Part shown: positions 1 through 64,000 of the stretch, in pieces
Layout: every line of letters starts with the position of its first letter
Numbering within the stretch: the first letter of the stretch is position 1
Origin: Prolixibacteraceae bacterium
Lineage (GTDB): Bacteria; Bacteroidota; Bacteroidia; Bacteroidales; Prolixibacteraceae
Direction: 5' to 3'
Length of the DNA stretch: 64,000 nucleotides
NCBI GenBank assembly: GCA_019163175.1
Contig: JAFLKN010000003.1
Coordinates: 310,001-374,000, forward strand
Program-made: the position numbers and the translations under genes
The notes under the pieces: generated by a model
The model's input: the letters and a program-made list of their open reading frames with translations, nothing else
What the model was told of the DNA's origin: nothing
Databases searched by the model: none

Positions 1-1101
1 GAAGAACTTCGAAGAACCTATTTAGAAATAATCAACTCGTACGATTTCAGGCAGGAATTTATTGGCTTGCTGAAAAACTACGTGGGTCGTCCGTCGCCTT
101 TGTATTTGGCCAAACGACTGTCAGAAAAATATCAAAGCAATATTTATCTGAAGCGCGAAGATTTGAACCATACTGGTTCGCACAAAATAAACAATACCAT
201 CGGGCAGATTCTGGTGGCCAAAAAATTGGGCAAACACCGCATCATAGCCGAAACCGGTGCTGGTCAGCATGGACTGGCAACTGCCACCGTTTGCGCGCTG
301 ATGGGCCTGAAATGTATTGTTTACATGGGAGCGGTTGATGTGGAACGACAGGCACCGAATGTAAAAAAAATGCGGATGCTGGGTGCCGAAGTGATTCCGG
401 CCATCAGCGGAAACCAAACCCTGAAAGACGCAACCAACGAAGCCATGCGCGACTGGATCAACAATCCGGTGGATACTCATTACATCATTGGCTCGGTGGT
501 TGGACCACATCCGTATCCCGATATGGTGGCACGTTTTCAGTCGGTAATTTCAGAAGAAATTCGTTGGCAGCTCGAAGAACAAACCGGAAAGGAAAATCCG
601 ACCCGGGTTATTGCGTGTGTGGGTGGCGGAAGCAATGCTGCCGGAGCATTCTATCATTTTCTCGATCAGGAAAGCGTTGAATTAATTGGCGTTGAAGCTG
701 CCGGTAAAGGTGTTGATACACACGAAACTGCTGCAACGCTAACACTGGGTTCTCCCGGAGTGCTGCACAGTTCGCGTTCAATCCTGATGCAAACCGATGA
801 TGGACAAGTAACTGAACCATATTCCATCTCTGCAGGGTTGGATTACCCCGGAATTGGACCGATGCATGCCAATTTATTTACCACTCACCGGGCCAAATAC
901 CTTTGGGCAACCGATGCCGAAGTGTTGGATTCTGCTTTGGAACTGACCCAGTTGGAAGGAATTATACCGGCACTCGAATCGGCTCATGCCTTGGCCGCAC
1001 TTAAGAAAATTCAGCTAAAGCCTGAAGAAGTAACCGTGATCAATCTCTCCGGAAGGGGAGACAAAGACATGGAAACCTATTTAAAACATTTTGGATATTA
1101 A
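1..1101 (+). CDS. trpB: Tryptophan synthase beta chain, 5' end outside window
   Basis: This gene makes tryptophan from indole (or indole-3-glycerol phosphate via TrpA) and serine, using PLP. The open frame runs in from base 1 without a stop, so 366 residues are visible and roughly 25-30 N-terminal residues lie upstream. The PLP lysine lies in HTGSHKINN (lysine codon 184-186), the GAGQHG loop follows, then the phosphate-binding GGGSNA and the C-terminal SGRGDKD motif, so the active site is complete. A TTG at 67 is in frame but falls inside conserved sequence and is not the start. trpA follows 87 bp downstream, as expected for the end of a trp operon. Identity is very secure. Confidence 0.97.
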
Positions 1102-1105
1102 AAAA

Positions 1106-1172
1106 TGTTGCTGGCCTCTGGCTGCTAGCTTCTGGCTTTTTGCCAGTAACCAGTTGTCAGCCACCAGTAGCC
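1106..1172. repeat. Degenerate CTGGC-type intergenic repeat between trpB and trpA
   Basis: The trpB-trpA gap is built from imperfect copies of GCTGGC, CTCTGGC, GCTAGC and CTTCTGGC, followed by inverted versions (GCCAGTAACCAG, CAGCCACCAG). It codes for nothing and can fold on itself. It resembles the short repetitive spacer sequences often seen between Bacteroidota genes, and similar low-complexity spacers occur elsewhere in this window. Family assignment is by eye only. Confidence 0.45.
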
Positions 1173-1188
1173 TTAAATTTTGAAAACT

Positions 1189-1968
1189 ATGAATCGCATA
1201 AATAAGCTTTTTCAAGAGAAAAAAGGACAGATACTTTCGGTGTATTTCACTGCCGGATATCCGAATCTGGAAGATACTGTTCCGGTTATTGAGGAACTGG
1301 TTAAAAATGGCGTTGACCTGATCGAAATCGGGATGCCATTTTCTGATCCGGTTGCAGATGGGCCAGTGATTCAGCATAGCAGTCTGATTGCCTTGCAAAA
1401 TGGAATGAGTATCCGGAAACTCTTCGAACAGTTAAAAGACATTCGCCAAACGGTTGATATTCCACTGATTCTAATGGGCTATATTAATCCGGTTTTGCAA
1501 TACGGCGTTAAGGCTTTCTGCCAGAAATGCAAGGAAGTAGGCATCGATGGGCTGATTATTCCCGATCTTCCGATGGATGTGTTTGAAGAGGAATTCAAGG
1601 CGGTTTTTGAAGCCAATGACCTGCACAATATATTCCTGATTACGCCACAAACCTCGGAGGAACGGCTTCGGAAAATCGATGAAGTTTCAACCGGGTTTAT
1701 TTACATGGTTTCGAGCAATTCGACCACCGGGGCAAAAACCAGCGTTTCTGAGTTTCAGAAAGAATATTTTGAACGGGTCAATTCTTTAAGCTTAAAGAAT
1801 CCACGATTGATCGGGTTTGGTATTTCGAACGCCGAAACCTTTGCCAATGCTTGTCAATACGCGAATGGGGCCATCATCGGAAGTGCCTTTGTAAAAGCGA
1901 TGGAAGGATCGGAACCCCTCGGCCAAAAAATTTCCGGTTTTATTAATTCTATTGCAACTGATATTTAA
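1189..1968 (+). CDS. trpA: Tryptophan synthase alpha chain
   Basis: TrpA cleaves indole-3-glycerol phosphate to indole and glyceraldehyde-3-phosphate and passes indole to TrpB. The 259-residue length is normal for the TIM-barrel family. The catalytic Glu is in LIEIGMPFSDP and the Asp in DPVADGPVIQ; the phosphate-binding end is GFGISNAETF and GAIIGSAFVKAM. The ATG at 1189 was chosen because it gives MNRINKLFQEKK, the usual start for the family; a TTG nine bases upstream is also in frame. It lies in the same direction as trpB and ends the operon visible here. About 220 bp without a clear gene follow before the next small reading frame. Confidence 0.96.
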   Translation: MNRINKLFQEKKGQILSVYFTAGYPNLEDTVPVIEELVKNGVDLIEIGMPFSDPVADGPVIQHSSLIALQNGMSIRKLFEQLKDIRQTVDIPLILMGYINPVLQYGVKAFCQKCKEVGIDGLIIPDLPMDVFEEEFKAVFEANDLHNIFLITPQTSEERLRKIDEVSTGFIYMVSSNSTTGAKTSVSEFQKEYFERVNSLSLKNPRLIGFGISNAETFANACQYANGAIIGSAFVKAMEGSEPLGQKISGFINSIATDI

Positions 1969-2191
1969 TCGCGTTACTGTTATTTTGTGTTGTGAATGAA
2001 TTTCTGAATAATGTTTTCAAACACCAGAAAGAGACAAAACAGTATACGATTGTATTTCAATATGTTATTTCTAGAATTATTTTTAGAATTTTAACTTCTC
2101 TGGTTAAACATTGTTAATGCTGCTTTTTAGCATGTATTTTCATTCTAGTATTGGTTAATTTTAGAGAACAATTAGAAAACAAACAGAAACT

Positions 2192-2383
2192 ATGCTAGAG
2201 TACGCAAAAGTTATTTTACCCAAAGTTAGTTTTAGCCGCGAATTATTCCGGAAAGAATTGGCCAAGTGTATTAGCTGGGTTGGAGATTCGGATTTGAACA
2301 GTTTAAAAGAATGGTGTTTTGAGAATTTTCAGGAAATGTATTCCGATATCCTCGCAGAAGCTTTTTCAATTAAAGCTGCTTAA
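2192..2383 (+). CDS. Small hypothetical protein, 63 aa
   Basis: I do not recognise a named family. The 63-residue product (starts MLEYAKVILPKVSF) has no signal peptide or membrane segment and is predicted to be soluble and mostly helical, with cysteines at residues 27 and 42 and several Trp/Phe residues suited to a small globular core. It is preceded by 220 bp of AT-rich non-coding DNA that could hold its own promoter, and is followed within about 70 bp by a good rho-independent terminator, so it looks like a free-standing single-gene transcript. The A-rich leader lacks a strong Shine-Dalgarno sequence, which is normal for Bacteroidota. It is more likely real than a chance frame, but the function is unknown. 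Confidence 0.6.
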   Translation: MLEYAKVILPKVSFSRELFRKELAKCISWVGDSDLNSLKEWCFENFQEMYSDILAEAFSIKAA

Positions 2384-2454
2384 TAACAGGGAAACAAAAT
2401 TTCAAGGCGAATGCCAAATTAATTTGTCCCTAAAGGACATAAGTAAAAACCTCT

Positions 2455-2485
2455 TAAAGGCTTCCGGAAACGGAGGCCTTTTTTA
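2455..2485 (+). terminator. Rho-independent terminator
   Basis: AAAGGCTTCCG and CGGAGGCCTTT flank a GAAA tetraloop and are followed by a T-run. One G-U pair is needed. It ends the transcript of the 63-residue gene and faces the leftward antiporter gene whose stop codon is at 2492. Confidence 0.8.
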
Positions 2486-2491
2486 TCGCCA

Positions 2492-4651
2492 TTATCCTTT
2501 GTTATGATGGTCTCGCTTTAACAAATTCCCCAAATCTTTCCCTATTTTCTGCACCCGCTCAAATCCTTGGTTGAGTGTTTCAGGATTGATGTCACCATAC
2601 TCACTGAATTTGCTGTCGATGTGATGAACACGCGGATAAATGATAATTTTACTGTTCTTCGGGAACTGCCTTTCAAGTCGTTCCTGAATATTCTCCATAC
2701 AATTTTCGTACGAAACAGATGTCCGTCTGGCGGCTATATAATACAGCATATCCTCGGGAGTAACATACTTTTGCAACAGTTGAAGATCGGGCAAATCGTA
2801 TTCCTCTGAAAAAGCGAACCCACTTTTGTGTTTACGGTGCCGGAAGTAATCTTGAATAGCCTCCCGGGTAATTGAGTTGCAATAGCAAAATACATTTATG
2901 CTTAGTTCCTTGGATAAGGTATTGATTTTCGGTAGCCAGATTTCAAATCCCGGTTCCAATTCGGCGAGCGGAGGGCAAACTAAAACGATCCTCTTGTGAT
3001 TAACTAAAGGATATTCAAAATGACAGATATATACGGCCTTACTGGTCCGGGAAATAATTGAGGCTGTCTTGGTTTCAATGAACCGCTCGATCAGGCCAGT
3101 TTTACGAGGCCAGCCTATCATGATGGTGTCGGTCATTTCTTCGCGTGAGGCGCGGATAATTCCACCTGCAATGTTGTGGTCGATGGTAGCAATAATCTTT
3201 ACCTTGGTTTCGTTTGACGATGCCATTTTCACCAGCGATTGTAAATTCTTTTTAGCCCTGACAAGATTTTTCTCGGCCTCTTCGTCGTTTGGAACTACTG
3301 ACAAAATGGTAATCGGATTGACCGATTTTTTATTTTTCACGAAAACTGCAAATTCGAGCAAGGTTTCCATGCTGCTCAGGTTCGCTATCGGAATCATGAT
3401 GTGCTCGCTGTCTCGCACCGGATATTCAATAGCCGGTTCCTCCTTTTCTGAAGTCAATATTCGACGTGAGGCATTTTCAGTAACCAGAGTTGCCGTCAGG
3501 CAAGTAACCAAAATGAGTAAAATAGTACCATTCAGTGCATTTTCGTCTATAATACCGGTTTGAAAACCAACCAATATTACTGCCAGAGTAGCAGCTGCAT
3601 GCGAGCTGCTTAAGCCAAAAATAAGTTTGCGCTGATCGCCGGAATACCTAAAAATACTACTGGTTGCTGAGGCTGCCAGCCATTTCCCGATTAAGGCCAC
3701 TACCGATAAAGTTACAGCGATAATTACCGCAGTAGGTCCATTTAGCAGAACTTTGACATCCACCAACATGCCCACACTAATCAGGAAAAAAGGGATAAAT
3801 ATGGATTGACCGATAAATTCGATTCGGTTCATCAAAGCGGAAGAATAGGGAATTAATTTATTGAGTGCCAAGCCAGCCACAAAGGCACCGATGATAGGTT
3901 CGACACCTGCAAGCTCGGCCAAAAAGGCTGCAAAAAACACCACCGACAACACGAAAATATAATGTGAGGTTTTTTCACTTTCCAATTTCTGGAAAAACCA
4001 TGCCGTTACCTTGGGAATAATCCAGAACATGATTCCGGAGAAAATAGCCAATGAAACCACCAACTGAGTCCAGAATGCTAAACTCAGTCCTCCGCTGTTC
4101 GAACTTAAAATAATAGCGAGTAAAATCAGAACAGCAGTATCTGTGAGGATTGTTCCACCAACGGTTATGGCTACCGCTTCGTTTTTCGAGATACCAAACT
4201 TACTTACAATGGGATATGAAACCATGGTGTGGGTCGAAAACATACTCGATATCAGCAAACTCGCCGTGAACCCATAATCGAGTAAATAATAGCAAACCGG
4301 GAATCCAATAGTCAAAGGAATAATAAACGTAAGGAATCCAAAAACCAAACTCTTGTTTCTGTTTCGCTGAAACTCTTTCAAGTCGAGCTCTAAACCAGCA
4401 ATAAACATGATGTAGAGCAATCCGATTGTTGAAAATAGTTTAACCGCAGAATTTTGTTCGAGCACATTAATGCCGTGGGGTCCAATAATTACGCCTGAGA
4501 TTATTAGTCCGATGATACCAGGAATACGAAGTTTGCGAAGCAGAATGGGTGAAAGCAGGATGATAAACAGAATGACAGAAAAGACCAAAACCGGATTTTG
4601 AAAAGGCCTGTCGAATTCGTGAACTAAAAGATCAAAAAAATTTGTTGCCAT
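2492..4651 (-). CDS. CPA2-family cation:proton antiporter with C-terminal Usp-like region
   Basis: This is a 719-residue inner-membrane protein. Residues about 20-400 form around twelve hydrophobic helices of the Na+/H+ exchanger (KefB/NhaA-like CPA2) fold, with GIIGLIISGVIIGPHG near the start and ELAGVEPIIGAFVAGLALN in the middle, a segment typical of the family. The C-terminal 300 residues are soluble; the part around 420-560 (HIMIPIANLSSMETLLEFA) resembles a universal-stress-protein domain, as in many Bacteroidota antiporters. It probably exchanges Na+ or K+ for protons in pH or ion homeostasis; the ion cannot be read from sequence. It stands alone, read leftwards and divergent from the SusC operon. 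The ATG at 4651 gives a plausible cytoplasmic N-terminus. Confidence 0.88.
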   Translation of the reverse strand: MATNFFDLLVHEFDRPFQNPVLVFSVILFIILLSPILLRKLRIPGIIGLIISGVIIGPHGINVLEQNSAVKLFSTIGLLYIMFIAGLELDLKEFQRNRNKSLVFGFLTFIIPLTIGFPVCYYLLDYGFTASLLISSMFSTHTMVSYPIVSKFGISKNEAVAITVGGTILTDTAVLILLAIILSSNSGGLSLAFWTQLVVSLAIFSGIMFWIIPKVTAWFFQKLESEKTSHYIFVLSVVFFAAFLAELAGVEPIIGAFVAGLALNKLIPYSSALMNRIEFIGQSIFIPFFLISVGMLVDVKVLLNGPTAVIIAVTLSVVALIGKWLAASATSSIFRYSGDQRKLIFGLSSSHAAATLAVILVGFQTGIIDENALNGTILLILVTCLTATLVTENASRRILTSEKEEPAIEYPVRDSEHIMIPIANLSSMETLLEFAVFVKNKKSVNPITILSVVPNDEEAEKNLVRAKKNLQSLVKMASSNETKVKIIATIDHNIAGGIIRASREEMTDTIMIGWPRKTGLIERFIETKTASIISRTSKAVYICHFEYPLVNHKRIVLVCPPLAELEPGFEIWLPKINTLSKELSINVFCYCNSITREAIQDYFRHRKHKSGFAFSEEYDLPDLQLLQKYVTPEDMLYYIAARRTSVSYENCMENIQERLERQFPKNSKIIIYPRVHHIDSKFSEYGDINPETLNQGFERVQKIGKDLGNLLKRDHHNKG

Positions 4652-5229
4652 TCCCGATCAAATTTAAAAACCCTCATTAACAAATCCAGCGCAATATAGT
4701 TGAATAAACCCTAAAAACAGAAAGTCGCCAGGTGTTTTTGGGATAGATTCCTCCCCAAACAGCGGATATTGGTCGTCTTTTCGTCAAAAATTTATGATTT
4801 CGCCCAATCCGATTATTCCCGTCAAATTCTGAATGATCTCCTGTTGTTGACATTCAATGCCAAGTTTCTTATGGTCATCTGCAGGTTTTGAGTTACAAAC
4901 AACACATTTCAACTGCGAATCATTCTTTTCCCCCGATTACGATCATTTACCCTCAGCAATATTCCCAATATTGATAAAAACCCAGCAGTTTCTCTTTTTT
5001 AAATAGGTTTGGCGAAGTCGGTTTTCTGGCACAAAATACGTGTATCGTGTCGGGAACAGCAACCAAAGGGGGAAAATCATTCTTGAATTGCAATTCGGGT
5101 ATTCGCTGGCCATTTCGGGTCGTTAGCGATCAAAAACTTTCCTCTTTGAACAATACAACGAAATTAATCTCACCGTAAATCAATAGTTGATTCGGTGGGC
5201 AATTTGTACTTAACTCTAAATTTTAGTCT
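4652..5229. other. Non-coding region upstream of the SusC operon
   Basis: These 578 bp separate the divergent antiporter and SusC genes. No frame with convincing protein character was found on either strand. A perfect -7-like sequence TAGGTTTG lies at 5004-5011 but has no TTG at the usual distance. The segment AATATTCCCAATATT near 4959 is a short inverted repeat. The length suggests a long 5' leader or regulatory region for the importer operon. No sigma/anti-sigma pair is adjacent. Confidence 0.5.
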
Positions 5230-8200
5230 ATGAAAACAGGATTTTTACTTGTATTTATCCTAGCATTGAGCATCTTCAGCGGGATAGCTCAAACAAGGGT
5301 AATTACCGGAACAGTGAGTTCTTCGGAAGACGGACTACCGATCCCCGGAGTTTCAGTTTCCGTTAAGGGAACTACTACCGGCACGATTTCGAATATGGAT
5401 GGAATTTACTCCATTACAATTCCGGAGTCAGCCAGAGCTTTGGTTTTTTCGTTTGTGGGTATGATTACCCAGGAGGTAGCAGTTACTGCCAATTCCAAAA
5501 TCGATGTGTTGTTAAAACCGAATGTCATTGGAGTTGATGAAGTTGTTGTAACGGCTATGGGAATAAAAAGAGACAAGAAAGCTCTTGGATATTCCGTAAG
5601 CGAATTCAAAGGTGAGGATTTTGGCAATGTTGGAAATGAAGATGCAACGAAAGCTCTACAGGGTAAAGTTTCGGGAGTCTCAATTTCTGCAGGTTCAGGT
5701 GCTCCAGGTGCTTCAACAAGGGTTCTTGTGCGTGGGCTTTCATCCATCACAGGCAGCAATCAGCCGCTTTATGTAGTCGATGGAGTTCCGATTAACAATT
5801 CATTTAACAGCGGAAATGCCACCGAAAATTCTATGAATGCAAATGCCAAAGTTGACTTTGGTAATACGGCATCTGATATTAATCCGGCAGATATCGAATC
5901 AATTTCGGTATTAAAAGGAGCAGCAGCATCCAACCTGTATGGTTCGAGAGCTGCCAATGGCGTTATAATGATTACAACCAAAAGAGGAGCCAAGAACAAC
6001 GATTTGGTTGTAAATTTCTCAAGTGCTTCGGCTTTTACAGAAGTTGGCCGGTTACCTCATTTTCAGCAAAAATTCGGACAAGGCTGGAGCGGTACATTTG
6101 ATTCAAAGGAAAATGGTAGCTGGGGTCCGGCAATGGATGGAAAGGAACGTTTAACTGGTTATGTTGTTGACAATACTCAACAAATGGCACCTTTTTCGTA
6201 TCAAAAGAATGGGATTCGAGATGTTTATGAATACGGATATTCTTTAAACAACTCATTGGCTTTATCCGGAGGGAATAGTTTTATGGGGTGGTATGCCTCG
6301 GCCACTAATTCCAAAAGTGATGGAGTACTTCCGGGCGATGTTGACATTTTGGACAGAAATACATTGACTTTTAAAGGAAATGGCGGAACTGAAAAAACGA
6401 AATTCAATTTCGGGATGACTTATATGAACCGCGTCCAAAAAACAATTCCAACCGGACAGGGCGATGATGCAGGAACAGGTGCCGTAATTTATTCTGACAT
6501 TCTTTATCAGCCTGTTAACCATTATCTGCCTGATTACCGGGATTACAATTACAAATTCAATAATCTGGACAACTATTACAATGGATATGCTCAAAACCCC
6601 TATTTTACTTTAAACAATACCGGGGCAAAAGCTGATCAGAACAGAATCATCGGAAATCTGAATATTACTCAGGATTTGTTAAAGGGATTAAATGTTTCTT
6701 TTACGGGCGGTGTTGATACTTATTCTCAATTTTCAAAAGTTCACGGCGCCATTGCCAGAGTTACACCAGGGTCGAACAATTCCGGAACAATAAATAATGT
6801 TGCTGGTGGAGTAAAAGAAGAAGCAAGATATCAAACTCAGTTAAACAGCGATTTGGTAGCTAATTACAAAAATGAAACAGACCTGTTTGGCGGAAAGTTG
6901 AAGTATAACCTGCTTATTGGGAACAATATTAACCAACGTTCATTTAAACGTGTAAATATTGTCTCCAAAGGCTTGGTTGTTCCGGGATACTACAATGTTG
7001 GAAATATCAGCGGGGCAGCCGAGGTTTACACCAGCGAATACAAACGCCGGCTGATTGGTGTATTTGGTCAATTAGGCCTGGAATTTAACGATTTTCTCTT
7101 TGTAAATATTCAGGCGCGTAACGATTGGTCTTCAACACTACCAATTGGAGCCAATTCCTTTTTCTATCCGGGAGCAACAATGGGTTTCATTTTTACCGAT
7201 TTACTGCCAGAGAATAAGACACTTTCATACGGGAAACTGAGATTAAGTTATGCCTTTGCCGGAAACGATGCCGATCCGTTTATGACATCCGAAATATACC
7301 GGCCTTCCATATTACGTGCCGGTGGGTTTGGTAATACCAACTATCCTGTTGGAGGAGTACCAGCTTACGAAAAGTATAGGCGTTTGGGTAACCCAAATCT
7401 TAAACCCGAATTGTCGAAAGAACTTGAAATTGGTACCGATTTGCGATTCTTTTCAAACCGTTTGGGTGTTGACCTCGCTTATTATAAGAAAACCACCACC
7501 GATTTGATTATGCTTGCCAATATTGCAGCTTCAACCGGATACCGTGAAATTACTTCAAATCTTGGTCAGATTACTAACGATGGAATTGAATTAATGGTAA
7601 ACGTTACTCCTGTTAAAACCCAGAATTTTACCTGGGACTTTATTTACTTATATAATAAAGCCAACATGGTACTCGACGAATTGTCCGAAGAGTTGGGAGT
7701 TTCCGAATATCTGATTAATTCCGCTTACGAAGCGGAATTTGTTGCCATTCCCGGACAACAACTGGGCATGTACCGGATACCTGATTATAAATATTCGCCT
7801 GATGGGAAAATTATTGTTGGTGATAGCGGATTACCGGTAGAAGGCGATAAGGTCCTGGTTGGTTCATCAGTGCCAGATTTCAACATGTCGTTTACAAATA
7901 ATATTTCCTACAAAGGATTTAAATTCTCATTCCTGATTGATTATCAAAAGGGCGGCTTAATGTATTCCAATACTGCTGGTGCAACTTACTGGTCGGGTAA
8001 CAACGAACAATCTACCACGAATGACAGGCGGCCTTGGGTCATTCCAAATACCGTTAAAGAAGTAAAAAATGCGGAAGGAACTGTAACGGGATATGTCGAA
8101 AATACCACGCCGATAGTTGACAACTGGCACGAGTATTATTCAGCAAATACAAATACGCCAATTGAAATTACACGACTTATCCCCAGGACTTTTATTAAAC

Positions 8201-8436
8201 TGCGTGAAGTATCTCTATCTTATAGATTTGACAAAGCGATGCTACAACGAACATTCCTGTCAACAGCAAATCTTTCGGTATTTGGAAGGAACTTATTCTT
8301 GTGGACTCCTGCAAAAAACAGCTATGTTGACCCTGAAACTACAACATGGGATAACGATATTGAAGGATTATTTGGCGAGTTTAACGGTGCCCCCGGAGTA
8401 CGCACATATGGTCTGAAACTAGACTTAACCTTTTAA
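5230..8436 (+). CDS. SusC/RagA-family TonB-dependent outer-membrane transporter
   Basis: This is the barrel of a SusCD importer, which takes up bulky nutrients through the outer membrane using TonB energy. The 1068-residue protein has a signal peptide (residues 1-20, ending SGIAQ), a carboxypeptidase-regulatory-like domain (about 22-105), a TonB-box-like DEVVVTA, a plug with LVRGLSSITGSNQPLYVVDG and VLKGAAASNLYGSRAANGVIMITTK, and a long beta-barrel ending in an aromatic residue (GLKLDLTF). It starts an operon with a SusD-like lipoprotein 11 bp downstream and two further lipoproteins. That set matches the Bacteroides BT2264-BT2261 peptide importer, so oligopeptides are the best guess for cargo; no glycan-degrading enzyme is nearby. 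Confidence 0.95.
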   Translation: MKTGFLLVFILALSIFSGIAQTRVITGTVSSSEDGLPIPGVSVSVKGTTTGTISNMDGIYSITIPESARALVFSFVGMITQEVAVTANSKIDVLLKPNVIGVDEVVVTAMGIKRDKKALGYSVSEFKGEDFGNVGNEDATKALQGKVSGVSISAGSGAPGASTRVLVRGLSSITGSNQPLYVVDGVPINNSFNSGNATENSMNANAKVDFGNTASDINPADIESISVLKGAAASNLYGSRAANGVIMITTKRGAKNNDLVVNFSSASAFTEVGRLPHFQQKFGQGWSGTFDSKENGSWGPAMDGKERLTGYVVDNTQQMAPFSYQKNGIRDVYEYGYSLNNSLALSGGNSFMGWYASATNSKSDGVLPGDVDILDRNTLTFKGNGGTEKTKFNFGMTYMNRVQKTIPTGQGDDAGTGAVIYSDILYQPVNHYLPDYRDYNYKFNNLDNYYNGYAQNPYFTLNNTGAKADQNRIIGNLNITQDLLKGLNVSFTGGVDTYSQFSKVHGAIARVTPGSNNSGTINNVAGGVKEEARYQTQLNSDLVANYKNETDLFGGKLKYNLLIGNNINQRSFKRVNIVSKGLVVPGYYNVGNISGAAEVYTSEYKRRLIGVFGQLGLEFNDFLFVNIQARNDWSSTLPIGANSFFYPGATMGFIFTDLLPENKTLSYGKLRLSYAFAGNDADPFMTSEIYRPSILRAGGFGNTNYPVGGVPAYEKYRRLGNPNLKPELSKELEIGTDLRFFSNRLGVDLAYYKKTTTDLIMLANIAASTGYREITSNLGQITNDGIELMVNVTPVKTQNFTWDFIYLYNKANMVLDELSEELGVSEYLINSAYEAEFVAIPGQQLGMYRIPDYKYSPDGKIIVGDSGLPVEGDKVLVGSSVPDFNMSFTNNISYKGFKFSFLIDYQKGGLMYSNTAGATYWSGNNEQSTTNDRRPWVIPNTVKEVKNAEGTVTGYVENTTPIVDNWHEYYSANTNTPIEITRLIPRTFIKLREVSLSYRFDKAMLQRTFLSTANLSVFGRNLFLWTPAKNSYVDPETTTWDNDIEGLFGEFNGAPGVRTYGLKLDLTF

Positions 8437-8447
8437 AAGAAAATACA

Positions 8448-9959
8448 ATGAAAAAGTTATATGCCTTTATATGTATAGTCCTGCTTTTATCCTCCTGTGA
8501 TAAATTTCTGGACATTAATGAAAATCCAAATTTCCCTACGGATGTTTCGGATGAATTACTTCTTACATCATCGATTGCTGCCGTTACCAATGTGTACGCG
8601 GCCGATTGGGGGTTGATCGGCTCTTTCTGGTCACAGCATTGGGCGCAGAATAACACATCGTCGCAGTATAAAATTTACGAATCGTACTCATTGAGCAGCA
8701 ACACCAACGCCATTGAAAGTTCGTACCGTGCAATGTATGTTGATGGCTTGAGTGACAATGAAATCTTCCTTAAAAAAGTTGAAGCCAACCAAAACTGGGG
8801 TGCTTACCTGATGGGAGCTATTATTAAAGCTTACGGATTTCAATACTTGGTTGATATGTATGGAAATGTTCCTTACAGCGAAGCATTTCTGGGATCAGAA
8901 AAGCTGAATCCGGTCATTGACAAAGGAGATAAGATTTACGCGTCAATTTACACCTTATTAAAAACAGCCTTGTCAAAAGACGTTTCGCACTTTGTTCCTG
9001 AAAACTACGAATTAAACGACATTATTTTTGGTGGGAACATCGATGATTGGGCGGCATTTGGACAATCATTAAGGCTGCGCATCCTTTTAAGGCAATTTGA
9101 TGCCAACACATCATTTGCAACTACAGAAATTACAAAGTTGCTTGCCGATATGGAAGCAGAAAACATCTATCTGTTGGATAAGGATGTTTCAGTAACAAAT
9201 TTTGAAGATGCTGATAGTAAATCAAATCCGTTGTATGAGAGCGACCAGCGACAGTTAAATACAACCAACAATTTAAAGGCTTGTGCAACATTTATATCTT
9301 ATTTGCAAGCCAATAATGATACACGTATTGAAAGTTTGTTCAGACCAGTTGGAGGCAGATACTATGGATTGATACCTGGTTCTTACGAAGTACCATCGGT
9401 CGAATTTGAAGCGCCAACTTTAATCGCCTCTCCAATTCTTACACCTACAATGCCGGTGCAATGGATGACTTATGCTGAATCAGAATTGTTAATTGCTGAA
9501 GCCTATTTGCGATTGGGCAAAGTATCTGATGCAAAAGAACATTACGAAAATGGAGTAACTGCCTCGTTCGACCGCATGGGTGCAGATATTGGCGATTTGC
9601 TTACTGGCGCCTATGCATTTCCATCTACAGGATTTAATAGTCAGTTAAAGTCGATTATTATTCAAAAATGGGTTGATGCTGCTGAGGGTGGCCGTGGTCT
9701 TGAATCACATATTGAAAGGGTACGCACAGGTTATCCTGAAGAATCTGCCATCAGTAATCAAATACAGGTAGGTTATGTTCTTCCGAACAATTACATTCCG
9801 GGAACCTTGATATACAGCAAAAAAGGAATGACTGGCGGAATTTTACCAAGAAGATTTCCTTATCCTGACAGCGAAATGAATTTCAATTCGAATGCTGCCG
9901 AATACAAAGCATTATCTGATGCTGATGTGATTTTACAAAAAGTTTGGTGGAAAAAATAA
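8448..9959 (+). CDS. SusD/RagB-like nutrient-binding lipoprotein (SusD-like_2 type)
   Basis: This surface lipoprotein forms the lid over the SusC barrel. A short signal peptide ends in LLLSSC (lipobox), followed by DKFLDINENPNFPTD, the characteristic opening of the SusD-like_2 group. The 503-residue length and helical TPR-like body (for example YAESELLIAEAYLRLGKVSDAKEHYENGV) fit the family, and the C-terminus has the usual GGILPRRFPYPDSEMNFN and VWW ending. It lies 11 bp after SusC and 11 bp before the next lipoprotein start, so it is in the same transcript. It should form the SusC2D2 complex and bind the transported ligand. Confidence 0.94.
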   Translation: MKKLYAFICIVLLLSSCDKFLDINENPNFPTDVSDELLLTSSIAAVTNVYAADWGLIGSFWSQHWAQNNTSSQYKIYESYSLSSNTNAIESSYRAMYVDGLSDNEIFLKKVEANQNWGAYLMGAIIKAYGFQYLVDMYGNVPYSEAFLGSEKLNPVIDKGDKIYASIYTLLKTALSKDVSHFVPENYELNDIIFGGNIDDWAAFGQSLRLRILLRQFDANTSFATTEITKLLADMEAENIYLLDKDVSVTNFEDADSKSNPLYESDQRQLNTTNNLKACATFISYLQANNDTRIESLFRPVGGRYYGLIPGSYEVPSVEFEAPTLIASPILTPTMPVQWMTYAESELLIAEAYLRLGKVSDAKEHYENGVTASFDRMGADIGDLLTGAYAFPSTGFNSQLKSIIIQKWVDAAEGGRGLESHIERVRTGYPEESAISNQIQVGYVLPNNYIPGTLIYSKKGMTGGILPRRFPYPDSEMNFNSNAAEYKALSDADVILQKVWWKK

Positions 9960-9970
9960 TATATACAGTC

Positions 9971-10660
9971 ATGAAAATTCTAAAATATATAGCAATTATA
10001 ATGGTTTGCTCTGTAATCTTGACCGCATGTGAAAAAGACTACGAAAGCCATATTACAAAAGTAACGCCCGCACCGGTGATGGAATTAATCGGAGGCAATC
10101 CAATTGTCCTTTTTAAAGGAACACCCTATGTCGATCCAGGTATCCATGCCATGCAAATCGTTGGTAATGATACAACTCAACTTACTTACGAAATTATTAA
10201 TGATGTAAAAGTTAATATTCCAGGTACGTATAAATTATTTTACAAAGTCCTGAACTCAGAAAAAGTACCTTTTTACATCAGTAGAAGAGTAAGTATTGTA
10301 AGTTTTACTGGATACGATGTGTTTGAAATTCCATCGGGTAATTACTCAGGAATCCGTGTAAACCGAAACAGAGGAGGTACCGTTAAAATTACCAAACTGG
10401 CTCCGGGTGTTTATCAAATTAGTGATTTGCTTGCAGGTTATTACGATCAGGCTGTAGGCTATGGTCCCGACACTGCTGCTCCGGGGATATTGGTAATAAA
10501 TCAGGATGGTACCATAAGATCTGAGCTTGGCAATACTGCTGCCTGGGGCGAAGTTGCAGGTTCTAATTTTGCTTTCGACAAAGCAACAAATGTGCTGACT
10601 TTCAAAGCAACTATAGTATCCGAAAGTTTTTCTTTCGATGTTAAATTCACTCTTCAATAA
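9971..10660 (+). CDS. BT_2262-like surface lipoprotein (DUF5011/DUF5012 type)
   Basis: This is a 229-residue lipoprotein with signal peptide and lipobox VILTAC. Residues about 45-105 are an Ig-like DUF5011-type domain (PYVDPGIHAM through the VNIPGTYKLFYKV strand pair); the rest is a beta-rich domain with YDVFEIPSGNYSGIRVNRNRGG. The ATG at 9971 gives a clean lipoprotein signal; a GTG at 9944 is in frame but lies inside the SusD gene. Proteins of this type accompany SusCD pairs, and BT2262 was seen in the crystallised BT2261-2264 complex. It is probably an accessory ligand-binding or barrel-associated subunit. The exact role is unknown. Confidence 0.82.
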   Translation: MKILKYIAIIMVCSVILTACEKDYESHITKVTPAPVMELIGGNPIVLFKGTPYVDPGIHAMQIVGNDTTQLTYEIINDVKVNIPGTYKLFYKVLNSEKVPFYISRRVSIVSFTGYDVFEIPSGNYSGIRVNRNRGGTVKITKLAPGVYQISDLLAGYYDQAVGYGPDTAAPGILVINQDGTIRSELGNTAAWGEVAGSNFAFDKATNVLTFKATIVSESFSFDVKFTLQ

Positions 10661-10668
10661 AAAATGAA

Positions 10669-11145
10669 ATGAAAAAATATTTTATTTATATACTGTTCTT
10701 GTTTGTCGTTGCTTTTTCGTCATGCGACGTAAAAGAAGAGTACGAACAAATCAATTCTCAGGTAATGGAAGCTTCCGGAGAATGGTGGATAAAATTTTCA
10801 AAGACGGGTTACGAAACCGGTTATTTGAAAGTGCTGACTTTTAATACTGCGGCAGATGTTGCTACCGAAATATGGATCTCTGATAATGGTAACTGGAAAA
10901 ATATAAAAGTAAAATGTCCGGTAAACATTGAGAATCTCACTTTTGCAGGGACTAACCTTGCAAACACAGCTACTTCAATGACTGTTGTGATTAAAAACGG
11001 AAAAATTACAAAAGGTGGAGGGTTATCCACCTCGGGCTTAGTTACCGATAAAATATCTTTCGAAATTGAGTTAAGCAGTGAGCCGGGTGTTACTTATAAG
11101 GCCGAAGGAACACGCAAGACTGGTTTTGTTGAAGACGAACATTAG
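10669..11145 (+). CDS. BT_2261-like lipoprotein (lipid-binding putative hydrolase family)
   Basis: This is a 158-residue lipoprotein with lipobox AFSSC. The remainder is a compact beta-barrel-like domain with MEASGEWWIKF, WISDNGNWKNIKVKCPV and KAEGTRKTGF, features I associate with the PF12888 family. The name of that family (putative lipid-binding hydrolase) is not backed by any catalytic motif visible here. It starts 8 bp after the previous gene and is followed by a strong terminator, so it closes the four-gene importer operon. By gene order it corresponds to BT2261, a small lipoprotein attached to a peptide-loaded SusCD complex. Confidence 0.78.
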   Translation: MKKYFIYILFLFVVAFSSCDVKEEYEQINSQVMEASGEWWIKFSKTGYETGYLKVLTFNTAADVATEIWISDNGNWKNIKVKCPVNIENLTFAGTNLANTATSMTVVIKNGKITKGGGLSTSGLVTDKISFEIELSSEPGVTYKAEGTRKTGFVEDEH

Positions 11146-11198
11146 AAATGTAACGATCTTTCAGATTTAAATGAAAGATTGATCAAATCAAAAGATGC

Positions 11199-11233
11199 AA
11201 AAGAGGCGGCCTGAATAGGATCGCCTCTTTTCG
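11199..11233 (+). terminator. Rho-independent terminator of the SusCD operon
   Basis: AAAGAGGCG and CGCCTCTTT pair perfectly around a loop of about 14 bases and are followed by further Ts. A second, weaker hairpin (AATCTTTCA...TGAAAGATT) precedes it at about 11155. It isolates the importer operon from the TonB receptor downstream. Confidence 0.82.
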
Positions 11234-11409
11234 TTAACTAACAATGCGATGTCACAAAATTCTTATCACTCTGCATAAAAGTGCTCAATAATTTTATCGT
11301 ATTGGCGTCTTGATTAATCGAATGTGTTTAAGATTCACATCCGATAAAGTATTAAATTTTCAGATCTTATAAGCGATATGCTTGACACAATCCCTAAAGG
11401 GCATAATAA

Positions 11410-11440
11410 TTGCTAAACATCAACCGAATTTCTATTTTTG
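11410..11440 (+). promoter_or_regulatory. Bacteroidota-type promoter of the TonB receptor
   Basis: TTG at 11410-11412 and a perfect -7 element TATTTTTG at 11433-11440 are separated by 20 bp, the usual spacing of the Bacteroidota primary sigma factor. Transcription would start near 11446, which puts the start codon downstream of that point. Confidence 0.6.
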
Positions 11441-11453
11441 TAAAAAATCCGGA

Positions 11454-13856
11454 TTGAAACCCTTTTTCACTATTTTGCTTTTGTTATTTTTCCAGCTGCT
11501 GCAGGCACAGTTGGTGGTTGTGCGCGATTCAAAAAGCGGAAAACCTGTTGAAGGAGTTATGGTAATTGCTGATCAGCATTCGGCAATGTATACCAACAGG
11601 GAGGGAAAGGTCGATATTACTCTGTTTAAAGATGCCAGCCGAATTACGTTTACACATTCCTCTTACGTTCAGTTACGCACCAACTACCAGAACCTCTGGT
11701 CAACCAATTTTGTCGTCAGGCTGCTTGAAGATCCGGTGCGCATCGATGAAATTGTAGTTTCAGCCAGCCGGCGGGAGCAGTCACGGCTCGAAATTCCAAA
11801 TAATATAGTCACCATCAGTCGGAAGGATATCGATTTTCAGAATCCGCAAACGGCTGCCGATTTACTCGAATACAAAAGCGGTGTGTTTGTCCAGAAAAGC
11901 CAGATGGGCGGCGGAAGTCCTATGATTCGCGGATTCTCGGCCAACCGGCTGTTGCTTGTGGTTGATGGAATCCGCATGAACAATGCCATTTACCGAAACG
12001 GGAACCTGCAAAATGTGATTTCGCTCGATGCCGGAACCATTGAAAGTACCGAGGTTATTTTCGGACCCGGATCGGTTATTTATGGCAGCGATGCTCTGGG
12101 CGGGGTTATGAGTTATCAGACCCTGAAACCGAAACTTTCGAGTTCGGAAGAATACGATCGCCGAGGATCGGTATTTACCCGCTATTCAAGCGCAAATTTT
12201 GAGAAAACCGTTCACGGCGACATCAATTTTGGCTCAGGAAAATGGGCTGGATTAGTTAGCCTGACTTATACGGATTTCGACGATTTGAAAATGGGAGCCC
12301 AGGGACCCGACGAATATCTTCGGCCACACTATGTCCTCCAAAATTCGCTGATTAACTCCGGAACTGATCAGATTATCGAAAACTCTGATCCGCGCAAACA
12401 GGTGTATACCGGCTACTCGCAATTCAATTCAATGCTAAAACTCCGGTATCGTCCGAGTGAAAAACTGGATTTGAATTATGCCTTTCATTACTCAGAAACT
12501 TCCGACATTCCGCGCTACGACCGCCTGATTCAATACAGCAGCAACAAACTGAAATATGGCGACTGGTATTATGGTCCACAAATCTGGAGTTTGCACTCGC
12601 TCCAGTTGGCTTATACCGAGGAAACCCGAATGTTCGACCGGATAAACGTTTTGGCAGGTTGGCAAAATTACGAGGAAAGCCGCCTCGACCGAAGACTGAA
12701 TAAGAAAGAACTTAACGAGCGCACCGAAACGGTGAATGTATTCAGCCTGAATGTCGATTTGGATAAAACCATCGATAAACAGCATGTGATTTATTACGGA
12801 TTGGAGGCTAATCTGAATTTGGTTGGTTCTGAAGGCATTTCCCGAAATCTGACTTCCGGTGAACAGAAAAATATTGATACCCGATATCCCGATGGTTCAA
12901 AAACAAATAGTCTGGCGGCATACCTGAGTTATAAATGGTTGCTGAACAAACATTTCACCCTACATGCCGGAGGACGCTACACTTTAGCGAGTCTGAAAGG
13001 TGAGTTCTCAACTGAATTCTACGACTTTCCATTTTCAGAATTCAGTAATACGCATGGCGCCTCCACCGGAAATCTGGGATTGGTTTATCACCCTACCGAC
13101 AACTGGCAACTGAATGCCAGTGCATCAACCGGATTCCGATCGCCCAACATCGACGATATGGCGAAAGTATTTGAATCAACTCCCGGCAATGTGATGGTTC
13201 CCAATCCGGATTTGAAACCCGAATATGCCCGGAATGTAGAAATCGGCATCATCCGACGCTTTCAAAAAGTGGCGAAATTCGAGCTCGATGCTTTTTACAC
13301 CTTTCTGGATAATGCTATGGTGCGAAGCGATTTCAGTTTTAACGGCAACGATTCGATTTTGTACGATGGATCGCTAAGTAAAGTAGAAGCTTTGGTTAAT
13401 GCTGATTATGCCAACCTATATGGCGGAAGTTTCGCTATGGAAGTATTCTTTTCGCCCAAACTTTCGATGAAAAACTCGCTTAGTTATACCTGGGGCGAAG
13501 ATAGTTTCGGAGATCCGGTGCGACATGCTGCTCCGCTTTTTGGGAGTTCGCACCTCAGCTATTCTGAAGATAAATGGCGGGTAGTTTTATACGCACGATT
13601 CAATGGCGAAATTTCGAACCAAAACTTATCGCCCAGCGAATTGGAAAAACCTGAAATTTATGCCATCGATGCCAACGGAAAACCATATTCTCCGGCATGG
13701 TGGACACTTAACCTGAAAACTTCGGTGCAATTGGCTAAAAGCTTCAGCCTGAATGCCGGACTCGAAAACATCCTGAATAAACGCTATCGGCCGTATTCTT
13801 CAGGAATTGTTTCAGTCGGAAGAAATTTGATTGTTTCGTTGAAATATAGTCTTTAA
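11454..13856 (+). CDS. TonB-dependent receptor, heme/hemoglobin (Hmu) type
   Basis: This outer-membrane receptor probably imports heme or takes iron from host-type proteins. It has a signal peptide, a carboxypeptidase-regulatory-like domain (VVRDSKSGKPVEGVMV), TonB box DEIVVSAS, a plug with SPMIRGFSANRLLLVVDGIR and FGPGSVIYGSDALGGVM, and a barrel carrying FRSP and NPDLKPE, the counterparts of the FRAP/NPNL motifs of heme receptors. It ends YSL. The TTG at 11454 was chosen because it gives MKPFFTILLLLFFQLLQAQ, a perfect signal peptide, and lies after the predicted transcription start; a TTG at 11382 would add 24 residues but sits upstream of the promoter. No heme-processing genes are adjacent, so ligand is inferred from family only. 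Confidence 0.87.
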   Translation: MKPFFTILLLLFFQLLQAQLVVVRDSKSGKPVEGVMVIADQHSAMYTNREGKVDITLFKDASRITFTHSSYVQLRTNYQNLWSTNFVVRLLEDPVRIDEIVVSASRREQSRLEIPNNIVTISRKDIDFQNPQTAADLLEYKSGVFVQKSQMGGGSPMIRGFSANRLLLVVDGIRMNNAIYRNGNLQNVISLDAGTIESTEVIFGPGSVIYGSDALGGVMSYQTLKPKLSSSEEYDRRGSVFTRYSSANFEKTVHGDINFGSGKWAGLVSLTYTDFDDLKMGAQGPDEYLRPHYVLQNSLINSGTDQIIENSDPRKQVYTGYSQFNSMLKLRYRPSEKLDLNYAFHYSETSDIPRYDRLIQYSSNKLKYGDWYYGPQIWSLHSLQLAYTEETRMFDRINVLAGWQNYEESRLDRRLNKKELNERTETVNVFSLNVDLDKTIDKQHVIYYGLEANLNLVGSEGISRNLTSGEQKNIDTRYPDGSKTNSLAAYLSYKWLLNKHFTLHAGGRYTLASLKGEFSTEFYDFPFSEFSNTHGASTGNLGLVYHPTDNWQLNASASTGFRSPNIDDMAKVFESTPGNVMVPNPDLKPEYARNVEIGIIRRFQKVAKFELDAFYTFLDNAMVRSDFSFNGNDSILYDGSLSKVEALVNADYANLYGGSFAMEVFFSPKLSMKNSLSYTWGEDSFGDPVRHAAPLFGSSHLSYSEDKWRVVLYARFNGEISNQNLSPSELEKPEIYAIDANGKPYSPAWWTLNLKTSVQLAKSFSLNAGLENILNKRYRPYSSGIVSVGRNLIVSLKYSL

Positions 13857-13882
13857 GGGAAACGAATTTTCGGTCACTTTTT

Positions 13883-16800
13883 CTATTGGGCAAGAGTAAA
13901 CCGGAAGCTAACCCCGAAGTTTGTATTTGAAGTATTGAACGAACCTTTGTATGGATTATTAATAATCTTATCGAAATACAGTCGCAATTGGAACCGGTCG
14001 CTAAGCATATAATCTGCAGTAGTTTTCAAAGTCACCGCACCCTGTCCGGCTGTCAGCTGTTCATCTTCCTCAACAATCCGTCGTAAAATTGTTTTGTTTT
14101 TTCTGAATGATAAGTCAGCCCGAACATTTAAGTCGTTGGAATATGCCTTTTGCGATTTCTTTGTTTTTATAATCAAATCCATCCGTGTGAACCTGTAACC
14201 CAAGCCAAAGACCATCTCGTCACTTAACACTTCGGTAAGCTGATTGTTGGCAAAGCTAAGAGCCAGATTTCGTGAAGATTTAAGCTCAACGCGCGTTTCA
14301 AAGTCATTGATCCAAGTAATATCCATGTTGATAAGCGGACTAAATTGCTCTGAAATGCTAACCGAACTGATATCACTTGGGCCGATAAAGTCGCCGATTT
14401 TATTTCGAACATAGCTGAATCCGTCATCATACATGCTTTCGTCGTAATCGAGATTCGAAATAAATCCACCAATGTTGTAACTCGACCGGTACGCGTGGTT
14501 AAAACTCAACGTTTTCATGTATTTCTTCAGGAATTCAGATTGTGCCACAACTCCTTCGTAAGTAATTCGCCAGTTCGGACGCATATACTTGAGCGATGGT
14601 GTAGGACTCAATGCTACCTTCTGCGGTGTTTGTCCGGTATAAGCAGCAATAAATGCAGGAATCATAACCTGAGGTGAAGTTGGTCCATAACCAACAGGAA
14701 AACCTGTTGTTGGATCCGGCTCCCCATTCGGATCATATCCAACCTGGGAATTCGCAATACGTTGACTTGCTAATCGTCTCGCGATCGTAATCCGGTATTC
14801 TTTTAGGTTTTGAAATGCCTGTGAAGCGGGTGCCTTCGCATCATTACCCATTTTACTAAAAGCCGTTTTCATGGTATTGATCGACATGGTAAAATTACCA
14901 CGAACCGAACGGTTTACCGGATCGAAATCACCGCTTTCAGTATTATAATTGTAAAATTCGGTGGTACGCTCAGAATACGTTCTGTTTGCATTCACATCAA
15001 TACGTAAATCGGGGAAAGGCTCAACGTTTGCCCTGAAGCTCCAGTTCTCGCTACGCGACATGACGAATGGCGAATTGAGTGAGGAGTCGCGGGTGATCCA
15101 ACCGTTTTGAGCGGCTTTCATCGCAAAATTTTTATCCTGCCATCCCAGAAGGAAAGGCAATCCGGGTGCAAAACTTTGGCTGGAAATTGTGCCTACCGGA
15201 CTCTGATCCGGAGTATACTTTCCACTTCCAAAGATTTTGGGCTCGGGCATAAAACCAGGTAATACGGTTCCATCGGTACCCGAATAACTCAAAGAAATTG
15301 AACGGACACTCATAAGTGCTCTGGCAGTGTATTGAATAATTTTCTGACCGAGATCACCACTTTTTTCAACCTTACCTTTTACTATGAATTTTACACCTGA
15401 AAGGCTTTTATCTGTAGTGAAACTGATTCGGTTTTCGTTAACAATTGCAACTTGTCCTTCAACTTTTGTTCCGTCTTTGGCGAGTGCGGTTAACTCAACG
15501 TTCTGCGTATTTAGCTTGTGAAAGATCGATTTCGGTGTATTTGCTTTTAACCTGACATTTTCAGCCGTGTATTGAACTTCCTTAATCCGGGGAGCCGCCT
15601 TGTCCTTTTCAGGAGCTGCCTGCTTGGGTTGGCCCTGTGGCTGCCCTTGCCTTGGACGCTGCATGCGCTGTGTCTGCCGAGAACTTACTCCATATTTCTG
15701 GTTTATATCTTTCAGGAAACTCACCTTATTGTAAAGGGTCACAAAATTTAGCTGGCCGTTTAACTGCATCTGACGTGAGTTTTCAATTACGTTTCCAAGT
15801 TCAACCGATTTGTCGGTTAACGGACCTGCCTGCCAGTCGTACATTCCCTGGTAACGAGCTGAAAGTGAAGTCCAGTCTAACAAGGGCAATTTATTAATTG
15901 GTACCATATAACTTGCATTGATCATATGATGGTACAAGGTAGGACGACCCAAATTAAGCAGATTGGTTATAATCGAATCCTTTTTCTGAGCGTAATCATC
16001 GTCGAGTCGATTAATGCGGCCTTCCGGTTCATCAATTCGGGCGGTATTCTCTGAAGAGAAGTCGAATTCGAGACTTCGGGTCAGGTTGTAGCGCAAATCG
16101 AAATAACGGTTCCACATAAAATCTTTATTGAAGGTACGTGGAATGATCATGTTCGGATTAGAAATATTCCGGAGCTGAATCTCATTGTAGTGCCTCCAAA
16201 TGTCGGTTCGGAAAGAAAACTGAGATGGTAGCGGATAAATATTAAAATCGCGAATCAATCTGAAAAGATTTTTACTTAACACCTTTGAATTCTTGAACGG
16301 TTCCAACGCCTCGGGCCGGCCATTGAAATTGTAGCTGAATAAACCACGGTAATTTTTATCCAGGTTCTGCTCAATATTAATACTTCTTTTCATCATCTCG
16401 CTGTATGAATAGGTAAGCGAGAAGTTGGTCGGGTCGTAAATTTTAGGTTTGCCGTCTTTGCTCGTTCGGTCTACTTTCACATTGGTGAAGTTTATGCTTT
16501 TTCGGGTAACCAAATCCTGCGCAAGTCGTTTTATCGAATCACGCTCGGCCTTGCCCCCCGCCATGTTGAGCGCATCCTTCATTTTAATATCCGGATCGAG
16601 CGGATTGTATTTCGGATTGCTTTTACTCTGCGAATAACCGATGTAAACAGGAATTTTGACCTGTGCTTTTTCGGGGAAGAACTTACCCAATTCGAGGTTG
16701 GCCGAAAGATCCATTTCAGTTAAATCGTCCATCGCCCGCTCATTCACTTTTTGATCGATGCTTCCGAATCCGGCGCTTCTGGTTCGTCCGGCAAAAATTA

Positions 16801-19800
16801 CTGAACCCAAATCGGCCAGTCGTGCGGAGACCCTTCCTGTGGCAGCCCAACCTCCACCTTCTTCAAAATCAGAAAGCCGAAGTTCGTTTAGCCAAACCTC
16901 TATTGACCGCGGACCATAATTGTTTGCATCCTTTTTATTGTAGCGGATACCAACCATCATCACCTCAACATTTCCGAGATTCGGATTCCCCTTAATCTTA
17001 ATCGTCCGGGCCCCATCACCTATAAGATAAACCTGTGTGAGGCTAACCGTTGAATTGGCTACACGCATTTCGTCGTTCCGCTTCAGCTTCAAATCAGAAA
17101 ATGCACTTAGCTGAAAATCGAGCCGGTTGGCTTCAGGCCAAACTGCATATCGGTCGGCTTCATTATCGCCATTGTATGAACCATCGGGGGTAAGCGAAAG
17201 TGGTATTTCGTATTCGTAATAGTTGTAATTGTAATCTGATCCGATGCGGACAAACAAAGACAAATCATTATCCTTGAGCGGGTATCCTTTAATAGCTTCG
17301 GCATGAACTTCCATTTGCAAACGTTTGTAATTGCGGAAATCCATACTCAGATTCTTGTAAGCTGCACGAGCCTCTCCTTCTTCCAGACCAACAGCACGCA
17401 ACAACAACGACTGCTCGTTTAACTGGCGCAACTGCGGATTTGCAGGGTCGATCACGCGTTCAATTCCGGGAGGCAATACGTAATTAACTGGTTTGCGGCT
17501 GGCATTCTCTTCAATATTCACTGCCGAAATGTCAAATTGTGTGGTCAATGCATTGACACCAATTTTTCCATCAACATCTTTGGTATATTTCCGCCAATCG
17601 GCGCGAACAAGATCGAGTGTTGCAAAACGAAGAATGGTTCGGTCGGAAAAACCTTTCATAAACATTCTTAAAAACCGTATCGATTTAAAATCCGTAATCG
17701 AACCAAATGATTCATTTGGAGTGCGAACCGGAATCTTAAACTGATACCATTTTGCCCGGTTAGGATCGCCATTCTTTAGATTTCCATCGGCAACTTTAAT
17801 GTCGGTAATAAAGTTCTTACCCACAACCATATCCTCACGACGAATACTAACCTTATACTGGTAATATCTTTCGTATTCATTCAGCGTGTTATCGCCATTA
17901 ATATCTTCCATGTCGGGCTGAGTAGATGCCGAAGTTGGATAGGATTCAGGCGACATTTCTGCAGTTGGAGAGTTGCCTTCCGGACCATTAAAGTTTTTAT
18001 AGCGCTCCAAAATTCCCAGTTTCTTTTCATCGTAGTCGGAACCACGGAAATAATGGTAATCATCACCAGCAGGGTCATTCAGAAATTTTGTAAGTGTATC
18101 CGGATTTAAGATTGTTCTCATCGATTCCAGATACCCTTTAAAGAAAGCTTCCTCATCAGCATCATTTAACCCATCAAATCCTATATCCTGATAACGACGG
18201 CTTTCGATGTTGTTATCGAACTCTTTAACCAGTGATTGCTGGGTTGAAACGCGACCCCATAAAGTGGTATCAATATCAGTAAGTTCGGCAGTTACCGGCA
18301 AGCCATTTTCAAACGATTTACGCGAATCTTTCAGCACGTCTTCTGAAATATCTCCCAGGTTAAAATACAAATCACCGCCTTTATGCACATTGAGCGAATC
18401 GTTCACAAACGGGTCCATAACCCAAAACTCGATAAATTCGATGTTGGCAGCTTCAAAGTCGCTGGTTTCAATTTTACGCATGATACCTCCCCAACGCGAC
18501 TCCGGATTGCGCAGCGTTCCGTCCGGATTAATCCCGCTTCCGTACTGGCCAGGTTTGCTGTCGAAGTTGTACGGACCTCTTTCCTGCGGATAAAAAGCCA
18601 AATCGAAAACAGGAATATTGGTTGGTAAACCCACAGGAGTTTCACGATCAGGAAATATTTCCTTTTCATAAACCTCGCGTACCAAATGGTTCGATTGAAG
18701 GTCTTTGTCGTTTTTTATGTAGTCAGGAGTTGTAGCATTGCTTCTCAAAAATAATGGATCAATAACATACCAGGCCAGTTTAGCGCGGTTGTATCCGTAG
18801 GCAAAGTCGTCGTTGGTTTCGGCTTCCGGAAAAATGTTTTGCTTCTGCGGAGTACTGGCTAAAACCCATGCCGACCGCGTTTTAAGATCGATGGATGTCT
18901 TTGTAGCTTCAAAATCATCAATATAAGCAGTTCCACTCTTCTTTATCACTTTCGAATGCCCCGGAATTAATTGGGCAAACTCACCATCGAAGGAGATAGA
19001 CGATTTTTCTTTGGTCGAATAAAATGGCAGTTTATCGATCAGCTTGGTTAGCAACATCGACTCGTTGGAGTAGGTACCATCAAAACCAAGCATAGTGTTC
19101 GAAATCGGATCGTCGCCATAGTTTACCTTCTGTGTCAATGGCCTTTCCTGCATGTGCAGAACCGTAGCACCCAGATTGAACCGGTCGCTGAAAGCATAGT
19201 TGGCATGTGCACCGATCATGGTTTTCCGCTGCATACTAAACAAGTCCTGACTTTCAGTAGAAACCTGAAGCGGTGTACCTGATTCGAGCAAACCCGCATT
19301 TATAATCTTTACAATTCCTGAAGTATAATCTACCGTATAGTCAATATTTTCAGTCAAGGTTCGCCCTCCGGAAGTAACTTTTACCGAGCCTTTGGCCAGG
19401 TTTTGCGAACCCACCATAATTTCGGAACTCGAAGAACCTTTGTAGGAACCTTTCAGCTTGAACTTATTGTGTTCGGCATCCTGCTCGGCAACGGTGCGCG
19501 TTGAATCGTAAAGCGTACTGTAAACGAACTTCTTGATCAGTGCAGGATCACCAATCGAGTCGGCCAGATTTTTACCGAACGGCTCCAATACCGGGAATAT
19601 GATTCTTCCTGAAGATGAATTAACTGTGATGCCTTCAACAAAGTCGAATACCCCATCGCGCATGAGGTCTTGCTGAGAATTCAGCTTATCGAGGTTCAGA
19701 ACATTCAGCAGAATATGACCATCCAGTCGGCCTTGTGGCAAATAGTTGATGTAAGTACCTGTTTCATCATTCTGGTACATGATATCGAGAACAAATTCTT

Positions 19801-21463
19801 CGTCGGTCAGCTGATAAGCGTTCAGGTCATAAATGTTCTTCATCATCAGTTTCCAGGTCGGAAGTTTTGGCGAAAGGTTGGTTCCCTTCAATAATTTCAG
19901 AACCAGAGTTTCAGGAGCATTAATACCATCGGTTGAAAACTCCCCAACCTGATACGTTTTTCCATCAGCCGTGTAATTGAAGGCAACAGCAAGTATTTCG
20001 TCGGTATTCAAAGCCGAGCGCAACGAAATGTATCCCAAATTCAGATTGATGGTGTATTCTGACTCGTTGAGCAAACGAGCCTGTTCAATTTTTTCGAAGT
20101 CCTGTCCACCAACAAAATTTGATGCGGAAAGTGGCGAAAGTGTTTTATTGATGTTATCCGATTGTCTGACACCAGTGTAATTGGAAACAATTTGCTGGTA
20201 CAAACCGTTGGCCTCGTTGAAAGGATAGATACTTTCGGGATATTGAAAACCTGAGTTTTCCTGAAAACTACCCACATTGTTGTAGATGTTCCCGTTTAGA
20301 TTATTCGGTTCGTTCCCTTCATGTTCTCCCAAATCCATAAACGCCAAAATATTACGAGCCTCTTTAAAGTTGCTCGATTTGTTGGTTACCCAAACTTCAA
20401 TTTTGTTGATCGTAATGGACGAACGCACAACAGGAAGATTCTTGAGAGCTTCGTTGTATTGCGTGCGAAAATATTGTGCAAGGAAAAAGTGACGGTTTGC
20501 ATCGTAGTCGGAAGCAGCAATTTCGAAAGTTTTCTTCTGCGCTCCACCTTCCGATTCAACCACTTGAGTTTCGCCTTTGTGCTGAGAAAAAATAGTGGTC
20601 AGATTCAGTTTGCCAAACTGCATTTCGGTTTTTACCCCAAACAAGTTTGATCCTCCGGTAATGAGCGAACCATTCAACGGAAGAGAAACATTACCGGCCT
20701 CAATCTTCTTTACAATCTGATCTTCATCGCCGGTGTAACCGAGGTTCATTTTATTTTCGTAATCGAAGGTAGCTTCGGTGTTGTAATTGACACGCATTTC
20801 CATGCGATCACCAATTTTACCCATCACGTTCATTTGTATCTTCTGATCGAAATCGAAGGTTGGAACTTTGCGTAAACGTTCAGGAATCGATGGGTTTTCG
20901 GTGGCATTCATCTGGTACCCAAAACTTACTTCAACATATCCCTGAGGACGAATGTCGATGGTATTGCTACCAAAAATCCGGTTAAATGTTTCGCCTCCAA
21001 CGGTTAGGCGGGGAATAAGTCCACCTTTATCTTCAATGCCCTTTATTTTGGTCTGACTTCGCCAGTAATTTTGAATCGACTGTTCGAAATCGTATTTCTG
21101 GAATTCCTTTTTCGACATGGTTCGCGGCAACCTGTAATTCAGGTTCCCCACCTTTTCGACAAAGTTATATTCGCCGGTAACCGGATCATATTCAATTTCA
21201 GTACGAATATTTGAGGGTCGTTTCAGGAATAGGCCCGAGCTGTCTTTTTTATCGGGATAAGCAAATTCGGGCTGGTCTTTAAATTTGAAAGGCAAAACAC
21301 CAGTGGTATCAATCTTAACAGTATCCTCCGGAACCGACAAAATTGTCAGTTCAGTGTAATTTCTGAGCGTAGTTCTTGATTCGGAAGGATTTCCTCCGAG
21401 CGCATAAACGATAGATACAATAAGAAATAGAAGTATGTTTCTGCCGTATTTTTTCAATTCCAA
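13883..21463 (-). CDS. sprA: Cell-surface protein SprA, type IX secretion translocon
   Basis: SprA (Sov) is the giant outer-membrane barrel through which the type IX secretion system exports proteins with C-terminal sorting domains. The 2526-residue length is typical. A signal peptide occupies the first ~25 residues; recognisable segments include WRSQTKIKGIEDKGGLIPRL near the start, DDFEATKTSIDLKTRSAWVLAS, IEFWVMDPFVN and RNLALSFANNQLTEVLSDE near the end. The protein ends NFGVSFRFTLAQ, a barrel-like terminus. A Q/P-rich low-complexity linker (RPRQGQPQGQPKQAAPEKDK) lies near residue 1940. ruvA lies 12 bp upstream, a linkage known in other Bacteroidota. No other T9SS gene or gliding gene is in the window. 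Confidence 0.97.
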   Translation of the reverse strand: MELKKYGRNILLFLIVSIVYALGGNPSESRTTLRNYTELTILSVPEDTVKIDTTGVLPFKFKDQPEFAYPDKKDSSGLFLKRPSNIRTEIEYDPVTGEYNFVEKVGNLNYRLPRTMSKKEFQKYDFEQSIQNYWRSQTKIKGIEDKGGLIPRLTVGGETFNRIFGSNTIDIRPQGYVEVSFGYQMNATENPSIPERLRKVPTFDFDQKIQMNVMGKIGDRMEMRVNYNTEATFDYENKMNLGYTGDEDQIVKKIEAGNVSLPLNGSLITGGSNLFGVKTEMQFGKLNLTTIFSQHKGETQVVESEGGAQKKTFEIAASDYDANRHFFLAQYFRTQYNEALKNLPVVRSSITINKIEVWVTNKSSNFKEARNILAFMDLGEHEGNEPNNLNGNIYNNVGSFQENSGFQYPESIYPFNEANGLYQQIVSNYTGVRQSDNINKTLSPLSASNFVGGQDFEKIEQARLLNESEYTINLNLGYISLRSALNTDEILAVAFNYTADGKTYQVGEFSTDGINAPETLVLKLLKGTNLSPKLPTWKLMMKNIYDLNAYQLTDEEFVLDIMYQNDETGTYINYLPQGRLDGHILLNVLNLDKLNSQQDLMRDGVFDFVEGITVNSSSGRIIFPVLEPFGKNLADSIGDPALIKKFVYSTLYDSTRTVAEQDAEHNKFKLKGSYKGSSSSEIMVGSQNLAKGSVKVTSGGRTLTENIDYTVDYTSGIVKIINAGLLESGTPLQVSTESQDLFSMQRKTMIGAHANYAFSDRFNLGATVLHMQERPLTQKVNYGDDPISNTMLGFDGTYSNESMLLTKLIDKLPFYSTKEKSSISFDGEFAQLIPGHSKVIKKSGTAYIDDFEATKTSIDLKTRSAWVLASTPQKQNIFPEAETNDDFAYGYNRAKLAWYVIDPLFLRSNATTPDYIKNDKDLQSNHLVREVYEKEIFPDRETPVGLPTNIPVFDLAFYPQERGPYNFDSKPGQYGSGINPDGTLRNPESRWGGIMRKIETSDFEAANIEFIEFWVMDPFVNDSLNVHKGGDLYFNLGDISEDVLKDSRKSFENGLPVTAELTDIDTTLWGRVSTQQSLVKEFDNNIESRRYQDIGFDGLNDADEEAFFKGYLESMRTILNPDTLTKFLNDPAGDDYHYFRGSDYDEKKLGILERYKNFNGPEGNSPTAEMSPESYPTSASTQPDMEDINGDNTLNEYERYYQYKVSIRREDMVVGKNFITDIKVADGNLKNGDPNRAKWYQFKIPVRTPNESFGSITDFKSIRFLRMFMKGFSDRTILRFATLDLVRADWRKYTKDVDGKIGVNALTTQFDISAVNIEENASRKPVNYVLPPGIERVIDPANPQLRQLNEQSLLLRAVGLEEGEARAAYKNLSMDFRNYKRLQMEVHAEAIKGYPLKDNDLSLFVRIGSDYNYNYYEYEIPLSLTPDGSYNGDNEADRYAVWPEANRLDFQLSAFSDLKLKRNDEMRVANSTVSLTQVYLIGDGARTIKIKGNPNLGNVEVMMVGIRYNKKDANNYGPRSIEVWLNELRLSDFEEGGGWAATGRVSARLADLGSVIFAGRTRSAGFGSIDQKVNERAMDDLTEMDLSANLELGKFFPEKAQVKIPVYIGYSQSKSNPKYNPLDPDIKMKDALNMAGGKAERDSIKRLAQDLVTRKSINFTNVKVDRTSKDGKPKIYDPTNFSLTYSYSEMMKRSINIEQNLDKNYRGLFSYNFNGRPEALEPFKNSKVLSKNLFRLIRDFNIYPLPSQFSFRTDIWRHYNEIQLRNISNPNMIIPRTFNKDFMWNRYFDLRYNLTRSLEFDFSSENTARIDEPEGRINRLDDDYAQKKDSIITNLLNLGRPTLYHHMINASYMVPINKLPLLDWTSLSARYQGMYDWQAGPLTDKSVELGNVIENSRQMQLNGQLNFVTLYNKVSFLKDINQKYGVSSRQTQRMQRPRQGQPQGQPKQAAPEKDKAAPRIKEVQYTAENVRLKANTPKSIFHKLNTQNVELTALAKDGTKVEGQVAIVNENRISFTTDKSLSGVKFIVKGKVEKSGDLGQKIIQYTARALMSVRSISLSYSGTDGTVLPGFMPEPKIFGSGKYTPDQSPVGTISSQSFAPGLPFLLGWQDKNFAMKAAQNGWITRDSSLNSPFVMSRSENWSFRANVEPFPDLRIDVNANRTYSERTTEFYNYNTESGDFDPVNRSVRGNFTMSINTMKTAFSKMGNDAKAPASQAFQNLKEYRITIARRLASQRIANSQVGYDPNGEPDPTTGFPVGYGPTSPQVMIPAFIAAYTGQTPQKVALSPTPSLKYMRPNWRITYEGVVAQSEFLKKYMKTLSFNHAYRSSYNIGGFISNLDYDESMYDDGFSYVRNKIGDFIGPSDISSVSISEQFSPLINMDITWINDFETRVELKSSRNLALSFANNQLTEVLSDEMVFGLGYRFTRMDLIIKTKKSQKAYSNDLNVRADLSFRKNKTILRRIVEEDEQLTAGQGAVTLKTTADYMLSDRFQLRLYFDKIINNPYKGSFNTSNTNFGVSFRFTLAQ

Positions 21464-21475
21464 ATCTTTTTCTGA

Positions 21476-22057
21476 TTAAAGGCTTTTCAGTGCCAGTTTG
21501 ATAACACTTTCAACTGAAAGATTGGGTTGAGCGGCCAGAATTTTATCCAATTCTTTTTCGGCCGGCTTCTTCGCAAATCCCAGCATAATTAAAGCAGATA
21601 ACGCTTCATTTCGCAATGTATTGTCTCCCGATGCCACAATTTGTTCGCTGGCTGGCGACTTTCCTACTTTATCTTTTAAATCGATGATAACCCGTTGGGC
21701 TGTTTTAATACCGATGCCTTTTATGCTTTTCAAAAGCACAACATTTTCATTCAGAATAGCCTGACTGATTTCGTCGGGCGAAAGAGATGAAAACATCATT
21801 ATTGCGGTATTTGAACCAATACCACTAACCGAAATCAACATACGGAACAATTCGCGTTCGCTTTCAGTAGCAAAACCATAAAGCAAATGTGCATCTTCTC
21901 GAATTACCTGATGGATATAGAGTTTTACGCTTTCTCTTCCGTTTAACTGGGTATAGGTATTAAGCGAAATACTTATAAAATAGCCAACCGAGTTTGCCTC
22001 TAAAATAATATGAGATGGTTTCAGCGCGGTAACAGCACCTTTGATATATTCAAACAT
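21476..22057 (-). CDS. ruvA: Holliday junction DNA helicase subunit RuvA
   Basis: RuvA binds four-way DNA junctions and loads the RuvB motor for branch migration. The 193-residue protein has the OB-fold N-terminal domain starting MFEYIKGAV, the two helix-hairpin-helix elements (LISVSGIGSNTAIMMFSSL and LLKSIKGIGIKTAQRVIIDLKDK), and the C-terminal RuvB-binding helix bundle (EALSALIMLGFAKKPAEKEL). It lies between pdxA (14 bp) and sprA (12 bp) and is almost certainly co-transcribed with both. Length and all motifs are normal. Confidence 0.97.
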   Translation of the reverse strand: MFEYIKGAVTALKPSHIILEANSVGYFISISLNTYTQLNGRESVKLYIHQVIREDAHLLYGFATESERELFRMLISVSGIGSNTAIMMFSSLSPDEISQAILNENVVLLKSIKGIGIKTAQRVIIDLKDKVGKSPASEQIVASGDNTLRNEALSALIMLGFAKKPAEKELDKILAAQPNLSVESVIKLALKSL

Positions 22058-22071
22058 ACACTGAAAAAGTA

Positions 22072-23169
22072 TTAAATTTCTTCGTCGATAGCCTCAAAAT
22101 CAATCGATTCATCAACTTGTCCCTGATTGATTTCGTATTTTTTCAACGGATTTTTAGTAATCTCTTTATACAAAGCACGGTTTTTATGAATGTCAATCGC
22201 CAGATAAAGCGCTTCGCGGAACGAATCGGGTGATGCTTTATCTTCACCGGCAATGTCGAAAGCTGTACCATGCGCAGGAGACGTGCGAATAATTGGCAAA
22301 CCGGCCGTATAGTTTACTCCCCGATCGAAAGAAGCCATTTTAAACGGAATCAAACCCTGATCGTGATACATAGCCAAAATGGCATCGAATTTCACGAAAT
22401 CGCCCGAACCAAAAAATCCATCAGCAGGATATGGCCCAACAGCAATGATACCTTCGTCTTTGGCGCGTTGTATAGCAGGAATAATAATATCTAACTCTTC
22501 GCTACCCAACAAACCATTGTCGCCGGCATGAGGATTCAGTCCAAGCACTGCAATTCGTGGACGTTTAATGAAAAAGTCTTTTTCGAGACACGAATTGATG
22601 ATGCGTAACTTATTAATAATTGCTCCTTTAGTAATCTTTGATGAAACTTCTGAAATCGGAACATGGCCAACAACCACTCCAACTTTCATCGATTCACTTA
22701 CCATGAGCATCACATAATCGCGGGTTTTAAACTGTTCGGCCAAAAATTCGGTATGACCGGGAAAATTAAATTTTTCGGATTGGATGTTATCTTTATTAAT
22801 CGGGGCAGTAATTAAAGCGTCGATCTCGCCATTTTTTAGATCTTCAACCGCTTTTTCTAAAGCCATATAAGAGGCTTCGCCGGCCATTTCGCTCGATTTA
22901 CCCAATTCAACACGAATATTGTCGTCAATACAATTGATAATGTTTGCCTTACGCGAATCGGCTTCGCTGGCAACACGAATATGGTTGAAGTTGAATGTTT
23001 CAATATTCAGGGCTTTTTTATGGTAGGCAGCTACTTTGGGTGAACCATAAACAATTGGTATGCACATTTCCAGAATTCTTGGTTCCATCAGGGTTTTCAT
23101 GATTACTTCGTAACCAATTCCGTTGATGTCGCCCTGTGAAATGCCAATTACTATTTTATCTCGTTTCAT
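22072..23169 (-). CDS. pdxA: 4-hydroxythreonine-4-phosphate dehydrogenase
   Basis: PdxA oxidises 4-phospho-hydroxy-L-threonine in the DXP-dependent pathway of pyridoxal phosphate synthesis. The three metal-binding histidines are visible in PGHTEFLA, NPHAGDNG and MYHDQGLIPFK. The N-terminus has GISQGDINGIGYEVI, close to the family GDPxGIG motif with Q/N variation common in Bacteroidota. At 365 residues it is slightly longer than the E. coli enzyme (about 330), due partly to an acidic C-terminal tail (DESIDFEAIDEEI). AAGGAG precedes the start on the minus strand, an unusually clear ribosome binding site here. It is the first gene of pdxA-ruvA-sprA. Confidence 0.95.
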   Translation of the reverse strand: MKRDKIVIGISQGDINGIGYEVIMKTLMEPRILEMCIPIVYGSPKVAAYHKKALNIETFNFNHIRVASEADSRKANIINCIDDNIRVELGKSSEMAGEASYMALEKAVEDLKNGEIDALITAPINKDNIQSEKFNFPGHTEFLAEQFKTRDYVMLMVSESMKVGVVVGHVPISEVSSKITKGAIINKLRIINSCLEKDFFIKRPRIAVLGLNPHAGDNGLLGSEELDIIIPAIQRAKDEGIIAVGPYPADGFFGSGDFVKFDAILAMYHDQGLIPFKMASFDRGVNYTAGLPIIRTSPAHGTAFDIAGEDKASPDSFREALYLAIDIHKNRALYKEITKNPLKKYEINQGQVDESIDFEAIDEEI

Positions 23170-23333
23170 CTTTTTTCTCCTTGTTGAAGTGTATGGTTGA
23201 AATTGTATTTACCAAGTATGATTTTTGGTTGCGCAAATTTAATTTATTATTTAAACTATTTTTAAAGTTGCACAAACATACTGACTTAAAGAATTCATGT
23301 TTTCCAGAATGAGGAAACAGCATTTCAGGCGGG

Positions 23334-23834
23334 CTATAGAATAACGATCAGGAGCAAAACTAAAATCATAAGCATAAATAACACGAACTGGTTGCGCACG
23401 AACAGCCCGAGTAAAAGCAAGATTTCGATTTCTTCGGTACAACCCGTGCAAACGTCAATCGTGCCTTTGTCTTTAGTCAGAAATTCGTTGCTCTGATAGG
23501 TAATCAGTTCATCGCCGTTAAATTTCCACGACCATCTCGACTGCCAGAAATTTTTTACTTCCAGCTCAAAACGCTTCCCGTTAATAATGATATCGCTTTT
23601 CGGATTAAACAGATTGATCATGATCGTTCCCAGAAGCGCCTGATTATTGGCATCGTAAATCTCTAATTTGGAAAGAAAGAATTCGCGGCTCAGAATAAAG
23701 CGCCGGCCTTTTATCATACCGTGAGCTTTGGAGCCAACCAAACTTTCCCAAACGATCGACCCAATTCGTTCGGATCCATGCATGATTTCAAGTTGGTTCT
23801 TTAAAATACCTTTCGACCAAAAATATCGTTCCAT
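23334..23834 (-). CDS. Hypothetical protein with C-terminal membrane segment
   Basis: This 166-residue protein has no signal peptide. Residues 1-125 look beta-rich, with alternating hydrophobic strands and paired turns (RRFILSREFFLSKLEIYDANNQALLGTI, then KRFELEVKNFWQSRWSWKF), reminiscent of the LURP-one/Tubby-like C-terminal fold; that resemblance is only by eye. A cysteine pair CTGC (about residue 129-132) comes just before a very hydrophobic C-terminal stretch that should anchor it in the inner membrane. It sits between pdxA and a DUF1080 lipoprotein gene, all leftward, 57 bp from the latter. Function unknown. Confidence 0.7.
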   Translation of the reverse strand: MERYFWSKGILKNQLEIMHGSERIGSIVWESLVGSKAHGMIKGRRFILSREFFLSKLEIYDANNQALLGTIMINLFNPKSDIIINGKRFELEVKNFWQSRWSWKFNGDELITYQSNEFLTKDKGTIDVCTGCTEEIEILLLLGLFVRNQFVLFMLMILVLLLIVIL

Positions 23835-23891
23835 AACTACCTCCGGTTACAAGCACTGCAAGTTACTAAAAATTGCACAGAAACGGATTTA

Positions 23892-24692
23892 CTACTTGCA
23901 GTCGTCGCCCAAATTTAGTAATTCTACTTTCCGAAAATCAACCGGATGACTCTCCGCCTGAAGCGAAATGGAGCCTTTTTTCAACAGTATATTTTTGTCG
24001 GGTGGAAGTAATTTTTGGAAATTTGGATCACGGGGGTCCAATTGCGGTTTGGTGTATTCCAAAACTGTTTGACCATCAATACTATGCTTAATGATCGAGT
24101 CACCCTGAACTTCCACTTCCACAGTAACCCACTGGTCGCCATGATAAGTCTTTGAGGTGGAGTTGGTACAATGCTGCGTCCAAAGCGAATCTTTATAAAC
24201 CACATTGGTTCCGGGAGTACATAAATTGAGGGTAGACCGTTCACCTGTTCCATTTCCGCCCAACAACTGAACTTCAATAGAAACCGGAAAATCCTGATTC
24301 ACTTCCATGCTTTCGGCACTTTGACCATGAATCATGATTCCGCTGTTACGAAAAGCCCAGCCTGGTCCTTCAGGACACTGATTCCCGACAAAACGGTACT
24401 CCACACGGATTTTGTAATGTGAATAGGGATTTTTGTAGAAGATATGCCCAAAATGACCATCAAATTTATCGTACTCGTCATACCTGACTTTCAATAAACT
24501 GTCCTCAACCCTGAAGGTATTTTTATAATTCTCGTTCAAGGGGGAACCTGTGATTTTTATGTTCCAATCGTTCAAATCCTTTCCATTAAACAATTGAATC
24601 CATCCTTCATTTTTAGGTTTGGTTGACGTACAAGCGGCCAGAATTAGCAATGCAAAGACAAAAAATATAAATTTTCCTGAAGTTCTTTTCAT
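23892..24692 (-). CDS. DUF1080 (3-keto-disaccharide hydrolase family) lipoprotein
   Basis: The family is named for 3-keto-disaccharide hydrolases, which act on glycosides oxidised at C3. Starting from the ATG at 24692 the protein is 266 residues with lipobox LLILAAC; a start at 24728 would put twelve extra residues before the signal peptide and is less likely. Motifs of the concanavalin-like fold are clear: GWIQLFNGKDLNDW at the start, then HIFYKNPYSHYKIRVEYRF, AFRNSGIMIHGQ, VSIEVQLLGG and the final SISLQAESHPVDFRKVELL. It probably faces the periplasm or cell surface and works on sugars, but no partner dehydrogenase is nearby. Confidence 0.9.
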   Translation of the reverse strand: MKRTSGKFIFFVFALLILAACTSTKPKNEGWIQLFNGKDLNDWNIKITGSPLNENYKNTFRVEDSLLKVRYDEYDKFDGHFGHIFYKNPYSHYKIRVEYRFVGNQCPEGPGWAFRNSGIMIHGQSAESMEVNQDFPVSIEVQLLGGNGTGERSTLNLCTPGTNVVYKDSLWTQHCTNSTSKTYHGDQWVTVEVEVQGDSIIKHSIDGQTVLEYTKPQLDPRDPNFQKLLPPDKNILLKKGSISLQAESHPVDFRKVELLNLGDDCK

Positions 24693-24793
24693 AGTGTCTG
24701 ATTGGTTGATTAGCTTATAAATTTTCACTGATTTCGTTTTGAAAGATAAATATTATTTCCCAAATATTTCCGTGAAGAAACTGCCTAAAAAAA

Positions 24794-24822
24794 CAAAGAG
24801 CTGGACTATAATCCGGCTCTTT
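24794..24822 (-). terminator. Rho-independent terminator on the minus strand
   Basis: CAAAGAGCTGGA pairs with TCCGGCTCTTTG (one G-U) around a six-base loop. Read leftwards, the hairpin is followed by seven Ts, so it ends transcription arriving from the microprotein gene at 24860-24961. This terminator supports that tiny gene being real. Confidence 0.82.
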
Positions 24823-24859
24823 GCTGAAATAAAAAAGAAAATACGAAGCAAAACAGACT

Positions 24860-24961
24860 TTATTTCTTGTCCTTTTTTGCTTTTTTCTCTAATCTTTTTT
24901 CCTTTAAACTTTTAGTTGGTTCCTTTTTCGCTTCTTTTTTTGCATCTAAACTTTTGCCCAT
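24860..24961 (-). CDS. 33-residue lysine-rich microprotein
   Basis: A 33-residue reading frame begins at ATG (24961 on the minus strand) and encodes MGKSLDAKKEAKKEPT followed by a K/E-rich tail. Fourteen of 33 residues are lysine, mixed with Glu and Ala, so it should be a highly charged, helix-prone and possibly nucleic-acid- or membrane-surface-binding peptide. I have a general memory of similar tiny KKEAKK proteins in other bacteria, not a named family. A terminator lies 37 bp downstream on the same strand and 360 bp without other genes lie upstream, so it has its own transcript. It is below the usual annotation size limit and could easily be missed. Confidence 0.62.
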   Translation of the reverse strand: MGKSLDAKKEAKKEPTKSLKEKRLEKKAKKDKK

Positions 24962-25215
24962 AACAAACAATTTTAAAGGTTATTAATCTGGTTCTGAACA
25001 CTTTTAACTGATTATTCAATTCGGATTCACTATTCAGTAACTATAAATCAAAATTACGATTTTTCACAAAAAAACAACTTTGGGTCGATAAATAAAATTT
25101 GAAATCAATTCAACGTAAGATAATTCAACCACATATCTAAAACCATGTTTTTCGTTTTTGATTCCTGCAACAATAAAACAGAAACAAATGTTTCTGCATC
25201 AATCGATTGATATTT

Positions 25216-25235
25216 ATTTAACCAGATGGTTAAAT
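25216..25235. promoter_or_regulatory. TetR operator 1
   Basis: ATTTAACCA-GA-TGGTTAAAT is a perfect 9-bp inverted repeat, 17 bp upstream of the -33 element of the tetR promoter. A near copy lies at 25291-25310. Size and symmetry fit a dimeric TetR-family repressor; the obvious binder is the product of the gene at 25322. Confidence 0.75.
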
Positions 25236-25251
25236 TTTTTGGTCAAATAAT

Positions 25252-25282
25252 TTGGTGGATACATTTTAAGATTTTACTTTTG
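25252..25282 (+). promoter_or_regulatory. Promoter of the tetR-ABC export operon
   Basis: TTG (25252-25254), a 20-bp spacer and a perfect -7 element TACTTTTG (25275-25282) match the Bacteroidota consensus. Transcription should start near 25288, just before operator 2, so repressor bound there would block it. Confidence 0.72.
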
Positions 25283-25290
25283 ACCGCATG

Positions 25291-25310
25291 ATTTAACCAA
25301 ATAGTTAAAC
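25291..25310. promoter_or_regulatory. TetR operator 2
   Basis: ATTTAACCA-AA-TAGTTAAAC repeats the arms and spacing of operator 1 with two changes in the right arm. It covers the first transcribed bases, 11 bp before the tetR start codon. Together the two sites bracket the promoter, a classic autoregulation layout. Confidence 0.72.
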
Positions 25311-25321
25311 TCGAAAGTAAA

Positions 25322-25936
25322 ATGGAAACAAAAAAAGACAGTACCGAAGATAAAATTCTGGAAGCAGCAAAGAATGTGTTTGTTACCAAAGGAATGGAAG
25401 GCGCACGCATGCAGGAAATTGCTGACGAAGCCGGAATTAATAAAGCCTTATTGCATTACTATTTCAGATCGAAAGAACGGTTGTTTGAAGCTATTTTTGC
25501 CGAAATCATCAAATTCGCCTTTCCAAAAATCACCCGGATTGTGCAATCCGAAGAGCCGATTGTAACCAAAATTGAACAGGTCATTGATGCCTACATCGAT
25601 TTACTGATTAAACATCCTTTTATTCCTGGCTTTGTAATGAAAGAACTAAGCCGAGATCCGTCAGGACTATTCAAGATCGTCATCAAATTTGGCTTAAATC
25701 CCCAAGCGATATTTGATCACATTCAATTGGCCATGGATCGTGGAGAAATCATTCAAATGCCCCCGCGACATTTGGCTGCCAACATCATTTCGATGTGTAT
25801 TTTCCCATTTGCAGCCCGGCCCTTGGTCAGCTTTGTACTTTTTAAAGACGATCAGGTTGCACTCGAAGCTTTTTATGCAGAACGGGCAGCAGTAATTAAA
25901 AAATTCGTGATCGATGCCATCGTGGTTAAAAATTAA
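25322..25936 (+). CDS. TetR/AcrR-family transcriptional repressor
   Basis: The 204-residue protein has the TetR helix-turn-helix at residues about 8-55: ILEAAKNVFVTKGMEGARMQEIADEAGINKALLHYYFRSKERLF, with the typical YYF-x-SK motif. The C-terminal ligand-binding half is helical and less conserved. It heads an operon with TolC, HlyD and ABC export genes 12 bp downstream, so it most likely senses a toxic compound exported by the pump and represses its own operon through the two palindromes upstream. The ligand is unknown. Confidence 0.93.
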   Translation: METKKDSTEDKILEAAKNVFVTKGMEGARMQEIADEAGINKALLHYYFRSKERLFEAIFAEIIKFAFPKITRIVQSEEPIVTKIEQVIDAYIDLLIKHPFIPGFVMKELSRDPSGLFKIVIKFGLNPQAIFDHIQLAMDRGEIIQMPPRHLAANIISMCIFPFAARPLVSFVLFKDDQVALEAFYAERAAVIKKFVIDAIVVKN

Positions 25937-25948
25937 AATCCAGTATAC

Positions 25949-27214
25949 ATGAAAACAATTAAACTCCTACTTCTGGCGCTGCTTTTCCCCATCCATCTGC
26001 TAATGGCACAGGAAGCGGTGACTTTGGAACAATGCCAAACCTGGGCACGCGAAAACCATCCGGTTTTAAAACAATCAGGATTTTATCAGCAGATTCTTGA
26101 CCTGAAAAACGAGAACAATTCGACCTCTTTTTTACCACAGGTCACCTTGAACGGGCAAGCGACTTACCAATCGGATGTGACCAAAATCGCACTTTCAATG
26201 CCGGGGGTAAATATTTCGACAGTTGATAAAGACCAGTACAAATTTTACCTCGACCTGAAGCAAACAATCTGGGACGGTGGATTAAGCAAGGCAAAAGAAA
26301 TGATTAACAAAACTGAGAATGCTGGCAATCAGTCGCAGATAGAAGTTGAACTGTATCAGGTTAAAGAAAAGGTCAATCAGTTTTATTTCACCTCTTTCCT
26401 GATTCAGGAAAACCTGAAAATTCTGGAAAAGAAAACTGAAACACTAAGCGAACGGCAAAAAATTGTTGAATCGGCTGTTAAAAATGGGATGGTTTTGGCC
26501 TCCGAACTCGATCAGTTGTTGGCCGAACAGATTAAAACCAATCAACTGGTGCTTGAATTGAAGAGTAATCGGGAGACCGTTCTGTCTGCATTGGCAATCC
26601 TGACAGGTAAAGAAAGCAATCAGATGCAAAAGCTGACTCTAACTACCGAACCAATTTTGTCGGACAAACCGCTGATGCGTCCTGAACTCGACCTTTTTGC
26701 CAAACAAAATGATCTATTAAACGCCAATTCCGAAATATTGAAAAAGCAACGTAATCCAAAACTTTTCGGATTTGGGCAGGCTGGTTATGGAAAACCCGGA
26801 TTGAACATGCTGAATAATAAATTCGACACCTATTACCTGGTTGGTCTGGGTTTCAACTGGAATGTGCTGGACTGGAAAAACACTTCACGTCAGCAACAAG
26901 TTTTGAAACTTCAGCAGGATATTGTACAAACCAGGCAGGAAAACTTTGTCCGGAACATTGATTTGGCCACCGATCAGCAAAACAAACAAATCAACCAACT
27001 CACACAACTCCTGAAAAGCGATCAGGAATTGATTCAGGTGCGGGAACGGATTACCAAAACCTCGGCATCGAAACTTGAAAACGGAATCATTACCACGGCT
27101 GATTACATTCTGGATTTGAATGCCGAAACAACCGCAAAGCTGACGCTCGAAACACATAAGATTCAGCTCCTGGAAGCACGGATTAAGTTAGACAACATCA
27201 GGGGAAACCAATGA
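25949..27214 (+). CDS. TolC-family outer-membrane efflux protein
   Basis: This provides the outer-membrane channel for the ABC exporter encoded downstream. It is 421 residues with a signal peptide ending LLMAQ, the family start VTLEQCQTWARENHPVLKQS, and two repeats of long helices with beta segments (FGQAGYGKPGLNML and YYLVGLGFNWNVLDWKN). The length is typical of Bacteroidota TolC-like proteins. It begins 12 bp after tetR. A 14-bp tandem repeat and 52 bp separate it from the HlyD gene. Confidence 0.92.
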   Translation: MKTIKLLLLALLFPIHLLMAQEAVTLEQCQTWARENHPVLKQSGFYQQILDLKNENNSTSFLPQVTLNGQATYQSDVTKIALSMPGVNISTVDKDQYKFYLDLKQTIWDGGLSKAKEMINKTENAGNQSQIEVELYQVKEKVNQFYFTSFLIQENLKILEKKTETLSERQKIVESAVKNGMVLASELDQLLAEQIKTNQLVLELKSNRETVLSALAILTGKESNQMQKLTLTTEPILSDKPLMRPELDLFAKQNDLLNANSEILKKQRNPKLFGFGQAGYGKPGLNMLNNKFDTYYLVGLGFNWNVLDWKNTSRQQQVLKLQQDIVQTRQENFVRNIDLATDQQNKQINQLTQLLKSDQELIQVRERITKTSASKLENGIITTADYILDLNAETTAKLTLETHKIQLLEARIKLDNIRGNQ

Positions 27215-27216
27215 AA

Positions 27217-27244
27217 TGATGAATTTTGAATGATGAATTTTGAA
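27217..27244. repeat. Two perfect tandem copies of a 14-bp unit
   Basis: TGATGAATTTTGAA occurs twice without a gap (27217-27230 and 27231-27244), directly after the TolC stop codon. It has no coding role and no hairpin. It is the first of several repeat-like spacers in this operon. Confidence 0.85.
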
Positions 27245-27266
27245 TAAATACAAACACAATATACCA

Positions 27267-28145
27267 ATGAAGAAATTAAAGATCATTGCACTGTCGCTCC
27301 TTATAGTTGGAGCTTGCAAAAACGGCGAGAAAAAATCGGATGCCTTTGGGAACTTTGAGGCGGTTGAAACCATTGTTTCTTCGGAAACTGCCGGCAAATT
27401 ACTTTCGATGGAAGTGAAGCAAGGCGATCAGCTTGAACCCGGAGGATTGATTGCCCAAATCGATACCACCGAAATTATCCTGAAAAAATTGCAAACCGAA
27501 GCTCAGTTGGTGGCCAGCGAAACAAAAAAGCAAAATGTGACCGCTCAAATCAATGTACTGAAAGAGCAAAAGAAAAACGCGCAAACAACACAGCAACGAA
27601 TTGCTAAAATGTTTGCCGACAAGGCTGCAACCCAGCAGCAAATGGACGACATAAACGGACAACTAAATGTATTGGATAAACAGGTTTCGGCGACAAATAC
27701 ACAGTTTCAGTTAATTGCCAGCGAAATGGAAGTGGTCAAACGGCAACTCGATTTGTTCAATGAACAAATGACCAGATGCCAGGTAAAAAGTCCGGCAAAA
27801 GGAACTGTTCTGGAAACTTATCTGGAAACCGGAGAGCTGGCAACACCCGGCAAACCAGTTCTAAAAATGGCTGATCTATCGAATCTGGAACTGAAAGTTT
27901 ACGTTTCAGGCGCACAGTTATCGAATGTGAAATTAGGAAACGAAGTTAAAATACTGATCGATTCCGGCGTCAAAGAAATGCAGTCCCTTTCCGGAAAAAT
28001 CAGTTGGATTTCATCGGAATCGGAATTCACACCAAAAATCATTCAAACGAAAGAGGAACGCGTAAAACTGATGTATGCTGTAAAAATAGTAGTTCCTAAC
28101 GATGGAAGTTTGAAAATCGGGATGCCGGGAGAGGTAAACTTCTAG
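27267..28145 (+). CDS. HlyD-family periplasmic adaptor lipoprotein
   Basis: This adaptor links the inner-membrane ABC transporter to the TolC-like channel. Starting from ATG 27267 the protein is 292 residues with lipobox LLIVGAC. It has a biotinyl-lipoyl-like half (AGKLLSMEVKQGDQLEPGGLIAQIDTT), a long coiled-coil hairpin (about residues 75-165, rich in Gln/Lys/Glu), the second lipoyl half (RCQVKSPAKGTVLETYLETGELATPGKPVLKMADL) and a barrel domain. An in-frame TTG at 27240 lies in the repeat and was rejected. Organisation resembles the YbhG/YhiI type of ABC-linked adaptors. Confidence 0.92.
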   Translation: MKKLKIIALSLLIVGACKNGEKKSDAFGNFEAVETIVSSETAGKLLSMEVKQGDQLEPGGLIAQIDTTEIILKKLQTEAQLVASETKKQNVTAQINVLKEQKKNAQTTQQRIAKMFADKAATQQQMDDINGQLNVLDKQVSATNTQFQLIASEMEVVKRQLDLFNEQMTRCQVKSPAKGTVLETYLETGELATPGKPVLKMADLSNLELKVYVSGAQLSNVKLGNEVKILIDSGVKEMQSLSGKISWISSESEFTPKIIQTKEERVKLMYAVKIVVPNDGSLKIGMPGEVNF

Positions 28146-28232
28146 TGTTCAGTCACAGTTTCCAGTCGCAGTTTTATACGAGCTGCAAGTCGCTGGCAAA
28201 ATAACTTGGAACTTGAAATTTGGAACTTGAAA
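28146..28232. repeat. Repeat-like spacer: CAGTC-type plus TTGGAACTTGAAA-type units
   Basis: The spacer has two parts. The first has CAGTCACAGTTTCCAGTCGC followed by related CTGCAAGTCGCTGGC. The second (28204-28232) is TTGGAACTTGAAATTTGG then AACTTGAAACT, two copies of an 11-13 bp unit. The second unit also appears near 57049-57068 (TTTGAAACTTGGAACT), so it is a dispersed sequence in this genome. Confidence 0.6.
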
Positions 28233-28242
28233 CTATTTATTC

Positions 28243-29154
28243 ATGATCAGTATTCAACACATCAGCAAATCCTACAAGGAGGTTCAGGCCATAACCGACA
28301 TTTCGCTGGAAGTGCAGAAAGGCGAACTGTTTGGCCTGATTGGCCCAGATGGTGCAGGCAAAACAACTTTGATGCGCATTCTGATGACCTTGCTCATTCA
28401 GGATGAAGGCACGGCGACCATGAACGGGTTCGATATTATAAAAGATTACAAGAAAATCAGGAACATGGTGGGATACATGCCGGGGCGATTTTCTCTTTAT
28501 CAGGATTTGACCGTGGAAGAAAACCTAAACTTTTTTGCGACCGTTTTTAAAACCACGGTTTCCGAAAATTACGATTTGATCCGGGATATTTACATTCAGA
28601 TTGAGCCGTTTAAAAAACGCTTGGCGGGAAAACTTTCAGGAGGAATGAAACAAAAACTGGCTTTATCGTGTGCCCTGATCCACAAACCTGAAATCCTGAT
28701 TTTGGATGAACCAACAACCGGTGTTGACGCCGTTTCGCGCAAGGAGTTCTGGGAAATGCTAAAAAACCTTCAGCAAAAAGGAATCACAATCTTAGTTTCA
28801 ACTCCCTACATGGACGAGGCGATGCTTTGCAACCGTGTGGCGCTGATGCAAAAAGGGAAAGTGCTGGATATTGACACTCCCCGAAATTTAGTTGATGGTT
28901 ATACACGGAAACTTTATGCAATCAGGTCGAACGATATGCACCGACTGATTTTGGATTTGCGCTCGTACGAAAAAACAGATTCGGCGTATGCTTTCGGACA
29001 ATATCTCCATGTAACCGGAAAAGATGACGAAGTGGAGGCAACAGAATTTGAAAACTATCTGATGAGAAAAAATCATGAAGACCTGGAAGTTCATGACATT
29101 GCACCTACGATTGAAGATGTATTTATGGAGCTTTTGCAGGATACTATAGTTTAA
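28243..29154 (+). CDS. ABC transporter ATP-binding protein (first of pair)
   Basis: This ATPase powers the exporter. It has Walker A GPDGAGKTT (about residue 38), Q-loop region YMPGRFSLYQDLTVEENL, signature LSGGMKQKL, Walker B ILILDEPTTGVD, and the H-loop position reads STPYMDEA, with Thr in place of the His found in most ABC ATPases. The 303-residue length includes a C-terminal extension of about 80 residues ending in TIEDVFMELLQ. The second ATPase gene 93 bp downstream has a normal switch His (TTHYMDEA) but an altered signature (LPLGWKQKL), so the two probably form an asymmetric pair. Confidence 0.93.
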   Translation: MISIQHISKSYKEVQAITDISLEVQKGELFGLIGPDGAGKTTLMRILMTLLIQDEGTATMNGFDIIKDYKKIRNMVGYMPGRFSLYQDLTVEENLNFFATVFKTTVSENYDLIRDIYIQIEPFKKRLAGKLSGGMKQKLALSCALIHKPEILILDEPTTGVDAVSRKEFWEMLKNLQQKGITILVSTPYMDEAMLCNRVALMQKGKVLDIDTPRNLVDGYTRKLYAIRSNDMHRLILDLRSYEKTDSAYAFGQYLHVTGKDDEVEATEFENYLMRKNHEDLEVHDIAPTIEDVFMELLQDTIV

Positions 29155-29159
29155 TTTTA

Positions 29160-29235
29160 ACCACAAAGTTTGCTATGAAAAGCACGAGGTTTAAATTGAT
29201 TTTTCGAATCCGTGTTTATCTAAGTAATTTGTGGT
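29160..29235. repeat. 76-bp element with ACCACAAA/TTTGTGGT inverted ends
   Basis: The gap between the two ATPase genes starts with ACCACAAAG and ends with TTTGTGGT, an 8-bp perfect terminal inverted repeat, with AAAGCACGAGG and CCGTGTTTAT inside that also partly pair. It looks like a worn member of the ACCACAAAG / CACGAAG type of intergenic repeat known from several bacterial phyla. It is non-coding. Confidence 0.55.
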
Positions 29236-29247
29236 AAAGCTAAAAAA

Positions 29248-29976
29248 ATGGAAAAAGTAATTGAAGTACGCAACCTGGTTAAGAAATTCGGTTCGTTCGT
29301 TGCCAACGACCACTTGAATTTTGATGTGTATCAGGGCGAAATATTTGGATTTCTGGGAGCAAACGGTGCTGGAAAAACTACTGCCATGAAGATCTTGTGC
29401 GGACTATCCTCTCCTACTTCGGGCGAAGCAAAAGTGGCTAGCTTCGACATTTACAAAGAGACAGAAAAAGTAAAACGAAACATCGGCTACATGAGCCAGA
29501 AGTTCTCGCTTTACGAAGATTTGACTGTTGCCGAAAACATCCGGTTTTTCTCCGGAGTTTATGGAATTTCGCCAGCAGACCGAAAAGAGAAACAAGACAA
29601 ATTGCTGAAAGATTTGGGACTTGAATCGGCCAGAGATTCGCTGATTGGCTCGTTGCCATTGGGGTGGAAACAAAAATTGGCCTTTTCGGTGGCCATTTTT
29701 CACGACCCAAAAATTGTGTTTTTAGACGAACCAACCGGTGGTGTAGATCCGATTACCCGGCGCAAATTCTGGGACCTGATTTATGAAGCATCCGATCGGG
29801 GAATCACCGTTTTTGTAACCACGCACTATATGGACGAAGCCGAATATTGTAACCGTGTTTCGATTATGAACGCCGGACGGATTGAAGCGCTCGACACACC
29901 TGAAAATCTGAAAAAACAATATTCAGCAAAAAATATGGACGAGGTTTTCCTGAAGATTGCAAGGAATGTTGATTAA
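29248..29976 (+). CDS. ABC transporter ATP-binding protein (second of pair)
   Basis: The 242-residue protein has Walker A GANGAGKTT, Q-loop region YMSQKFSLYEDLTVAENI, Walker B IVFLDEPTGGVD and switch His in VTTHYMDEAEYCNRV. The signature motif is LPLGWKQKL rather than LSGGQ, a variant seen in this export subfamily. With the first ATPase (LSGGM signature but STPYMDEA at the switch) it would form a heterodimer having one strong ATP site. A perfect 28-bp palindrome separates it from the first permease gene. Confidence 0.93.
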   Translation: MEKVIEVRNLVKKFGSFVANDHLNFDVYQGEIFGFLGANGAGKTTAMKILCGLSSPTSGEAKVASFDIYKETEKVKRNIGYMSQKFSLYEDLTVAENIRFFSGVYGISPADRKEKQDKLLKDLGLESARDSLIGSLPLGWKQKLAFSVAIFHDPKIVFLDEPTGGVDPITRRKFWDLIYEASDRGITVFVTTHYMDEAEYCNRVSIMNAGRIEALDTPENLKKQYSAKNMDEVFLKIARNVD

Positions 29977-29987
29977 ATCAATTGGTT

Positions 29988-30015
29988 GTAGAGACGTAAC
30001 ATGTTACGTCTCTAC
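29988..30015. repeat. Perfect 28-bp palindrome GTAGAGACGTAACA...
   Basis: The half-site GTAGAGACGTAACA is followed at once by its exact reverse complement. The sequence lies between the second ATPase gene and the first permease gene. Very similar GTAGAGACGT palindromes are widespread repeats in Bacteroidota and cyanobacteria. On RNA it would form a 14-bp hairpin without a loop of its own and without a following T-run, so it is not a typical terminator. Confidence 0.8.
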
Positions 30016-30040
30016 CTAAAAATATATTGAACCCGATATT

Positions 30041-31150
30041 ATGAAACAATTTATAGGATTTCTTAAAAAAGAATTTTTGCACATCTTTCGTGATCCGCGA
30101 ACGATGATGATCATTTTTCTTTTACCAATTGTGCAGTTGCTGCTATTCGGGAAGGTGATCAATACCGACATTCAGAATTCGAGAATCGCGATTCTCGATC
30201 AGTCGCACGATAACACAACCCGCGAAATTACTTCGAAATTGGTGTCGTCGGGTTATTTTGTATTGGGCGACGAACTGATGCCGGGCGACGATGTGGAAGA
30301 TGTTTTCCGGAAAGGAAAGGTAAAAATGGTGGTTACATTTGGCCCTGAATTTGAGAAAAGCCTGGAACGCGATGGCAAAGCCGATGTACAGCTTTTGGCC
30401 GATGCTTCAGATCCAAACACTGCCCGAATCCTAACCAATTACGCTTCAGGAATTATTAACGACTATGTAAAAAAAGAAAAACTTCAGAATCTGCAATTGC
30501 CCAACCAGATTAACACTGAAGTCAGGATGCTTTACAACGAAGGATTGAAAAGTGTTTATATGTTTGTGCCCGGCATTATGGCCATGATCCTGATGTTGAT
30601 ATCGGCCATGATGACTTCCATTTCCATCAGTAAAGAAAAAGAATTGGGAACGATGGAAGTTTTGCTGGCTTCACCGCTGAAACCGATTCAGATTGTGCTG
30701 GGAAAAGTGACTCCGTACTTGCTATTGTCGTTTATCAATGCGCTAACCATTATCCTGATAGGCGTTTTCATATTTGGCGTGCCAATCAAAGGTAGTTTCG
30801 TCTTCCTGATGGCAGAAAGCTTCCTGTTTATTATGATGGCGTTGAGTTTGGGAATCCTCATTTCGACCGTTGCGCCTAACCAAATGGTTGCCATGTTTAT
30901 CTCAGTATTGGCTTTGATGCTGCCCACCATTTTGCTTTCAGGTTTTATGTTTCCGATTGAAAACATGCCACTTCCGTTGCGCATTCTCAGCCATGCTATG
31001 CCGCCACGTTGGTTCATTGTCATCATTAAAAACATCATGCTCAAAGGCACCGGAATCCTGTTTGTCTGGAAAGAAACCCTGATTTTGATGTTTATGACGT
31101 TTGTGTTTATTGCCTTGAGCATCAAGAATTTTAAAATCAGGCTGGAATAA
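30041..31150 (+). CDS. ABC-2 type permease (first of pair)
   Basis: This inner-membrane subunit of the exporter is 369 residues. One membrane helix near the N-terminus (MMIIFLLPIVQLLLFG, about 23-38) precedes a periplasmic domain of roughly 130 residues, and five to six helices follow from residue 178. The hallmark ABC-2 segment SISKEKELGTMEVLLASPLKPIQIVLGK is present, as is the family start GFLKKEFLHIFRDPRTM. It resembles YbhS/YhhJ-type drug exporters. Its partner permease is downstream, and together they fit a dual-ATPase, dual-permease multidrug exporter with a TolC channel. Confidence 0.92.
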   Translation: MKQFIGFLKKEFLHIFRDPRTMMIIFLLPIVQLLLFGKVINTDIQNSRIAILDQSHDNTTREITSKLVSSGYFVLGDELMPGDDVEDVFRKGKVKMVVTFGPEFEKSLERDGKADVQLLADASDPNTARILTNYASGIINDYVKKEKLQNLQLPNQINTEVRMLYNEGLKSVYMFVPGIMAMILMLISAMMTSISISKEKELGTMEVLLASPLKPIQIVLGKVTPYLLLSFINALTIILIGVFIFGVPIKGSFVFLMAESFLFIMMALSLGILISTVAPNQMVAMFISVLALMLPTILLSGFMFPIENMPLPLRILSHAMPPRWFIVIIKNIMLKGTGILFVWKETLILMFMTFVFIALSIKNFKIRLE

Positions 31151-31244
31151 TTTACAATTTAATTATTGACGATTAGACAATTGACTATTTACGATTTAAA
31201 TGATCCAATAGTAAATGGTAAATTATAAAATAGTAAATGAAAAA
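31151..31244. repeat. AT-rich repeat-like spacer (TTTAC/ATTGAC and TAGTAAAT units)
   Basis: The spacer contains imperfect copies of TTTACAATTTA, ATTGACGATTAGACA and ATTGACTATTTACGATTTA, then inverted forms AATAGTAAATGGTAAAT and AATAGTAAATG. It matches a common type of low-complexity Bacteroidota spacer. It has no coding character; the ATG at 31215 within it is unlikely to be used. Confidence 0.55.
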
Positions 31245-32363
31245 ATGAAAACAATATTTTACGTCATACAAAAAGAGTTTATTCAGGTAAAGCGGAACAA
31301 AGTTATGCTCCGGATGATCGTGATGATTCCGCTGCTGCAAATGCTGGTGTTGGTTTTCGCGGCCACTTACGATCTGAAAAATGTCGATATATTTTTGGTC
31401 GATAAAGATCTATCGTCCACCTCGCGCGAGCTGGCTGGCAAACTCGAAGCATCGCCCTTCTTCACTATCAACAACACCTCGTTCGATCCTGAAGATGGAG
31501 AAAATGAACTTTTGCGTAATGCCGACGACATGGTTTTGGTTATTCCCCGGGGATTCGAGCGCGACCTAATCCGCGATGACAAGGCTAGTTTGCAAATACT
31601 TGTGAATGCAATCGACGGGCAGGCGGCACAGTTGGGTTATTCTTATGCTGCATCGGTTATCCGCGATTTCAATAAAAACATAATTGCCGAATGGAAAGGA
31701 CTACCCGAATTTAATCCACCTTACCAAATCAACACCGTTTCGCGCTTTTGGTATAACTCCGAACTCGAATACAAATGGTACATGGCTCCGGGAGTTTTAG
31801 CCATATTGGTTACACTCATCGGTTTGTTTCTCTCCGGAATGAGCCTGGTAAAAGAAAAAGAACAGGGAACCATTGAGCAGCTAAATGTGACTCCAATCAA
31901 AAAAATCCAGTTTTTAACCGGGAAACTGATTCCTTTTGTAGTCATCGCCTTGTTTGATTTATCGTTTGGCTTGATTATCGCGAAAGTGGTTTTCAATTTG
32001 CCAATTGTTGGTAGTCTGGGCTTGGTTTTCGGATTCGGGATTCTTTACCTATTGGGTATTCTCGGCTTGGGCTTACTTATTTCAACTGTTGCCGACACCC
32101 AGCAACAGGTGATGTTTGTAACTTATTTTTTCATGATGATCTTTATCCTGATGGGCGGCATTTTTACTCCGGTTGACAGTATGCCACATTGGGCTCAACT
32201 GGTTAACGAAGCCAATCCCGTTTTCCACTTTATGAAAGTAATGCGAATGGTTGTGCTCAAAGGATCAAACTTCGGCGATTTGATTCACGAATTTGTGGCA
32301 CTTTGTATTCTGGGATTCACCTTTTTGAGTTTGGCTGTGTGGAGATATAGAAAAACAGCTTAA
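31245..32363 (+). CDS. ABC-2 type permease (second of pair)
   Basis: This 372-residue protein shares the plan of the preceding permease: N-terminal VIQKEFIQVKRNKVMLRMI followed by one helix, an extracytoplasmic domain, then five to six helices with SLVKEKEQGTIEQLNVTPIKKIQFLTGKL. ATG 31245 gives MKTIFYVIQKEF, aligned with the start of the first permease; an upstream in-frame ATG at 31215 lies in the repeat-like spacer. It is the last gene of the TetR-regulated operon and converges with the leftward peptidase operon 29 bp away. Confidence 0.92.
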   Translation: MKTIFYVIQKEFIQVKRNKVMLRMIVMIPLLQMLVLVFAATYDLKNVDIFLVDKDLSSTSRELAGKLEASPFFTINNTSFDPEDGENELLRNADDMVLVIPRGFERDLIRDDKASLQILVNAIDGQAAQLGYSYAASVIRDFNKNIIAEWKGLPEFNPPYQINTVSRFWYNSELEYKWYMAPGVLAILVTLIGLFLSGMSLVKEKEQGTIEQLNVTPIKKIQFLTGKLIPFVVIALFDLSFGLIIAKVVFNLPIVGSLGLVFGFGILYLLGILGLGLLISTVADTQQQVMFVTYFFMMIFILMGGIFTPVDSMPHWAQLVNEANPVFHFMKVMRMVVLKGSNFGDLIHEFVALCILGFTFLSLAVWRYRKTA

Positions 32364-32392
32364 AAAACAGTATTGTATTACCGATAAGCTCC

Positions 32393-33025
32393 CTAAAATC
32401 TTAACCTGTCACCAGGTTTATTGAACCTGGGGTTCTTTAAAATATCATTTGGAAATACAATAAATCCACCATCAGCATCCAAATCGAACTCATCGACTTG
32501 AAGAATAACCCAACGTGCAAAAGTTGCACAATTGAATTTAGTCGGATTATTTTTGAGCGCGAAAATGCTGTATGGCCTTCCAATTTTCATGCTCGCGAGT
32601 TCTATGAGTCTCTGCTTTTGTTCGCTATTGAGATGCATTTTAAGAAGAAACCTTCGGCCCCGTATATTCCCAAAGTTTTCGTATGCTTTGTTAAAAGCAA
32701 CTTCAGCCTGAAATTTTCCCCTATTTCTATTAAGCAGCGCTGACTCAACAACATCAATATTCCCAAGGCTTTCGTCAGAACTGGAGAATGATCCTTCGGA
32801 AACCGCGATTGCTAAATGACCGGGAATCCCACTTTTATAATAGTATTTACCGCTAGAAAGAATGTAAGAGTTAGTCCTGAAAATTAAATCACCAACTTCA
32901 ACTTGAACCTGTTCTACCTCCATCTGGGATTGATGAATCCTTCCAAATATTTTATCTACCATAAAACAAATAAATGGTACACCAATGATCAGCACCAGAG
33001 TGACTATCCATTTATTTGTTCTCAT
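32393..33025 (-). CDS. YiiX/C92-like permuted papain-fold hydrolase, membrane anchored
   Basis: The 210-residue protein has one N-terminal membrane helix (residues about 8-24). The rest carries the circularly permuted NlpC/P60 pattern of the YiiX/YebB-like (C92) group: VGDLIFRTNS, then the likely catalytic His in PGHLAIAV, an acidic VVES, and the likely catalytic Cys in NCATFARW. Such enzymes cut amide or peptidoglycan bonds, but substrates are mostly unknown. It overlaps the upstream membrane-protein gene by 14 bp and is the last gene of a four-gene leftward operon. Confidence 0.78.
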   Translation of the reverse strand: MRTNKWIVTLVLIIGVPFICFMVDKIFGRIHQSQMEVEQVQVEVGDLIFRTNSYILSSGKYYYKSGIPGHLAIAVSEGSFSSSDESLGNIDVVESALLNRNRGKFQAEVAFNKAYENFGNIRGRRFLLKMHLNSEQKQRLIELASMKIGRPYSIFALKNNPTKFNCATFARWVILQVDEFDLDADGGFIVFPNDILKNPRFNKPGDRLRF

Positions 33026-33800
33026 TTGGTTGTGGGTTTGAAACGTATCCCCTGAAAAGAAAATCGAACAAAAAATAAAGTGAAATAAAGAAAAATGGTG
33101 CTGTCAGGTAAAAGAACTTCTTTGTTCCCTCAGCCGGAAGAAATTTTATTAAACGGCTATAATCTGCCTGAAATGCTTCACCAGCAAAGAGCAAATTAGA
33201 AGTGCCAAGACTTAGAATCAGCATTGGAACTAAATAGGCGATCCAGGTTGTGACAATGGATTTAAGCGTATTGTAGTTCAATATTCTCATCCTATCATAG
33301 AAATAGAGAATTAGTATTCCAACAATCATCCAACCAATAAAAGCCAACCAATTAAAACCAGTCGTATCGTAATCAAGATTGTTGAATATGTATCCTGAAT
33401 TTCCAGTCCAAAGAAAAGAAAGCGTTCCTGCAGTAAGCCAGAAAAGGAATAATTTAGAATAGGAACTTGTTATCTTCCATTTTTCAAACAGGAGATAAAT
33501 GAGGTAACCTCCTGCCATTCCAATGATAATATCAGTAAAACAATCGGGTAGTTTTTCAGGCCTGAACATCTTCATGATGGAAATGAAAATAGTAGCTTCA
33601 ACCAGTTCGAAAGCAAGCAAAAAGAAAGCAAGCCAGCCCCATCTTTTTTCCCATCTAAGTGCTGAAAGCCCAATAAATAGAATCATTCCACTCCAGAAAT
33701 GCGCCAGAGACCACAGGTCAATATAAAACAATCCGTATTCGAACAAGGGTTGGTGAAGCCAGACAGTGAATTCCCTTATAAATTGCATTGCATCCTTCAT
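33012..33800 (-). CDS. Multi-pass membrane protein, unknown function
   Basis: This 262-residue protein has about seven hydrophobic helices. The N-terminal part has HFWSGMILFIGLSALRW and PDCFTDIIIGMAGGYLIY, a His/Asp pattern loosely like VanZ or phosphatase-type membrane proteins, but no firm assignment is possible. The end is hydrophilic (SNPQPNENK). It overlaps both neighbours (1 bp with the gene before, 14 bp with the gene after), so the three are translationally coupled and probably work together. Confidence 0.75.
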   Translation of the reverse strand: MKDAMQFIREFTVWLHQPLFEYGLFYIDLWSLAHFWSGMILFIGLSALRWEKRWGWLAFFLLAFELVEATIFISIMKMFRPEKLPDCFTDIIIGMAGGYLIYLLFEKWKITSSYSKLFLFWLTAGTLSFLWTGNSGYIFNNLDYDTTGFNWLAFIGWMIVGILILYFYDRMRILNYNTLKSIVTTWIAYLVPMLILSLGTSNLLFAGEAFQADYSRLIKFLPAEGTKKFFYLTAPFFFISLYFLFDFLFRGYVSNPQPNENK

Positions 33801-34258
33801 TATTCGTCTGTTTTGTTAAGAATGTAGAAAGCTGCCAGATAAAATAAAGGAATCAAATAAGGAAGTGCTAAAGCCGCATAAGTGATGGCCAAGCCATGTA
33901 AAAAAATATATGCAAAGAGAAAAACAAACATTGAAGCCATGGCCGCCCAAGCCATTGCCCTTATCCGGATTGGCTGATGTGCCTGACTTTCATTCTTTTC
34001 TGCTGAAACCATTATCAGAAACGCACCGAGAAAAAATAATACAGTAGAAATCTCATCCCCCTGATTGTTCTTGATAAATGTAAATGTTTTAGTTAGTAAG
34101 AAACTCGAATAAAATGTAAATACATCAAATTGAAGCCAGTCTGGTTTGTAGTTCTGATAATTGAACAGATAAATGCCAGACGCACCGGAGAGCATTAATA
34201 CAACTCCCAGGGTCTTTGCCCGAAAAGAAAAAAAAGGTAATTTCAAGTTTAATCCCAC
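33800..34258 (-). CDS. Small membrane protein, unknown function
   Basis: The 152-residue protein has four hydrophobic helices: residues about 15-30, 48-62, 73-85 and a long region 102-145 that may hold two. There is no signal peptide or recognised domain. Its stop overlaps the start of the next membrane gene by one base, and it starts 17 bp after the lipoprotein gene, showing operon structure. It is probably a partner of the 262-residue membrane protein. Confidence 0.72.
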   Translation of the reverse strand: MGLNLKLPFFSFRAKTLGVVLMLSGASGIYLFNYQNYKPDWLQFDVFTFYSSFLLTKTFTFIKNNQGDEISTVLFFLGAFLIMVSAEKNESQAHQPIRIRAMAWAAMASMFVFLFAYIFLHGLAITYAALALPYLIPLFYLAAFYILNKTDE

Positions 34259-34275
34259 GATGATAAAAGCTATTT

Positions 34276-34905
34276 TCAGAAACTCATGGCCATTGAAGTT
34301 CCATCTTCCAGAAATACTTCAACCTGAACCACTCCAAATTTATGGTTTGCGCGATAAACCGCCTTTGTAAAACCTGGGTATGGAAGGTTTTGTTCTACAG
34401 TAATTGCCTTAATCAACATGCCACTCCAGAAAAAGTCATCAGTAGTCGACACAGCAGTCACTTTTCGGGTTATCGATTTTCCACCTTTTGTGGTATAGCT
34501 CCACTGATCACCAACTTTGGCATCATATTTCACCAGTATGACTTGGTCTCCACTGGCGTTGACATAGGCAACTCCTTCAGTACTATTAACAAATTTTCCT
34601 GAAACATTGACCACTCCATTGGCATTAACATACGATGAAGAGGTTATCAAACTCTTTATTTTAGCAGGAAGTGTGCCTGTGCCCTTAATTTCAGTAATTC
34701 CGCCTCCATTCTTTATAACCTCCGCTTTGGCATCGGTACTTGTGCTTGAATTGCCTATTTTTAAAGATCCGGTGTACTTGAAGCCAACAGCATTAGAGGT
34801 AAGGTCGGTACTACCTCCAAGATTACCAGAATAGTCATCAGTCTTTTTGCATGACAGTACAGTAAATACTGTCAAAGCGGTGAGAATACATAGCCACTTT
34901 TTCAT
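34276..34905 (-). CDS. Lipoprotein, unknown function
   Basis: This 209-residue lipoprotein has lipobox FTVLSC. The mature part is rich in Ser, Thr, Gly and Lys with alternating hydrophobic strands (YTGSLKIGNSSTSTDAKAEV, WSYTTKGGKSITRKVTAVST), so it is probably a beta-sandwich. It ends FLEDGTSMAMSF. It is the first gene of the leftward operon with two membrane proteins and the C92-type hydrolase. I do not recognise a family. Confidence 0.75.
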   Translation of the reverse strand: MKKWLCILTALTVFTVLSCKKTDDYSGNLGGSTDLTSNAVGFKYTGSLKIGNSSTSTDAKAEVIKNGGGITEIKGTGTLPAKIKSLITSSSYVNANGVVNVSGKFVNSTEGVAYVNASGDQVILVKYDAKVGDQWSYTTKGGKSITRKVTAVSTTDDFFWSGMLIKAITVEQNLPYPGFTKAVYRANHKFGVVQVEVFLEDGTSMAMSF

Positions 34906-35148
34906 AACAGTTGGGTTTTTAAGGTTTTTTTAACTTTTGCGAATTCCCCTTTGGGTAGGAAATTTTTTAAATTTTGGAACTAATATAGAGTTATTCTTGC
35001 AAATTCAAATATGAGAAATAATCCTGCATTGCAAGTTTTTTACAAATAAATTTGATATGCAAATACTTAGAAGATTTTTTTATCGGACACACCCCATTCC
35101 CAATTTATAACCCGACACTAGATTAGGAAATACGATTAATGCAATAAT

Positions 35149-35676
35149 CTACAACTGTCCTGAATTCATTATGGCATACAGAATAGCCAGTTTAAAGCGG
35201 TAAAGTGAATAGCTAGCTCCACTTACAGCATCAATCTGATTCAAATCTTGTTTGGAAAGCAACTTATTTTCGTAGATCGGATAGGCAATTGCAGGAGTTG
35301 TTCCGCTTTGAAGCATCCGTTTGCAATATTCTTCATCATGCTGTTTGGCGTGACCAGTTGTGTGAATTTCGTCGTAATCAACCGAAATTAATTTGCCACC
35401 TTTCATTTCAAAAATCACCTCATGTCGGTACCCGTAATCATCGGTTGGGCTTACCCCTTTGTAGCTTCCATCTTTAAGGCCCGAAACTAGTGAAGGGAAA
35501 TGATGATTGTTGCAGATCTTCTGAAATTCTGATCTGACCTTATTCATGTCCGATCGCTCGATGATCCAGTGTAACTTTTCAAGAATAGCCGACTCCGAAG
35601 TTTCAGGTTTCGCTGTTTGGGCAATAGTTCCGGAGTAAAAACAGAAGACAAAAATCAGGGCAAGGTAATTTTTCAT
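35149..35676 (-). CDS. Secreted FMN-binding-domain-like protein
   Basis: The 175-residue protein has a signal peptide ending YSGTIAQ. The mature part follows the pattern of FMN-binding domains that receive a covalent flavin: LKDGSYKGVSPTDDYGYRHEVIFEMKGGKLISVDYDE and a C-terminal DAVSGASYS. In typical acceptors the attachment motif is D-x-x-S/T-G-A-T; here the flavin-carrying Thr position is Ser. No ApbE flavin transferase gene is in the window. It is read divergently from the phosphatase-fold gene, 78 bp away. It could be a redox protein or a non-flavinylated relative. Confidence 0.65.
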   Translation of the reverse strand: MKNYLALIFVFCFYSGTIAQTAKPETSESAILEKLHWIIERSDMNKVRSEFQKICNNHHFPSLVSGLKDGSYKGVSPTDDYGYRHEVIFEMKGGKLISVDYDEIHTTGHAKQHDEEYCKRMLQSGTTPAIAYPIYENKLLSKQDLNQIDAVSGASYSLYRFKLAILYAIMNSGQL

Positions 35677-35702
35677 GACACAGGTTCGTTTTCGTTATTG
35701 TA

Positions 35703-35733
35703 TTGGGGATGAGTTTTTGTTTTTATACTTTTG
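35703..35733 (+). promoter_or_regulatory. Promoter of the phosphatase-fold gene
   Basis: TTG (35703-35705), a 20-bp spacer and TACTTTTG (35726-35733) match the Bacteroidota consensus perfectly. Transcription should start near 35739, leaving a leader of about 16 bases before the ATG at 35755. The TTG at 35731 in the same frame lies inside the -7 box and cannot be the start codon. Confidence 0.72.
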
Positions 35734-35754
35734 CCACTCAAATTTAAGCCAACC

Positions 35755-37398
35755 ATGACAAAACTAAATATTCTGAGTGTTCTCGCATTACTGACATTTT
35801 TCTGCACCAATTCCCTTATTGCACAAACCAATAAAAAAAGCGAGGCAGATATTCCGAAGCTGGTTGTTGTTATTTCTATCGATCAGATGCGTACCGATTA
35901 CCTTTCGCGCTATTGGAACAAATTCCAATCTGGTGGTTTTAAACGACTGGTGAACGAAGGCGCTGTTTGCAGCAATGCACAACTCGATTTGCATGTTCAA
36001 AAAATATCAACCGGAACAGCAACTCTATTCACTGGTGTGTATCCGGCAGCTCACGGAATTGTAAACGACAGCTGGTACGATCGCCTCAAAAAAAAAGAAA
36101 TAAACTGCATCGCTGACAATTACTTCATAACTGTTGGAAGTGATTCGAAAGAAGGCGAGCGCTCCGCTGCCAAATTGCTCTCGCCGACTATCGGCGACCT
36201 CATTAAAATCAATACCCGAAACCGCTCAAAAGTATTCAGTGTGGCCATGAACGATGTCAGCGCAGTACTTTCTGCCGGACACGCAGCCAACGGAGCATAT
36301 TGGTTCGATTCCCAGAATGGAAATATGATTTCGAGTTCGTATTATGTCGACGTATTTCCGGAGTGGGTGCGACAGTTTAATGAAAAACAATTTGCCAAAA
36401 TGTACACCCAGCGCGACTGGTCAACACTTTTACCCATTAAGAGTTACGAAGAAAGTATGGGCGATGATTACATTCTCGAAAAAGGCTATTACGACAAATG
36501 GAACACTTTCCCCTACGATCTTAAAAAGATTAAAGATAAAGCCGGCAGCTATAATTTCCTGAAAACAACTCCTCATGGGAATTCGATGGTGAAAGATTTT
36601 GCCATCAACCTGATTATCGCCGAAAAACTCGGAAGTGATGAATATCCGGATTTATTGACTGCAACCTTCACCTCAATGGATTACGAAAATAGTTCTTTCG
36701 GACCAGCCTCAATCGAAATGGAAGACACCTACCTGCGACTTGATCAGGACATTGCTCTTTTGCTCGACTTTCTGGATAAATCAATAGGTAAAGGGAATTC
36801 GTTGGTCGTGCTCACTTCAACCTGTTCATCAGTATATCCGGTCGATTATCTGAAAGAAGAATTCAATATGCCTGTTGGTACTTTTTCTCCTGAAAGTGCC
36901 ATTGCGTTGTTAAAATCGTTCCTGAATATTACATACGGACAAGGCGATTGGATTGAGGTAATTGGTGATCAGCAACTCTATTTCAACCGAGAATTGCTTG
37001 AAAAGAAGAATGTTTTGCTTGCCGATATTCAAACCAAAACAGCCAATTTTATCAATCAATTTGAAGGTGTGAAAATTGCGCTGCCTTCGACCTCTTTTGA
37101 ACAAGGAGACTATACCAAAGGACAGTTGGCCGTAATCGCAAATTCTTACAATTTTAAACGTTCCGGCGATGTACTTTACCAACTTGAAGATGGCTGGCAG
37201 CCGGTTTTTAAGTTTCAGAAAACGATCTACAACGACAATTCCAATATCCCGTTTATTCTGCATGGTAATACCGTAAAACGCACGCAAATCAGGAAAAAAA
37301 TTATGGGCGAAGATATGGTTCCCACGCTTCTTGAAATTCTGCAAATGCCTATACCCGATCATTGTGCCGGAACCATTCTGGAAGAGGTTTTACAGTAG
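35755..37398 (+). CDS. Alkaline phosphatase-superfamily protein with lost active site (probable pseudoenzyme)
   Basis: The 547-residue protein has a signal peptide (ending NSLIAQ) and aligns by eye along its whole length with PafA-type alkaline phosphatases: VVVISIDQMRTDYLSRYW, FTGVYPAAHGIV, SAGHAANGAYWFD, FGPASIEMEDTYLRLDQD, MVPTLLEILQMPIPDHC. Yet catalytic positions are changed: the nucleophile Thr is I84; the metal ligands of the D-x-x-x-H motif read D309...S313; the DH pair reads T356-C357; the PafA N100, K162 and R164 counterparts are D105, N and V; the last His is Gln. Only D43 and D309 remain. The frame is intact, with no stops, so the fold is kept for another purpose, such as binding or scaffolding at the cell envelope. 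It is a single-gene transcript. Confidence 0.85.
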   Translation: MTKLNILSVLALLTFFCTNSLIAQTNKKSEADIPKLVVVISIDQMRTDYLSRYWNKFQSGGFKRLVNEGAVCSNAQLDLHVQKISTGTATLFTGVYPAAHGIVNDSWYDRLKKKEINCIADNYFITVGSDSKEGERSAAKLLSPTIGDLIKINTRNRSKVFSVAMNDVSAVLSAGHAANGAYWFDSQNGNMISSSYYVDVFPEWVRQFNEKQFAKMYTQRDWSTLLPIKSYEESMGDDYILEKGYYDKWNTFPYDLKKIKDKAGSYNFLKTTPHGNSMVKDFAINLIIAEKLGSDEYPDLLTATFTSMDYENSSFGPASIEMEDTYLRLDQDIALLLDFLDKSIGKGNSLVVLTSTCSSVYPVDYLKEEFNMPVGTFSPESAIALLKSFLNITYGQGDWIEVIGDQQLYFNRELLEKKNVLLADIQTKTANFINQFEGVKIALPSTSFEQGDYTKGQLAVIANSYNFKRSGDVLYQLEDGWQPVFKFQKTIYNDNSNIPFILHGNTVKRTQIRKKIMGEDMVPTLLEILQMPIPDHCAGTILEEVLQ

Positions 37399-37603
37399 AA
37401 CAAATTCATCTTCAAAATTTAGGGTTACAAAATCTCTGGCTGGTGCAATAGCACCGAACTCAAGTGCATTATTTTCATATCCTTAGGCACTTCAACTGCA
37501 TGGGTGTTTTTTGGTTAGGGAAAATTGTTATCGCCAGTCCGAAATTTTTCTGAAAACAATTCAATTTAGAATCGTTATAGAAAAAATCAGCTTCAAAATC
37601 TGT

Positions 37604-37611
37604 TATCTTTG
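37604..37611 (+). promoter_or_regulatory. -7 element upstream of the YciH-like gene
   Basis: TATCTTTG matches TAnnTTTG exactly and lies 20 bp before the start codon at 37631. No TTG lies at the ideal distance upstream, so the promoter is only partly supported. Confidence 0.4.
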
Positions 37612-37630
37612 AGCGCAAATTTCAGGTAAA

Positions 37631-37975
37631 ATGGCTAACGACTGGAAAGAAAGACTGGGAACGGTATATTCAACAAACCCGGATTTTCAATACGAAAGCA
37701 CTGCGGGGAATGAATCAGAAACACTGCCACCAAATAAGCAGGATTTGCGGGTTCAGCTCGACAAAAAACAGCGAAACGGTAAAAAAGCAACGCTGATTAC
37801 TGGTTTTATTGGTACCGACGACGATCTGAAAGAACTAGCCAGAAAGCTGAAAACTAAATGTGGAGTTGGCGGTTCGGCCAAGGATGGTGAAATTCTGATT
37901 CAGGGCGATTTTTGTAACAAAGTGATCGAAATTCTGAAAACTGAAAATTACAAAGTCAAGCGATCAGGAGGTTAG
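37631..37975 (+). CDS. YciH/SUI1-family translation factor
   Basis: This is the bacterial counterpart of eukaryotic initiation factor eIF1, thought to help discriminate start codons. The 114-residue protein has a disordered N-terminus followed by the SUI1 fold: LRVQLDKKQRNGKKATLITGFIGTDDDLKELARKLKTKCGVGGSAKDGEILIQGDF and the last helix VIEILKTENYKVKRSGG. The GVGGS-KDG-EI-QGD signature is clear. It is a single gene with its own likely -7 element, in a gap between the phosphatase-fold and racemase-fold genes. Confidence 0.93.
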   Translation: MANDWKERLGTVYSTNPDFQYESTAGNESETLPPNKQDLRVQLDKKQRNGKKATLITGFIGTDDDLKELARKLKTKCGVGGSAKDGEILIQGDFCNKVIEILKTENYKVKRSGG

Positions 37976-38106
37976 GAGATGAATATTGATTTGCTGTTTT
38001 CGATTGGAGACCAACGAGTATCACCAGAATTGCTTTTTAAAACTTTGACATCATTAAATTTGAAATAAAAACAAACTTTCATTGACGCTCAAAAACCTTT
38101 TCACGT

Positions 38107-38814
38107 ATGCTCAAACAAGTTAAAACTATCGGAATGATTGGGGGAATTGCTCCTGCATCAACAGTCGACTATTATCAGCGAATCATTTCCCGTTTTCAGG
38201 AACGTACCGGACAACGTGAATATCCATCCATCATCATCAACAGCATTAACATGACCCAGATGATGAATATGATTACAAACGATCAGTTGGATGAATTGGT
38301 CGATTATTTATCGGAGGAAATATTTGTTCTCGAAAAAGCAGGAGCCAAAGTAATTTTCATGGCCTCCAATACACCACACATTGTATATGAACCACTTGTA
38401 AAACGGGTGAAAACCAAGATGGTCAGCATTGTTGATTCTACCATCGCTTATGCACAGTCTAAAGGATATAGCCGCCTTGGATTATTTGGTACAATCACAA
38501 CCATGGAAGGCGATTTCTTTCAGGATGGATTTGAATCTTCAGGAATGGAAATTATTACCCCAATGCCCGACGAGCGAAAATTCATACATAAAATCTACAT
38601 GGAAGAGCTGGTTCGTGGACGTTTCCTTCCTGAATCGAAAAGCAGATTACTCTCTATCGCCAACAGAATGTACAACGAAGGCCAGATTGACAGCCTGATT
38701 TTGGGCGGAACAGAGTTGCCTCTTCTATTGAAGACCAGCGATATGGAAGACATTGAGTTGCTGAATACCACAAAAATTCATGTAGAGCGAATTTTGGATG
38801 CAGCTATCGGATAA
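38107..38814 (+). CDS. Aspartate/glutamate racemase-family protein lacking both catalytic cysteines
   Basis: The 235-residue protein has the two-domain racemase fold: IGMIGGIAPASTVDYYQRI at the start, PSIIINSINM, GLFGTITTMEGDFFQDGF, and the helical end. In active enzymes the two proton-shuttling residues lie in CNT-H and GCTE motifs. Here they read ASNTPH (S87) and GGTELP (G201), the positions corresponding to T83/C197 of E. coli YgeA. With Gly at the second site, normal two-base racemisation is unlikely. The frame is intact and well preserved, so it may bind an amino acid or catalyse another step. It stands alone and ends in a strong terminator. Confidence 0.88.
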   Translation: MLKQVKTIGMIGGIAPASTVDYYQRIISRFQERTGQREYPSIIINSINMTQMMNMITNDQLDELVDYLSEEIFVLEKAGAKVIFMASNTPHIVYEPLVKRVKTKMVSIVDSTIAYAQSKGYSRLGLFGTITTMEGDFFQDGFESSGMEIITPMPDERKFIHKIYMEELVRGRFLPESKSRLLSIANRMYNEGQIDSLILGGTELPLLLKTSDMEDIELLNTTKIHVERILDAAIG

Positions 38815-38838
38815 AACCAAAAATCACAACATATCTTA

Positions 38839-38880
38839 AATCCCTGTTTGGTACTTGTCGTCAAACAGGGATTGTTTTTT
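38839..38880 (+). terminator. Rho-independent terminator after the racemase-like gene
   Basis: AATCCCTGTTTG and CAAACAGGGATT form a perfect 12-bp stem with an 11-base loop, followed by G and six Ts. It overlaps the last codon of the leftward phosphatase gene by two bases. Confidence 0.9.
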
Positions 38881-39349
38881 AATCCTGATGAATATGCTGC
38901 AACAACCCTTCGCAAGCATCTTCCAGAATATCCAAAACCAGTTCGAAACCGGCAGCGCCACCATAATACGGATCGGGTACTGAATCGTATTTACTTTTCA
39001 CACAGAAATCAGTCATCAGGTAGATTTTTCTGAGGTCACTTTCCTTGTGCGCGGAGGCTTTCAGGTCGCGTACATTTTGCCTGTCCATCCCGATAATAAA
39101 ATCAAAACGGTAGAAATCTGTCAAAGCATTGAACGGCCGCGAAATGCTTGTCAAATTATATCCACGCTTTTTCCCAAACTGCCTCATGCGGTAATCTGCC
39201 GGTTCTCCGGCATGGTATGCTGCAGTTCCTGCAGAATCACACTGCAACTCACCCGCAAGTCCATACTTTTCAATTAAAGAATTAAAAACTGCTTCGGCAC
39301 TGGGGCTCCGGCAAATATTTCCAAGACATACAAAAAGCACCTCTTTCAT
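38879..39349 (-). CDS. Low-molecular-weight protein tyrosine phosphatase
   Basis: The enzyme removes phosphate from phosphotyrosine in proteins. The P-loop CLGNICRS (CX5R) is at residues 8-15 and the general-acid motif DPYYGG near residue 120; the 156-residue length is normal. It stands alone between the racemase-fold and MATE genes. No tyrosine kinase or polysaccharide export gene is adjacent, so its target cannot be inferred. The start MKEVLFVCLGN is standard for the family. Confidence 0.94.
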   Translation of the reverse strand: MKEVLFVCLGNICRSPSAEAVFNSLIEKYGLAGELQCDSAGTAAYHAGEPADYRMRQFGKKRGYNLTSISRPFNALTDFYRFDFIIGMDRQNVRDLKASAHKESDLRKIYLMTDFCVKSKYDSVPDPYYGGAAGFELVLDILEDACEGLLQHIHQD

Positions 39350-39439
39350 GTTGTTTGTTCTGATTTCGGGGTAAAAATAATTGATAAAATTCTACCTGCA
39401 ACACCTCATCCGTTATCAGGAATACACTGTCATCTTATT

Positions 39440-39469
39440 TTGATTTCAAATTTTTATTCAGCAGTTTTG
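39440..39469 (+). promoter_or_regulatory. Probable promoter of the MATE gene
   Basis: TTG (39440-39442), 19-bp spacer and CAGTTTTG (39462-39469; one mismatch to TAnnTTTG). The predicted start of transcription is about 13 bp before the ATG. Confidence 0.42.
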
Positions 39470-39487
39470 CGGCCATAACCCCATCGA

Positions 39488-40834
39488 ATGAAAGACTTCA
39501 CTGTAGGCAAAGAGGCGAAACTGATTCTTCAATTTTCTGTTCCACTGGTACTGGGAAATATTTTCCAGAACCTGTATAATGTAGTCGACAGTATTATTGT
39601 TGGCCGCTTCCTGGGAAAAGAAGCTTTAGGCGCAGTTGGCGCATCATTCCCTATCATCTTTGCATTAATTTCTATGGTCATTGGCGTCGGATCTGGGGCA
39701 TCAACAGTTGTTTCGCAATATTTTGGTGCAAAAAAAATCGATGAAGTTAAACGTACGATTGATACACTTTTCATTTTCTTTTTAGGTTCATCGATCCTGA
39801 TAACAATACTTGGGATTGCCTTCAGCGAACACATATTTATACTTTTGGGGCTACCTGACGACATTCTGCCTCAGGCAATCAGTTACTTGCGTGTTTACCT
39901 ACTTGGAATGTTTTTCTTTTTCGGATTTGCCGGCATAAGCAGCATTCTGCGCGGATTGGGCGATGCGAAAACGCCCTTGTATTTCATGATTATTGCGACT
40001 ATAAACAACATTCTTTTCGACTTGCTTTTTGTCGTAGTTTTCAAATGGGGAGTTGAAGGTGCTGCGCTGGCAACCATTCTTTCTGAAGGGGGAGCTTTTG
40101 TAACCGCAGCTATTTACCTCAACAAAAAGCATCCAATCATTAAACTTTCGTTCCGGAAATACACCTTCGACCGCGATATTTTCAGAAGTTGTATCCGAAT
40201 CGGGCTGCCCACCGGATTTCAGCAATCGTTCATCGCTTTTGGGATGATGGCCATTATGAGCATCGTAAACGGATTCGGAACCAATGCTGTTGCGGCCTAT
40301 TCAGCAGCCATGCGTATCGACTCATTTGTGAAAATGCCTGCCATTACATTTTCGTCAGCACTGTCAACATTTGTAGGACAAAATTTGGGTGCGTTTCAGG
40401 AGCAACGCGCCAAAACCGGATTGCGGGCCACACTCCTATTCTCAACCATTTACTGCATTTTTGTTTCGCTGCTCATTATTCTTTTTGGTCAGAACATCAT
40501 GTCGTTGTTTACCCAGGATCCCGAAGTAATTAAAGTTGGACAGGATTATTTAGTAATTGTTTCTTCATTTTACCTGTTATTTTCGATCATGTTCAACCTT
40601 ACAGGTTTTCTGCGGGGAGCAGGAGCAACACTTATCCCCATGATTGCCACTTTCACGGCCTTATATCTCGTCCGCATTCCTGTAGCTAAATTTCTATCTG
40701 GTATTATTGGTGTGAATGGCATTTGGTGGGCCGAACCAATGGGAACTTTTATTGGAATGATGATTCTGATGGTTTATTTCCGAAGCGGTAAATGGAAAGG
40801 GAAAGTGGTTATACAAAAGGATGAGTCCGATTAA
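39488..40834 (+). CDS. MATE-family efflux transporter
   Basis: This 448-residue inner-membrane protein has twelve hydrophobic helices in two halves and exports drugs or metabolites using a Na+ or H+ gradient. Typical segments are LILQFSVPLVLGNIFQNLYNVVDSIIVGRFLGKEALGAVGAS at the start and GLPTGFQQSFIAFGMMAIMSIVNGFGTNAVAAYSAAMRIDSF in the second half. It ends with a short charged tail. Its stop lies 18 bp from the end of the convergent LuxR gene. Substrate unknown. Confidence 0.94.
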   Translation: MKDFTVGKEAKLILQFSVPLVLGNIFQNLYNVVDSIIVGRFLGKEALGAVGASFPIIFALISMVIGVGSGASTVVSQYFGAKKIDEVKRTIDTLFIFFLGSSILITILGIAFSEHIFILLGLPDDILPQAISYLRVYLLGMFFFFGFAGISSILRGLGDAKTPLYFMIIATINNILFDLLFVVVFKWGVEGAALATILSEGGAFVTAAIYLNKKHPIIKLSFRKYTFDRDIFRSCIRIGLPTGFQQSFIAFGMMAIMSIVNGFGTNAVAAYSAAMRIDSFVKMPAITFSSALSTFVGQNLGAFQEQRAKTGLRATLLFSTIYCIFVSLLIILFGQNIMSLFTQDPEVIKVGQDYLVIVSSFYLLFSIMFNLTGFLRGAGATLIPMIATFTALYLVRIPVAKFLSGIIGVNGIWWAEPMGTFIGMMILMVYFRSGKWKGKVVIQKDESD

Positions 40835-40852
40835 AAAAATCACAAAATCTGC

Positions 40853-41638
40853 TTACAACCAATCCTTTTTTATACACATATGAATGAGTTCAGAGATATT
40901 GTGAGTCTCGGTCTTCTCCATGCAGTTGCGCTTGTGATTTTTAACGGTATGAATACTCAGATTCAATCTCTCGGCAATCATTTTGCTGCTTAGGCCTTCG
41001 TGGCAAAGCCTGATGATTTCCATTTCGCGGTGAGACAAAACAGAATTACAGCAACGCCCATACTCTTTGGTAAAAACCTTCAGATAACCCTGATTAGCCA
41101 AATATTTAAAAATAGTAAGCACAATAGTTTCATCGGTTTTAATATCTGCAATTTCGAAAAATACCTTCAGGTTAAGAATTGGCAACAATTTGTCATTGGT
41201 AAAAGCAATTGAACCTTCGTGCATGAACTGCGATATACTTCCATCCCTGCGAATGTACCTCTGATTGAAAATAAACCGGTAATCCGGGAATTTCACAACT
41301 GGTTCCGATTCAATAAATTTCAAAATATCAGGAAAAGCTTCCTCACACCAGAGCATTCTATCTTCAGGATGAAATTGCAGTTTATGAAAATCAACATTTC
41401 CGTGTAGAAGCCCATTTTTAAAACAATGGCCTTTTTGCTGGCAATGTCCGTAGTTGTCGCATGCGAACTGCCGACCTGAATAATCTACAAGACAGTGATT
41501 AAAAAGTGAAAAGTTGTTGACATCATTTAACCCTGGGACAGAGTTTAGTTCTCTGGCAAATGCTTTCGCTGCAACAGTAGTATCTGGAAATCCATCATGA
41601 TCCAAATCTGTAAATGCCAGAGTATTCGTTTTACCCAT
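40853..41638 (-). CDS. LuxR-type transcriptional regulator with four-cysteine sensor region
   Basis: From the ATG at 41638 the protein is 261 residues. The C-terminal part (about 200-261) is a LuxR helix-turn-helix: LSHREMEIIRLCHEGLSSKMIAERLNLSIHTVKNHKRNCMEK. The middle part (about 78-195) looks like a PAS-type fold (FHPEDRMLWCEEAFPDILKFI, RYIRRDGSISQFMHEGS). Near the N-terminus are an EF-hand-like DLDHDGFPD and a cluster C49-x10-C60-x5-C66-x5-C72 with several His, which could hold a metal or Fe-S cluster. A GTG at 41719 would add 27 less convincing residues. It is divergent from the thirteen-gene cluster at 41961 and is its most likely regulator. Confidence 0.85.
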   Translation of the reverse strand: MGKTNTLAFTDLDHDGFPDTTVAAKAFARELNSVPGLNDVNNFSLFNHCLVDYSGRQFACDNYGHCQQKGHCFKNGLLHGNVDFHKLQFHPEDRMLWCEEAFPDILKFIESEPVVKFPDYRFIFNQRYIRRDGSISQFMHEGSIAFTNDKLLPILNLKVFFEIADIKTDETIVLTIFKYLANQGYLKVFTKEYGRCCNSVLSHREMEIIRLCHEGLSSKMIAERLNLSIHTVKNHKRNCMEKTETHNISELIHMCIKKDWL

Positions 41639-41817
41639 GATGAAATGCAATATTAAAGTCGGTGGAATCTTCAAAATGGAATAAACCATTCTGCCTGTAC
41701 TTGTTAATCCAAAAACCACCTATTAAGTAACCCCCATATCTGCAACTTATTAGCCAAGGGGCGGAAACTACCCATATAAAACAGGGGTCTGTTCAGGTTT
41801 TAGTACTTAAATCTGAT

Positions 41818-41842
41818 AAAATGACACTTTCGTGCTATTGAC
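41818..41842 (+). repeat. 25-bp direct repeat, copy A, upstream of the cluster
   Basis: AAAATGAC, three variable bases, then the 14-base core TTCGTGCTATTGAC. Copy B at 54886-54910 is identical at 23 of 25 positions and in the same orientation. The TTG of the core (41838-41840) is 21 bp before TATTTTG, so the repeat could contain the -33 region and an activator site of the cluster promoter. GGAGAAAGTA at 41889 also has a counterpart downstream of copy B. Confidence 0.75.
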
Positions 41843-41960
41843 TTCGATGTGATATTGATCGTATTTTGATCAAAACTTTTATTTATTCGGAGAAAGTAGG
41901 GCAAAAACAAGCCTTTCAAAATAAACGGAAATAAAATTAACCTTCAAAAAAAACAAAACT

Positions 41961-42884
41961 ATGGGATTGCTTATCCGCCGAAAATTTAGCCTGGGGTGGT
42001 TACCTGACTACCCTGACTTCAGAGACCTTACGGTCGAAAACGACGATGTGTCGGTCAGATTAAAAGGATTAGGTCAAAAAGATTCGATAAAAGAAATGCT
42101 TTCGAAAGCTGGTGCCAACAACGCGGCTAAAACCAAATTACCTACTTCGGTATCATTAACCAACTGGTTTTCTCCCGTTGAAGATCAGGAAGAACTTGGC
42201 TCGTGCACTGCCAATGCAGGTGTGGGATTGGTTGAATATTTTGAGCGACGTGCATTCGGAAAACATGTTGATGCCTCGCGATTATTCCTATATAAAGCCA
42301 CCCGTAACCTGATGAAGGAAAAAGGTGATACCGGCGCCTTTCTGCGGACAACCATGGGCGCTTTGGTGCTTTTTGGTGTCCCACCTGAAGAATACTGGCC
42401 CTACCAAATTGCTAATTTCGACAAAGAACCAACAGCCTTTTGCTATGCTTTTGCCCAAAATTACCAGCCAATGAGCTATTACCGGCTCGATCCTCCGGGA
42501 ACTACGCCTACCGAACTGCTGACACGTATTAAAAAGAATCTCGCCGCCGGACTTCCGTCGATGTTTGGCTTTACGGTTTACAGCTCTATCGTTCAGGCGG
42601 GTGACAATGGTGGCAAAATTCCTTACCCAACCAAAGGTGACAAGATTGAAGGCGGGCATGCAATTGTTGCAGCCGGTTACGACGACAAAATGAAAATCAA
42701 AAACTCAATTTCAGGCGCCGTTGAAACTACCGGTGCGCTTTTAATCAGAAACTCATGGGGAACCAGTTGGGGAGATAATGGTTACGGCTGGCTTCCATAC
42801 GAATATGTGCTTCAGGGACTTGCTGACGACTGGTGGTCGCTCCTGAAAAACGAATGGGTAGATACAGGCAATTTTAAACCCTGA
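41961..42884 (+). CDS. C1-family (papain-like) cysteine peptidase, no signal peptide
   Basis: The 307-residue protein carries a complete papain-type active site: Q76 in VEDQEELGSC, nucleophile C82, H233 in GGHAIVAAGYD and N264 in RNSWGTSWGDNGYGWLPY. The N-terminus (MGLLIRRKFSLGWLPDYPDFRD) is the usual start of bacterial cytosolic C1 peptidases rather than a signal peptide, so it probably acts in the cytoplasm unless exported by another route. It is the first gene of the thirteen-gene cluster, 119 bp after direct repeat A. The next gene begins 63 bp downstream. Target protein unknown. Confidence 0.9.
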   Translation: MGLLIRRKFSLGWLPDYPDFRDLTVENDDVSVRLKGLGQKDSIKEMLSKAGANNAAKTKLPTSVSLTNWFSPVEDQEELGSCTANAGVGLVEYFERRAFGKHVDASRLFLYKATRNLMKEKGDTGAFLRTTMGALVLFGVPPEEYWPYQIANFDKEPTAFCYAFAQNYQPMSYYRLDPPGTTPTELLTRIKKNLAAGLPSMFGFTVYSSIVQAGDNGGKIPYPTKGDKIEGGHAIVAAGYDDKMKIKNSISGAVETTGALLIRNSWGTSWGDNGYGWLPYEYVLQGLADDWWSLLKNEWVDTGNFKP

Positions 42885-42947
42885 GGTTATTAAAATCTAC
42901 CTAAAAAAATAAAGGCAAAGAATGGAATTGGCTAAAACAAATTCAAT

Positions 42948-44090
42948 ATGATTAACTCCGGAATCTTAGATATTGTCATCGGACTGGTTTTTATTTACTT
43001 GTTATATAGTCTGCTGGCCACTATTATTCAGGAAATAATTGCATCGAATTTCGGATTTAGAGCCAAAATTTTAGAGCGGGCTATATTCCGAATGTTGGAG
43101 GATGAAAATAAATTCAACAACAGGTTCACCAGTGTCTTTTATTTATTTAAAAAGTCGGGTAACGGAGGGAAGATAAATTCGACTTCGGGTGAGTTCTATC
43201 AGCATCCGCTTATAAAGTTTCTGGGTGAAGACAATAGTCGAAAAAAACCAGCATACATTAACAGCACAACTTTTTCGAAGGTAATTGTCGATCTGCTCCG
43301 GGGTAATGACATCAAGCCGGGCGATGATGTAAATTCATTGATTCAAAAAGCTTTGGATCAAAATGCCACAAACTGGGGAAATACAAAAATAAGTGATGAA
43401 ACACTCAGTTTTTTGAAATCTATTTGGGCTGATTCTGACGGTGATATTGTGAAATTTAGACGTCACTTGGAAAGTTGGTTCAATGAAACTATGGATCGGG
43501 CTTCGAGCTGGTATAAAAAGCATACTCAATTCATTTTGTTTTTTGTCGGCTTAACCATTGCCATTGTGTTCAATGTCGATACCATGAAGATTGTCGATAA
43601 ACTTGAAAAAGATCCAAAACTAAGGGGACAACTCGTTCAGCAGGCCGATGCTTTTGTTCAGGCTCACCCAGATTTGGATATAAGACTGAAGGAGAAGGAA
43701 ATAGAGTTCAAAAGAGCCATGGCAACAATTCAGAAGACAGACTCGGCAATCCAGGCAAATTCGACAAACGACATCATGAAGCTTTCATTGGAACTTGAAA
43801 ATTACAAGCTTCTTAAATCACGTAGAGATACTTTACTGAATCGGGCTGAAACATTAATTCAAAAAGACATCCAAAATATTCACCATTCTCTCGGACTGAA
43901 ATGGGAAAATTATGACCGTAAACCCGGATCATACCTATCACTTTTAAAATCATTAATGGGATGTGTAATTACCGCAATCGCACTTTCAATGGGCGCACCC
44001 TTCTGGTTCGATTTATTGAATAAACTGATGAAATTACGAGGTTCAGTCGCTACTCCTACTTCGGATGACAAAGAAAAGAAACAGGGTTAG
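42948..44090 (+). CDS. Membrane protein with three helices and coiled-coil region, unknown function
   Basis: This 380-residue protein has an N-terminal helix (LDIVIGLVFIYLLYSLLATIIQEII), a central one (QFILFFVGLTIAIVFNV, about 195-211) and one near the end (LMGCVITAIALSMGAPFWFDLL). Between the last two lies a charged region of about 120 residues, probably coiled coil (KEKEIEFKRAMATIQKTDSAIQ). No signal peptide cleavage site or known domain is seen. It is the second gene of the cluster. It might anchor or organise the soluble enzymes at the inner membrane; this is a guess from context. Confidence 0.78.
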   Translation: MINSGILDIVIGLVFIYLLYSLLATIIQEIIASNFGFRAKILERAIFRMLEDENKFNNRFTSVFYLFKKSGNGGKINSTSGEFYQHPLIKFLGEDNSRKKPAYINSTTFSKVIVDLLRGNDIKPGDDVNSLIQKALDQNATNWGNTKISDETLSFLKSIWADSDGDIVKFRRHLESWFNETMDRASSWYKKHTQFILFFVGLTIAIVFNVDTMKIVDKLEKDPKLRGQLVQQADAFVQAHPDLDIRLKEKEIEFKRAMATIQKTDSAIQANSTNDIMKLSLELENYKLLKSRRDTLLNRAETLIQKDIQNIHHSLGLKWENYDRKPGSYLSLLKSLMGCVITAIALSMGAPFWFDLLNKLMKLRGSVATPTSDDKEKKQG

Positions 44091-44200
44091 CGATCACAAA
44101 AGATACATTATGGGACTGATCAAAATTGACAGAAGCACTTTATTAAATTTTTACAATCGGATTTTCAATTAACCGGAATCCGTAGAACAAAACACAATCT

Positions 44201-45214
44201 ATGTTGAAGCATAAATTCGATATTATTCCTTTTAAAGCATTCGATGGATTCGAGTGCAACCTTTGGCGATTAAAACATAACCGATCGAAACATCGCGGAC
44301 CGGTGATGCTGGTGCACGGAGCAGGCGTTCGGGCCAATATTTTCAACCCACCGAACGAAGTGAACATTTTGGATATGCTCGCCGATGCCGGCTATGATGT
44401 GTTTCTCGAAAACTGGCGGGCCAGTACTGAGTTCCGGGCCAATAAATGGGATTTGGATGTGGTTGCTAAAAACGACCATCCTGCTGCTATTCAAAAGGTA
44501 TGTGAAGTGAGTGGTTCTGCAACCTGCAAAGCAATTATTCATTGCCAGGGATCGACAAGTTTTATGATTTCCGCCGTTGAAGGTTTGGTTCCGCAGGTAA
44601 AAACAATCATTACCAATGCTGTTTCACTGCATCCGGTGGTTCCATCCTGGTCGCGGGTTAAATTGGATGTAGTTCTCGAAATTGCAGGCTTGATTACCGA
44701 TTATCTCAATCCCCGCTGGGGCGACGAGGCTCCGGATTTTCGTGCGAAGTTTTTTAAGGCATTAGTACTTGCCACTCATTTCGAAAATGATACCAAGGTC
44801 GGAAAATTTGTAAGTTTTACCTATGGAGCAGGCTTTCCGGCCCTGTGGGAGCTGGAAAACCTCAGCGATGAAACCAAAGACTGGATCCGGAACGAGTTTG
44901 GCCCAGTACCAGTACATTTTTTCCGGCACATCCGAAAAGGCGTGCACAACGGTTCATTGGTTTCTGTGGATGGTTCGAAACGCTATGCCGATTCGTTACC
45001 TGCAACCGATGCGCGGTTTGTCTTTTTTGCCGGAAAACTCAACAAGTGTTTCCTGAGTGAAAGCCAGGAGAATTCCTATGACTATTTCAACCGGATAAAA
45101 CCGGATTTCCACAAACTGCATGTGTATAATTCGTACAGTCATCTGGATATTTTTCTGGGAAAGAATGCACATCAGGATGTTTTTCCAGTAATGATTGACG
45201 AAATGAATGCCTGA
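44201..45214 (+). CDS. Alpha/beta-fold hydrolase, related to GMC-linked esterase domains
   Basis: The 337-residue protein has the alpha/beta-hydrolase pattern: oxyanion-hole region VMLVHGAGVRANIF, nucleophile S118 in HCQGSTSF (G-x-S-x-G-like, with Cys-Gln-Gly before and Thr-Ser after), and candidate H314 in YSHLDIF. ILDMLADAGYDVFLENWRAS and VSLHPVVPSWSRVKLDVVLE recall the hydrolase domain fused to the C-terminus of some actinobacterial GMC oxidoreductases, and a separate GMC gene is in this cluster. It probably cleaves an ester or thioester of a hydrophobic compound. No signal peptide. Confidence 0.87.
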   Translation: MLKHKFDIIPFKAFDGFECNLWRLKHNRSKHRGPVMLVHGAGVRANIFNPPNEVNILDMLADAGYDVFLENWRASTEFRANKWDLDVVAKNDHPAAIQKVCEVSGSATCKAIIHCQGSTSFMISAVEGLVPQVKTIITNAVSLHPVVPSWSRVKLDVVLEIAGLITDYLNPRWGDEAPDFRAKFFKALVLATHFENDTKVGKFVSFTYGAGFPALWELENLSDETKDWIRNEFGPVPVHFFRHIRKGVHNGSLVSVDGSKRYADSLPATDARFVFFAGKLNKCFLSESQENSYDYFNRIKPDFHKLHVYNSYSHLDIFLGKNAHQDVFPVMIDEMNA

Positions 45215-45344
45215 TTTTAGTTTGTAAAACTATTCCGGTGAGTTTAAAAATAGAGCAATTCAAAAAGTGGAGACCAGCGACCACTCCAAAAAACGGGGCG
45301 AATTTCCGAAAAGCCAGATGAGTTGGAGACTAAAAATTAAAATT

Positions 45345-45617
45345 ATGCCAAAGTATGTAATTGAAAGGGAAATTCCAGGTGCCGGCAATCTAACTGCCGA
45401 ACAATTGAAAGGAATTTCAAAGATTTCCTGTGATGTATTAAGCAAAATGGGTTCAGAAATACAGTGGGTTCAAAGTTATGTAACCACAGACAAAATCTAT
45501 TGCGTTTACATTGCACCAAACGAGGAAATGGTTCGTGAACACGCGAAATTGGGTGGATTCCCGGCCAATTCAGTAAACCAGGTTTCTACAATTATTGACC
45601 CAACCTCTTCCGAATGA
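45345..45617 (+). CDS. DUF4242 (SCO4226-like nickel-binding) small protein
   Basis: The 90-residue protein begins MPKYVIEREIPGAGNLTAEQL and continues IQWVQSYVTTDKIYCVYIAPNEEMVREHAKLGGFPANSV, the DUF4242 signature. The family is a ferredoxin-like fold; one member, SCO4226 of Streptomyces, was shown to bind nickel. The ATG at 45345 gives the standard start; an earlier in-frame codon at 45267 would add 26 residues without family similarity. It lies between the alpha/beta hydrolase and decarboxylase-like genes and may act as a small accessory or metal-binding protein. Confidence 0.87.
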   Translation: MPKYVIEREIPGAGNLTAEQLKGISKISCDVLSKMGSEIQWVQSYVTTDKIYCVYIAPNEEMVREHAKLGGFPANSVNQVSTIIDPTSSE

Positions 45618-45709
45618 ATTTTTCGATCAGGAAATAAAGTTAATTGATTTGACAGTCAGGAAAGATTTGCTCTTAACTGAAAATTAAGTCACTAAAACCA
45701 AAATAGAAC

Positions 45710-46597
45710 ATGTCAGTATCAAAACGAATTAAAGATTACGAAGGCCGGTATTCCATGGTTGATGGAATCACTTTTAAGTTGCCGGTAGGCGCCACCCAAT
45801 CGCCCGCGATTATGGCTGGGTTTTTATGCGATTACGAAAAAGCCAAAGCCATTTTACCCGGAAACGAATTGCATCCGGTAAAGGCTTTTGGGAAAGCTGT
45901 TTTTATGGTTACAGTGATTGACTATCGGGTTACGACCATTGGCAAATACATCGAATACAGCATTGCACTGGCTGTGACAAGAGGCCGCAAGCCAGCTCCG
46001 CCTTTGCTTCCGGCCATGCTGATGAAAACTTTCAAAACCGGTCAATTTATTTTGGATCTTCCGGTAAGTTCCGAAGTTTCGGTAAAAGGCGGAAAGGGAA
46101 TCTGGGGGATGCCCAAACACAAAGCAAACCTCGATTTTATTATTACCGACAATCAGGTCAGTTCGCAGTACGAAAAAGACGGTCAGTTTGCTTTCCGGAT
46201 TGAAATTGACAAACCGCAAAAGACCAATTTTCCGATCAATCTGAGTGCAATCAACTACAGTCATTTCCGGAATATGTTGATGGCCTCGTACATTCATTTT
46301 AAATCGAAAGCCGGAATCCGGTTCGGGAAAAGTGCCACCGGACGATTGTTTATTGGCGATCATCCACGAACCAAATTTTTGAAAGATCTGCAAATTGAGA
46401 GCAAACCATTTTTCACGATGTTCATGCCAGAAACCACCGGCATTCTCGACGATCATTTCGAATGCTGGTTCATGACGTACGAAAACAAGCCTGAAAAAGT
46501 CACTCCTGAAGGATATGAAAGCGTGTTCAATCTGGGACTCAATGAAGATTGGCTCGATGCGCCATCTATTACCGATTACGAAAAATTCAAAATCTAA
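45710..46597 (+). CDS. Acetoacetate decarboxylase-family protein
   Basis: This 295-residue protein shows the ADC fold, in which a lysine forms a Schiff base with a beta-keto acid: PPLLPAMLMKTFKTGQFILDLPVSSEVSVKGGKGIWGMPKHKANLDF holds candidate lysines, with GMPKHKA corresponding to the GyPKk region. The end (FETMF-like FFTMFMPETTGILDDHFECWFMTYENKP) is also family-like. Members include decarboxylases, hydratases and aldolases, so the reaction is uncertain. It begins the tightly packed part of the cluster: the next gene starts 12 bp after its stop. Confidence 0.83.
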   Translation: MSVSKRIKDYEGRYSMVDGITFKLPVGATQSPAIMAGFLCDYEKAKAILPGNELHPVKAFGKAVFMVTVIDYRVTTIGKYIEYSIALAVTRGRKPAPPLLPAMLMKTFKTGQFILDLPVSSEVSVKGGKGIWGMPKHKANLDFIITDNQVSSQYEKDGQFAFRIEIDKPQKTNFPINLSAINYSHFRNMLMASYIHFKSKAGIRFGKSATGRLFIGDHPRTKFLKDLQIESKPFFTMFMPETTGILDDHFECWFMTYENKPEKVTPEGYESVFNLGLNEDWLDAPSITDYEKFKI

Positions 46598-46609
46598 AAC
46601 TACCTCACT

Positions 46610-47089
46610 ATGAAACTTAAACAGACTCTACTCGACATCAATAACGCGTACATCTTTTTTTGCTCATCCATTTACCTTGGTATGTTCTGGACACTTCACT
46701 TTTTCTTTTTCCCGAACTACCCGACCAAGCTGAATGTGAGCAATTATTACGATGCGATTATTCCGCAAACCGATACGGCCACGAAGTTTTTCTTCATCTC
46801 TATCCCGATCATGGCGGTTGCTTTGGTAATCATGCTGATTACGGAATGGAAAACCAGATTCCGCTGGATTCCGCTGGCATGGATTCCGGGCCTGCTTGTT
46901 CCGGTGGTGACTCAGCAAAAGTTTATTGAAGATATCAACGACCAGTTTAAGGCTGGTGTAACTGATCAGGCTGTCCTTCAGGAATTACTGAAAGACTGGA
47001 TGTTTTTCAATGATGTGCGTTTTTATATCCTTGCCCTAATGTGGGGCATTACCATGTATTATTTTATTGCCAAAGGGCGTAATGCATAA
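46610..47089 (+). CDS. Small four-helix membrane protein A
   Basis: The 159-residue protein has helices at about 14-33 (FFCSSIYLGMFWTLHFFFFP), 60-77 (FFFISIPIMAVALVIMLI), 85-100 and 138-153. The plan recalls DUF1772-type membrane proteins, some of which are oxygenase- or redox-linked, but sequence similarity is weak. It lies 12 bp after the decarboxylase-like gene and 3 bp before the next membrane gene, so translation is coupled. Confidence 0.72.
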   Translation: MKLKQTLLDINNAYIFFCSSIYLGMFWTLHFFFFPNYPTKLNVSNYYDAIIPQTDTATKFFFISIPIMAVALVIMLITEWKTRFRWIPLAWIPGLLVPVVTQQKFIEDINDQFKAGVTDQAVLQELLKDWMFFNDVRFYILALMWGITMYYFIAKGRNA

Positions 47090-47092
47090 CCC

Positions 47093-47479
47093 ATGAAAAA
47101 ACTGATCCGCCTCGTGATTTTACTGATTTCCGTGGCCACTTTGTTTTCCGGCGCCATGCAGGCCATAGCTCCTTCGTTTGTTCTCAATTTTATTGGGGCA
47201 CAAATTGACCCGACAACCAAACAGCTATTTGCCACCATTGGCATGTTCATGTTTCTGTTTGGTGCCATGATGATTCATGCCATGTACAACGAAGAAAACA
47301 ATCGGGTGGTTGTAATCTGGTCAGGGTTACAAAAGTTAGGCGCTTCGGCTGCCGTTTTCATCGGCATTTCTCAGGATGTATTTGTCCCGCTTGCTGCCGG
47401 AGTTGCAGTGTTCGATTTATTGTCGGCACTCCTGTTTTTCTATTATTTAAAAACGCTTAAAAGCGATGCAATTGGTTAA
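47093..47479 (+). CDS. Small four-helix membrane protein B
   Basis: The 128-residue protein consists almost entirely of four hydrophobic helices (LVILLISVATLFSGAMQAI; LFATIGMFMFLFGAMMI; LGASAAVFIGISQDVF; GVAVFDLLSALLFFYYL) with short loops, a common layout for small quinone-site or scaffold-like membrane proteins. No enzyme motif is seen. It starts 3 bp after membrane protein A and overlaps the next gene by 14 bp. Confidence 0.74.
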   Translation: MKKLIRLVILLISVATLFSGAMQAIAPSFVLNFIGAQIDPTTKQLFATIGMFMFLFGAMMIHAMYNEENNRVVVIWSGLQKLGASAAVFIGISQDVFVPLAAGVAVFDLLSALLFFYYLKTLKSDAIG

Positions 47480-47885
47480 TTACTTTTTCTATTATTTCTA
47501 TGTCGGGTTGCTAATTGTTGCCGGTTTCTGGGGCGCTTTTATCAATCCCGAATTTGATTTCGGCTTGCTCTTTAATTTGGATACTGACACTTTAACCGAC
47601 CATCAACGAATCAACGTATTGAGCCAGTACCGGTTTCTAAGAGCTATTGAATTGGGTTTTGGCACTTTTGCCATCCTGTTTGTGAGGAACATTTTCAGTA
47701 AAAAGAAATTCAACCGGTTATTCATTTTCATCATGAGTGCTGGAGTTCTTTCAAGAATAGTTTCAATTGTAATGGATGGAAATCCGAATTGGCTGATGCT
47801 TTTCTTCCTTGGTTTTGAATTGGTAGGAGTGTTGGTCATTATTTTTTATTCACGAAAACTGGTTATTCAAAATGTCATTGCCTAA
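47466..47885 (+). CDS. Small four-helix membrane protein C (DUF4345-like)
   Basis: The 139-residue protein has four helices with a conserved-looking loop RFLRAIELGFGTFAILFVRNIFSKKKFNRLF, similar to DUF4345 proteins. It overlaps membrane protein B by 14 bp and the patatin gene by 14 bp. Three small membrane proteins in a row, each coupled to the next, suggest one hetero-oligomeric membrane assembly that could hold the lipid-active enzymes encoded around it. Confidence 0.74.
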   Translation: MQLVNYFFYYFYVGLLIVAGFWGAFINPEFDFGLLFNLDTDTLTDHQRINVLSQYRFLRAIELGFGTFAILFVRNIFSKKKFNRLFIFIMSAGVLSRIVSIVMDGNPNWLMLFFLGFELVGVLVIIFYSRKLVIQNVIA

Positions 47886-49287
47886 AAGTATTATCGCTGA
47901 AGTTAACTCAGCCGGAATCAAACGATCGCTGATTCTGGCTGGTGGAGGCGCGCGGCTTGCATATCAGGCGGGCGTTATCAAAGCGCTTGAGGAAGATGGA
48001 TTAAACTTCAGTCATTTCGATGGCACTTCAGGTGGAATTTTTAATACCGCCATGTTGTGCTCAGGAATTGAAGCCAAAGACATGGGCACACGCTGGCGGA
48101 AGGTCAATGTGATGAACTTTTCGTCGCTGCTGCCTTTTAAAAGCTATTTCTCGAAAAATACATTTGCAGCCTTTGGCGATGCCGATGGAATGATAAACAA
48201 AGTATATCCTACTCTTGGAATTGATGTGGCAAAGATGAATGCCAACACTTCGATTGATGCCACTTTTAACGTTTGCAATTTCTCGAAGAAAACGGTTGAG
48301 GTTTTCTCAAACCAAAATGTGACTCTTCAGCATTTGGTAGCAGGAATGTCGCTGCCCATTTTTATGCCAGCACTGAAAATAAACGGAGATTGGTATACCG
48401 ATGCCGTTTGGATTAAAGACGCCAACATCACCGAAGCACTGAAACGAAACGTGAAAGAGATTTGGTTGGTTTGGGCTATCGGCAACTCGCACGAATATTT
48501 AAACGGCACTTTCAACCAGTATGTGCACATGATTGAAATAAGCGCCAATGGCGGATTGCTGCTCGAACTTGAACTAATTGAGAAACTTAACAGCGAAAAA
48601 TCGGAGGCTGATAAAACGATTCTGCACGTCATTAAGCCTGAATTTCCATTGCCACTCGATCCGGATATGATGTTCAACAAAATTAATGCTGACGAACTGA
48701 TTAACCGGGGTTATGCTGATGCAAAAAGTTATCTGCAAACCAAGCCTGAGCAGGGAGTTGCACCCGATTACCAGGCCTCACTGATGAAAGAACCCGGTGC
48801 AGCTTTGATTTTTCGATCCTTATTCTCCGGAAAAATTGAATGGAAACAGCAACCAACAACCTTTTCCATAAACGTAAATTTCAATTTCAGAACTATTTCC
48901 AACGAATTGGTTTTACGCGCCTTTGCATCCGTTTCTTTCGGGAACAGCGAATGCCGAATTTCAACCTACAACAATCAAGTGATGATCAATCAAAACGAAC
49001 ATACTTTAACATTTGAATGCGATTTTGTTTTTGAAGATCAAATCCAGCATTTGCATGCCCAACTCGATTTGATCAGTCCGTATGATTTATTGCTCGGTCT
49101 GGAATTTAAAAAGGCCCGATGCATTATTTCTGGTAAAAATTTGCAGAAACCCATTTCAGCAGTGCTAAAGCAAAACGCATGGATCCGGATTAAAAATGTT
49201 CCGTTCATTCATGTGAGCAGCAGCAATGGGTTGGTAGGCAAATGGAAAGAAAAATTCAGGATTTTGAAGGAAGTTTATGGGAAATAA
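47872..49287 (+). CDS. Patatin-like phospholipase with extra C-terminal domain
   Basis: Patatins hydrolyse acyl esters of phospholipids with a Ser-Asp dyad. The 471-residue protein has the glycine-rich oxyanion loop LILAGGGARLAYQAGV, nucleophile S53 in GTSGG and D177 in YTDAVW, all in order. Residues about 300-471 form a separate beta-rich domain (TFSINVNFNFRTISNELVLRAFASVSF; LLLGLEFKKARCIISGKN) that appears to resemble the C-terminal domain of the GMC oxidoreductase in this cluster. No signal peptide. It overlaps the genes on both sides (14 and 11 bp). A lipid hydrolase tightly linked to an oxidase supports a lipid pathway. Confidence 0.9.
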   Translation: MSLPKSIIAEVNSAGIKRSLILAGGGARLAYQAGVIKALEEDGLNFSHFDGTSGGIFNTAMLCSGIEAKDMGTRWRKVNVMNFSSLLPFKSYFSKNTFAAFGDADGMINKVYPTLGIDVAKMNANTSIDATFNVCNFSKKTVEVFSNQNVTLQHLVAGMSLPIFMPALKINGDWYTDAVWIKDANITEALKRNVKEIWLVWAIGNSHEYLNGTFNQYVHMIEISANGGLLLELELIEKLNSEKSEADKTILHVIKPEFPLPLDPDMMFNKINADELINRGYADAKSYLQTKPEQGVAPDYQASLMKEPGAALIFRSLFSGKIEWKQQPTTFSINVNFNFRTISNELVLRAFASVSFGNSECRISTYNNQVMINQNEHTLTFECDFVFEDQIQHLHAQLDLISPYDLLLGLEFKKARCIISGKNLQKPISAVLKQNAWIRIKNVPFIHVSSSNGLVGKWKEKFRILKEVYGK

Positions 49288-51076
49288 TAAAAATATGAGC
49301 TCTACTAAAAAATACATTCAGCCCAAAATGGTGAACTGGTACGATACCAAACAGTTGGCATCTACCGGATTGCGATCGGTCATTTCGGGCCAATTCGGGC
49401 ATTATGCTGATAAACGCGAATTGCAGGCTGCACTGCGACCTCATGTTGAAGCCATCAATTTTGGTGATGAACCGGAGATTTGGATCGATTACGTTTCGGA
49501 TACCGGCGATGGGTTCAACTCCACTTTTTCGATTGCCAAACTGGTTTCGGAGCAAAAGCTTAAACTCGCTTTAAAAAATGAGTTTGCAGCTGGACGAGAA
49601 GTAGAAACACAGGGTGGGAAGATCATCATTTTCGGTGGTGATCAGGTTTACCCTACTCCGGAAATGGTTGAATACGAAAACCGCTTTAAAATTCCTTTCG
49701 GGACTGCAAATCCATACAATGAATCGACTCCGGAAAACGCACGACCAAGAATGTTCGCCATTCCGGGAAATCACGACTGGTACGACGGATTAGGCAATTT
49801 CATCAGCCTTTTTTGCCAGAAGCGGCGGATAGGCAACTGGCAAACGGTTCAGGAGCGAAGCTATTTTGCCATTCAACTGCCACACAATTACTGGATTTTT
49901 GGCATCGATGTGCAATTAAACTCGGATATCGATCAGCCGCAAAAGGAGTATTTTCAGAAAATCGCCATCGACAAAATGAAAGACGGAGACAAGGTTATTC
50001 TTTGTACCGCCGAGCCTGCTTGGGTTTATTACCAGATGTACAACAACAACGAATCGTACAAACGCCTGAAATATTTCGAATCGCTTTACATCACCGATGA
50101 TGCCTACCAACTGATTGGCAAAAAGTTCAAACTGGTGACTACCATTACCGGCGACCTGCACCACTATTCGCATTACGAAGAGCAAAAAGAGGGCTATATC
50201 AATCACCTCATCACCGCCGGAGGTGGAGGCGCATTTCTTCATCCGACTCATCTCTTGCCCGATAAATTAACCAAGCAGTCGGATGTAAATTATTCATTTC
50301 AGAACAGCAAATCAACCGGTGAACCCGAACTGAAAGCTGCGTTCCCATCGAAAAAAGACTCCCGAAATCTGGCATTCTGGAACTTTGCATTTCCCTGGTT
50401 CAACAAGCAGTTTGTAATGTTTCTTTCGGCAGTGGAATTGCTGCTAACCTGGATGTTGCAGGGAACAACATATTACGATAAGAGCGGAACTTTTGTGGAG
50501 CAACTGGCAAAAATCGATGGGTTTGGTTCTTCATTCAGGTTTATTTTCAGCACCCTTCTGAATAACCCGCTTTTCATTTTAATTAGCATCGTCCTGATTT
50601 TCGGATGTATGGTTTTTACCGACACCAAACGCATCAAACGTTTAAACTTGTTTGTGGGCTTGCCACACGGCCTCATTCAATGGCTCAACCTGATGCTTTG
50701 GCTGATCATTTTTTCGCAGGCTTTTCACCCTTTATTTCCTGAAAGTCAGCAAACGTTATTCGTTATTTCGAGCACAATTGCTGCTGCGATTGCCGGAGGA
50801 ATTTCAGGAGCATTTATCTTCGGAATTTACCTTTGGATTGGTATCTATGTCCTGAACGTCCATCTGGACGAAGGCTTCTCTTCCATAGCCCATCAGCATT
50901 ACAAAAATTTTCTGCGCCTCCACATAACCAAAGACCAGTTGACCATTTATCCGGTTGGAGTTGACCGGGTAACCACCCACTGGAAACAATCCGGAGAAGG
51001 AGAAACCCTGAAATTTGAAGGACCGCTTCCGGAATGCCATTTAATTGAATCGCCAATAATCATTAAAAACACATAA
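49277..51076 (+). CDS. Metallophosphoesterase with C-terminal membrane helices
   Basis: The 599-residue protein has a calcineurin-like phosphoesterase domain (about 65-330): YVSDTGDGFNST, IIFGGDQVYPT (D122), PGNHDWYDG (N165-H166-D167) and ITGDLHHYSHYE, with metal-binding His/Asp residues present. An insert between the GD and GNHD motifs gives extra length. Residues about 375-530 contain four to five membrane helices, and the last 70 residues are soluble again. It could remove phosphate or a nucleotide from a lipid-like substrate at the membrane. It overlaps the patatin gene by 11 bp, and GMC starts 1 bp after its stop. Confidence 0.88.
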   Translation: MGNNKNMSSTKKYIQPKMVNWYDTKQLASTGLRSVISGQFGHYADKRELQAALRPHVEAINFGDEPEIWIDYVSDTGDGFNSTFSIAKLVSEQKLKLALKNEFAAGREVETQGGKIIIFGGDQVYPTPEMVEYENRFKIPFGTANPYNESTPENARPRMFAIPGNHDWYDGLGNFISLFCQKRRIGNWQTVQERSYFAIQLPHNYWIFGIDVQLNSDIDQPQKEYFQKIAIDKMKDGDKVILCTAEPAWVYYQMYNNNESYKRLKYFESLYITDDAYQLIGKKFKLVTTITGDLHHYSHYEEQKEGYINHLITAGGGGAFLHPTHLLPDKLTKQSDVNYSFQNSKSTGEPELKAAFPSKKDSRNLAFWNFAFPWFNKQFVMFLSAVELLLTWMLQGTTYYDKSGTFVEQLAKIDGFGSSFRFIFSTLLNNPLFILISIVLIFGCMVFTDTKRIKRLNLFVGLPHGLIQWLNLMLWLIIFSQAFHPLFPESQQTLFVISSTIAAAIAGGISGAFIFGIYLWIGIYVLNVHLDEGFSSIAHQHYKNFLRLHITKDQLTIYPVGVDRVTTHWKQSGEGETLKFEGPLPECHLIESPIIIKNT

Positions 51077-51077
51077 C

Positions 51078-53414
51078 ATGAAACGATTATCAAAACCAAT
51101 TACCGCGCTAAAATCGCATTACGATTATCTCATTGTCGGATCAGGATACGGCGGAAGCATCGCAGCTTCGCGCCTTTCGCGTGCCGGATTGCAAGTTTGT
51201 CTTCTGGAAAAAGGCAAGGAATTTCAACCGGGCGAATATCCCTGGGACTTGGACGATGCCGCCAAAGAAATGCAGGTGAATACCGACAAAAAACACATTG
51301 GCAGCAAAACCGGACTGTACGAATTTTATATGGGCAAAGAAATGACGGTTTTTAAAGGCTGCGGATTGGGCGGCACGTCAAACGTAAACGCCAATGTTTC
51401 CATCGAGCCTGAACCTCGTGTTTTCGAAGATGTTCGTTGGCCGGCAGCTATCCGGAATGAAATGCAAACCTTGAAAGACGGCTTCGACAAAGCACGAAAA
51501 ATGCTGAAGCCAAGTCCTTATCCTGAAGGAAAACCAGGCTTTCCGGAGCTGGCTAAAACAAAAGGAATGAAAACTTCGGCAGCAGCGATGAAGGAAGAAT
51601 TCAGATATCTGGACATCAATGTGAATTTCGAATACGATAATCAGCCAAACCATGTGGGCGTGGACCAGAAGAAATGCAACAACTGCGGCGATTGTGTTAC
51701 CGGTTGCAACCATCATGCAAAAAATACACTCATCATGAATTACCTGCCCGATGCGGTAAATCACGGAGCCGAAATTTTCTGTGAAACCGGCGTGCAATAC
51801 ATCGAGCGAAAAGACGGTAAATGGCTGGTTTACTTTTACCTGTACAATGTAGGTCGCGAAAAGTTTGACGCGCCACCACTTTGCATCACTGCCGATCATG
51901 TGATTTTATCGGCAGGCGCTTTGGGCAGCACCGAAATACTGCTACGATCAAAAGCAAAAGGACTGAATATATCTTCTGCATTGGGAAAACATTTCACCGG
52001 AAATGGTGATGTGCTTGGTTTTGGCTACAACAATGATGTTAAAGTAAATGGTATCGGTTTAGGAAAACATTTTGACGATGAGGACAAAGAACCAGTTGGG
52101 CCGTGCATCACGTCCATTATTGACATGCGCAACCGGGAGGTACTCGACGAAGGAATGACTCTGGAAGAAGGTAGTATTCCTGCACCGATCGCGCCATTAC
52201 TGACTTCAGCGTTTATTTCACTTTCCAGATTGATGGGCAACGACACCGATAATGGACATCAGGATTGGGTAACCGAGAAAAAACGGGAAGCACTGAGTTT
52301 GCTGAAAGGCCCCTATCGCGGCGCATTAAACAACACGCAGGTTTATTTGGTGATGACCCATGATGATGGAAATGGCTCGATGCATCTGGATAACGACCGT
52401 TTGGAAATTAGCTGGCCCGATGTGGGTAAACAGGGCATCTTCAAAAAAGTAAACGGTAAGCTTCAGGAAGCCACCAAAGCGCTTGGCGGAACCTATTTGC
52501 CCAATCCGCAATGGAATAAGCAGATGGATTACGACATGGTAACCGTTCATCCGTTGGGCGGTTGCGTGATGGGCGATGATGCCACAACCAGTGTAACCAA
52601 TCATTTAGGGCAGGTGTACAGTAATACCTCCGGAACCGATTTGCACGAGGGTCTGTATGTGATGGACGGCGCCATTATTCCGCGTCCGCTAGGGACAAAT
52701 CCGTTGTTGACGATTTCCGCTTTGGCCGAGAGAAACAGCAAACTTATCGTTGAAGCCAATCAGAAAACACTGAGCTACGATTTTAAGCCGGTAGCCAAAT
52801 CACCGCTAAAAGAGAACGAAGCAGGAGTTTCATTCACCGAAACCATGCGCGGATTCATTTCGTTCGATGAAAAATCGGACTACAAAAAAGGATACGATCT
52901 GGGGCAAAAGAGTAATTCACTGTTCGATTTTACCCTGACCATACAATCGCAAGACGTAGAAGCCTTTGATAAAGATAGCAGTCACAAAGCTGAATTGATT
53001 GGAACAGTGAACTGCCCAGCCTTATCAGAATACCCAATTACCGCCATAGACGGCGTGTTCAATCTGTTTGTAAAAGACGATACCGCCGGAAAAGTAAAGC
53101 TGATGAAATACGGAATGAAGCTGAATACATGCGAAGGCGCGAATTTCTACTTCTATGGATTTAAAGAAATTAAAGATGACAAAGGGTTCGACATGTGGAG
53201 CGACACTACCACTCTTTTTATAACCGTGTTTGATGGCGATGATGATCAAAGTCCGGTAAAAGGGAAGGGAATTCTGAAAATTGAAATGGGAGACTTTATC
53301 AAGCAACTGCAAACGATGAAAGCAATTCATGCAGATAACACCAAAGAATCACTAACCTCTGTTTCCAAATTCGGGAAGCTGTTTGCCGGCGAAGTCTGGG
53401 AAACCTATTTTTAA
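51078..53414 (+). CDS. GMC-family FAD oxidoreductase with CxxCxxCxxxC insert
   Basis: The 778-residue protein has the GMC (cholesterol/alcohol oxidase) fold: FAD-binding YLIVGSGYGGSIAASRLSR (G21, G23, G26), the C-terminal HPLGGCVMGDD with H491, and N541 in GTNPLLTISALAER. Residues 200-210 contain four cysteines, CNNCGDCVTGC, spaced like an iron-sulphur or zinc site, in the middle of the FAD domain; this motif occurs in a subset of cholesterol-oxidase-like GMC proteins. After residue 570 comes an extra domain of about 200 residues starting VSFTETMRGFISF. No signal peptide. It should oxidise an alcohol to a ketone or aldehyde; sterols or terpenoid alcohols are possible, unproved substrates. Confidence 0.92.
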   Translation: MKRLSKPITALKSHYDYLIVGSGYGGSIAASRLSRAGLQVCLLEKGKEFQPGEYPWDLDDAAKEMQVNTDKKHIGSKTGLYEFYMGKEMTVFKGCGLGGTSNVNANVSIEPEPRVFEDVRWPAAIRNEMQTLKDGFDKARKMLKPSPYPEGKPGFPELAKTKGMKTSAAAMKEEFRYLDINVNFEYDNQPNHVGVDQKKCNNCGDCVTGCNHHAKNTLIMNYLPDAVNHGAEIFCETGVQYIERKDGKWLVYFYLYNVGREKFDAPPLCITADHVILSAGALGSTEILLRSKAKGLNISSALGKHFTGNGDVLGFGYNNDVKVNGIGLGKHFDDEDKEPVGPCITSIIDMRNREVLDEGMTLEEGSIPAPIAPLLTSAFISLSRLMGNDTDNGHQDWVTEKKREALSLLKGPYRGALNNTQVYLVMTHDDGNGSMHLDNDRLEISWPDVGKQGIFKKVNGKLQEATKALGGTYLPNPQWNKQMDYDMVTVHPLGGCVMGDDATTSVTNHLGQVYSNTSGTDLHEGLYVMDGAIIPRPLGTNPLLTISALAERNSKLIVEANQKTLSYDFKPVAKSPLKENEAGVSFTETMRGFISFDEKSDYKKGYDLGQKSNSLFDFTLTIQSQDVEAFDKDSSHKAELIGTVNCPALSEYPITAIDGVFNLFVKDDTAGKVKLMKYGMKLNTCEGANFYFYGFKEIKDDKGFDMWSDTTTLFITVFDGDDDQSPVKGKGILKIEMGDFIKQLQTMKAIHADNTKESLTSVSKFGKLFAGEVWETYF

Positions 53415-53449
53415 GAAGATCGTAGCATAAATACATTAAAATCAGAGTT

Positions 53450-54034
53450 ATGCCAGCACTTGTAGAAGGATTCAGCGAAGTTTTCGGGATATTAAAGGAA
53501 TTGGCTTCCGGAGTAAAAACAGCCATAGAGCTTAAGGAAAACCAGAAAAATGAATTAAGGGATGCCATTGCCAAAACAGCAGAGCTCGTAGATCAAACAT
53601 TGGCTATTGTAAAACAGCACTTAACCAGTGTTATTTCTGAACTGAAATTCAGAGACCGCCAAAATGCAAAAATAATGATTGCTGAATTAGCATCTTTTCC
53701 TGGTTGGGAAGACAAATACCGGCGATTTCAGCTGTGCGACGCGCTTCGGTTAGCAACAGATAATCTGGAAAGGAAAGGATTGTACAAGTATTTGAACAAA
53801 ATATCATTTAATGATCCTAAAACTATTCAGCGGCGGATGTTTGATTACATCGGCGGCGAAGTTAACGCAGCGAAATCCGTTGTAACCATGCTTGAGAGTT
53901 TGGCACCATTCGCCGATTCGGTAGATTCTGATTTTGAAATGGTTTTAAGAAATCTGGAAGAGGCCCGAAATGAAGTCGGCAAATTGCGGCAGGCGTTTAT
54001 TGATTTGGAGATCGAAATCAGAAATTCAATATAA
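53450..54034 (+). CDS. Helical hypothetical protein
   Basis: The 194-residue protein is predicted to be almost entirely helical and soluble, with long amphipathic stretches at the start (FSEVFGILKELASGVKTAIELKENQKNELRDAI) and end (LRNLEEARNEVGKLRQAFIDLEIEIR). No known domain is recognised. It follows the GMC gene by 35 bp and precedes the lipoprotein by 11 bp, so it belongs to the cluster transcript. It may be a binding or scaffold protein for the other members. Confidence 0.72.
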   Translation: MPALVEGFSEVFGILKELASGVKTAIELKENQKNELRDAIAKTAELVDQTLAIVKQHLTSVISELKFRDRQNAKIMIAELASFPGWEDKYRRFQLCDALRLATDNLERKGLYKYLNKISFNDPKTIQRRMFDYIGGEVNAAKSVVTMLESLAPFADSVDSDFEMVLRNLEEARNEVGKLRQAFIDLEIEIRNSI

Positions 54035-54045
54035 AAAACAAAACC

Positions 54046-54849
54046 ATGAAAACCCATCTACTTATTCTGATCACGGTAATTGGACTTACTTTTCTTTCTT
54101 CATGCAATTCAAGTCTTGACAGAAAAATTGCTTCTGAAGAAGCCGCAGTAGATACAGCTACCATTGCCCCTCCTGCTACTGATGTGCCTGCCACAGATAC
54201 TGAATATCCTGAAACAGAACCGGCACCAGTCGCTGCCGATTCAATCGCAAAGGGTCCGCATTACATTAAATACATGTCGTATATTAAAAAAACCGAAGGA
54301 ACATTGGTATATTATTGCCCTTCACGAATGCTGGAAAACACGGATAACAATGTTTCGGTTACAATTACCAAAGCAGCCTTGAAACAGGCAATTGATGAAT
54401 TGGAAAAGCGAGTGGCCGCAACAACAGGAAAACCAAGCGAATTGATTCACGACAACATCAGCGGAAGTTCAATAACAATTGCATCGAAAATGAAAGTTGA
54501 ACTAAAATATGCCGATAAAGATTTCCAGACCATTTATAAGCCAGAATACGATGACCAGATTTTTGACGGTAAAAATGATATGCATTGGGATTGGATTATC
54601 AAGCCTACTAAAGTTGGAAACCTTCAGCTTTCAATTATTCTATCAGCTTTCGATGAAAAAAATGGCCGTTGGATAGCTGTTCAAACTCCGCCTAAAATAT
54701 TCGATATTAAAGTTCAGGTCGATCCCCGAGGTTACTTTTCTAAATTGTGGGGATTTTTTGGAGATCACCCCGAGTGGCTGTTAACACAGCTCCTTTTCCC
54801 GTTGGCCGCTTTCTTCTATGGCAAACGGCAAAAAGCAAAGGCAGCCTAG
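54046..54849 (+). CDS. Lipoprotein with C-terminal hydrophobic segment
   Basis: The 267-residue protein has lipobox TFLSSC, a Pro/Thr/Ala-rich linker (residues about 40-70), then a mixed alpha/beta domain (YIKYMSYIKKTEGTLVYYCPS ... WDWIIKPTKVGNLQLSIILSAF) and a final hydrophobic stretch LLTQLLFPLAAFFYGKRQKAKAA. A lipid anchor at one end and a helix at the other would make it span the periplasm side. It ends the cluster; copy B of the direct repeat lies 37 bp after its stop. Confidence 0.76.
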   Translation: MKTHLLILITVIGLTFLSSCNSSLDRKIASEEAAVDTATIAPPATDVPATDTEYPETEPAPVAADSIAKGPHYIKYMSYIKKTEGTLVYYCPSRMLENTDNNVSVTITKAALKQAIDELEKRVAATTGKPSELIHDNISGSSITIASKMKVELKYADKDFQTIYKPEYDDQIFDGKNDMHWDWIIKPTKVGNLQLSIILSAFDEKNGRWIAVQTPPKIFDIKVQVDPRGYFSKLWGFFGDHPEWLLTQLLFPLAAFFYGKRQKAKAA

Positions 54850-54885
54850 AAGAATTTTCATTAATTCCTTTCTAAATATTCCAGA

Positions 54886-54910
54886 AAAATGACTCGTTCG
54901 TGCTATTGAC
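54886..54910 (+). repeat. 25-bp direct repeat, copy B, downstream of the cluster
   Basis: The same AAAATGAC, variable bases and TTCGTGCTATTGAC core as at 41818-41842, in the same orientation. Its TTG (54906-54908) is 20 bp before TAACTTTA, a one-mismatch -7 element, so it has the geometry of a promoter for the gene at 55138. Confidence 0.75.
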
Positions 54911-55016
54911 CTTTGGAAAGCAATGGTTTAACTTTATTAAGATTTCTGAAAGGAATATGGAATGTATCTGTTCCAGAAATCTGAAAAAGCTTCATTTTCA
55001 GCTAATCTATCTCGAA

Positions 55017-55051
55017 TTGGGGGAGAATTTGAATTAAAATTTGGGGGAGAA
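55017..55051. promoter_or_regulatory. Two direct copies of TTGGGGGAGAA
   Basis: Perfect 11-bp copies lie at 55017-55027 and 55041-55051, 24 bp apart start to start, in the leader before the gene at 55138. GGAGAAAGTA at 41889 upstream of the cluster is a partial third version; the second copy here continues AAGTA in the same way. This suggests a shared regulatory site, perhaps for the LuxR-type regulator. Confidence 0.5.
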
Positions 55052-55137
55052 AAGTACATTGAAGTGATGCTAATTTCAAATTAGTATATTCTTTTAGGAC
55101 ACACAGAAATAAGAAATCAAATTAACAGCTAAATAAA

Positions 55138-56709
55138 ATGAAAAAAGCAAACCTCATCTTAACATTCATATTGCTTGTAAGTATAAGTGTACTTGGACAA
55201 AGTAAAGTTGAATATGACTTTATAACAAAAGAACCACCTAAAATCTCTACAGCAGACATTGGGACAAACAGTGTTTTTAGAGTTAACCGCATTAATAAAT
55301 TTCTTTATGAAGTCAAAATTGAATCAAGTCAATCAGAATTCAACTCAACTCCCCCCGCAATTTTTTCTACAATTTTTACCTTTGAAAAAAAAGAAGAAAA
55401 TACTATTAAGTCAGAAGCTGATAAAGTAATTGAGAACTCATCGGAAACAAAGGAAAAGATCGAAACTGCCCTTCTATTTGGAACTGAAAAAGCAATTCTA
55501 TATAAGAATAAGCAAATGCTTTCCTCATTTAATGAAGACTTATTTGAATTAAACGAGCAGCCAGATAGCTTGAAAGAAAATTCTAAAATATCACAATTGA
55601 ATCAAACAATTAATGATCTAAAGGCTGCAATAAAAACTCAAGAAGATAAAATTACTCAACTAAATACAATAATAGATAATGAATATTTGAAAAAGACAAC
55701 TGAAATTCATGTAAATGGCAGAATTGTAAGTGAATCATTTGACCAGTTAGAAGAAGCAAAAACTATAAAAAATAAACTTATAAGGATTACATTAACAGAC
55801 GGGTTGGATTACAAAAAAGCTATAGATGAGATAAATCAATTGACTTCTGAATATCCATTGATATTCAAACCAGAAAAACTATTATCTTCTTTCCAAAGCA
55901 GTTATAATAGTTTTAAAACTTCTCTTCAACTTTATTTTATTAACACGGCTGTAAAGACGCATTTTGGTAATGATGAAGGAAAGTTAAGAGAATCTATAAC
56001 TCCACTTTCAACTGAAGTTGAAGACATCAAGAAAAAAGTAGATAAATTCGATTATACAAAATTATTCGAAGAAATAAACCAGCTTATTACAGAATTAAAG
56101 AATGAAAACAACTATTTTATTTGTTCTGATCCAGTGCAGGCAAGAAAAGATGTAATAAATTATAATGTTAAAATATCACCGAGGAAAGGAGTTGAGTCAT
56201 TAACAGCTTTAGAGAATAGAAACTTTAATATAGAAGTTCCTATAAAAGGGGGAGTGAAAATTGATTTCAGTACTGGGTTATTTGTGACAACTAATCTTCA
56301 TGACAGAAAATACAGTAAAACTACATCTACATCTGACAGTACTCAATTTATAATAACTGAAAATAAGAATAATAGTTTAGCTAAATTATCATTAGGAGCT
56401 CTAATGCATATTTCGCCGCGTTGGACAGGAAATTTCAAACCAGGATTCACGTTTGGGTTGGGTTTAAATTCTACTGACCTGACAAATGCCCAAATTTTTA
56501 TTGGAGGAAGTGCAATATTTGGTACTAATGAAAGATTTATTATTTCGACCGGTGTTTCACTTGCTAATGTTGACTATCTGAATGGAAAATATTTATTAGA
56601 TACTCCTATAAAAAACTCAGAAATAGAAACTTCTTTAACAGAAAAGTCAACAAGAGCAGGATGGTTTATTAGTTTTACATATAATTTGACTAACAAAAAG
56701 AAAGAATAA
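55138..56709 (+). CDS. Secreted coiled-coil protein with outer-membrane barrel-like end, AT-rich
   Basis: The 523-residue protein has a signal peptide ending ISVLGQ. Residues about 145-190 form a coiled coil (SKISQLNQTINDLKAAIKTQEDKITQLN), followed by a mostly helical middle. From about 375 onwards beta strands with barrel character appear (GGVKIDFSTGLFVTTNL, GLGLNSTDLTNAQIFIGGSAIFG) and the protein ends GWFISFTYNLTNKKKE. I do not recognise the family. Base composition and codon use (many AAA, AAT, ATA, TTA) are visibly AT-richer than the neighbours, a sign of transfer or relaxed selection. It shares the upstream direct repeat with the cluster, so it may be co-regulated. Confidence 0.72.
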   Translation: MKKANLILTFILLVSISVLGQSKVEYDFITKEPPKISTADIGTNSVFRVNRINKFLYEVKIESSQSEFNSTPPAIFSTIFTFEKKEENTIKSEADKVIENSSETKEKIETALLFGTEKAILYKNKQMLSSFNEDLFELNEQPDSLKENSKISQLNQTINDLKAAIKTQEDKITQLNTIIDNEYLKKTTEIHVNGRIVSESFDQLEEAKTIKNKLIRITLTDGLDYKKAIDEINQLTSEYPLIFKPEKLLSSFQSSYNSFKTSLQLYFINTAVKTHFGNDEGKLRESITPLSTEVEDIKKKVDKFDYTKLFEEINQLITELKNENNYFICSDPVQARKDVINYNVKISPRKGVESLTALENRNFNIEVPIKGGVKIDFSTGLFVTTNLHDRKYSKTTSTSDSTQFIITENKNNSLAKLSLGALMHISPRWTGNFKPGFTFGLGLNSTDLTNAQIFIGGSAIFGTNERFIISTGVSLANVDYLNGKYLLDTPIKNSEIETSLTEKSTRAGWFISFTYNLTNKKKE

Positions 56710-57074
56710 AAGTCAAGTTGCCAAAGTGGAGTCACCCTCTATACCTCTTGATTCATTCACCTCTTAATGATAAAGACACCGTTCTGTTCTGAAACCGACT
56801 TTTATTTAAACAGCATCATAAAAATCTCAATCCCCCCTAACCCCGGTACTTCCGGGGTTTTCTTTTTTCCCCTTCCTCAACCCCAATTTCAAAAAACTTG
56901 ATGTTCCGTTTTGCTTTTGTTTAATTGGCTACGCTTTAATTTGAGCAAAGAATGTTAAGCACCGAATGTACAAGGAGGCTTTAATAAAAAGGAGAATAGG
57001 TGATTTCGCTATACGAATTTAATCCAACCCAAAGCAGGTTGAAGAAACTTAGAATTTGAAACTTGGAACTCTCC
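56710..57074. other. Non-coding region between the AT-rich gene and rlmN
   Basis: The region holds the terminator at 56839-56868 and, near 57049-57068, TTTGAAACTTGGAACT, which resembles the repeat at 28204-28232. No coding frame was recognised. Confidence 0.55.
56839..56868 (+). terminator. Rho-independent terminator
   Basis: AACCCCGG and CCGGGGTT pair perfectly around TACTT and are followed by a T-rich run. It lies about 130 bp after the stop of the AT-rich gene and probably ends its transcript. Confidence 0.85.
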
Positions 57075-58100
57075 CTAACCCAACATCTCCTTCGTACTCA
57101 ACAACCCGCAGGCAGCATAAATATCCTGACCACGACTGGCGCGGATAGTGGTTAAAATGCCTTTGTCGTTGAGCAGTTCTTTAAATTTTTGAAGAGTTGC
57201 TTCGTCGGTTCCTTCGAGCGGTGTGCCGGGAATGGGATGAAAGCGAATGAGGTTAATGCGACATTTGATGCCATTCAGTATTTTGCACAATTCATGAACA
57301 TGACGGGGCGAATCGTTCAGGCCTTTAAACACAATGTATTCGAACGAAACGCGACGCTGGCGACCAAAGTCCCAACTTTTAATTTCGCGGATTACTTCAG
57401 CCAACGGATAGGCAACTTGTACCGGCATCAGCTTTTGGCGTTCATCATCGAACGGAGTGTGCATACTCACCGCCAGGTGTGCTTCCGACCGATTCAGGAA
57501 AGTCACCATTCCGGGCACGATACCAATCGTTGAAACCGTAATTCGCCGTGGACTCATCGCAAAACCCCATTCCGATGTCAGAATTTCAAGGCTTTTCAAT
57601 ACCTGTTCCAGGTTGTCGAATGGTTCGCCCATACCCATGTAAACGATATTGGTTACGTCGTGCCGTTCAGGAATATTGCGAATCTGATTCACAATTTCGC
57701 CGGCAGTTAATTGTCCCTGGAAACCCTGTTTGGCAGTCATGCAAAACAAACAACCCATTTTGCACCCCACCTGCGATGACACACAAACCGTTTTGCGTTC
57801 GTCATCTGGAATCATAGCCGTTTCAATGAATTTACCTTTGACCGTTGGGAACAAATACTTTTTAGTTCCGTCGATGCTCTCCTGCACTTTGGTCGAATTC
57901 ACCAAACCAAATTCGTATTTACTGCTCAGCAATTCCCGGTTTTTCTTCGACAGGTTGGTCATTTCGTCGATCGAAGTAATGTCTTTTTGGTAAAGCCATT
58001 CGGCCATTTGTTTTCCGGTAAATTTTGGCAAGCCAATTTCAACAGCCAGAGCGGTCAGTTCATCGAGCGTTTTTCCAAAAAGTGGAGTTTTTGTTTGCAT
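57075..58100 (-). CDS. rlmN: 23S rRNA (adenine2503-C2)-methyltransferase
   Basis: RlmN is a radical SAM enzyme that methylates A2503 in 23S rRNA and A37 in some tRNAs. The 341-residue protein has the radical SAM cysteines in GCKMGCLFCMTAKQGF, the family motif IVYMGMGEPFDN, PRRITVSTIGIVPGM, and the C-terminal ILTTIRASRGQDIYAACGLLS that carries the second catalytic Cys. It is a single leftward gene. A -7-like TATTTTTG lies at 58121-58128 on the minus strand, 20 bp before the ATG, but without a well-spaced -33 element. Confidence 0.97.
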   Translation of the reverse strand: MQTKTPLFGKTLDELTALAVEIGLPKFTGKQMAEWLYQKDITSIDEMTNLSKKNRELLSSKYEFGLVNSTKVQESIDGTKKYLFPTVKGKFIETAMIPDDERKTVCVSSQVGCKMGCLFCMTAKQGFQGQLTAGEIVNQIRNIPERHDVTNIVYMGMGEPFDNLEQVLKSLEILTSEWGFAMSPRRITVSTIGIVPGMVTFLNRSEAHLAVSMHTPFDDERQKLMPVQVAYPLAEVIREIKSWDFGRQRRVSFEYIVFKGLNDSPRHVHELCKILNGIKCRINLIRFHPIPGTPLEGTDEATLQKFKELLNDKGILTTIRASRGQDIYAACGLLSTKEMLG

Positions 58101-58298
58101 TATATCTGTTTTTCCGAACGCAAAAATACAAAACTATCAGCACAACTCATTTATTACCTGAAAGCATCACTTAAAAATGTGAACTATATTCTGGATTTAA
58201 AACCACATATCAATTGAACTTAAATTATTTTGATGAATTTATGTAAATTTGACGCAACCTTTTCCCGAAAGAACCAATCTTCACAATAAACCAAAGTC

Positions 58299-58802
58299 AT
58301 GAATGTACTCAAATACTTTCTGCTCCTTTCTGCTGCTTTATTGCTGTGCAGCGACTATTATCCCTCCTCGGCATATGTTCCGGTTTTAATGAACCGTGAC
58401 GAAATGGAACGCGCAGTGAAGCTCGAATCGTCTCGTCCAATGTACGAACCTGGCAAAATCTATTACAAGAACCCGTATCTGTTTATTGTTGAAAAATACA
58501 AGGGCGTGCATGTGATCGACAATAGCAATGCGGCCAACCCCGAAAAAATTGGGTTTATACACATTGATGGAATTCGTGATATTGCGATGAAAGATGAAAT
58601 TCTGTATGCCGATAATGCTGTGGATCTGATCGCGATTCAGTTTAATGCTTCCTACACAAACATATCGGTAACCAAGCGGCTTAAAAATTATTTCCCTGAA
58701 ATGCAGGCTCCTGATGGGATGGGTATGCCTTCGTATATATACAATAATCGCCCGGCCAATTCAGTCATCGTTTCATGGAAACCAAACAACTCAAACCAAT
58801 GA
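58299..58802 (+). CDS. LVIVD-repeat-like exported protein
   Basis: The 167-residue protein has a hydrophobic N-terminus (YFLLLSAALLLCSDYY) with a possible lipobox LLLC. The mature part has IYYKNPYLFIVEKYKGVHVIDNSNAANPEKIGFIHIDGIRDIAMKDEILYADNAVDLIAI, the alternating pattern of LVIVD beta-propeller repeats. It has room for only about two repeats, too short for a closed propeller. The stop TGA overlaps the start ATG of the next gene (ATGA), so the two are translationally coupled. A -7-like TAAATTTG lies at 58244-58251. Confidence 0.75.
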   Translation: MNVLKYFLLLSAALLLCSDYYPSSAYVPVLMNRDEMERAVKLESSRPMYEPGKIYYKNPYLFIVEKYKGVHVIDNSNAANPEKIGFIHIDGIRDIAMKDEILYADNAVDLIAIQFNASYTNISVTKRLKNYFPEMQAPDGMGMPSYIYNNRPANSVIVSWKPNNSNQ

Positions 58803-59548
58803 AAAATAAAATAGTCTCCGTCAGTCTGTTTCTGATTTTTATTGCATTTGCCTGTTCATTAGGCGATAAAGGGAGCAGCGATATGATTGGATCTGGCACC
58901 GGGCAAGGCGGTTCGATGGCTGGATTCACCATTATTGGCAACCACCTTTATACCATTGGAGGCAACAACCAATTAAAAGTGGCTGATATTAGCAGCCCCT
59001 CAAATCCTGTATATAAAAAATCATTTAGTCCTGGTTTTGGTATCGAAACTGTTTTTCCCAGGGGCAATAATCTTTTTTTGGGATCGCAAACCGGAGTATA
59101 TATTTACGATGTTAGCGATGCTGAAAACCCAAAAAAAATATCGTTTTATCAACACATTTTTTCATGCGACCCGGTAGTTGCCGACGATCGTTTTGCCTAT
59201 GTAACAATGAATTCGGTATGGGGAAACTGCGGCCAAAATATGAATCAATTGCAAATCCTTGATATTTCTGACTTACAAAAACCAACTCTGATATTTAGCA
59301 AAACCATGAACAGCCCACGAGGTTTGAGCATTCAAAACGACACGCTAATTGTTTGCGATAGTGGCCTGAAGGTATTTAAAGTAGCCGAGAACAGAAAGAC
59401 TATTACTCTCCTGAATGAATTCAACATCAATGCTACTGATGTAATTAGTTTAGCAAATAATTGGTTGGTTATTGGTACTGACGGCTTTTATCAATACCAA
59501 ATCAGAAACAACGAAATTAAATTATTAAGTACCATTCTTAAAGATTAA
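58799..59548 (+). CDS. LVIVD-repeat lipoprotein
   Basis: From the coupled ATG at 58799 this is a 249-residue lipoprotein with lipobox IAFAC; an upstream in-frame ATG at 58775 would add eight residues before the signal peptide and was rejected. The mature part has several LVIVD-type repeats: NNQLKVADISSPSNPVYKKSF, TGVYIYDVSDAENPKKISFY, NQLQILDISDLQKPTLIFSK, SGLKVFKVAE. It should form a beta-propeller at the cell surface or in the periplasm, possibly completed by the repeats of the preceding protein. Function unknown. Confidence 0.85.
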   Translation: MKNKIVSVSLFLIFIAFACSLGDKGSSDMIGSGTGQGGSMAGFTIIGNHLYTIGGNNQLKVADISSPSNPVYKKSFSPGFGIETVFPRGNNLFLGSQTGVYIYDVSDAENPKKISFYQHIFSCDPVVADDRFAYVTMNSVWGNCGQNMNQLQILDISDLQKPTLIFSKTMNSPRGLSIQNDTLIVCDSGLKVFKVAENRKTITLLNEFNINATDVISLANNWLVIGTDGFYQYQIRNNEIKLLSTILKD

Positions 59549-59552
59549 CCCA

Positions 59553-60197
59553 ATGAAATACACTCTTCTTTTAATTGCATTTCTTTCATCTATCCTTGTT
59601 TCGGCTCAAGAAGAACTAGACTTTAAGCGCGAAAAAATATTAAGCATTGTTCCGCAATATGTTTTTCAGAATGGGTTTAGAATCGATTATGAGTTTACGT
59701 TAAAAAATAACTGGAAATCCTGGCTGCAGTTATCTCCGGAATTGTTCATCAACACCGACGGTAACGACATAAGTTCCTACAACTACAACAGCATGACCGG
59801 AGTTGGATTAGAAGTTCATCATAAATATTTTATGAAAGAGCCCAACGAACGCAGTGGTTTTTACTTTGCCTATGGTGGCGGATTTCAGAGTTTCGGAATC
59901 AAAAAAGATCAAAACATCGATTACACCTATTCCGAAGATGGAGCAGAATATATAAGCTACCGACAAGAAGAAGTGAAGACAGCAATTAACCGGGTACTTT
60001 TTAATTTTATGGTTGGCAAACAGGTCGTAAGGTACAAACCATTTATAGTTGATTACTACCTCGGTATTGGTTTCCGATACAGCATGGATAAAAATTGGGA
60101 GTTGATGGAAACATTCAATCAGACCTGGTTCGACTACGGCTACTCTGGTTCGCTATTGGTAGCCGGGGTGAAATTTGGGTTCAACTTCGCAAAATAG
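59553..60197 (+). CDS. Outer-membrane beta-barrel protein
   Basis: The 214-residue protein has a signal peptide (ending LVSAQ) and about eight amphipathic beta strands, for example GFRIDYEFTLKNNWKSWLQLSPELF, MTGVGLEVHHKYFM, FYFAYGGGFQSFGI, FIVDYYLGIGFRYSM and the final LLVAGVKFGFNFAK. It starts 4 bp after the LVIVD lipoprotein, so the three genes form one operon. It could be a small porin-like or anchoring barrel for the propeller proteins. Confidence 0.82.
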   Translation: MKYTLLLIAFLSSILVSAQEELDFKREKILSIVPQYVFQNGFRIDYEFTLKNNWKSWLQLSPELFINTDGNDISSYNYNSMTGVGLEVHHKYFMKEPNERSGFYFAYGGGFQSFGIKKDQNIDYTYSEDGAEYISYRQEEVKTAINRVLFNFMVGKQVVRYKPFIVDYYLGIGFRYSMDKNWELMETFNQTWFDYGYSGSLLVAGVKFGFNFAK

Positions 60198-60209
60198 ACC
60201 TTTAGCCAA

Positions 60210-60890
60210 TCAAAAATAAATTTCAGCAAGGATGTTTTCGTACGGAACGCCCCGTGAAATCAGCAGGTCGCGCACTTCAACAACCATCAAAGCCTTGCCG
60301 CATAGATAATAGTTAATAGTGGTCGGAAGATCATTCATTTCGCTCAGGTATTGAGTTACACGACCGGGGAAAACATTGCACGACTGTTCCTGCGAGCAGC
60401 AACGCACATAACGCTCTCCCATCGCCCATTCCAGTTCGTCTTCAAAATAGAATTGATTGAGGTAGCGCGCGCCATGAATCAAGGTTTTATTTTCTGAATT
60501 CCCGGAGCGAAACATGCTGAAAAACGGAGCGACTCCGGTTCCGGTGGCAATCCACCAGGCTGGTTTTTTCCCATCCTTAAAACTACCATACGGTTTGGTT
60601 GCCCAAATTTTCATTCCCGGAATTACTGACGATAAGGGTGGCGTTAAAACTCCATCCTCCTTAATATTAAAAAGAACACTTATTTCAGGATCATCGTTTC
60701 CGCTGCAAACACTGTAAATGCGCGGAGGAACAGCAGGATCGAGTGTAATTTTTACTACCTGACCAGCATGAAACTCATGAGTTCGTTTCCATGAAATTAA
60801 ATGTACGTCCGGAGAAATTTCCTGATTTTGGGTAATTGTTACTTCTTGAAGCGCTAATTGCGTGTTTTTATATTCGTCTGCTTTGGGCAT
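60210..60890 (-). CDS. Ferredoxin-NADP reductase-like FAD oxidoreductase
   Basis: The 226-residue protein is a single FNR-type module. It has FAD-binding PRIYSVCSG (the RxYS motif), the NADPH-binding WWIATGTGVAPFFSM, YYLCGKALMVVEV and the C-terminal aromatic in AEIYF, which stacks on the flavin. It lacks a ferredoxin domain, so it passes electrons between NADPH and a separate partner such as ferredoxin or flavodoxin. A 16-bp palindrome lies 33 bp upstream of its start codon and may control it. Confidence 0.9.
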   Translation of the reverse strand: MPKADEYKNTQLALQEVTITQNQEISPDVHLISWKRTHEFHAGQVVKITLDPAVPPRIYSVCSGNDDPEISVLFNIKEDGVLTPPLSSVIPGMKIWATKPYGSFKDGKKPAWWIATGTGVAPFFSMFRSGNSENKTLIHGARYLNQFYFEDELEWAMGERYVRCCSQEQSCNVFPGRVTQYLSEMNDLPTTINYYLCGKALMVVEVRDLLISRGVPYENILAEIYF

Positions 60891-60922
60891 TTTTGGTTTT
60901 TCTTAAAATAACAAGTTCACCG

Positions 60923-60938
60923 TACTTAGGTTTAAGTA
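60923..60938. promoter_or_regulatory. Palindrome TACTTA-GGTT-TAAGTA upstream of the FNR-like gene
   Basis: This is a perfect inverted repeat with 6-bp arms and a 4-bp spacer, in the divergent region between the reductase and ThrE genes. TACTT...AAGTA sites are typical of HxlR/MarR-type regulators that respond to redox or quinone stress, which would suit an oxidoreductase. No such regulator is adjacent. Confidence 0.4.
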
Positions 60939-61047
60939 AGTCAAATGTAAACTTTTCAATCAATTAAGAGTAATATAAGATTTAGCTAAAACCGATAAAA
61001 AGGAAATGTCTATTTTTGCACTTCCATTGAAACGAATACCATAAACA

Positions 61048-61821
61048 TTGAAAACGAAGACTTTAAAGGAAGACGCTCAGTCAGCAGGAAATATACTGCT
61101 TGAAACCGGAGCCATGTTAATGAGTTCGGGAGCCAGTACTCACCGAACGAGGCTTACTCTGGAACGAATTGCTCATGGACTTGGTTACGGCATCGAATTG
61201 CTCATCACGCAGCGTGCACTAATGCTAACCATTATAGAAAAAGATCAACAACATTTTTTTAGCCGGCTGAAACGAATTTCTCCTCACGGTGTAAATTTTC
61301 GAATTGTTAGCGGAATCAGCCATTTAAGCTGGAATGTTCTGGAAGAAAACTGGACAATCGCACAAATTGCGGACGAGTTGAAACGGCTGAAATCGCTTCC
61401 TCATTATCCTAGATTGGTGGTTCTGGGACTGGTTGGATTGGCCGGAGCTGCCTTTTGTCGCCTTTTTGGTGGCGGCTACACCGAAATGGCAGTTGCATTT
61501 GTTGCCACTGTGGCAGGCTTGTTTATTCGGCAAGAAGCTATGCGGGTAAAATTCAATCCTTACCTCTGCGTATTTTTTGCTGCATTTACAGCTTCTTTGA
61601 TTGCAGGTCTGGCCGAGCATTTCCATTTTGGCACTGAGCCCGATAAAGCATTTGCCACTTCTGTGCTTTTCCTTGTTCCGGGTGTTCCTCTTATCAACTC
61701 AGTAACCGACCTTATGGACGGTAACATTCAGAACGGCATGGTTCGGGCAATGAACGGATTAATGATTGCCTTCTCTATTGCAATGGGACTTTATGCAGCT
61801 AAAATGATTTTATTTTTCTAA
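61048..61821 (+). CDS. ThrE-family exporter, N-terminal subunit (DUF1212)
   Basis: The 257-residue protein is the first half of a split threonine/serine exporter-type transporter. Its cytosolic domain has LLETGAMLMSSGASTHRTRLTLERIAHGLG, the DUF1212 signature, and about five membrane helices follow from residue 123 (LVVLGLVGLAGAAFCRLFGG ... VLFLVPGVPLINSVTDLMDGN). Translation appears to start at a TTG, as no suitable in-frame ATG lies upstream. A -7-like TATTTTTG is at 61011-61018. The second half starts 1 bp after the stop. Confidence 0.9.
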   Translation: MKTKTLKEDAQSAGNILLETGAMLMSSGASTHRTRLTLERIAHGLGYGIELLITQRALMLTIIEKDQQHFFSRLKRISPHGVNFRIVSGISHLSWNVLEENWTIAQIADELKRLKSLPHYPRLVVLGLVGLAGAAFCRLFGGGYTEMAVAFVATVAGLFIRQEAMRVKFNPYLCVFFAAFTASLIAGLAEHFHFGTEPDKAFATSVLFLVPGVPLINSVTDLMDGNIQNGMVRAMNGLMIAFSIAMGLYAAKMILFF

Positions 61822-61822
61822 G

Positions 61823-62326
61823 ATGATTCTACTCGATATTATATCAAAAAGCTTTTGGGCGGGCATAGCAGCCATAGGTTTTGCTATTCTATTCAACGTT
61901 CCGCGACGGGTTATTTTTTCAATATGGACCCTTGGTGCATTGGGCGGACTAATCAAGTTTACTGCGATGCAGTTTGAATTCGGAATTGTTTTTGCATCGT
62001 TTTTAGGTGCAACAGCTATTGGAGTAATAAGTATAAAAATGGCCCACATGCGGAACAGTCCGCCTCTGGTTTTTTCAATTCCATCAGTAATACCAATGGT
62101 TCCGGGCTTTTTTGCTTACAAAATGATGCTTGGACTCATAGCTTTGGCCAGCATAGAAAATACCGATGCCTACCTGCAAACCCTGATCGAAACCGTTAAT
62201 AACGGAGCAAAAATGTTATTTATCCTTATTTCATTGGGCATTGGTGTTGCCCTGCCCATGTTGCTGACCCGAAAGGAGTCGATAAAAAAATCGCAATTCA
62301 ACAAGAAAAAGAAAATTGCGGTGTAA
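61823..62326 (+). CDS. ThrE-family exporter, C-terminal subunit (DUF3815)
   Basis: The 167-residue membrane protein has about five helices and the ThrE C-terminal features FVNVPRR-like FNVPRRVIFSIWTLGALGG, GATAIGVISIKMAH and SIPSVIPMVPGFFAYKMM. With the preceding gene it makes up a complete ThrE-type exporter for threonine/serine or small dicarboxylates. It ends in a basic tail (KKSQFNKKKKIAV). The two genes are coupled by a 1-bp gap. Confidence 0.9.
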   Translation: MILLDIISKSFWAGIAAIGFAILFNVPRRVIFSIWTLGALGGLIKFTAMQFEFGIVFASFLGATAIGVISIKMAHMRNSPPLVFSIPSVIPMVPGFFAYKMMLGLIALASIENTDAYLQTLIETVNNGAKMLFILISLGIGVALPMLLTRKESIKKSQFNKKKKIAV

Positions 62327-62357
62327 GAATTATAACTTCAGGAAATAGTAATAAAAA

Positions 62358-62384
62358 AGAGCTGCTCCGGTTTGGAACAGCTCT
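62358..62384 (-). terminator. Rho-independent terminator on the minus strand
   Basis: AGAGCTGCTCC and GGAACAGCTCT pair with one mismatch around GGTTT. On the minus strand the hairpin is followed by a run of Ts, so it ends the leftward repeat-protein transcript; it may also help end the ThrE transcript. Confidence 0.75.
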
Positions 62385-62421
62385 AATTATATGTAGCTGG
62401 TACATTTTGAGTAAGAAAGGC

Positions 62422-62763
62422 TTATTTCCATAAGCTTTCATCGATCATCCACGATTCAACTTCAAGAGCTTCTTCTACCTCTCCAACGACCTCTGTTTCT
62501 GAAATCCACAAGCTTTCGTTGGTCATCCAGGGCTCAATTTCAAGAGCCTCTTCCGCTTCCAGTGTGCTAACTTTGGTTTCTGAAGTCCAGTAGCTTTCAT
62601 CGATCATCCACGATTCGATAGTCAACATTTCTTCTGCTTCGGTAACAACTTCGGCGTTGACCATACTTTTGTTATCTGCAATTGCATTGATGTTGGTAAA
62701 TCCAATAATTCCAAGTACGCAAATTGCGACAATTGTTCTAATTTTTGTTTTCATAATTTTCAT
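62422..62763 (-). CDS. Small secreted acidic protein with three WM-x-x-ES-x-W repeats
   Basis: The 113-residue protein has a signal peptide (TIVAICVLGIIGFTNINAIA). The mature part has three units of 26-27 residues, each with the core LxIESWMIDESxW: LTIESWMIDESYW, LEIEPWMTNESLW and LEVESWMIDESLW, joined by SETEV-type linkers rich in Glu. The repeats are also plain in the DNA (unit 78-81 bp). Net charge is strongly negative. I recall short Bacteroidota exported proteins that end in similar W-M patterns, but no function. An in-frame ATG nine bases downstream is an alternative start. A terminator follows, so it is a single gene. Confidence 0.8.
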   Translation of the reverse strand: MKIMKTKIRTIVAICVLGIIGFTNINAIADNKSMVNAEVVTEAEEMLTIESWMIDESYWTSETKVSTLEAEEALEIEPWMTNESLWISETEVVGEVEEALEVESWMIDESLWK

Positions 62764-62901
62764 CTTCTAATTGTTTGTTTCACCGGATATTTGCTCCGGT
62801 TGTTTTCTGTTTCTTTTTGTTTTCACTATTAAGACTCCTGAAGAGTCAAAAAGTTACTTTTGAAACAGTTAATTAAAAGATAAACTTGTCTTAATAAAAC
62901 C

Positions 62902-63723
62902 TTAAAGGAATTCTATTCTTTGACTGAATGTTAAGAATGGTGAGGGAAACAGGCTTTTAAAGTTGGGTGGAAGTTCACTAAAAAGGCCAAAAACACACGA
63001 TCCGCTACCCGACATGGAGGCATAAACTGCTCCTGAATCATAAAGCTTCTGCCTGACAGTCCCAATCTCCGGATACTCCTGAAATACAGACTGTTCAAAC
63101 TGATTAATCACTTTTCCTTTCCATTCCTGAACCGGAAGGCAAAGTAATTCGGGCAATGAAACTTCTGATTTTTTTGGAACAACATATTTAAAAGCTTTTG
63201 CGGTCGAAACTTCAACCGAAGGTTTTACCAGCAATATGAACATACCGTTAAGCGAAACAGTAGTTTCCTGCATAATTTCGCCTCTTCCGGTAGCATAAAC
63301 TGGTTTATTCAGGATAAAAAACGGACAATCGCTTCCTAAAATGGCTGCATATTTCAATAATCCGACTTCATCCAAACCCAACTCAAAGGTTTTATTCAAC
63401 ATCCGGAGCATAAAAGCGGCATCTGACGAACCACCACCAAGCCCGGCTCCAAATGGAATTTGCTTGTGCAAATGGATACTTAATGTGGGAAGCTCAAAAT
63501 CTTTTTGCAAAAGTCGGTATGCTTTAACTACCAAATTTGCCTCCAGGTCTCCGGAAATAGGGATTCCACTTGCCGTAAACTGAAATTCATCGGAAACGAC
63601 AAATTCGAGCGCGTCACTCCATCCCACCGGAAAAAAAACTGTTTCGAGATTGTGAAACCCATCCGGTCGTTTTTCGGTAATGTGCAAACCGAGATTTATT
63701 TTGGCGTTTGGAAATGAAATCAT
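62902..63723 (-). CDS. ispE: 4-diphosphocytidyl-2-C-methyl-D-erythritol kinase
   Basis: IspE phosphorylates CDP-methylerythritol in the non-mevalonate isoprenoid pathway. The 273-residue protein starts MISFPNAKINLGLHITEKRPDGFHNLETVF, the usual GHMP-kinase N-terminus, and has the ATP-binding PFGAGLGGGSSDAA and the C-terminal MSGSGSCVFGLF. The start codon at 63723 is fixed by this N-terminus; an open frame continues 66 codons further but without family similarity. The -7 element ends only 4 bp before the ATG, so the message may have almost no leader. Confidence 0.95.
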   Translation of the reverse strand: MISFPNAKINLGLHITEKRPDGFHNLETVFFPVGWSDALEFVVSDEFQFTASGIPISGDLEANLVVKAYRLLQKDFELPTLSIHLHKQIPFGAGLGGGSSDAAFMLRMLNKTFELGLDEVGLLKYAAILGSDCPFFILNKPVYATGRGEIMQETTVSLNGMFILLVKPSVEVSTAKAFKYVVPKKSEVSLPELLCLPVQEWKGKVINQFEQSVFQEYPEIGTVRQKLYDSGAVYASMSGSGSCVFGLFSELPPNFKSLFPSPFLTFSQRIEFL

Positions 63724-63727
63724 AGAA

Positions 63728-63759
63728 CAAAAGTAGAAAAATCGTTGATTCGATTCCAA
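63728..63759 (-). promoter_or_regulatory. ispE promoter, possibly giving a leaderless message
   Basis: On the minus strand TTG (63757-63759), a 21-bp spacer and a perfect -7 element TACTTTTG (63728-63735) match the Bacteroidota consensus. Transcription would begin within a few bases of the ATG at 63723. Confidence 0.65.
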
Positions 63760-63880
63760 TGTAATCTTTTCATTAAGGATACCCTGAGCTGATTTTTCAC
63801 ATAAAATAGAAATCAGAAAGGGTGTTTTTTTGCGGCTCAATATAAAATTCCTATTTTGTATGGCATTAAATCTGCAAAAA

Positions 63881-64000
63881 ATGGTCAAAGCAAAAAAGCC
63901 CAATATCCAGTTGATTATCAAAGACTATGTTATTATGCTCATGGGGTTAACCCTTTACGCACTATCATGGACTCTTTTTTTAGTTCCGGCACAAATTACC
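63881..64000 (+). CDS. YitT-family membrane protein, 3' part outside window
   Basis: The frame is open to the window end and reads MVKAKKPNIQLIIKDYVIM followed by LMGLTLYALSWTLFLVPAQIT, the first membrane helix and the FLxPxxI motif typical of YitT (DUF161) proteins, whose function is not well known. An ATG at 63860 is also in frame, but it lies next to a possible -7 element (CTATTTTG, 63851-63858), so the later ATG at 63881 is preferred. Only 40 residues are visible of an expected 280 or so. Confidence 0.75.
   Translation, partial: MVKAKKPNIQLIIKDYVIMLMGLTLYALSWTLFLVPAQIT

Follow-up and report, generated by a model that had tools for sequence, protein, structure and literature searches.

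The window analysed here, the whole 64,000-nucleotide stretch of DNA from a Prolixibacteraceae bacterium, carries thirteen plus-strand open reading frames at 41961-54849, listed below with their family assignments and their presence among 13 distinct near-complete loci that we compared, the window counted in.

41961..42884, + strand: papain-like peptidase (Peptidase_C1, PF00112), accessory, 5 of 13 loci
42948..44090, + strand: membrane protein, no Pfam family at cut-off, accessory, 4 of 13 loci
44201..45214, + strand: acid-lipase-like alpha/beta hydrolase (Abhydrolase_1 below cut-off) with an HCxG Cys nucleophile (Cys115) and His314, core
45345..45617, + strand: SCO4226-like (DUF4242, PF14026) protein, accessory, 2 of 13 loci
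45710..46597, + strand: acetoacetate decarboxylase (ADC)-superfamily protein (PF06314, 50.4 bits against a cut-off of 29.8) with Lys136 in a GMPKH motif, core
46610..47089, + strand: c6, small Anthrone_oxy-type membrane protein (PF08592 weak, 15.3 bits, below cut-off), core, 13 of 13 loci
47093..47479, + strand: c7, small four-helix membrane protein, no Pfam family at cut-off (DUF1673 below it), core, 13 of 13 loci
47466..47885, + strand: c8, small DUF4345 membrane protein (PF14248, 54.7 bits against 26.5), near-core, 9 of 13 loci
47872..49287, + strand: patatin-like acyl hydrolase (PF01734, 73.8 against 27.7 bits) with an intact Ser53/Asp177 dyad, core, 13 of 13 loci
49277..51076, + strand: MPE, membrane-anchored metallophosphoesterase (Metallophos, PF00149, 24.1 bits against 21.5), core, 12 of 13 loci
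51078..53414, + strand: cholesterol-oxidase-like GMC flavoprotein (GMC_oxred N and C), core, 13 of 13 loci
53450..54034, + strand: helical protein, no Pfam family, accessory, 4 of 13 loci
54046..54849, + strand: lipoprotein-like gene, no Pfam family, window alone (1 of 13 loci)

The positions in the window's open reading frame list and the recomputed gaps bear out the earlier note's account of thirteen same-strand genes around a nearly gapless block. Intergenic distances across 45710-53414 are 12, 3, -14, -14, -11 and 1 bp, and the outer gaps of the run are 63, 110, 130, 92, 35 and 11 bp; the DUF4242 start was set at the ATG at 45345, and a GTG start at 45267, also listed, would reduce the gap upstream of it to 52 bp. 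Promoter-like and terminator-like sites at the locus showed no excess over shuffled sequences.

Neighbourhood analysis shows that the conserved unit is narrower than thirteen genes. It comprises eight (44201-45214 plus 45710-53414): the Cys-type hydrolase, the ADC-like protein, c6, c7, c8, the patatin, MPE and the GMC flavoprotein. ADC carriers made up 4 of 395, 5 of 100, 2 of 92, 3 of 114 and 2 of 201 genomes, which gives 12 distinct Bacteroidota genomes, and all 12 loci were read. The hydrolase adjoins the ADC gene in every one of them (in the window with the DUF4242 gene in between), and with ADC at the locus we found GMC in 11 of 12, c6, c7 and the patatin in 11 of 12, MPE in 9 of 12 and c8 in 8 of 12. 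Across the compared loci, c8 is missing from four and MPE from one. L043 lacks both MPE and c8 and has a GMC protein without the C-terminal domain, and at L070 neither GMC nor MPE was found within the 15 kb read. Among 395 genomes of the phylum, the ADC protein occurs in four and the GMC C-terminal domain in five (counts from two draws with the same genome handles); all four lie within the five and have both genes at one locus, so the association goes beyond chance (hypergeometric P ~5e-9). Of 282 phylum genomes, five have the hydrolase, and GMC accompanies it in all five.

Some core genes also occur outside the set. In Segetibacter (L016-L018, with L017 and L018 covering less sequence) GMC is the sole core gene, and at L015 it is accompanied by MPE alone; MPE is solitary in two of the six phylum genomes that have it (G306 and G271); and a Cupriavidus locus (L034) has MPE and GMC without the hydrolase.

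The five outer genes are lineage-specific, counted over flanks of unequal length at the 13 loci, where absence from a short flank is not informative. The peptidase, not always adjacent, is present in the window, L011, L019, L046 and L009 (via its longer copy L045), and the 42948-44090 membrane protein of the window has homologues in L009 and L013 and a partial one in L010. The DUF4242 protein is confined to the window and L019. The helical protein occurs in the window, L009, L011 and L013, as well as on two short contigs (L008, L012), with a partial tblastn match in L020. The lipoprotein-like gene had no match in any compared locus and is probably not part of the cassette. Gene-neighbourhood analysis, the check that had been proposed for the thirteen-gene pathway, thus upholds the dense block as a unit, with a neighbourhood conserved in two phyla and gene fusions elsewhere, and does not extend to the five outer genes, which recur in few loci.

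The second phylum is represented by an Arthrobacter plasmid (L031), on which GMC, MPE, hydrolase, ADC, c6, c7 and patatin lie in a row without c8. The distribution is patchy, and the cassette looks laterally transferred between unrelated bacteria. At seven further loci (L023, L026, L027, L028, L029, L032 and L033) GMC and the hydrolase are fused in one polypeptide, and in Ensifer a single 1908-residue protein joins GMC, hydrolase and a PhoD phosphatase; these fusions are independent evidence that core genes share a task. The GMC-hydrolase fusions (of Leptospira, Bernardetia, Rhizobium, Azospirillum, Persicobacter and Variovorax plasmids) have the same GMC protein, C-terminal domain and hydrolase as the window, but their fetched flanks hold no homologue of ADC, c6-c8 or the patatin. 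MPE adjoins the fusion in Azospirillum and also in one Bacteroidota genome (G092). No function for the fusion proteins was found in the open-access literature, among the matches listed.

In the profile comparison the hydrolase comes closest to gastric lipase and to lysosomal acid lipase/cholesteryl ester hydrolase, with alpha/beta-hydrolase similarity to gastric lipase 1hlg at E 5e-17. Whereas acid lipases have a Ser nucleophile, the hydrolase has Cys115 aligned with the Ser of the gastric lipase HSQG motif. Cys115 and His314, which we take to be the catalytic residues of the family, are invariant in 23 rows, and with Cys at the lipase elbow the protein was not assigned as a true acid lipase. 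PHA synthases use a Cys nucleophile, a feature shared with the hydrolase, but matches to them were weak and scored below those to acid lipases, and assignment to class I (TIGR01838) was rejected at 16.7 bits against a cut-off of 622.65. A relative with the same HCxG motif lies in a polyketide-synthase locus of a Rhodococcus plasmid.

The ADC-like protein belongs to the acetoacetate decarboxylase superfamily by its gathering score and its conserved Schiff-base Lys position: Lys136, presumably the catalytic Lys, is invariant in 15 rows and matches the PK Lys when an annotated ADC is aligned with it. In the patatin, Ser53 (GxSxG) and Asp177, presumed to be the catalytic residues of that family, are invariant in 12 rows, an alignment that excludes the copies of L022, L031 and L043, which fell under the length filter. 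The hydrophobic segments of MPE fall within residues 432-526. For the small membrane proteins, the Arthrobacter copy of c6 barely passes the Anthrone_oxy cut-off (27.8 against 27.3 bits), and the AF2 model of c7 (pLDDT 86.7) has four long helices. Neither of two AF2 models gave a specific PDB match, so an electron-acceptor role for c6-c8 is a guess.

The best PDB relatives of the GMC flavoprotein are cholesterol oxidases. It shares with the class I enzymes (PDB 1b4v, 4u2l) the FAD-binding fold (profile positions 16-313 and 415-555) and the HPLGG and GxNPxxTI motifs; its invariant His491 and Asn541, which we take to be the residues used for catalysis in the GMC family, align with the HPLGG His and the GVNP Asn of cholesterol oxidase. 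Glu363 is likewise invariant and is a candidate counterpart of cholesterol oxidase Glu361, a position that the PDB alignment does not span. Unlike the class I enzymes, the protein has an additional C-terminal barrel-like domain (about residues 560-778), no N-terminal hydrophobic segment, genetic linkage to the Cys-type hydrolase and a Cys cluster at 200-210, a stretch in which cholesterol oxidase has no Cys. Assignment to the NCBIfam cholesterol oxidase equivalog (NF058674) was rejected at 158.6 bits against 850.

Within that cluster, all 30 aligned rows have Cys200, Cys206 and Cys210, and 28 of them have Cys203 (two of the 30 duplicate others); we predict an Fe-S cluster at Cys200/203/206/210. 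In Burkholderia cepacia FAD-GDH, the 3Fe-4S ligands are Cys212/218/222 with C-x5-C-x3-C spacing (PMC6719666). The GMC triad has this spacing and a comparable position along the polypeptide (the two proteins were compared without mutual alignment), and the catalytic subunit of the Burkholderia enzyme is likewise described there as a GMC protein with such a triad and a His/Asn catalytic pair. Because of the shared Cys spacing, the GMC flavoprotein is probably an electron-passing dehydrogenase, not an oxidase. It differs from the Burkholderia enzyme in having cholesterol oxidases as its nearest PDB relatives and in its likely cytoplasmic location, and Pfam assigned none of the 13 genes to a hitchhiker or multihaem cytochrome c family of the kind that partners that enzyme.

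Synteny, and in part gene fusion, marks the eight genes as a unit, and the presumed catalytic residues are kept in GMC, hydrolase, patatin and ADC-like protein. We tentatively regard the locus, at somewhat below even confidence, as a metabolic cassette, conserved and laterally mobile, that works at the inner membrane on a bulky hydrophobic alcohol bearing an acyl group. Its chemistry is most likely the removal or transfer of an acyl group and the oxidation of a bulky lipid alcohol, membrane-bound, with beta-keto-acid chemistry by the ADC-like protein. The hydrolase and the patatin would remove or transfer the acyl group; GMC would oxidise the freed alcohol, probably secondary and sterol-like, to a ketone, its electrons passing from FAD through the Fe-S cluster to a membrane acceptor, for which c6-c8 are candidates, rather than to oxygen. 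The ADC-like protein would use Schiff-base chemistry to decarboxylate the beta-keto acid that results, or to act on it in another way, and MPE may take phosphate off the substrate or a by-product. Lipid modification is favoured over complete breakdown, since the genes are few and the core includes no CoA enzyme or transporter. Lipid and alcohol chemistry at a membrane, as the earlier note had it, is supported as a theme, while the order of steps and the substrate stay inference.

Other readings share parts of this evidence. Processing of steryl or triterpenoid esters, with hydrolase and patatin cleaving the ester, GMC oxidising the 3-hydroxyl and the ADC-like protein decarboxylating a 3-keto-4-carboxy intermediate, would explain why cholesterol oxidase and the gastric and lysosomal acid lipases are nearest to the two enzymes, and agrees with the invariant His/Asn pair and Glu363 (the latter outside the PDB alignment). 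We consider it unlikely, given the Cys in place of Ser as hydrolase nucleophile, the Cys cluster missing in cholesterol oxidase and the lack of steroid-ring Pfam families among the 13 genes; moreover, only four of eight carriers have a squalene/hopene-cyclase-type gene, so carriers need not, as a rule, make a triterpenoid of their own. Distinctly unlikely, in our judgement, is a 3-hydroxy-acyl pathway in which a PHA-synthase-like Cys hydrolase and the patatin free 3-hydroxy acids that GMC converts to 3-keto acids and the ADC-like protein to methyl ketones. GMC followed by ADC is the chemically natural order for beta-hydroxy acids, and the Cys nucleophile, the weak PHA synthase matches and the retained ADC-like Lys agree with it, but those matches score under the acid-lipase ones, GMC is akin to oxidases of bulky ring alcohols and genes dedicated to hydroxy acids or CoA are missing from the core.

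On another reading, the cassette would make a secondary metabolite that is secreted or stays in the membrane; c6 would then be an enzyme of the anthrone-oxygenase type, and the hydrolase would transfer acyl groups. This draws on the Anthrone_oxy family of c6, the relative of the hydrolase in the Rhodococcus polyketide-synthase locus and the patchy spread of the cassette; it seems quite improbable, as none of the 13 genes or the 10 flanking proteins scanned belongs to a synthase, carrier-protein or ligase family. An anti-phage or inter-bacterial conflict array, in which patatin, hydrolase, MPE and papain-like peptidase would act as effectors, appears very improbable. Lipase-, peptidase- and phosphoesterase-type genes do stand side by side, the distribution is patchy and a Tle1-like phospholipase gene adjoins the cassette in L046, but PADLOC matched none of nine proteins scanned at E 0.01 (c4-c8 left out), no sensor or NTPase family is found among the 13 genes, and the redox and ADC enzymes are central while the peptidase lies outside the core.

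Returning to the lipid-alcohol cassette, no paper describing the gene set or the GMC-hydrolase fusion was recognised in the open-access literature, among the matches listed; to this extent the earlier note's remark that it knew of no described pathway with this gene set holds. A more far-reaching form of the proposal, which we consider possible if rather doubtful, is an undescribed membrane-bound pathway on a horizontally mobile cassette that spans two phyla or more. In it, a lipase-like acyltransferase with a Cys nucleophile would pass a lipid alcohol to an Fe-S GMC dehydrogenase, electrons would enter the membrane via new small multi-helix proteins and Schiff-base decarboxylation would follow, together a new lipid-oxidising respiratory module.

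Eight genes from ordinary-looking families stay together in unrelated bacteria and seem to be transferred as a single set. The set gives context to orphan families, namely DUF4345, the Anthrone_oxy-type c6, the family-less c7 and the GMC C-terminal domain, and it yields the prediction that a cholesterol-oxidase-like enzyme would be a dehydrogenase with an Fe-S cluster and not an oxidase, within a putative lipid pathway that can be tested directly in Flavobacterium hydrophilum IMCC34758, a named carrier.

The thirteen plus-strand ORFs that the earlier note had read as one lipid-type cluster (41961-54849; the window is G000:C2:310001-374000) were all found at its positions in an ORF listing, and the recomputed gaps inside the block 45710-53414 (12, 3, -14, -14, -11 and 1 bp) were the same. 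Their Pfam assignments, in gene order, are:

Gene 1, + strand, Peptidase_C1
Gene 2, + strand, without a Pfam family
Gene 3, + strand, alpha/beta hydrolase c3, weak Abhydrolase_1
Gene 4, + strand, SCO4226-like
Gene 5, + strand, acetoacetate decarboxylase-like protein c5, ADC
Gene 6, + strand, small membrane protein c6, weak Anthrone_oxy
Gene 7, + strand, small membrane protein c7, no Pfam family over the cut-off
Gene 8, + strand, small membrane protein c8, DUF4345
Gene 9, + strand, c9, Patatin
Gene 10, + strand, membrane metallophosphoesterase (MPE) c10, Metallophos
Gene 11, + strand, c11, GMC N and C
Gene 12, + strand, without a Pfam family
Gene 13, + strand, without a Pfam family

The lipoprotein-like gene at 54046-54849 has a counterpart in none of the compared loci, and the next gene downstream (55138-56709) lies within a low G+C stretch (0.31) and matches no family at its cut-off.

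Neighbourhood comparison upholds a real unit, better supported than it was from sequence alone, although the unit comprises eight genes (c3 and c5-c11) and not thirteen. Bacteroidota genomes were searched with the ADC protein as sole query in five overlapping samples, with hits in 4 of 395 genomes, 5/100 in the window's family, 2/92 in the family of genome G266, 3/114 in the order of G179 and 2/201 in the family of G122, giving 12 distinct positive genomes. All 12 ADC loci, two of which (L044 and L045) repeat contigs L011 and L009, were read with profile HMMs made from the window genes and their relatives. The hydrolase adjoins the ADC gene in every one, with the DUF4242 gene in between in the window. 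GMC is present at 11 (split over two ORFs in L071; not found in L070, where 15,000 of 20,817 bases were covered), as are c6, c7 and the patatin (the L071 contig ends within or just past ADC). MPE is present at nine (not in L043 or L070) and c8 at eight (not in L043, L046 or L070), L071 being cut by the contig end in both counts.

A GMC-seeded scan of named genomes yielded 13 loci: six with the cassette (L009, L010, L011, L013, L014 and L019), three short contigs (L008, L012 and L020), one with GMC and MPE only, the latter in two ORFs (L015), and three from Segetibacter with GMC and no other core gene (L016-L018, the last two being shorter stretches). Across 13 distinct near-complete loci (window, L009, L010, L011, L013, L014, L019, L021, L022, L031, L043, L046 and L047), hydrolase, ADC, c6, c7, patatin and GMC each occur in 13, MPE in 12 and c8 in nine; L069 and L072, beyond this set, also carry all eight genes. 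The GMC of L008:1-10052, on a contig labelled as a Chitinophaga pinensis MAG, is 92% identical to the window's; since several other near relatives carry a Prolixibacteraceae label, this one may be wrong. A Tle1-like phospholipase (PF09994, L046:122-1105) and a prolipoprotein-diacylglyceryl-transferase-like protein (PF01790, L046:9864-10727) border the L046 cassette, and by eye the cassettes of L045 and L013 are bordered by ORFs whose starts closely resemble those in L046.

Genome counts of each gene alone indicate that MPE and GMC can occur apart from the cassette, whereas no cassette-type ADC or hydrolase was seen outside a cassette or fusion in the Bacteroidota sampled. The hydrolase profile matched 5/282 genomes (four with the cassette, one with a fusion, none alone), and the profile of the GMC C-terminal domain matched the same five among 395. 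MPE was found in six of 395, three with the cassette, one adjoining the fusion and two without other core genes within the stretches covered. Outside Bacteroidota, a more distant hydrolase relative lies inside a polyketide-synthase locus on a Rhodococcus plasmid, the one read among five Rhodococcus records, and the annotation of this locus includes no GMC; the protein (L056:9962-11032, Rhodococcus pyridinivorans) shares the HCxG motif and has a type I polyketide synthase and a thioester reductase as neighbours.

Plasmid records matched by tblastn numbered 15 for the hydrolase, 8 for MPE, 108 for GMC and 5 for ADC; 40 of the 108 GMC matches were listed, and 11 stretches around GMC matches were retrieved. 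Arthrobacter sp. StoSoilB13 (L031) carries, in a row, GMC, MPE (two ORFs), hydrolase, ADC, c6, c7 and patatin, and Cupriavidus (L034) has GMC and MPE without the hydrolase. GMC and hydrolase form a single ORF in Azospirillum, Leptospira, Bernardetia, Rhizobium, Persicobacter and Variovorax records and in the Bacteroidota genome G092; on the Leptospira plasmid, a second, broken GMC-like gene follows the fusion gene in pieces (L027:8935-10520). A 1908-residue protein of an Ensifer sp. PDNC004 plasmid (L059:7935-13658) joins GMC (33-582), a Cys-type hydrolase (947-1265) and, at 1554-1825, a PhoD-like phosphatase. Because its PhoD family differs from the MPE family of the cassette, the support that this fusion gives to a GMC-hydrolase-phosphoesterase link is one of analogy, its third part not being homologous to MPE. 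A mobile barrel-like domain forms the C-terminus of GMC: it is fused to patatin in L022:16967-18634, L043:7425-9020, L069:6940-8505 and L070:5288-6916, and is a separate ORF in Pseudonocardia (L030). L022 has it on GMC as well, GMC lacks it in L043 and L069, and no GMC was seen in L070.

The cassette looks laterally transferred. RlmN, a housekeeping protein encoded nearby in the window, shares 77% identity with its counterpart in G438, from the same family, and 37% with its best hit in Flavobacterium hydrophilum (G802), which may be a paralogue; G467 gave no match at E 1e-20. The eight core proteins, in order, are 80, 83, 78, 76, 71, 72, 48 and 78% identical to those of F. hydrophilum (L014) and 60, 61, 72, 50, 60, 44, 43 and 59% to those of G438 (L047), so that all eight are nearer F. 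hydrophilum, opposite to RlmN. The ADC gene is present in 4/13 sampled genomes of the window's genus. Individual genes also look to have been swapped for divergent versions, namely MPE in L010 (L010:8163-9992; 52% identity, against 80-96% for the other seven L010 core proteins) and c6 in L013 (5624-6073) and L046 (7305-7751), both at 36-37% identity in loci without c8.

Gastric lipase and lysosomal acid lipase/cholesteryl ester hydrolase are the top matches of the hydrolase profile, followed by a PHA synthase. The nucleophile of the hydrolase is a Cys, invariant in 23 rows and kept in the Rhodococcus and Ensifer relatives. ADC Lys136, which we take from the family to be catalytic, is invariant in 15 rows and aligns with the PK Lys of one annotated ADC; patatin Ser53 and Asp177 are invariant in 12. 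The nearest PDB structures to GMC are cholesterol oxidases, and all 30 aligned rows keep its His491, Asn541 and Glu363. Cys200, 206 and 210 are present in 30/30 rows and Cys203 in 28/30, two rows being duplicates; cholesterol oxidase has no Cys in the matching stretch, and position 206 is Met in a Streptomyces GMC from outside the cassette. According to a report on Burkholderia cepacia glucose dehydrogenase, its GMC subunit holds a 3Fe-4S cluster on Cys212, Cys218 and Cys222 (PMC6719666); the likeness between the two proteins is in this C-x5-C-x3-C spacing.

Among the open-access papers listed, we found no recognisable description of this gene set or of the GMC-hydrolase fusion. No N-terminal hydrophobic segment was found in c3, c5, c9, c10 or c11, which points to a process that is likely membrane-associated and on the cytoplasmic side. 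Beyond the genes working together, each step of the scheme judged most likely is inferred from protein families; the cassette would be assigned to lipid-alcohol oxidation.
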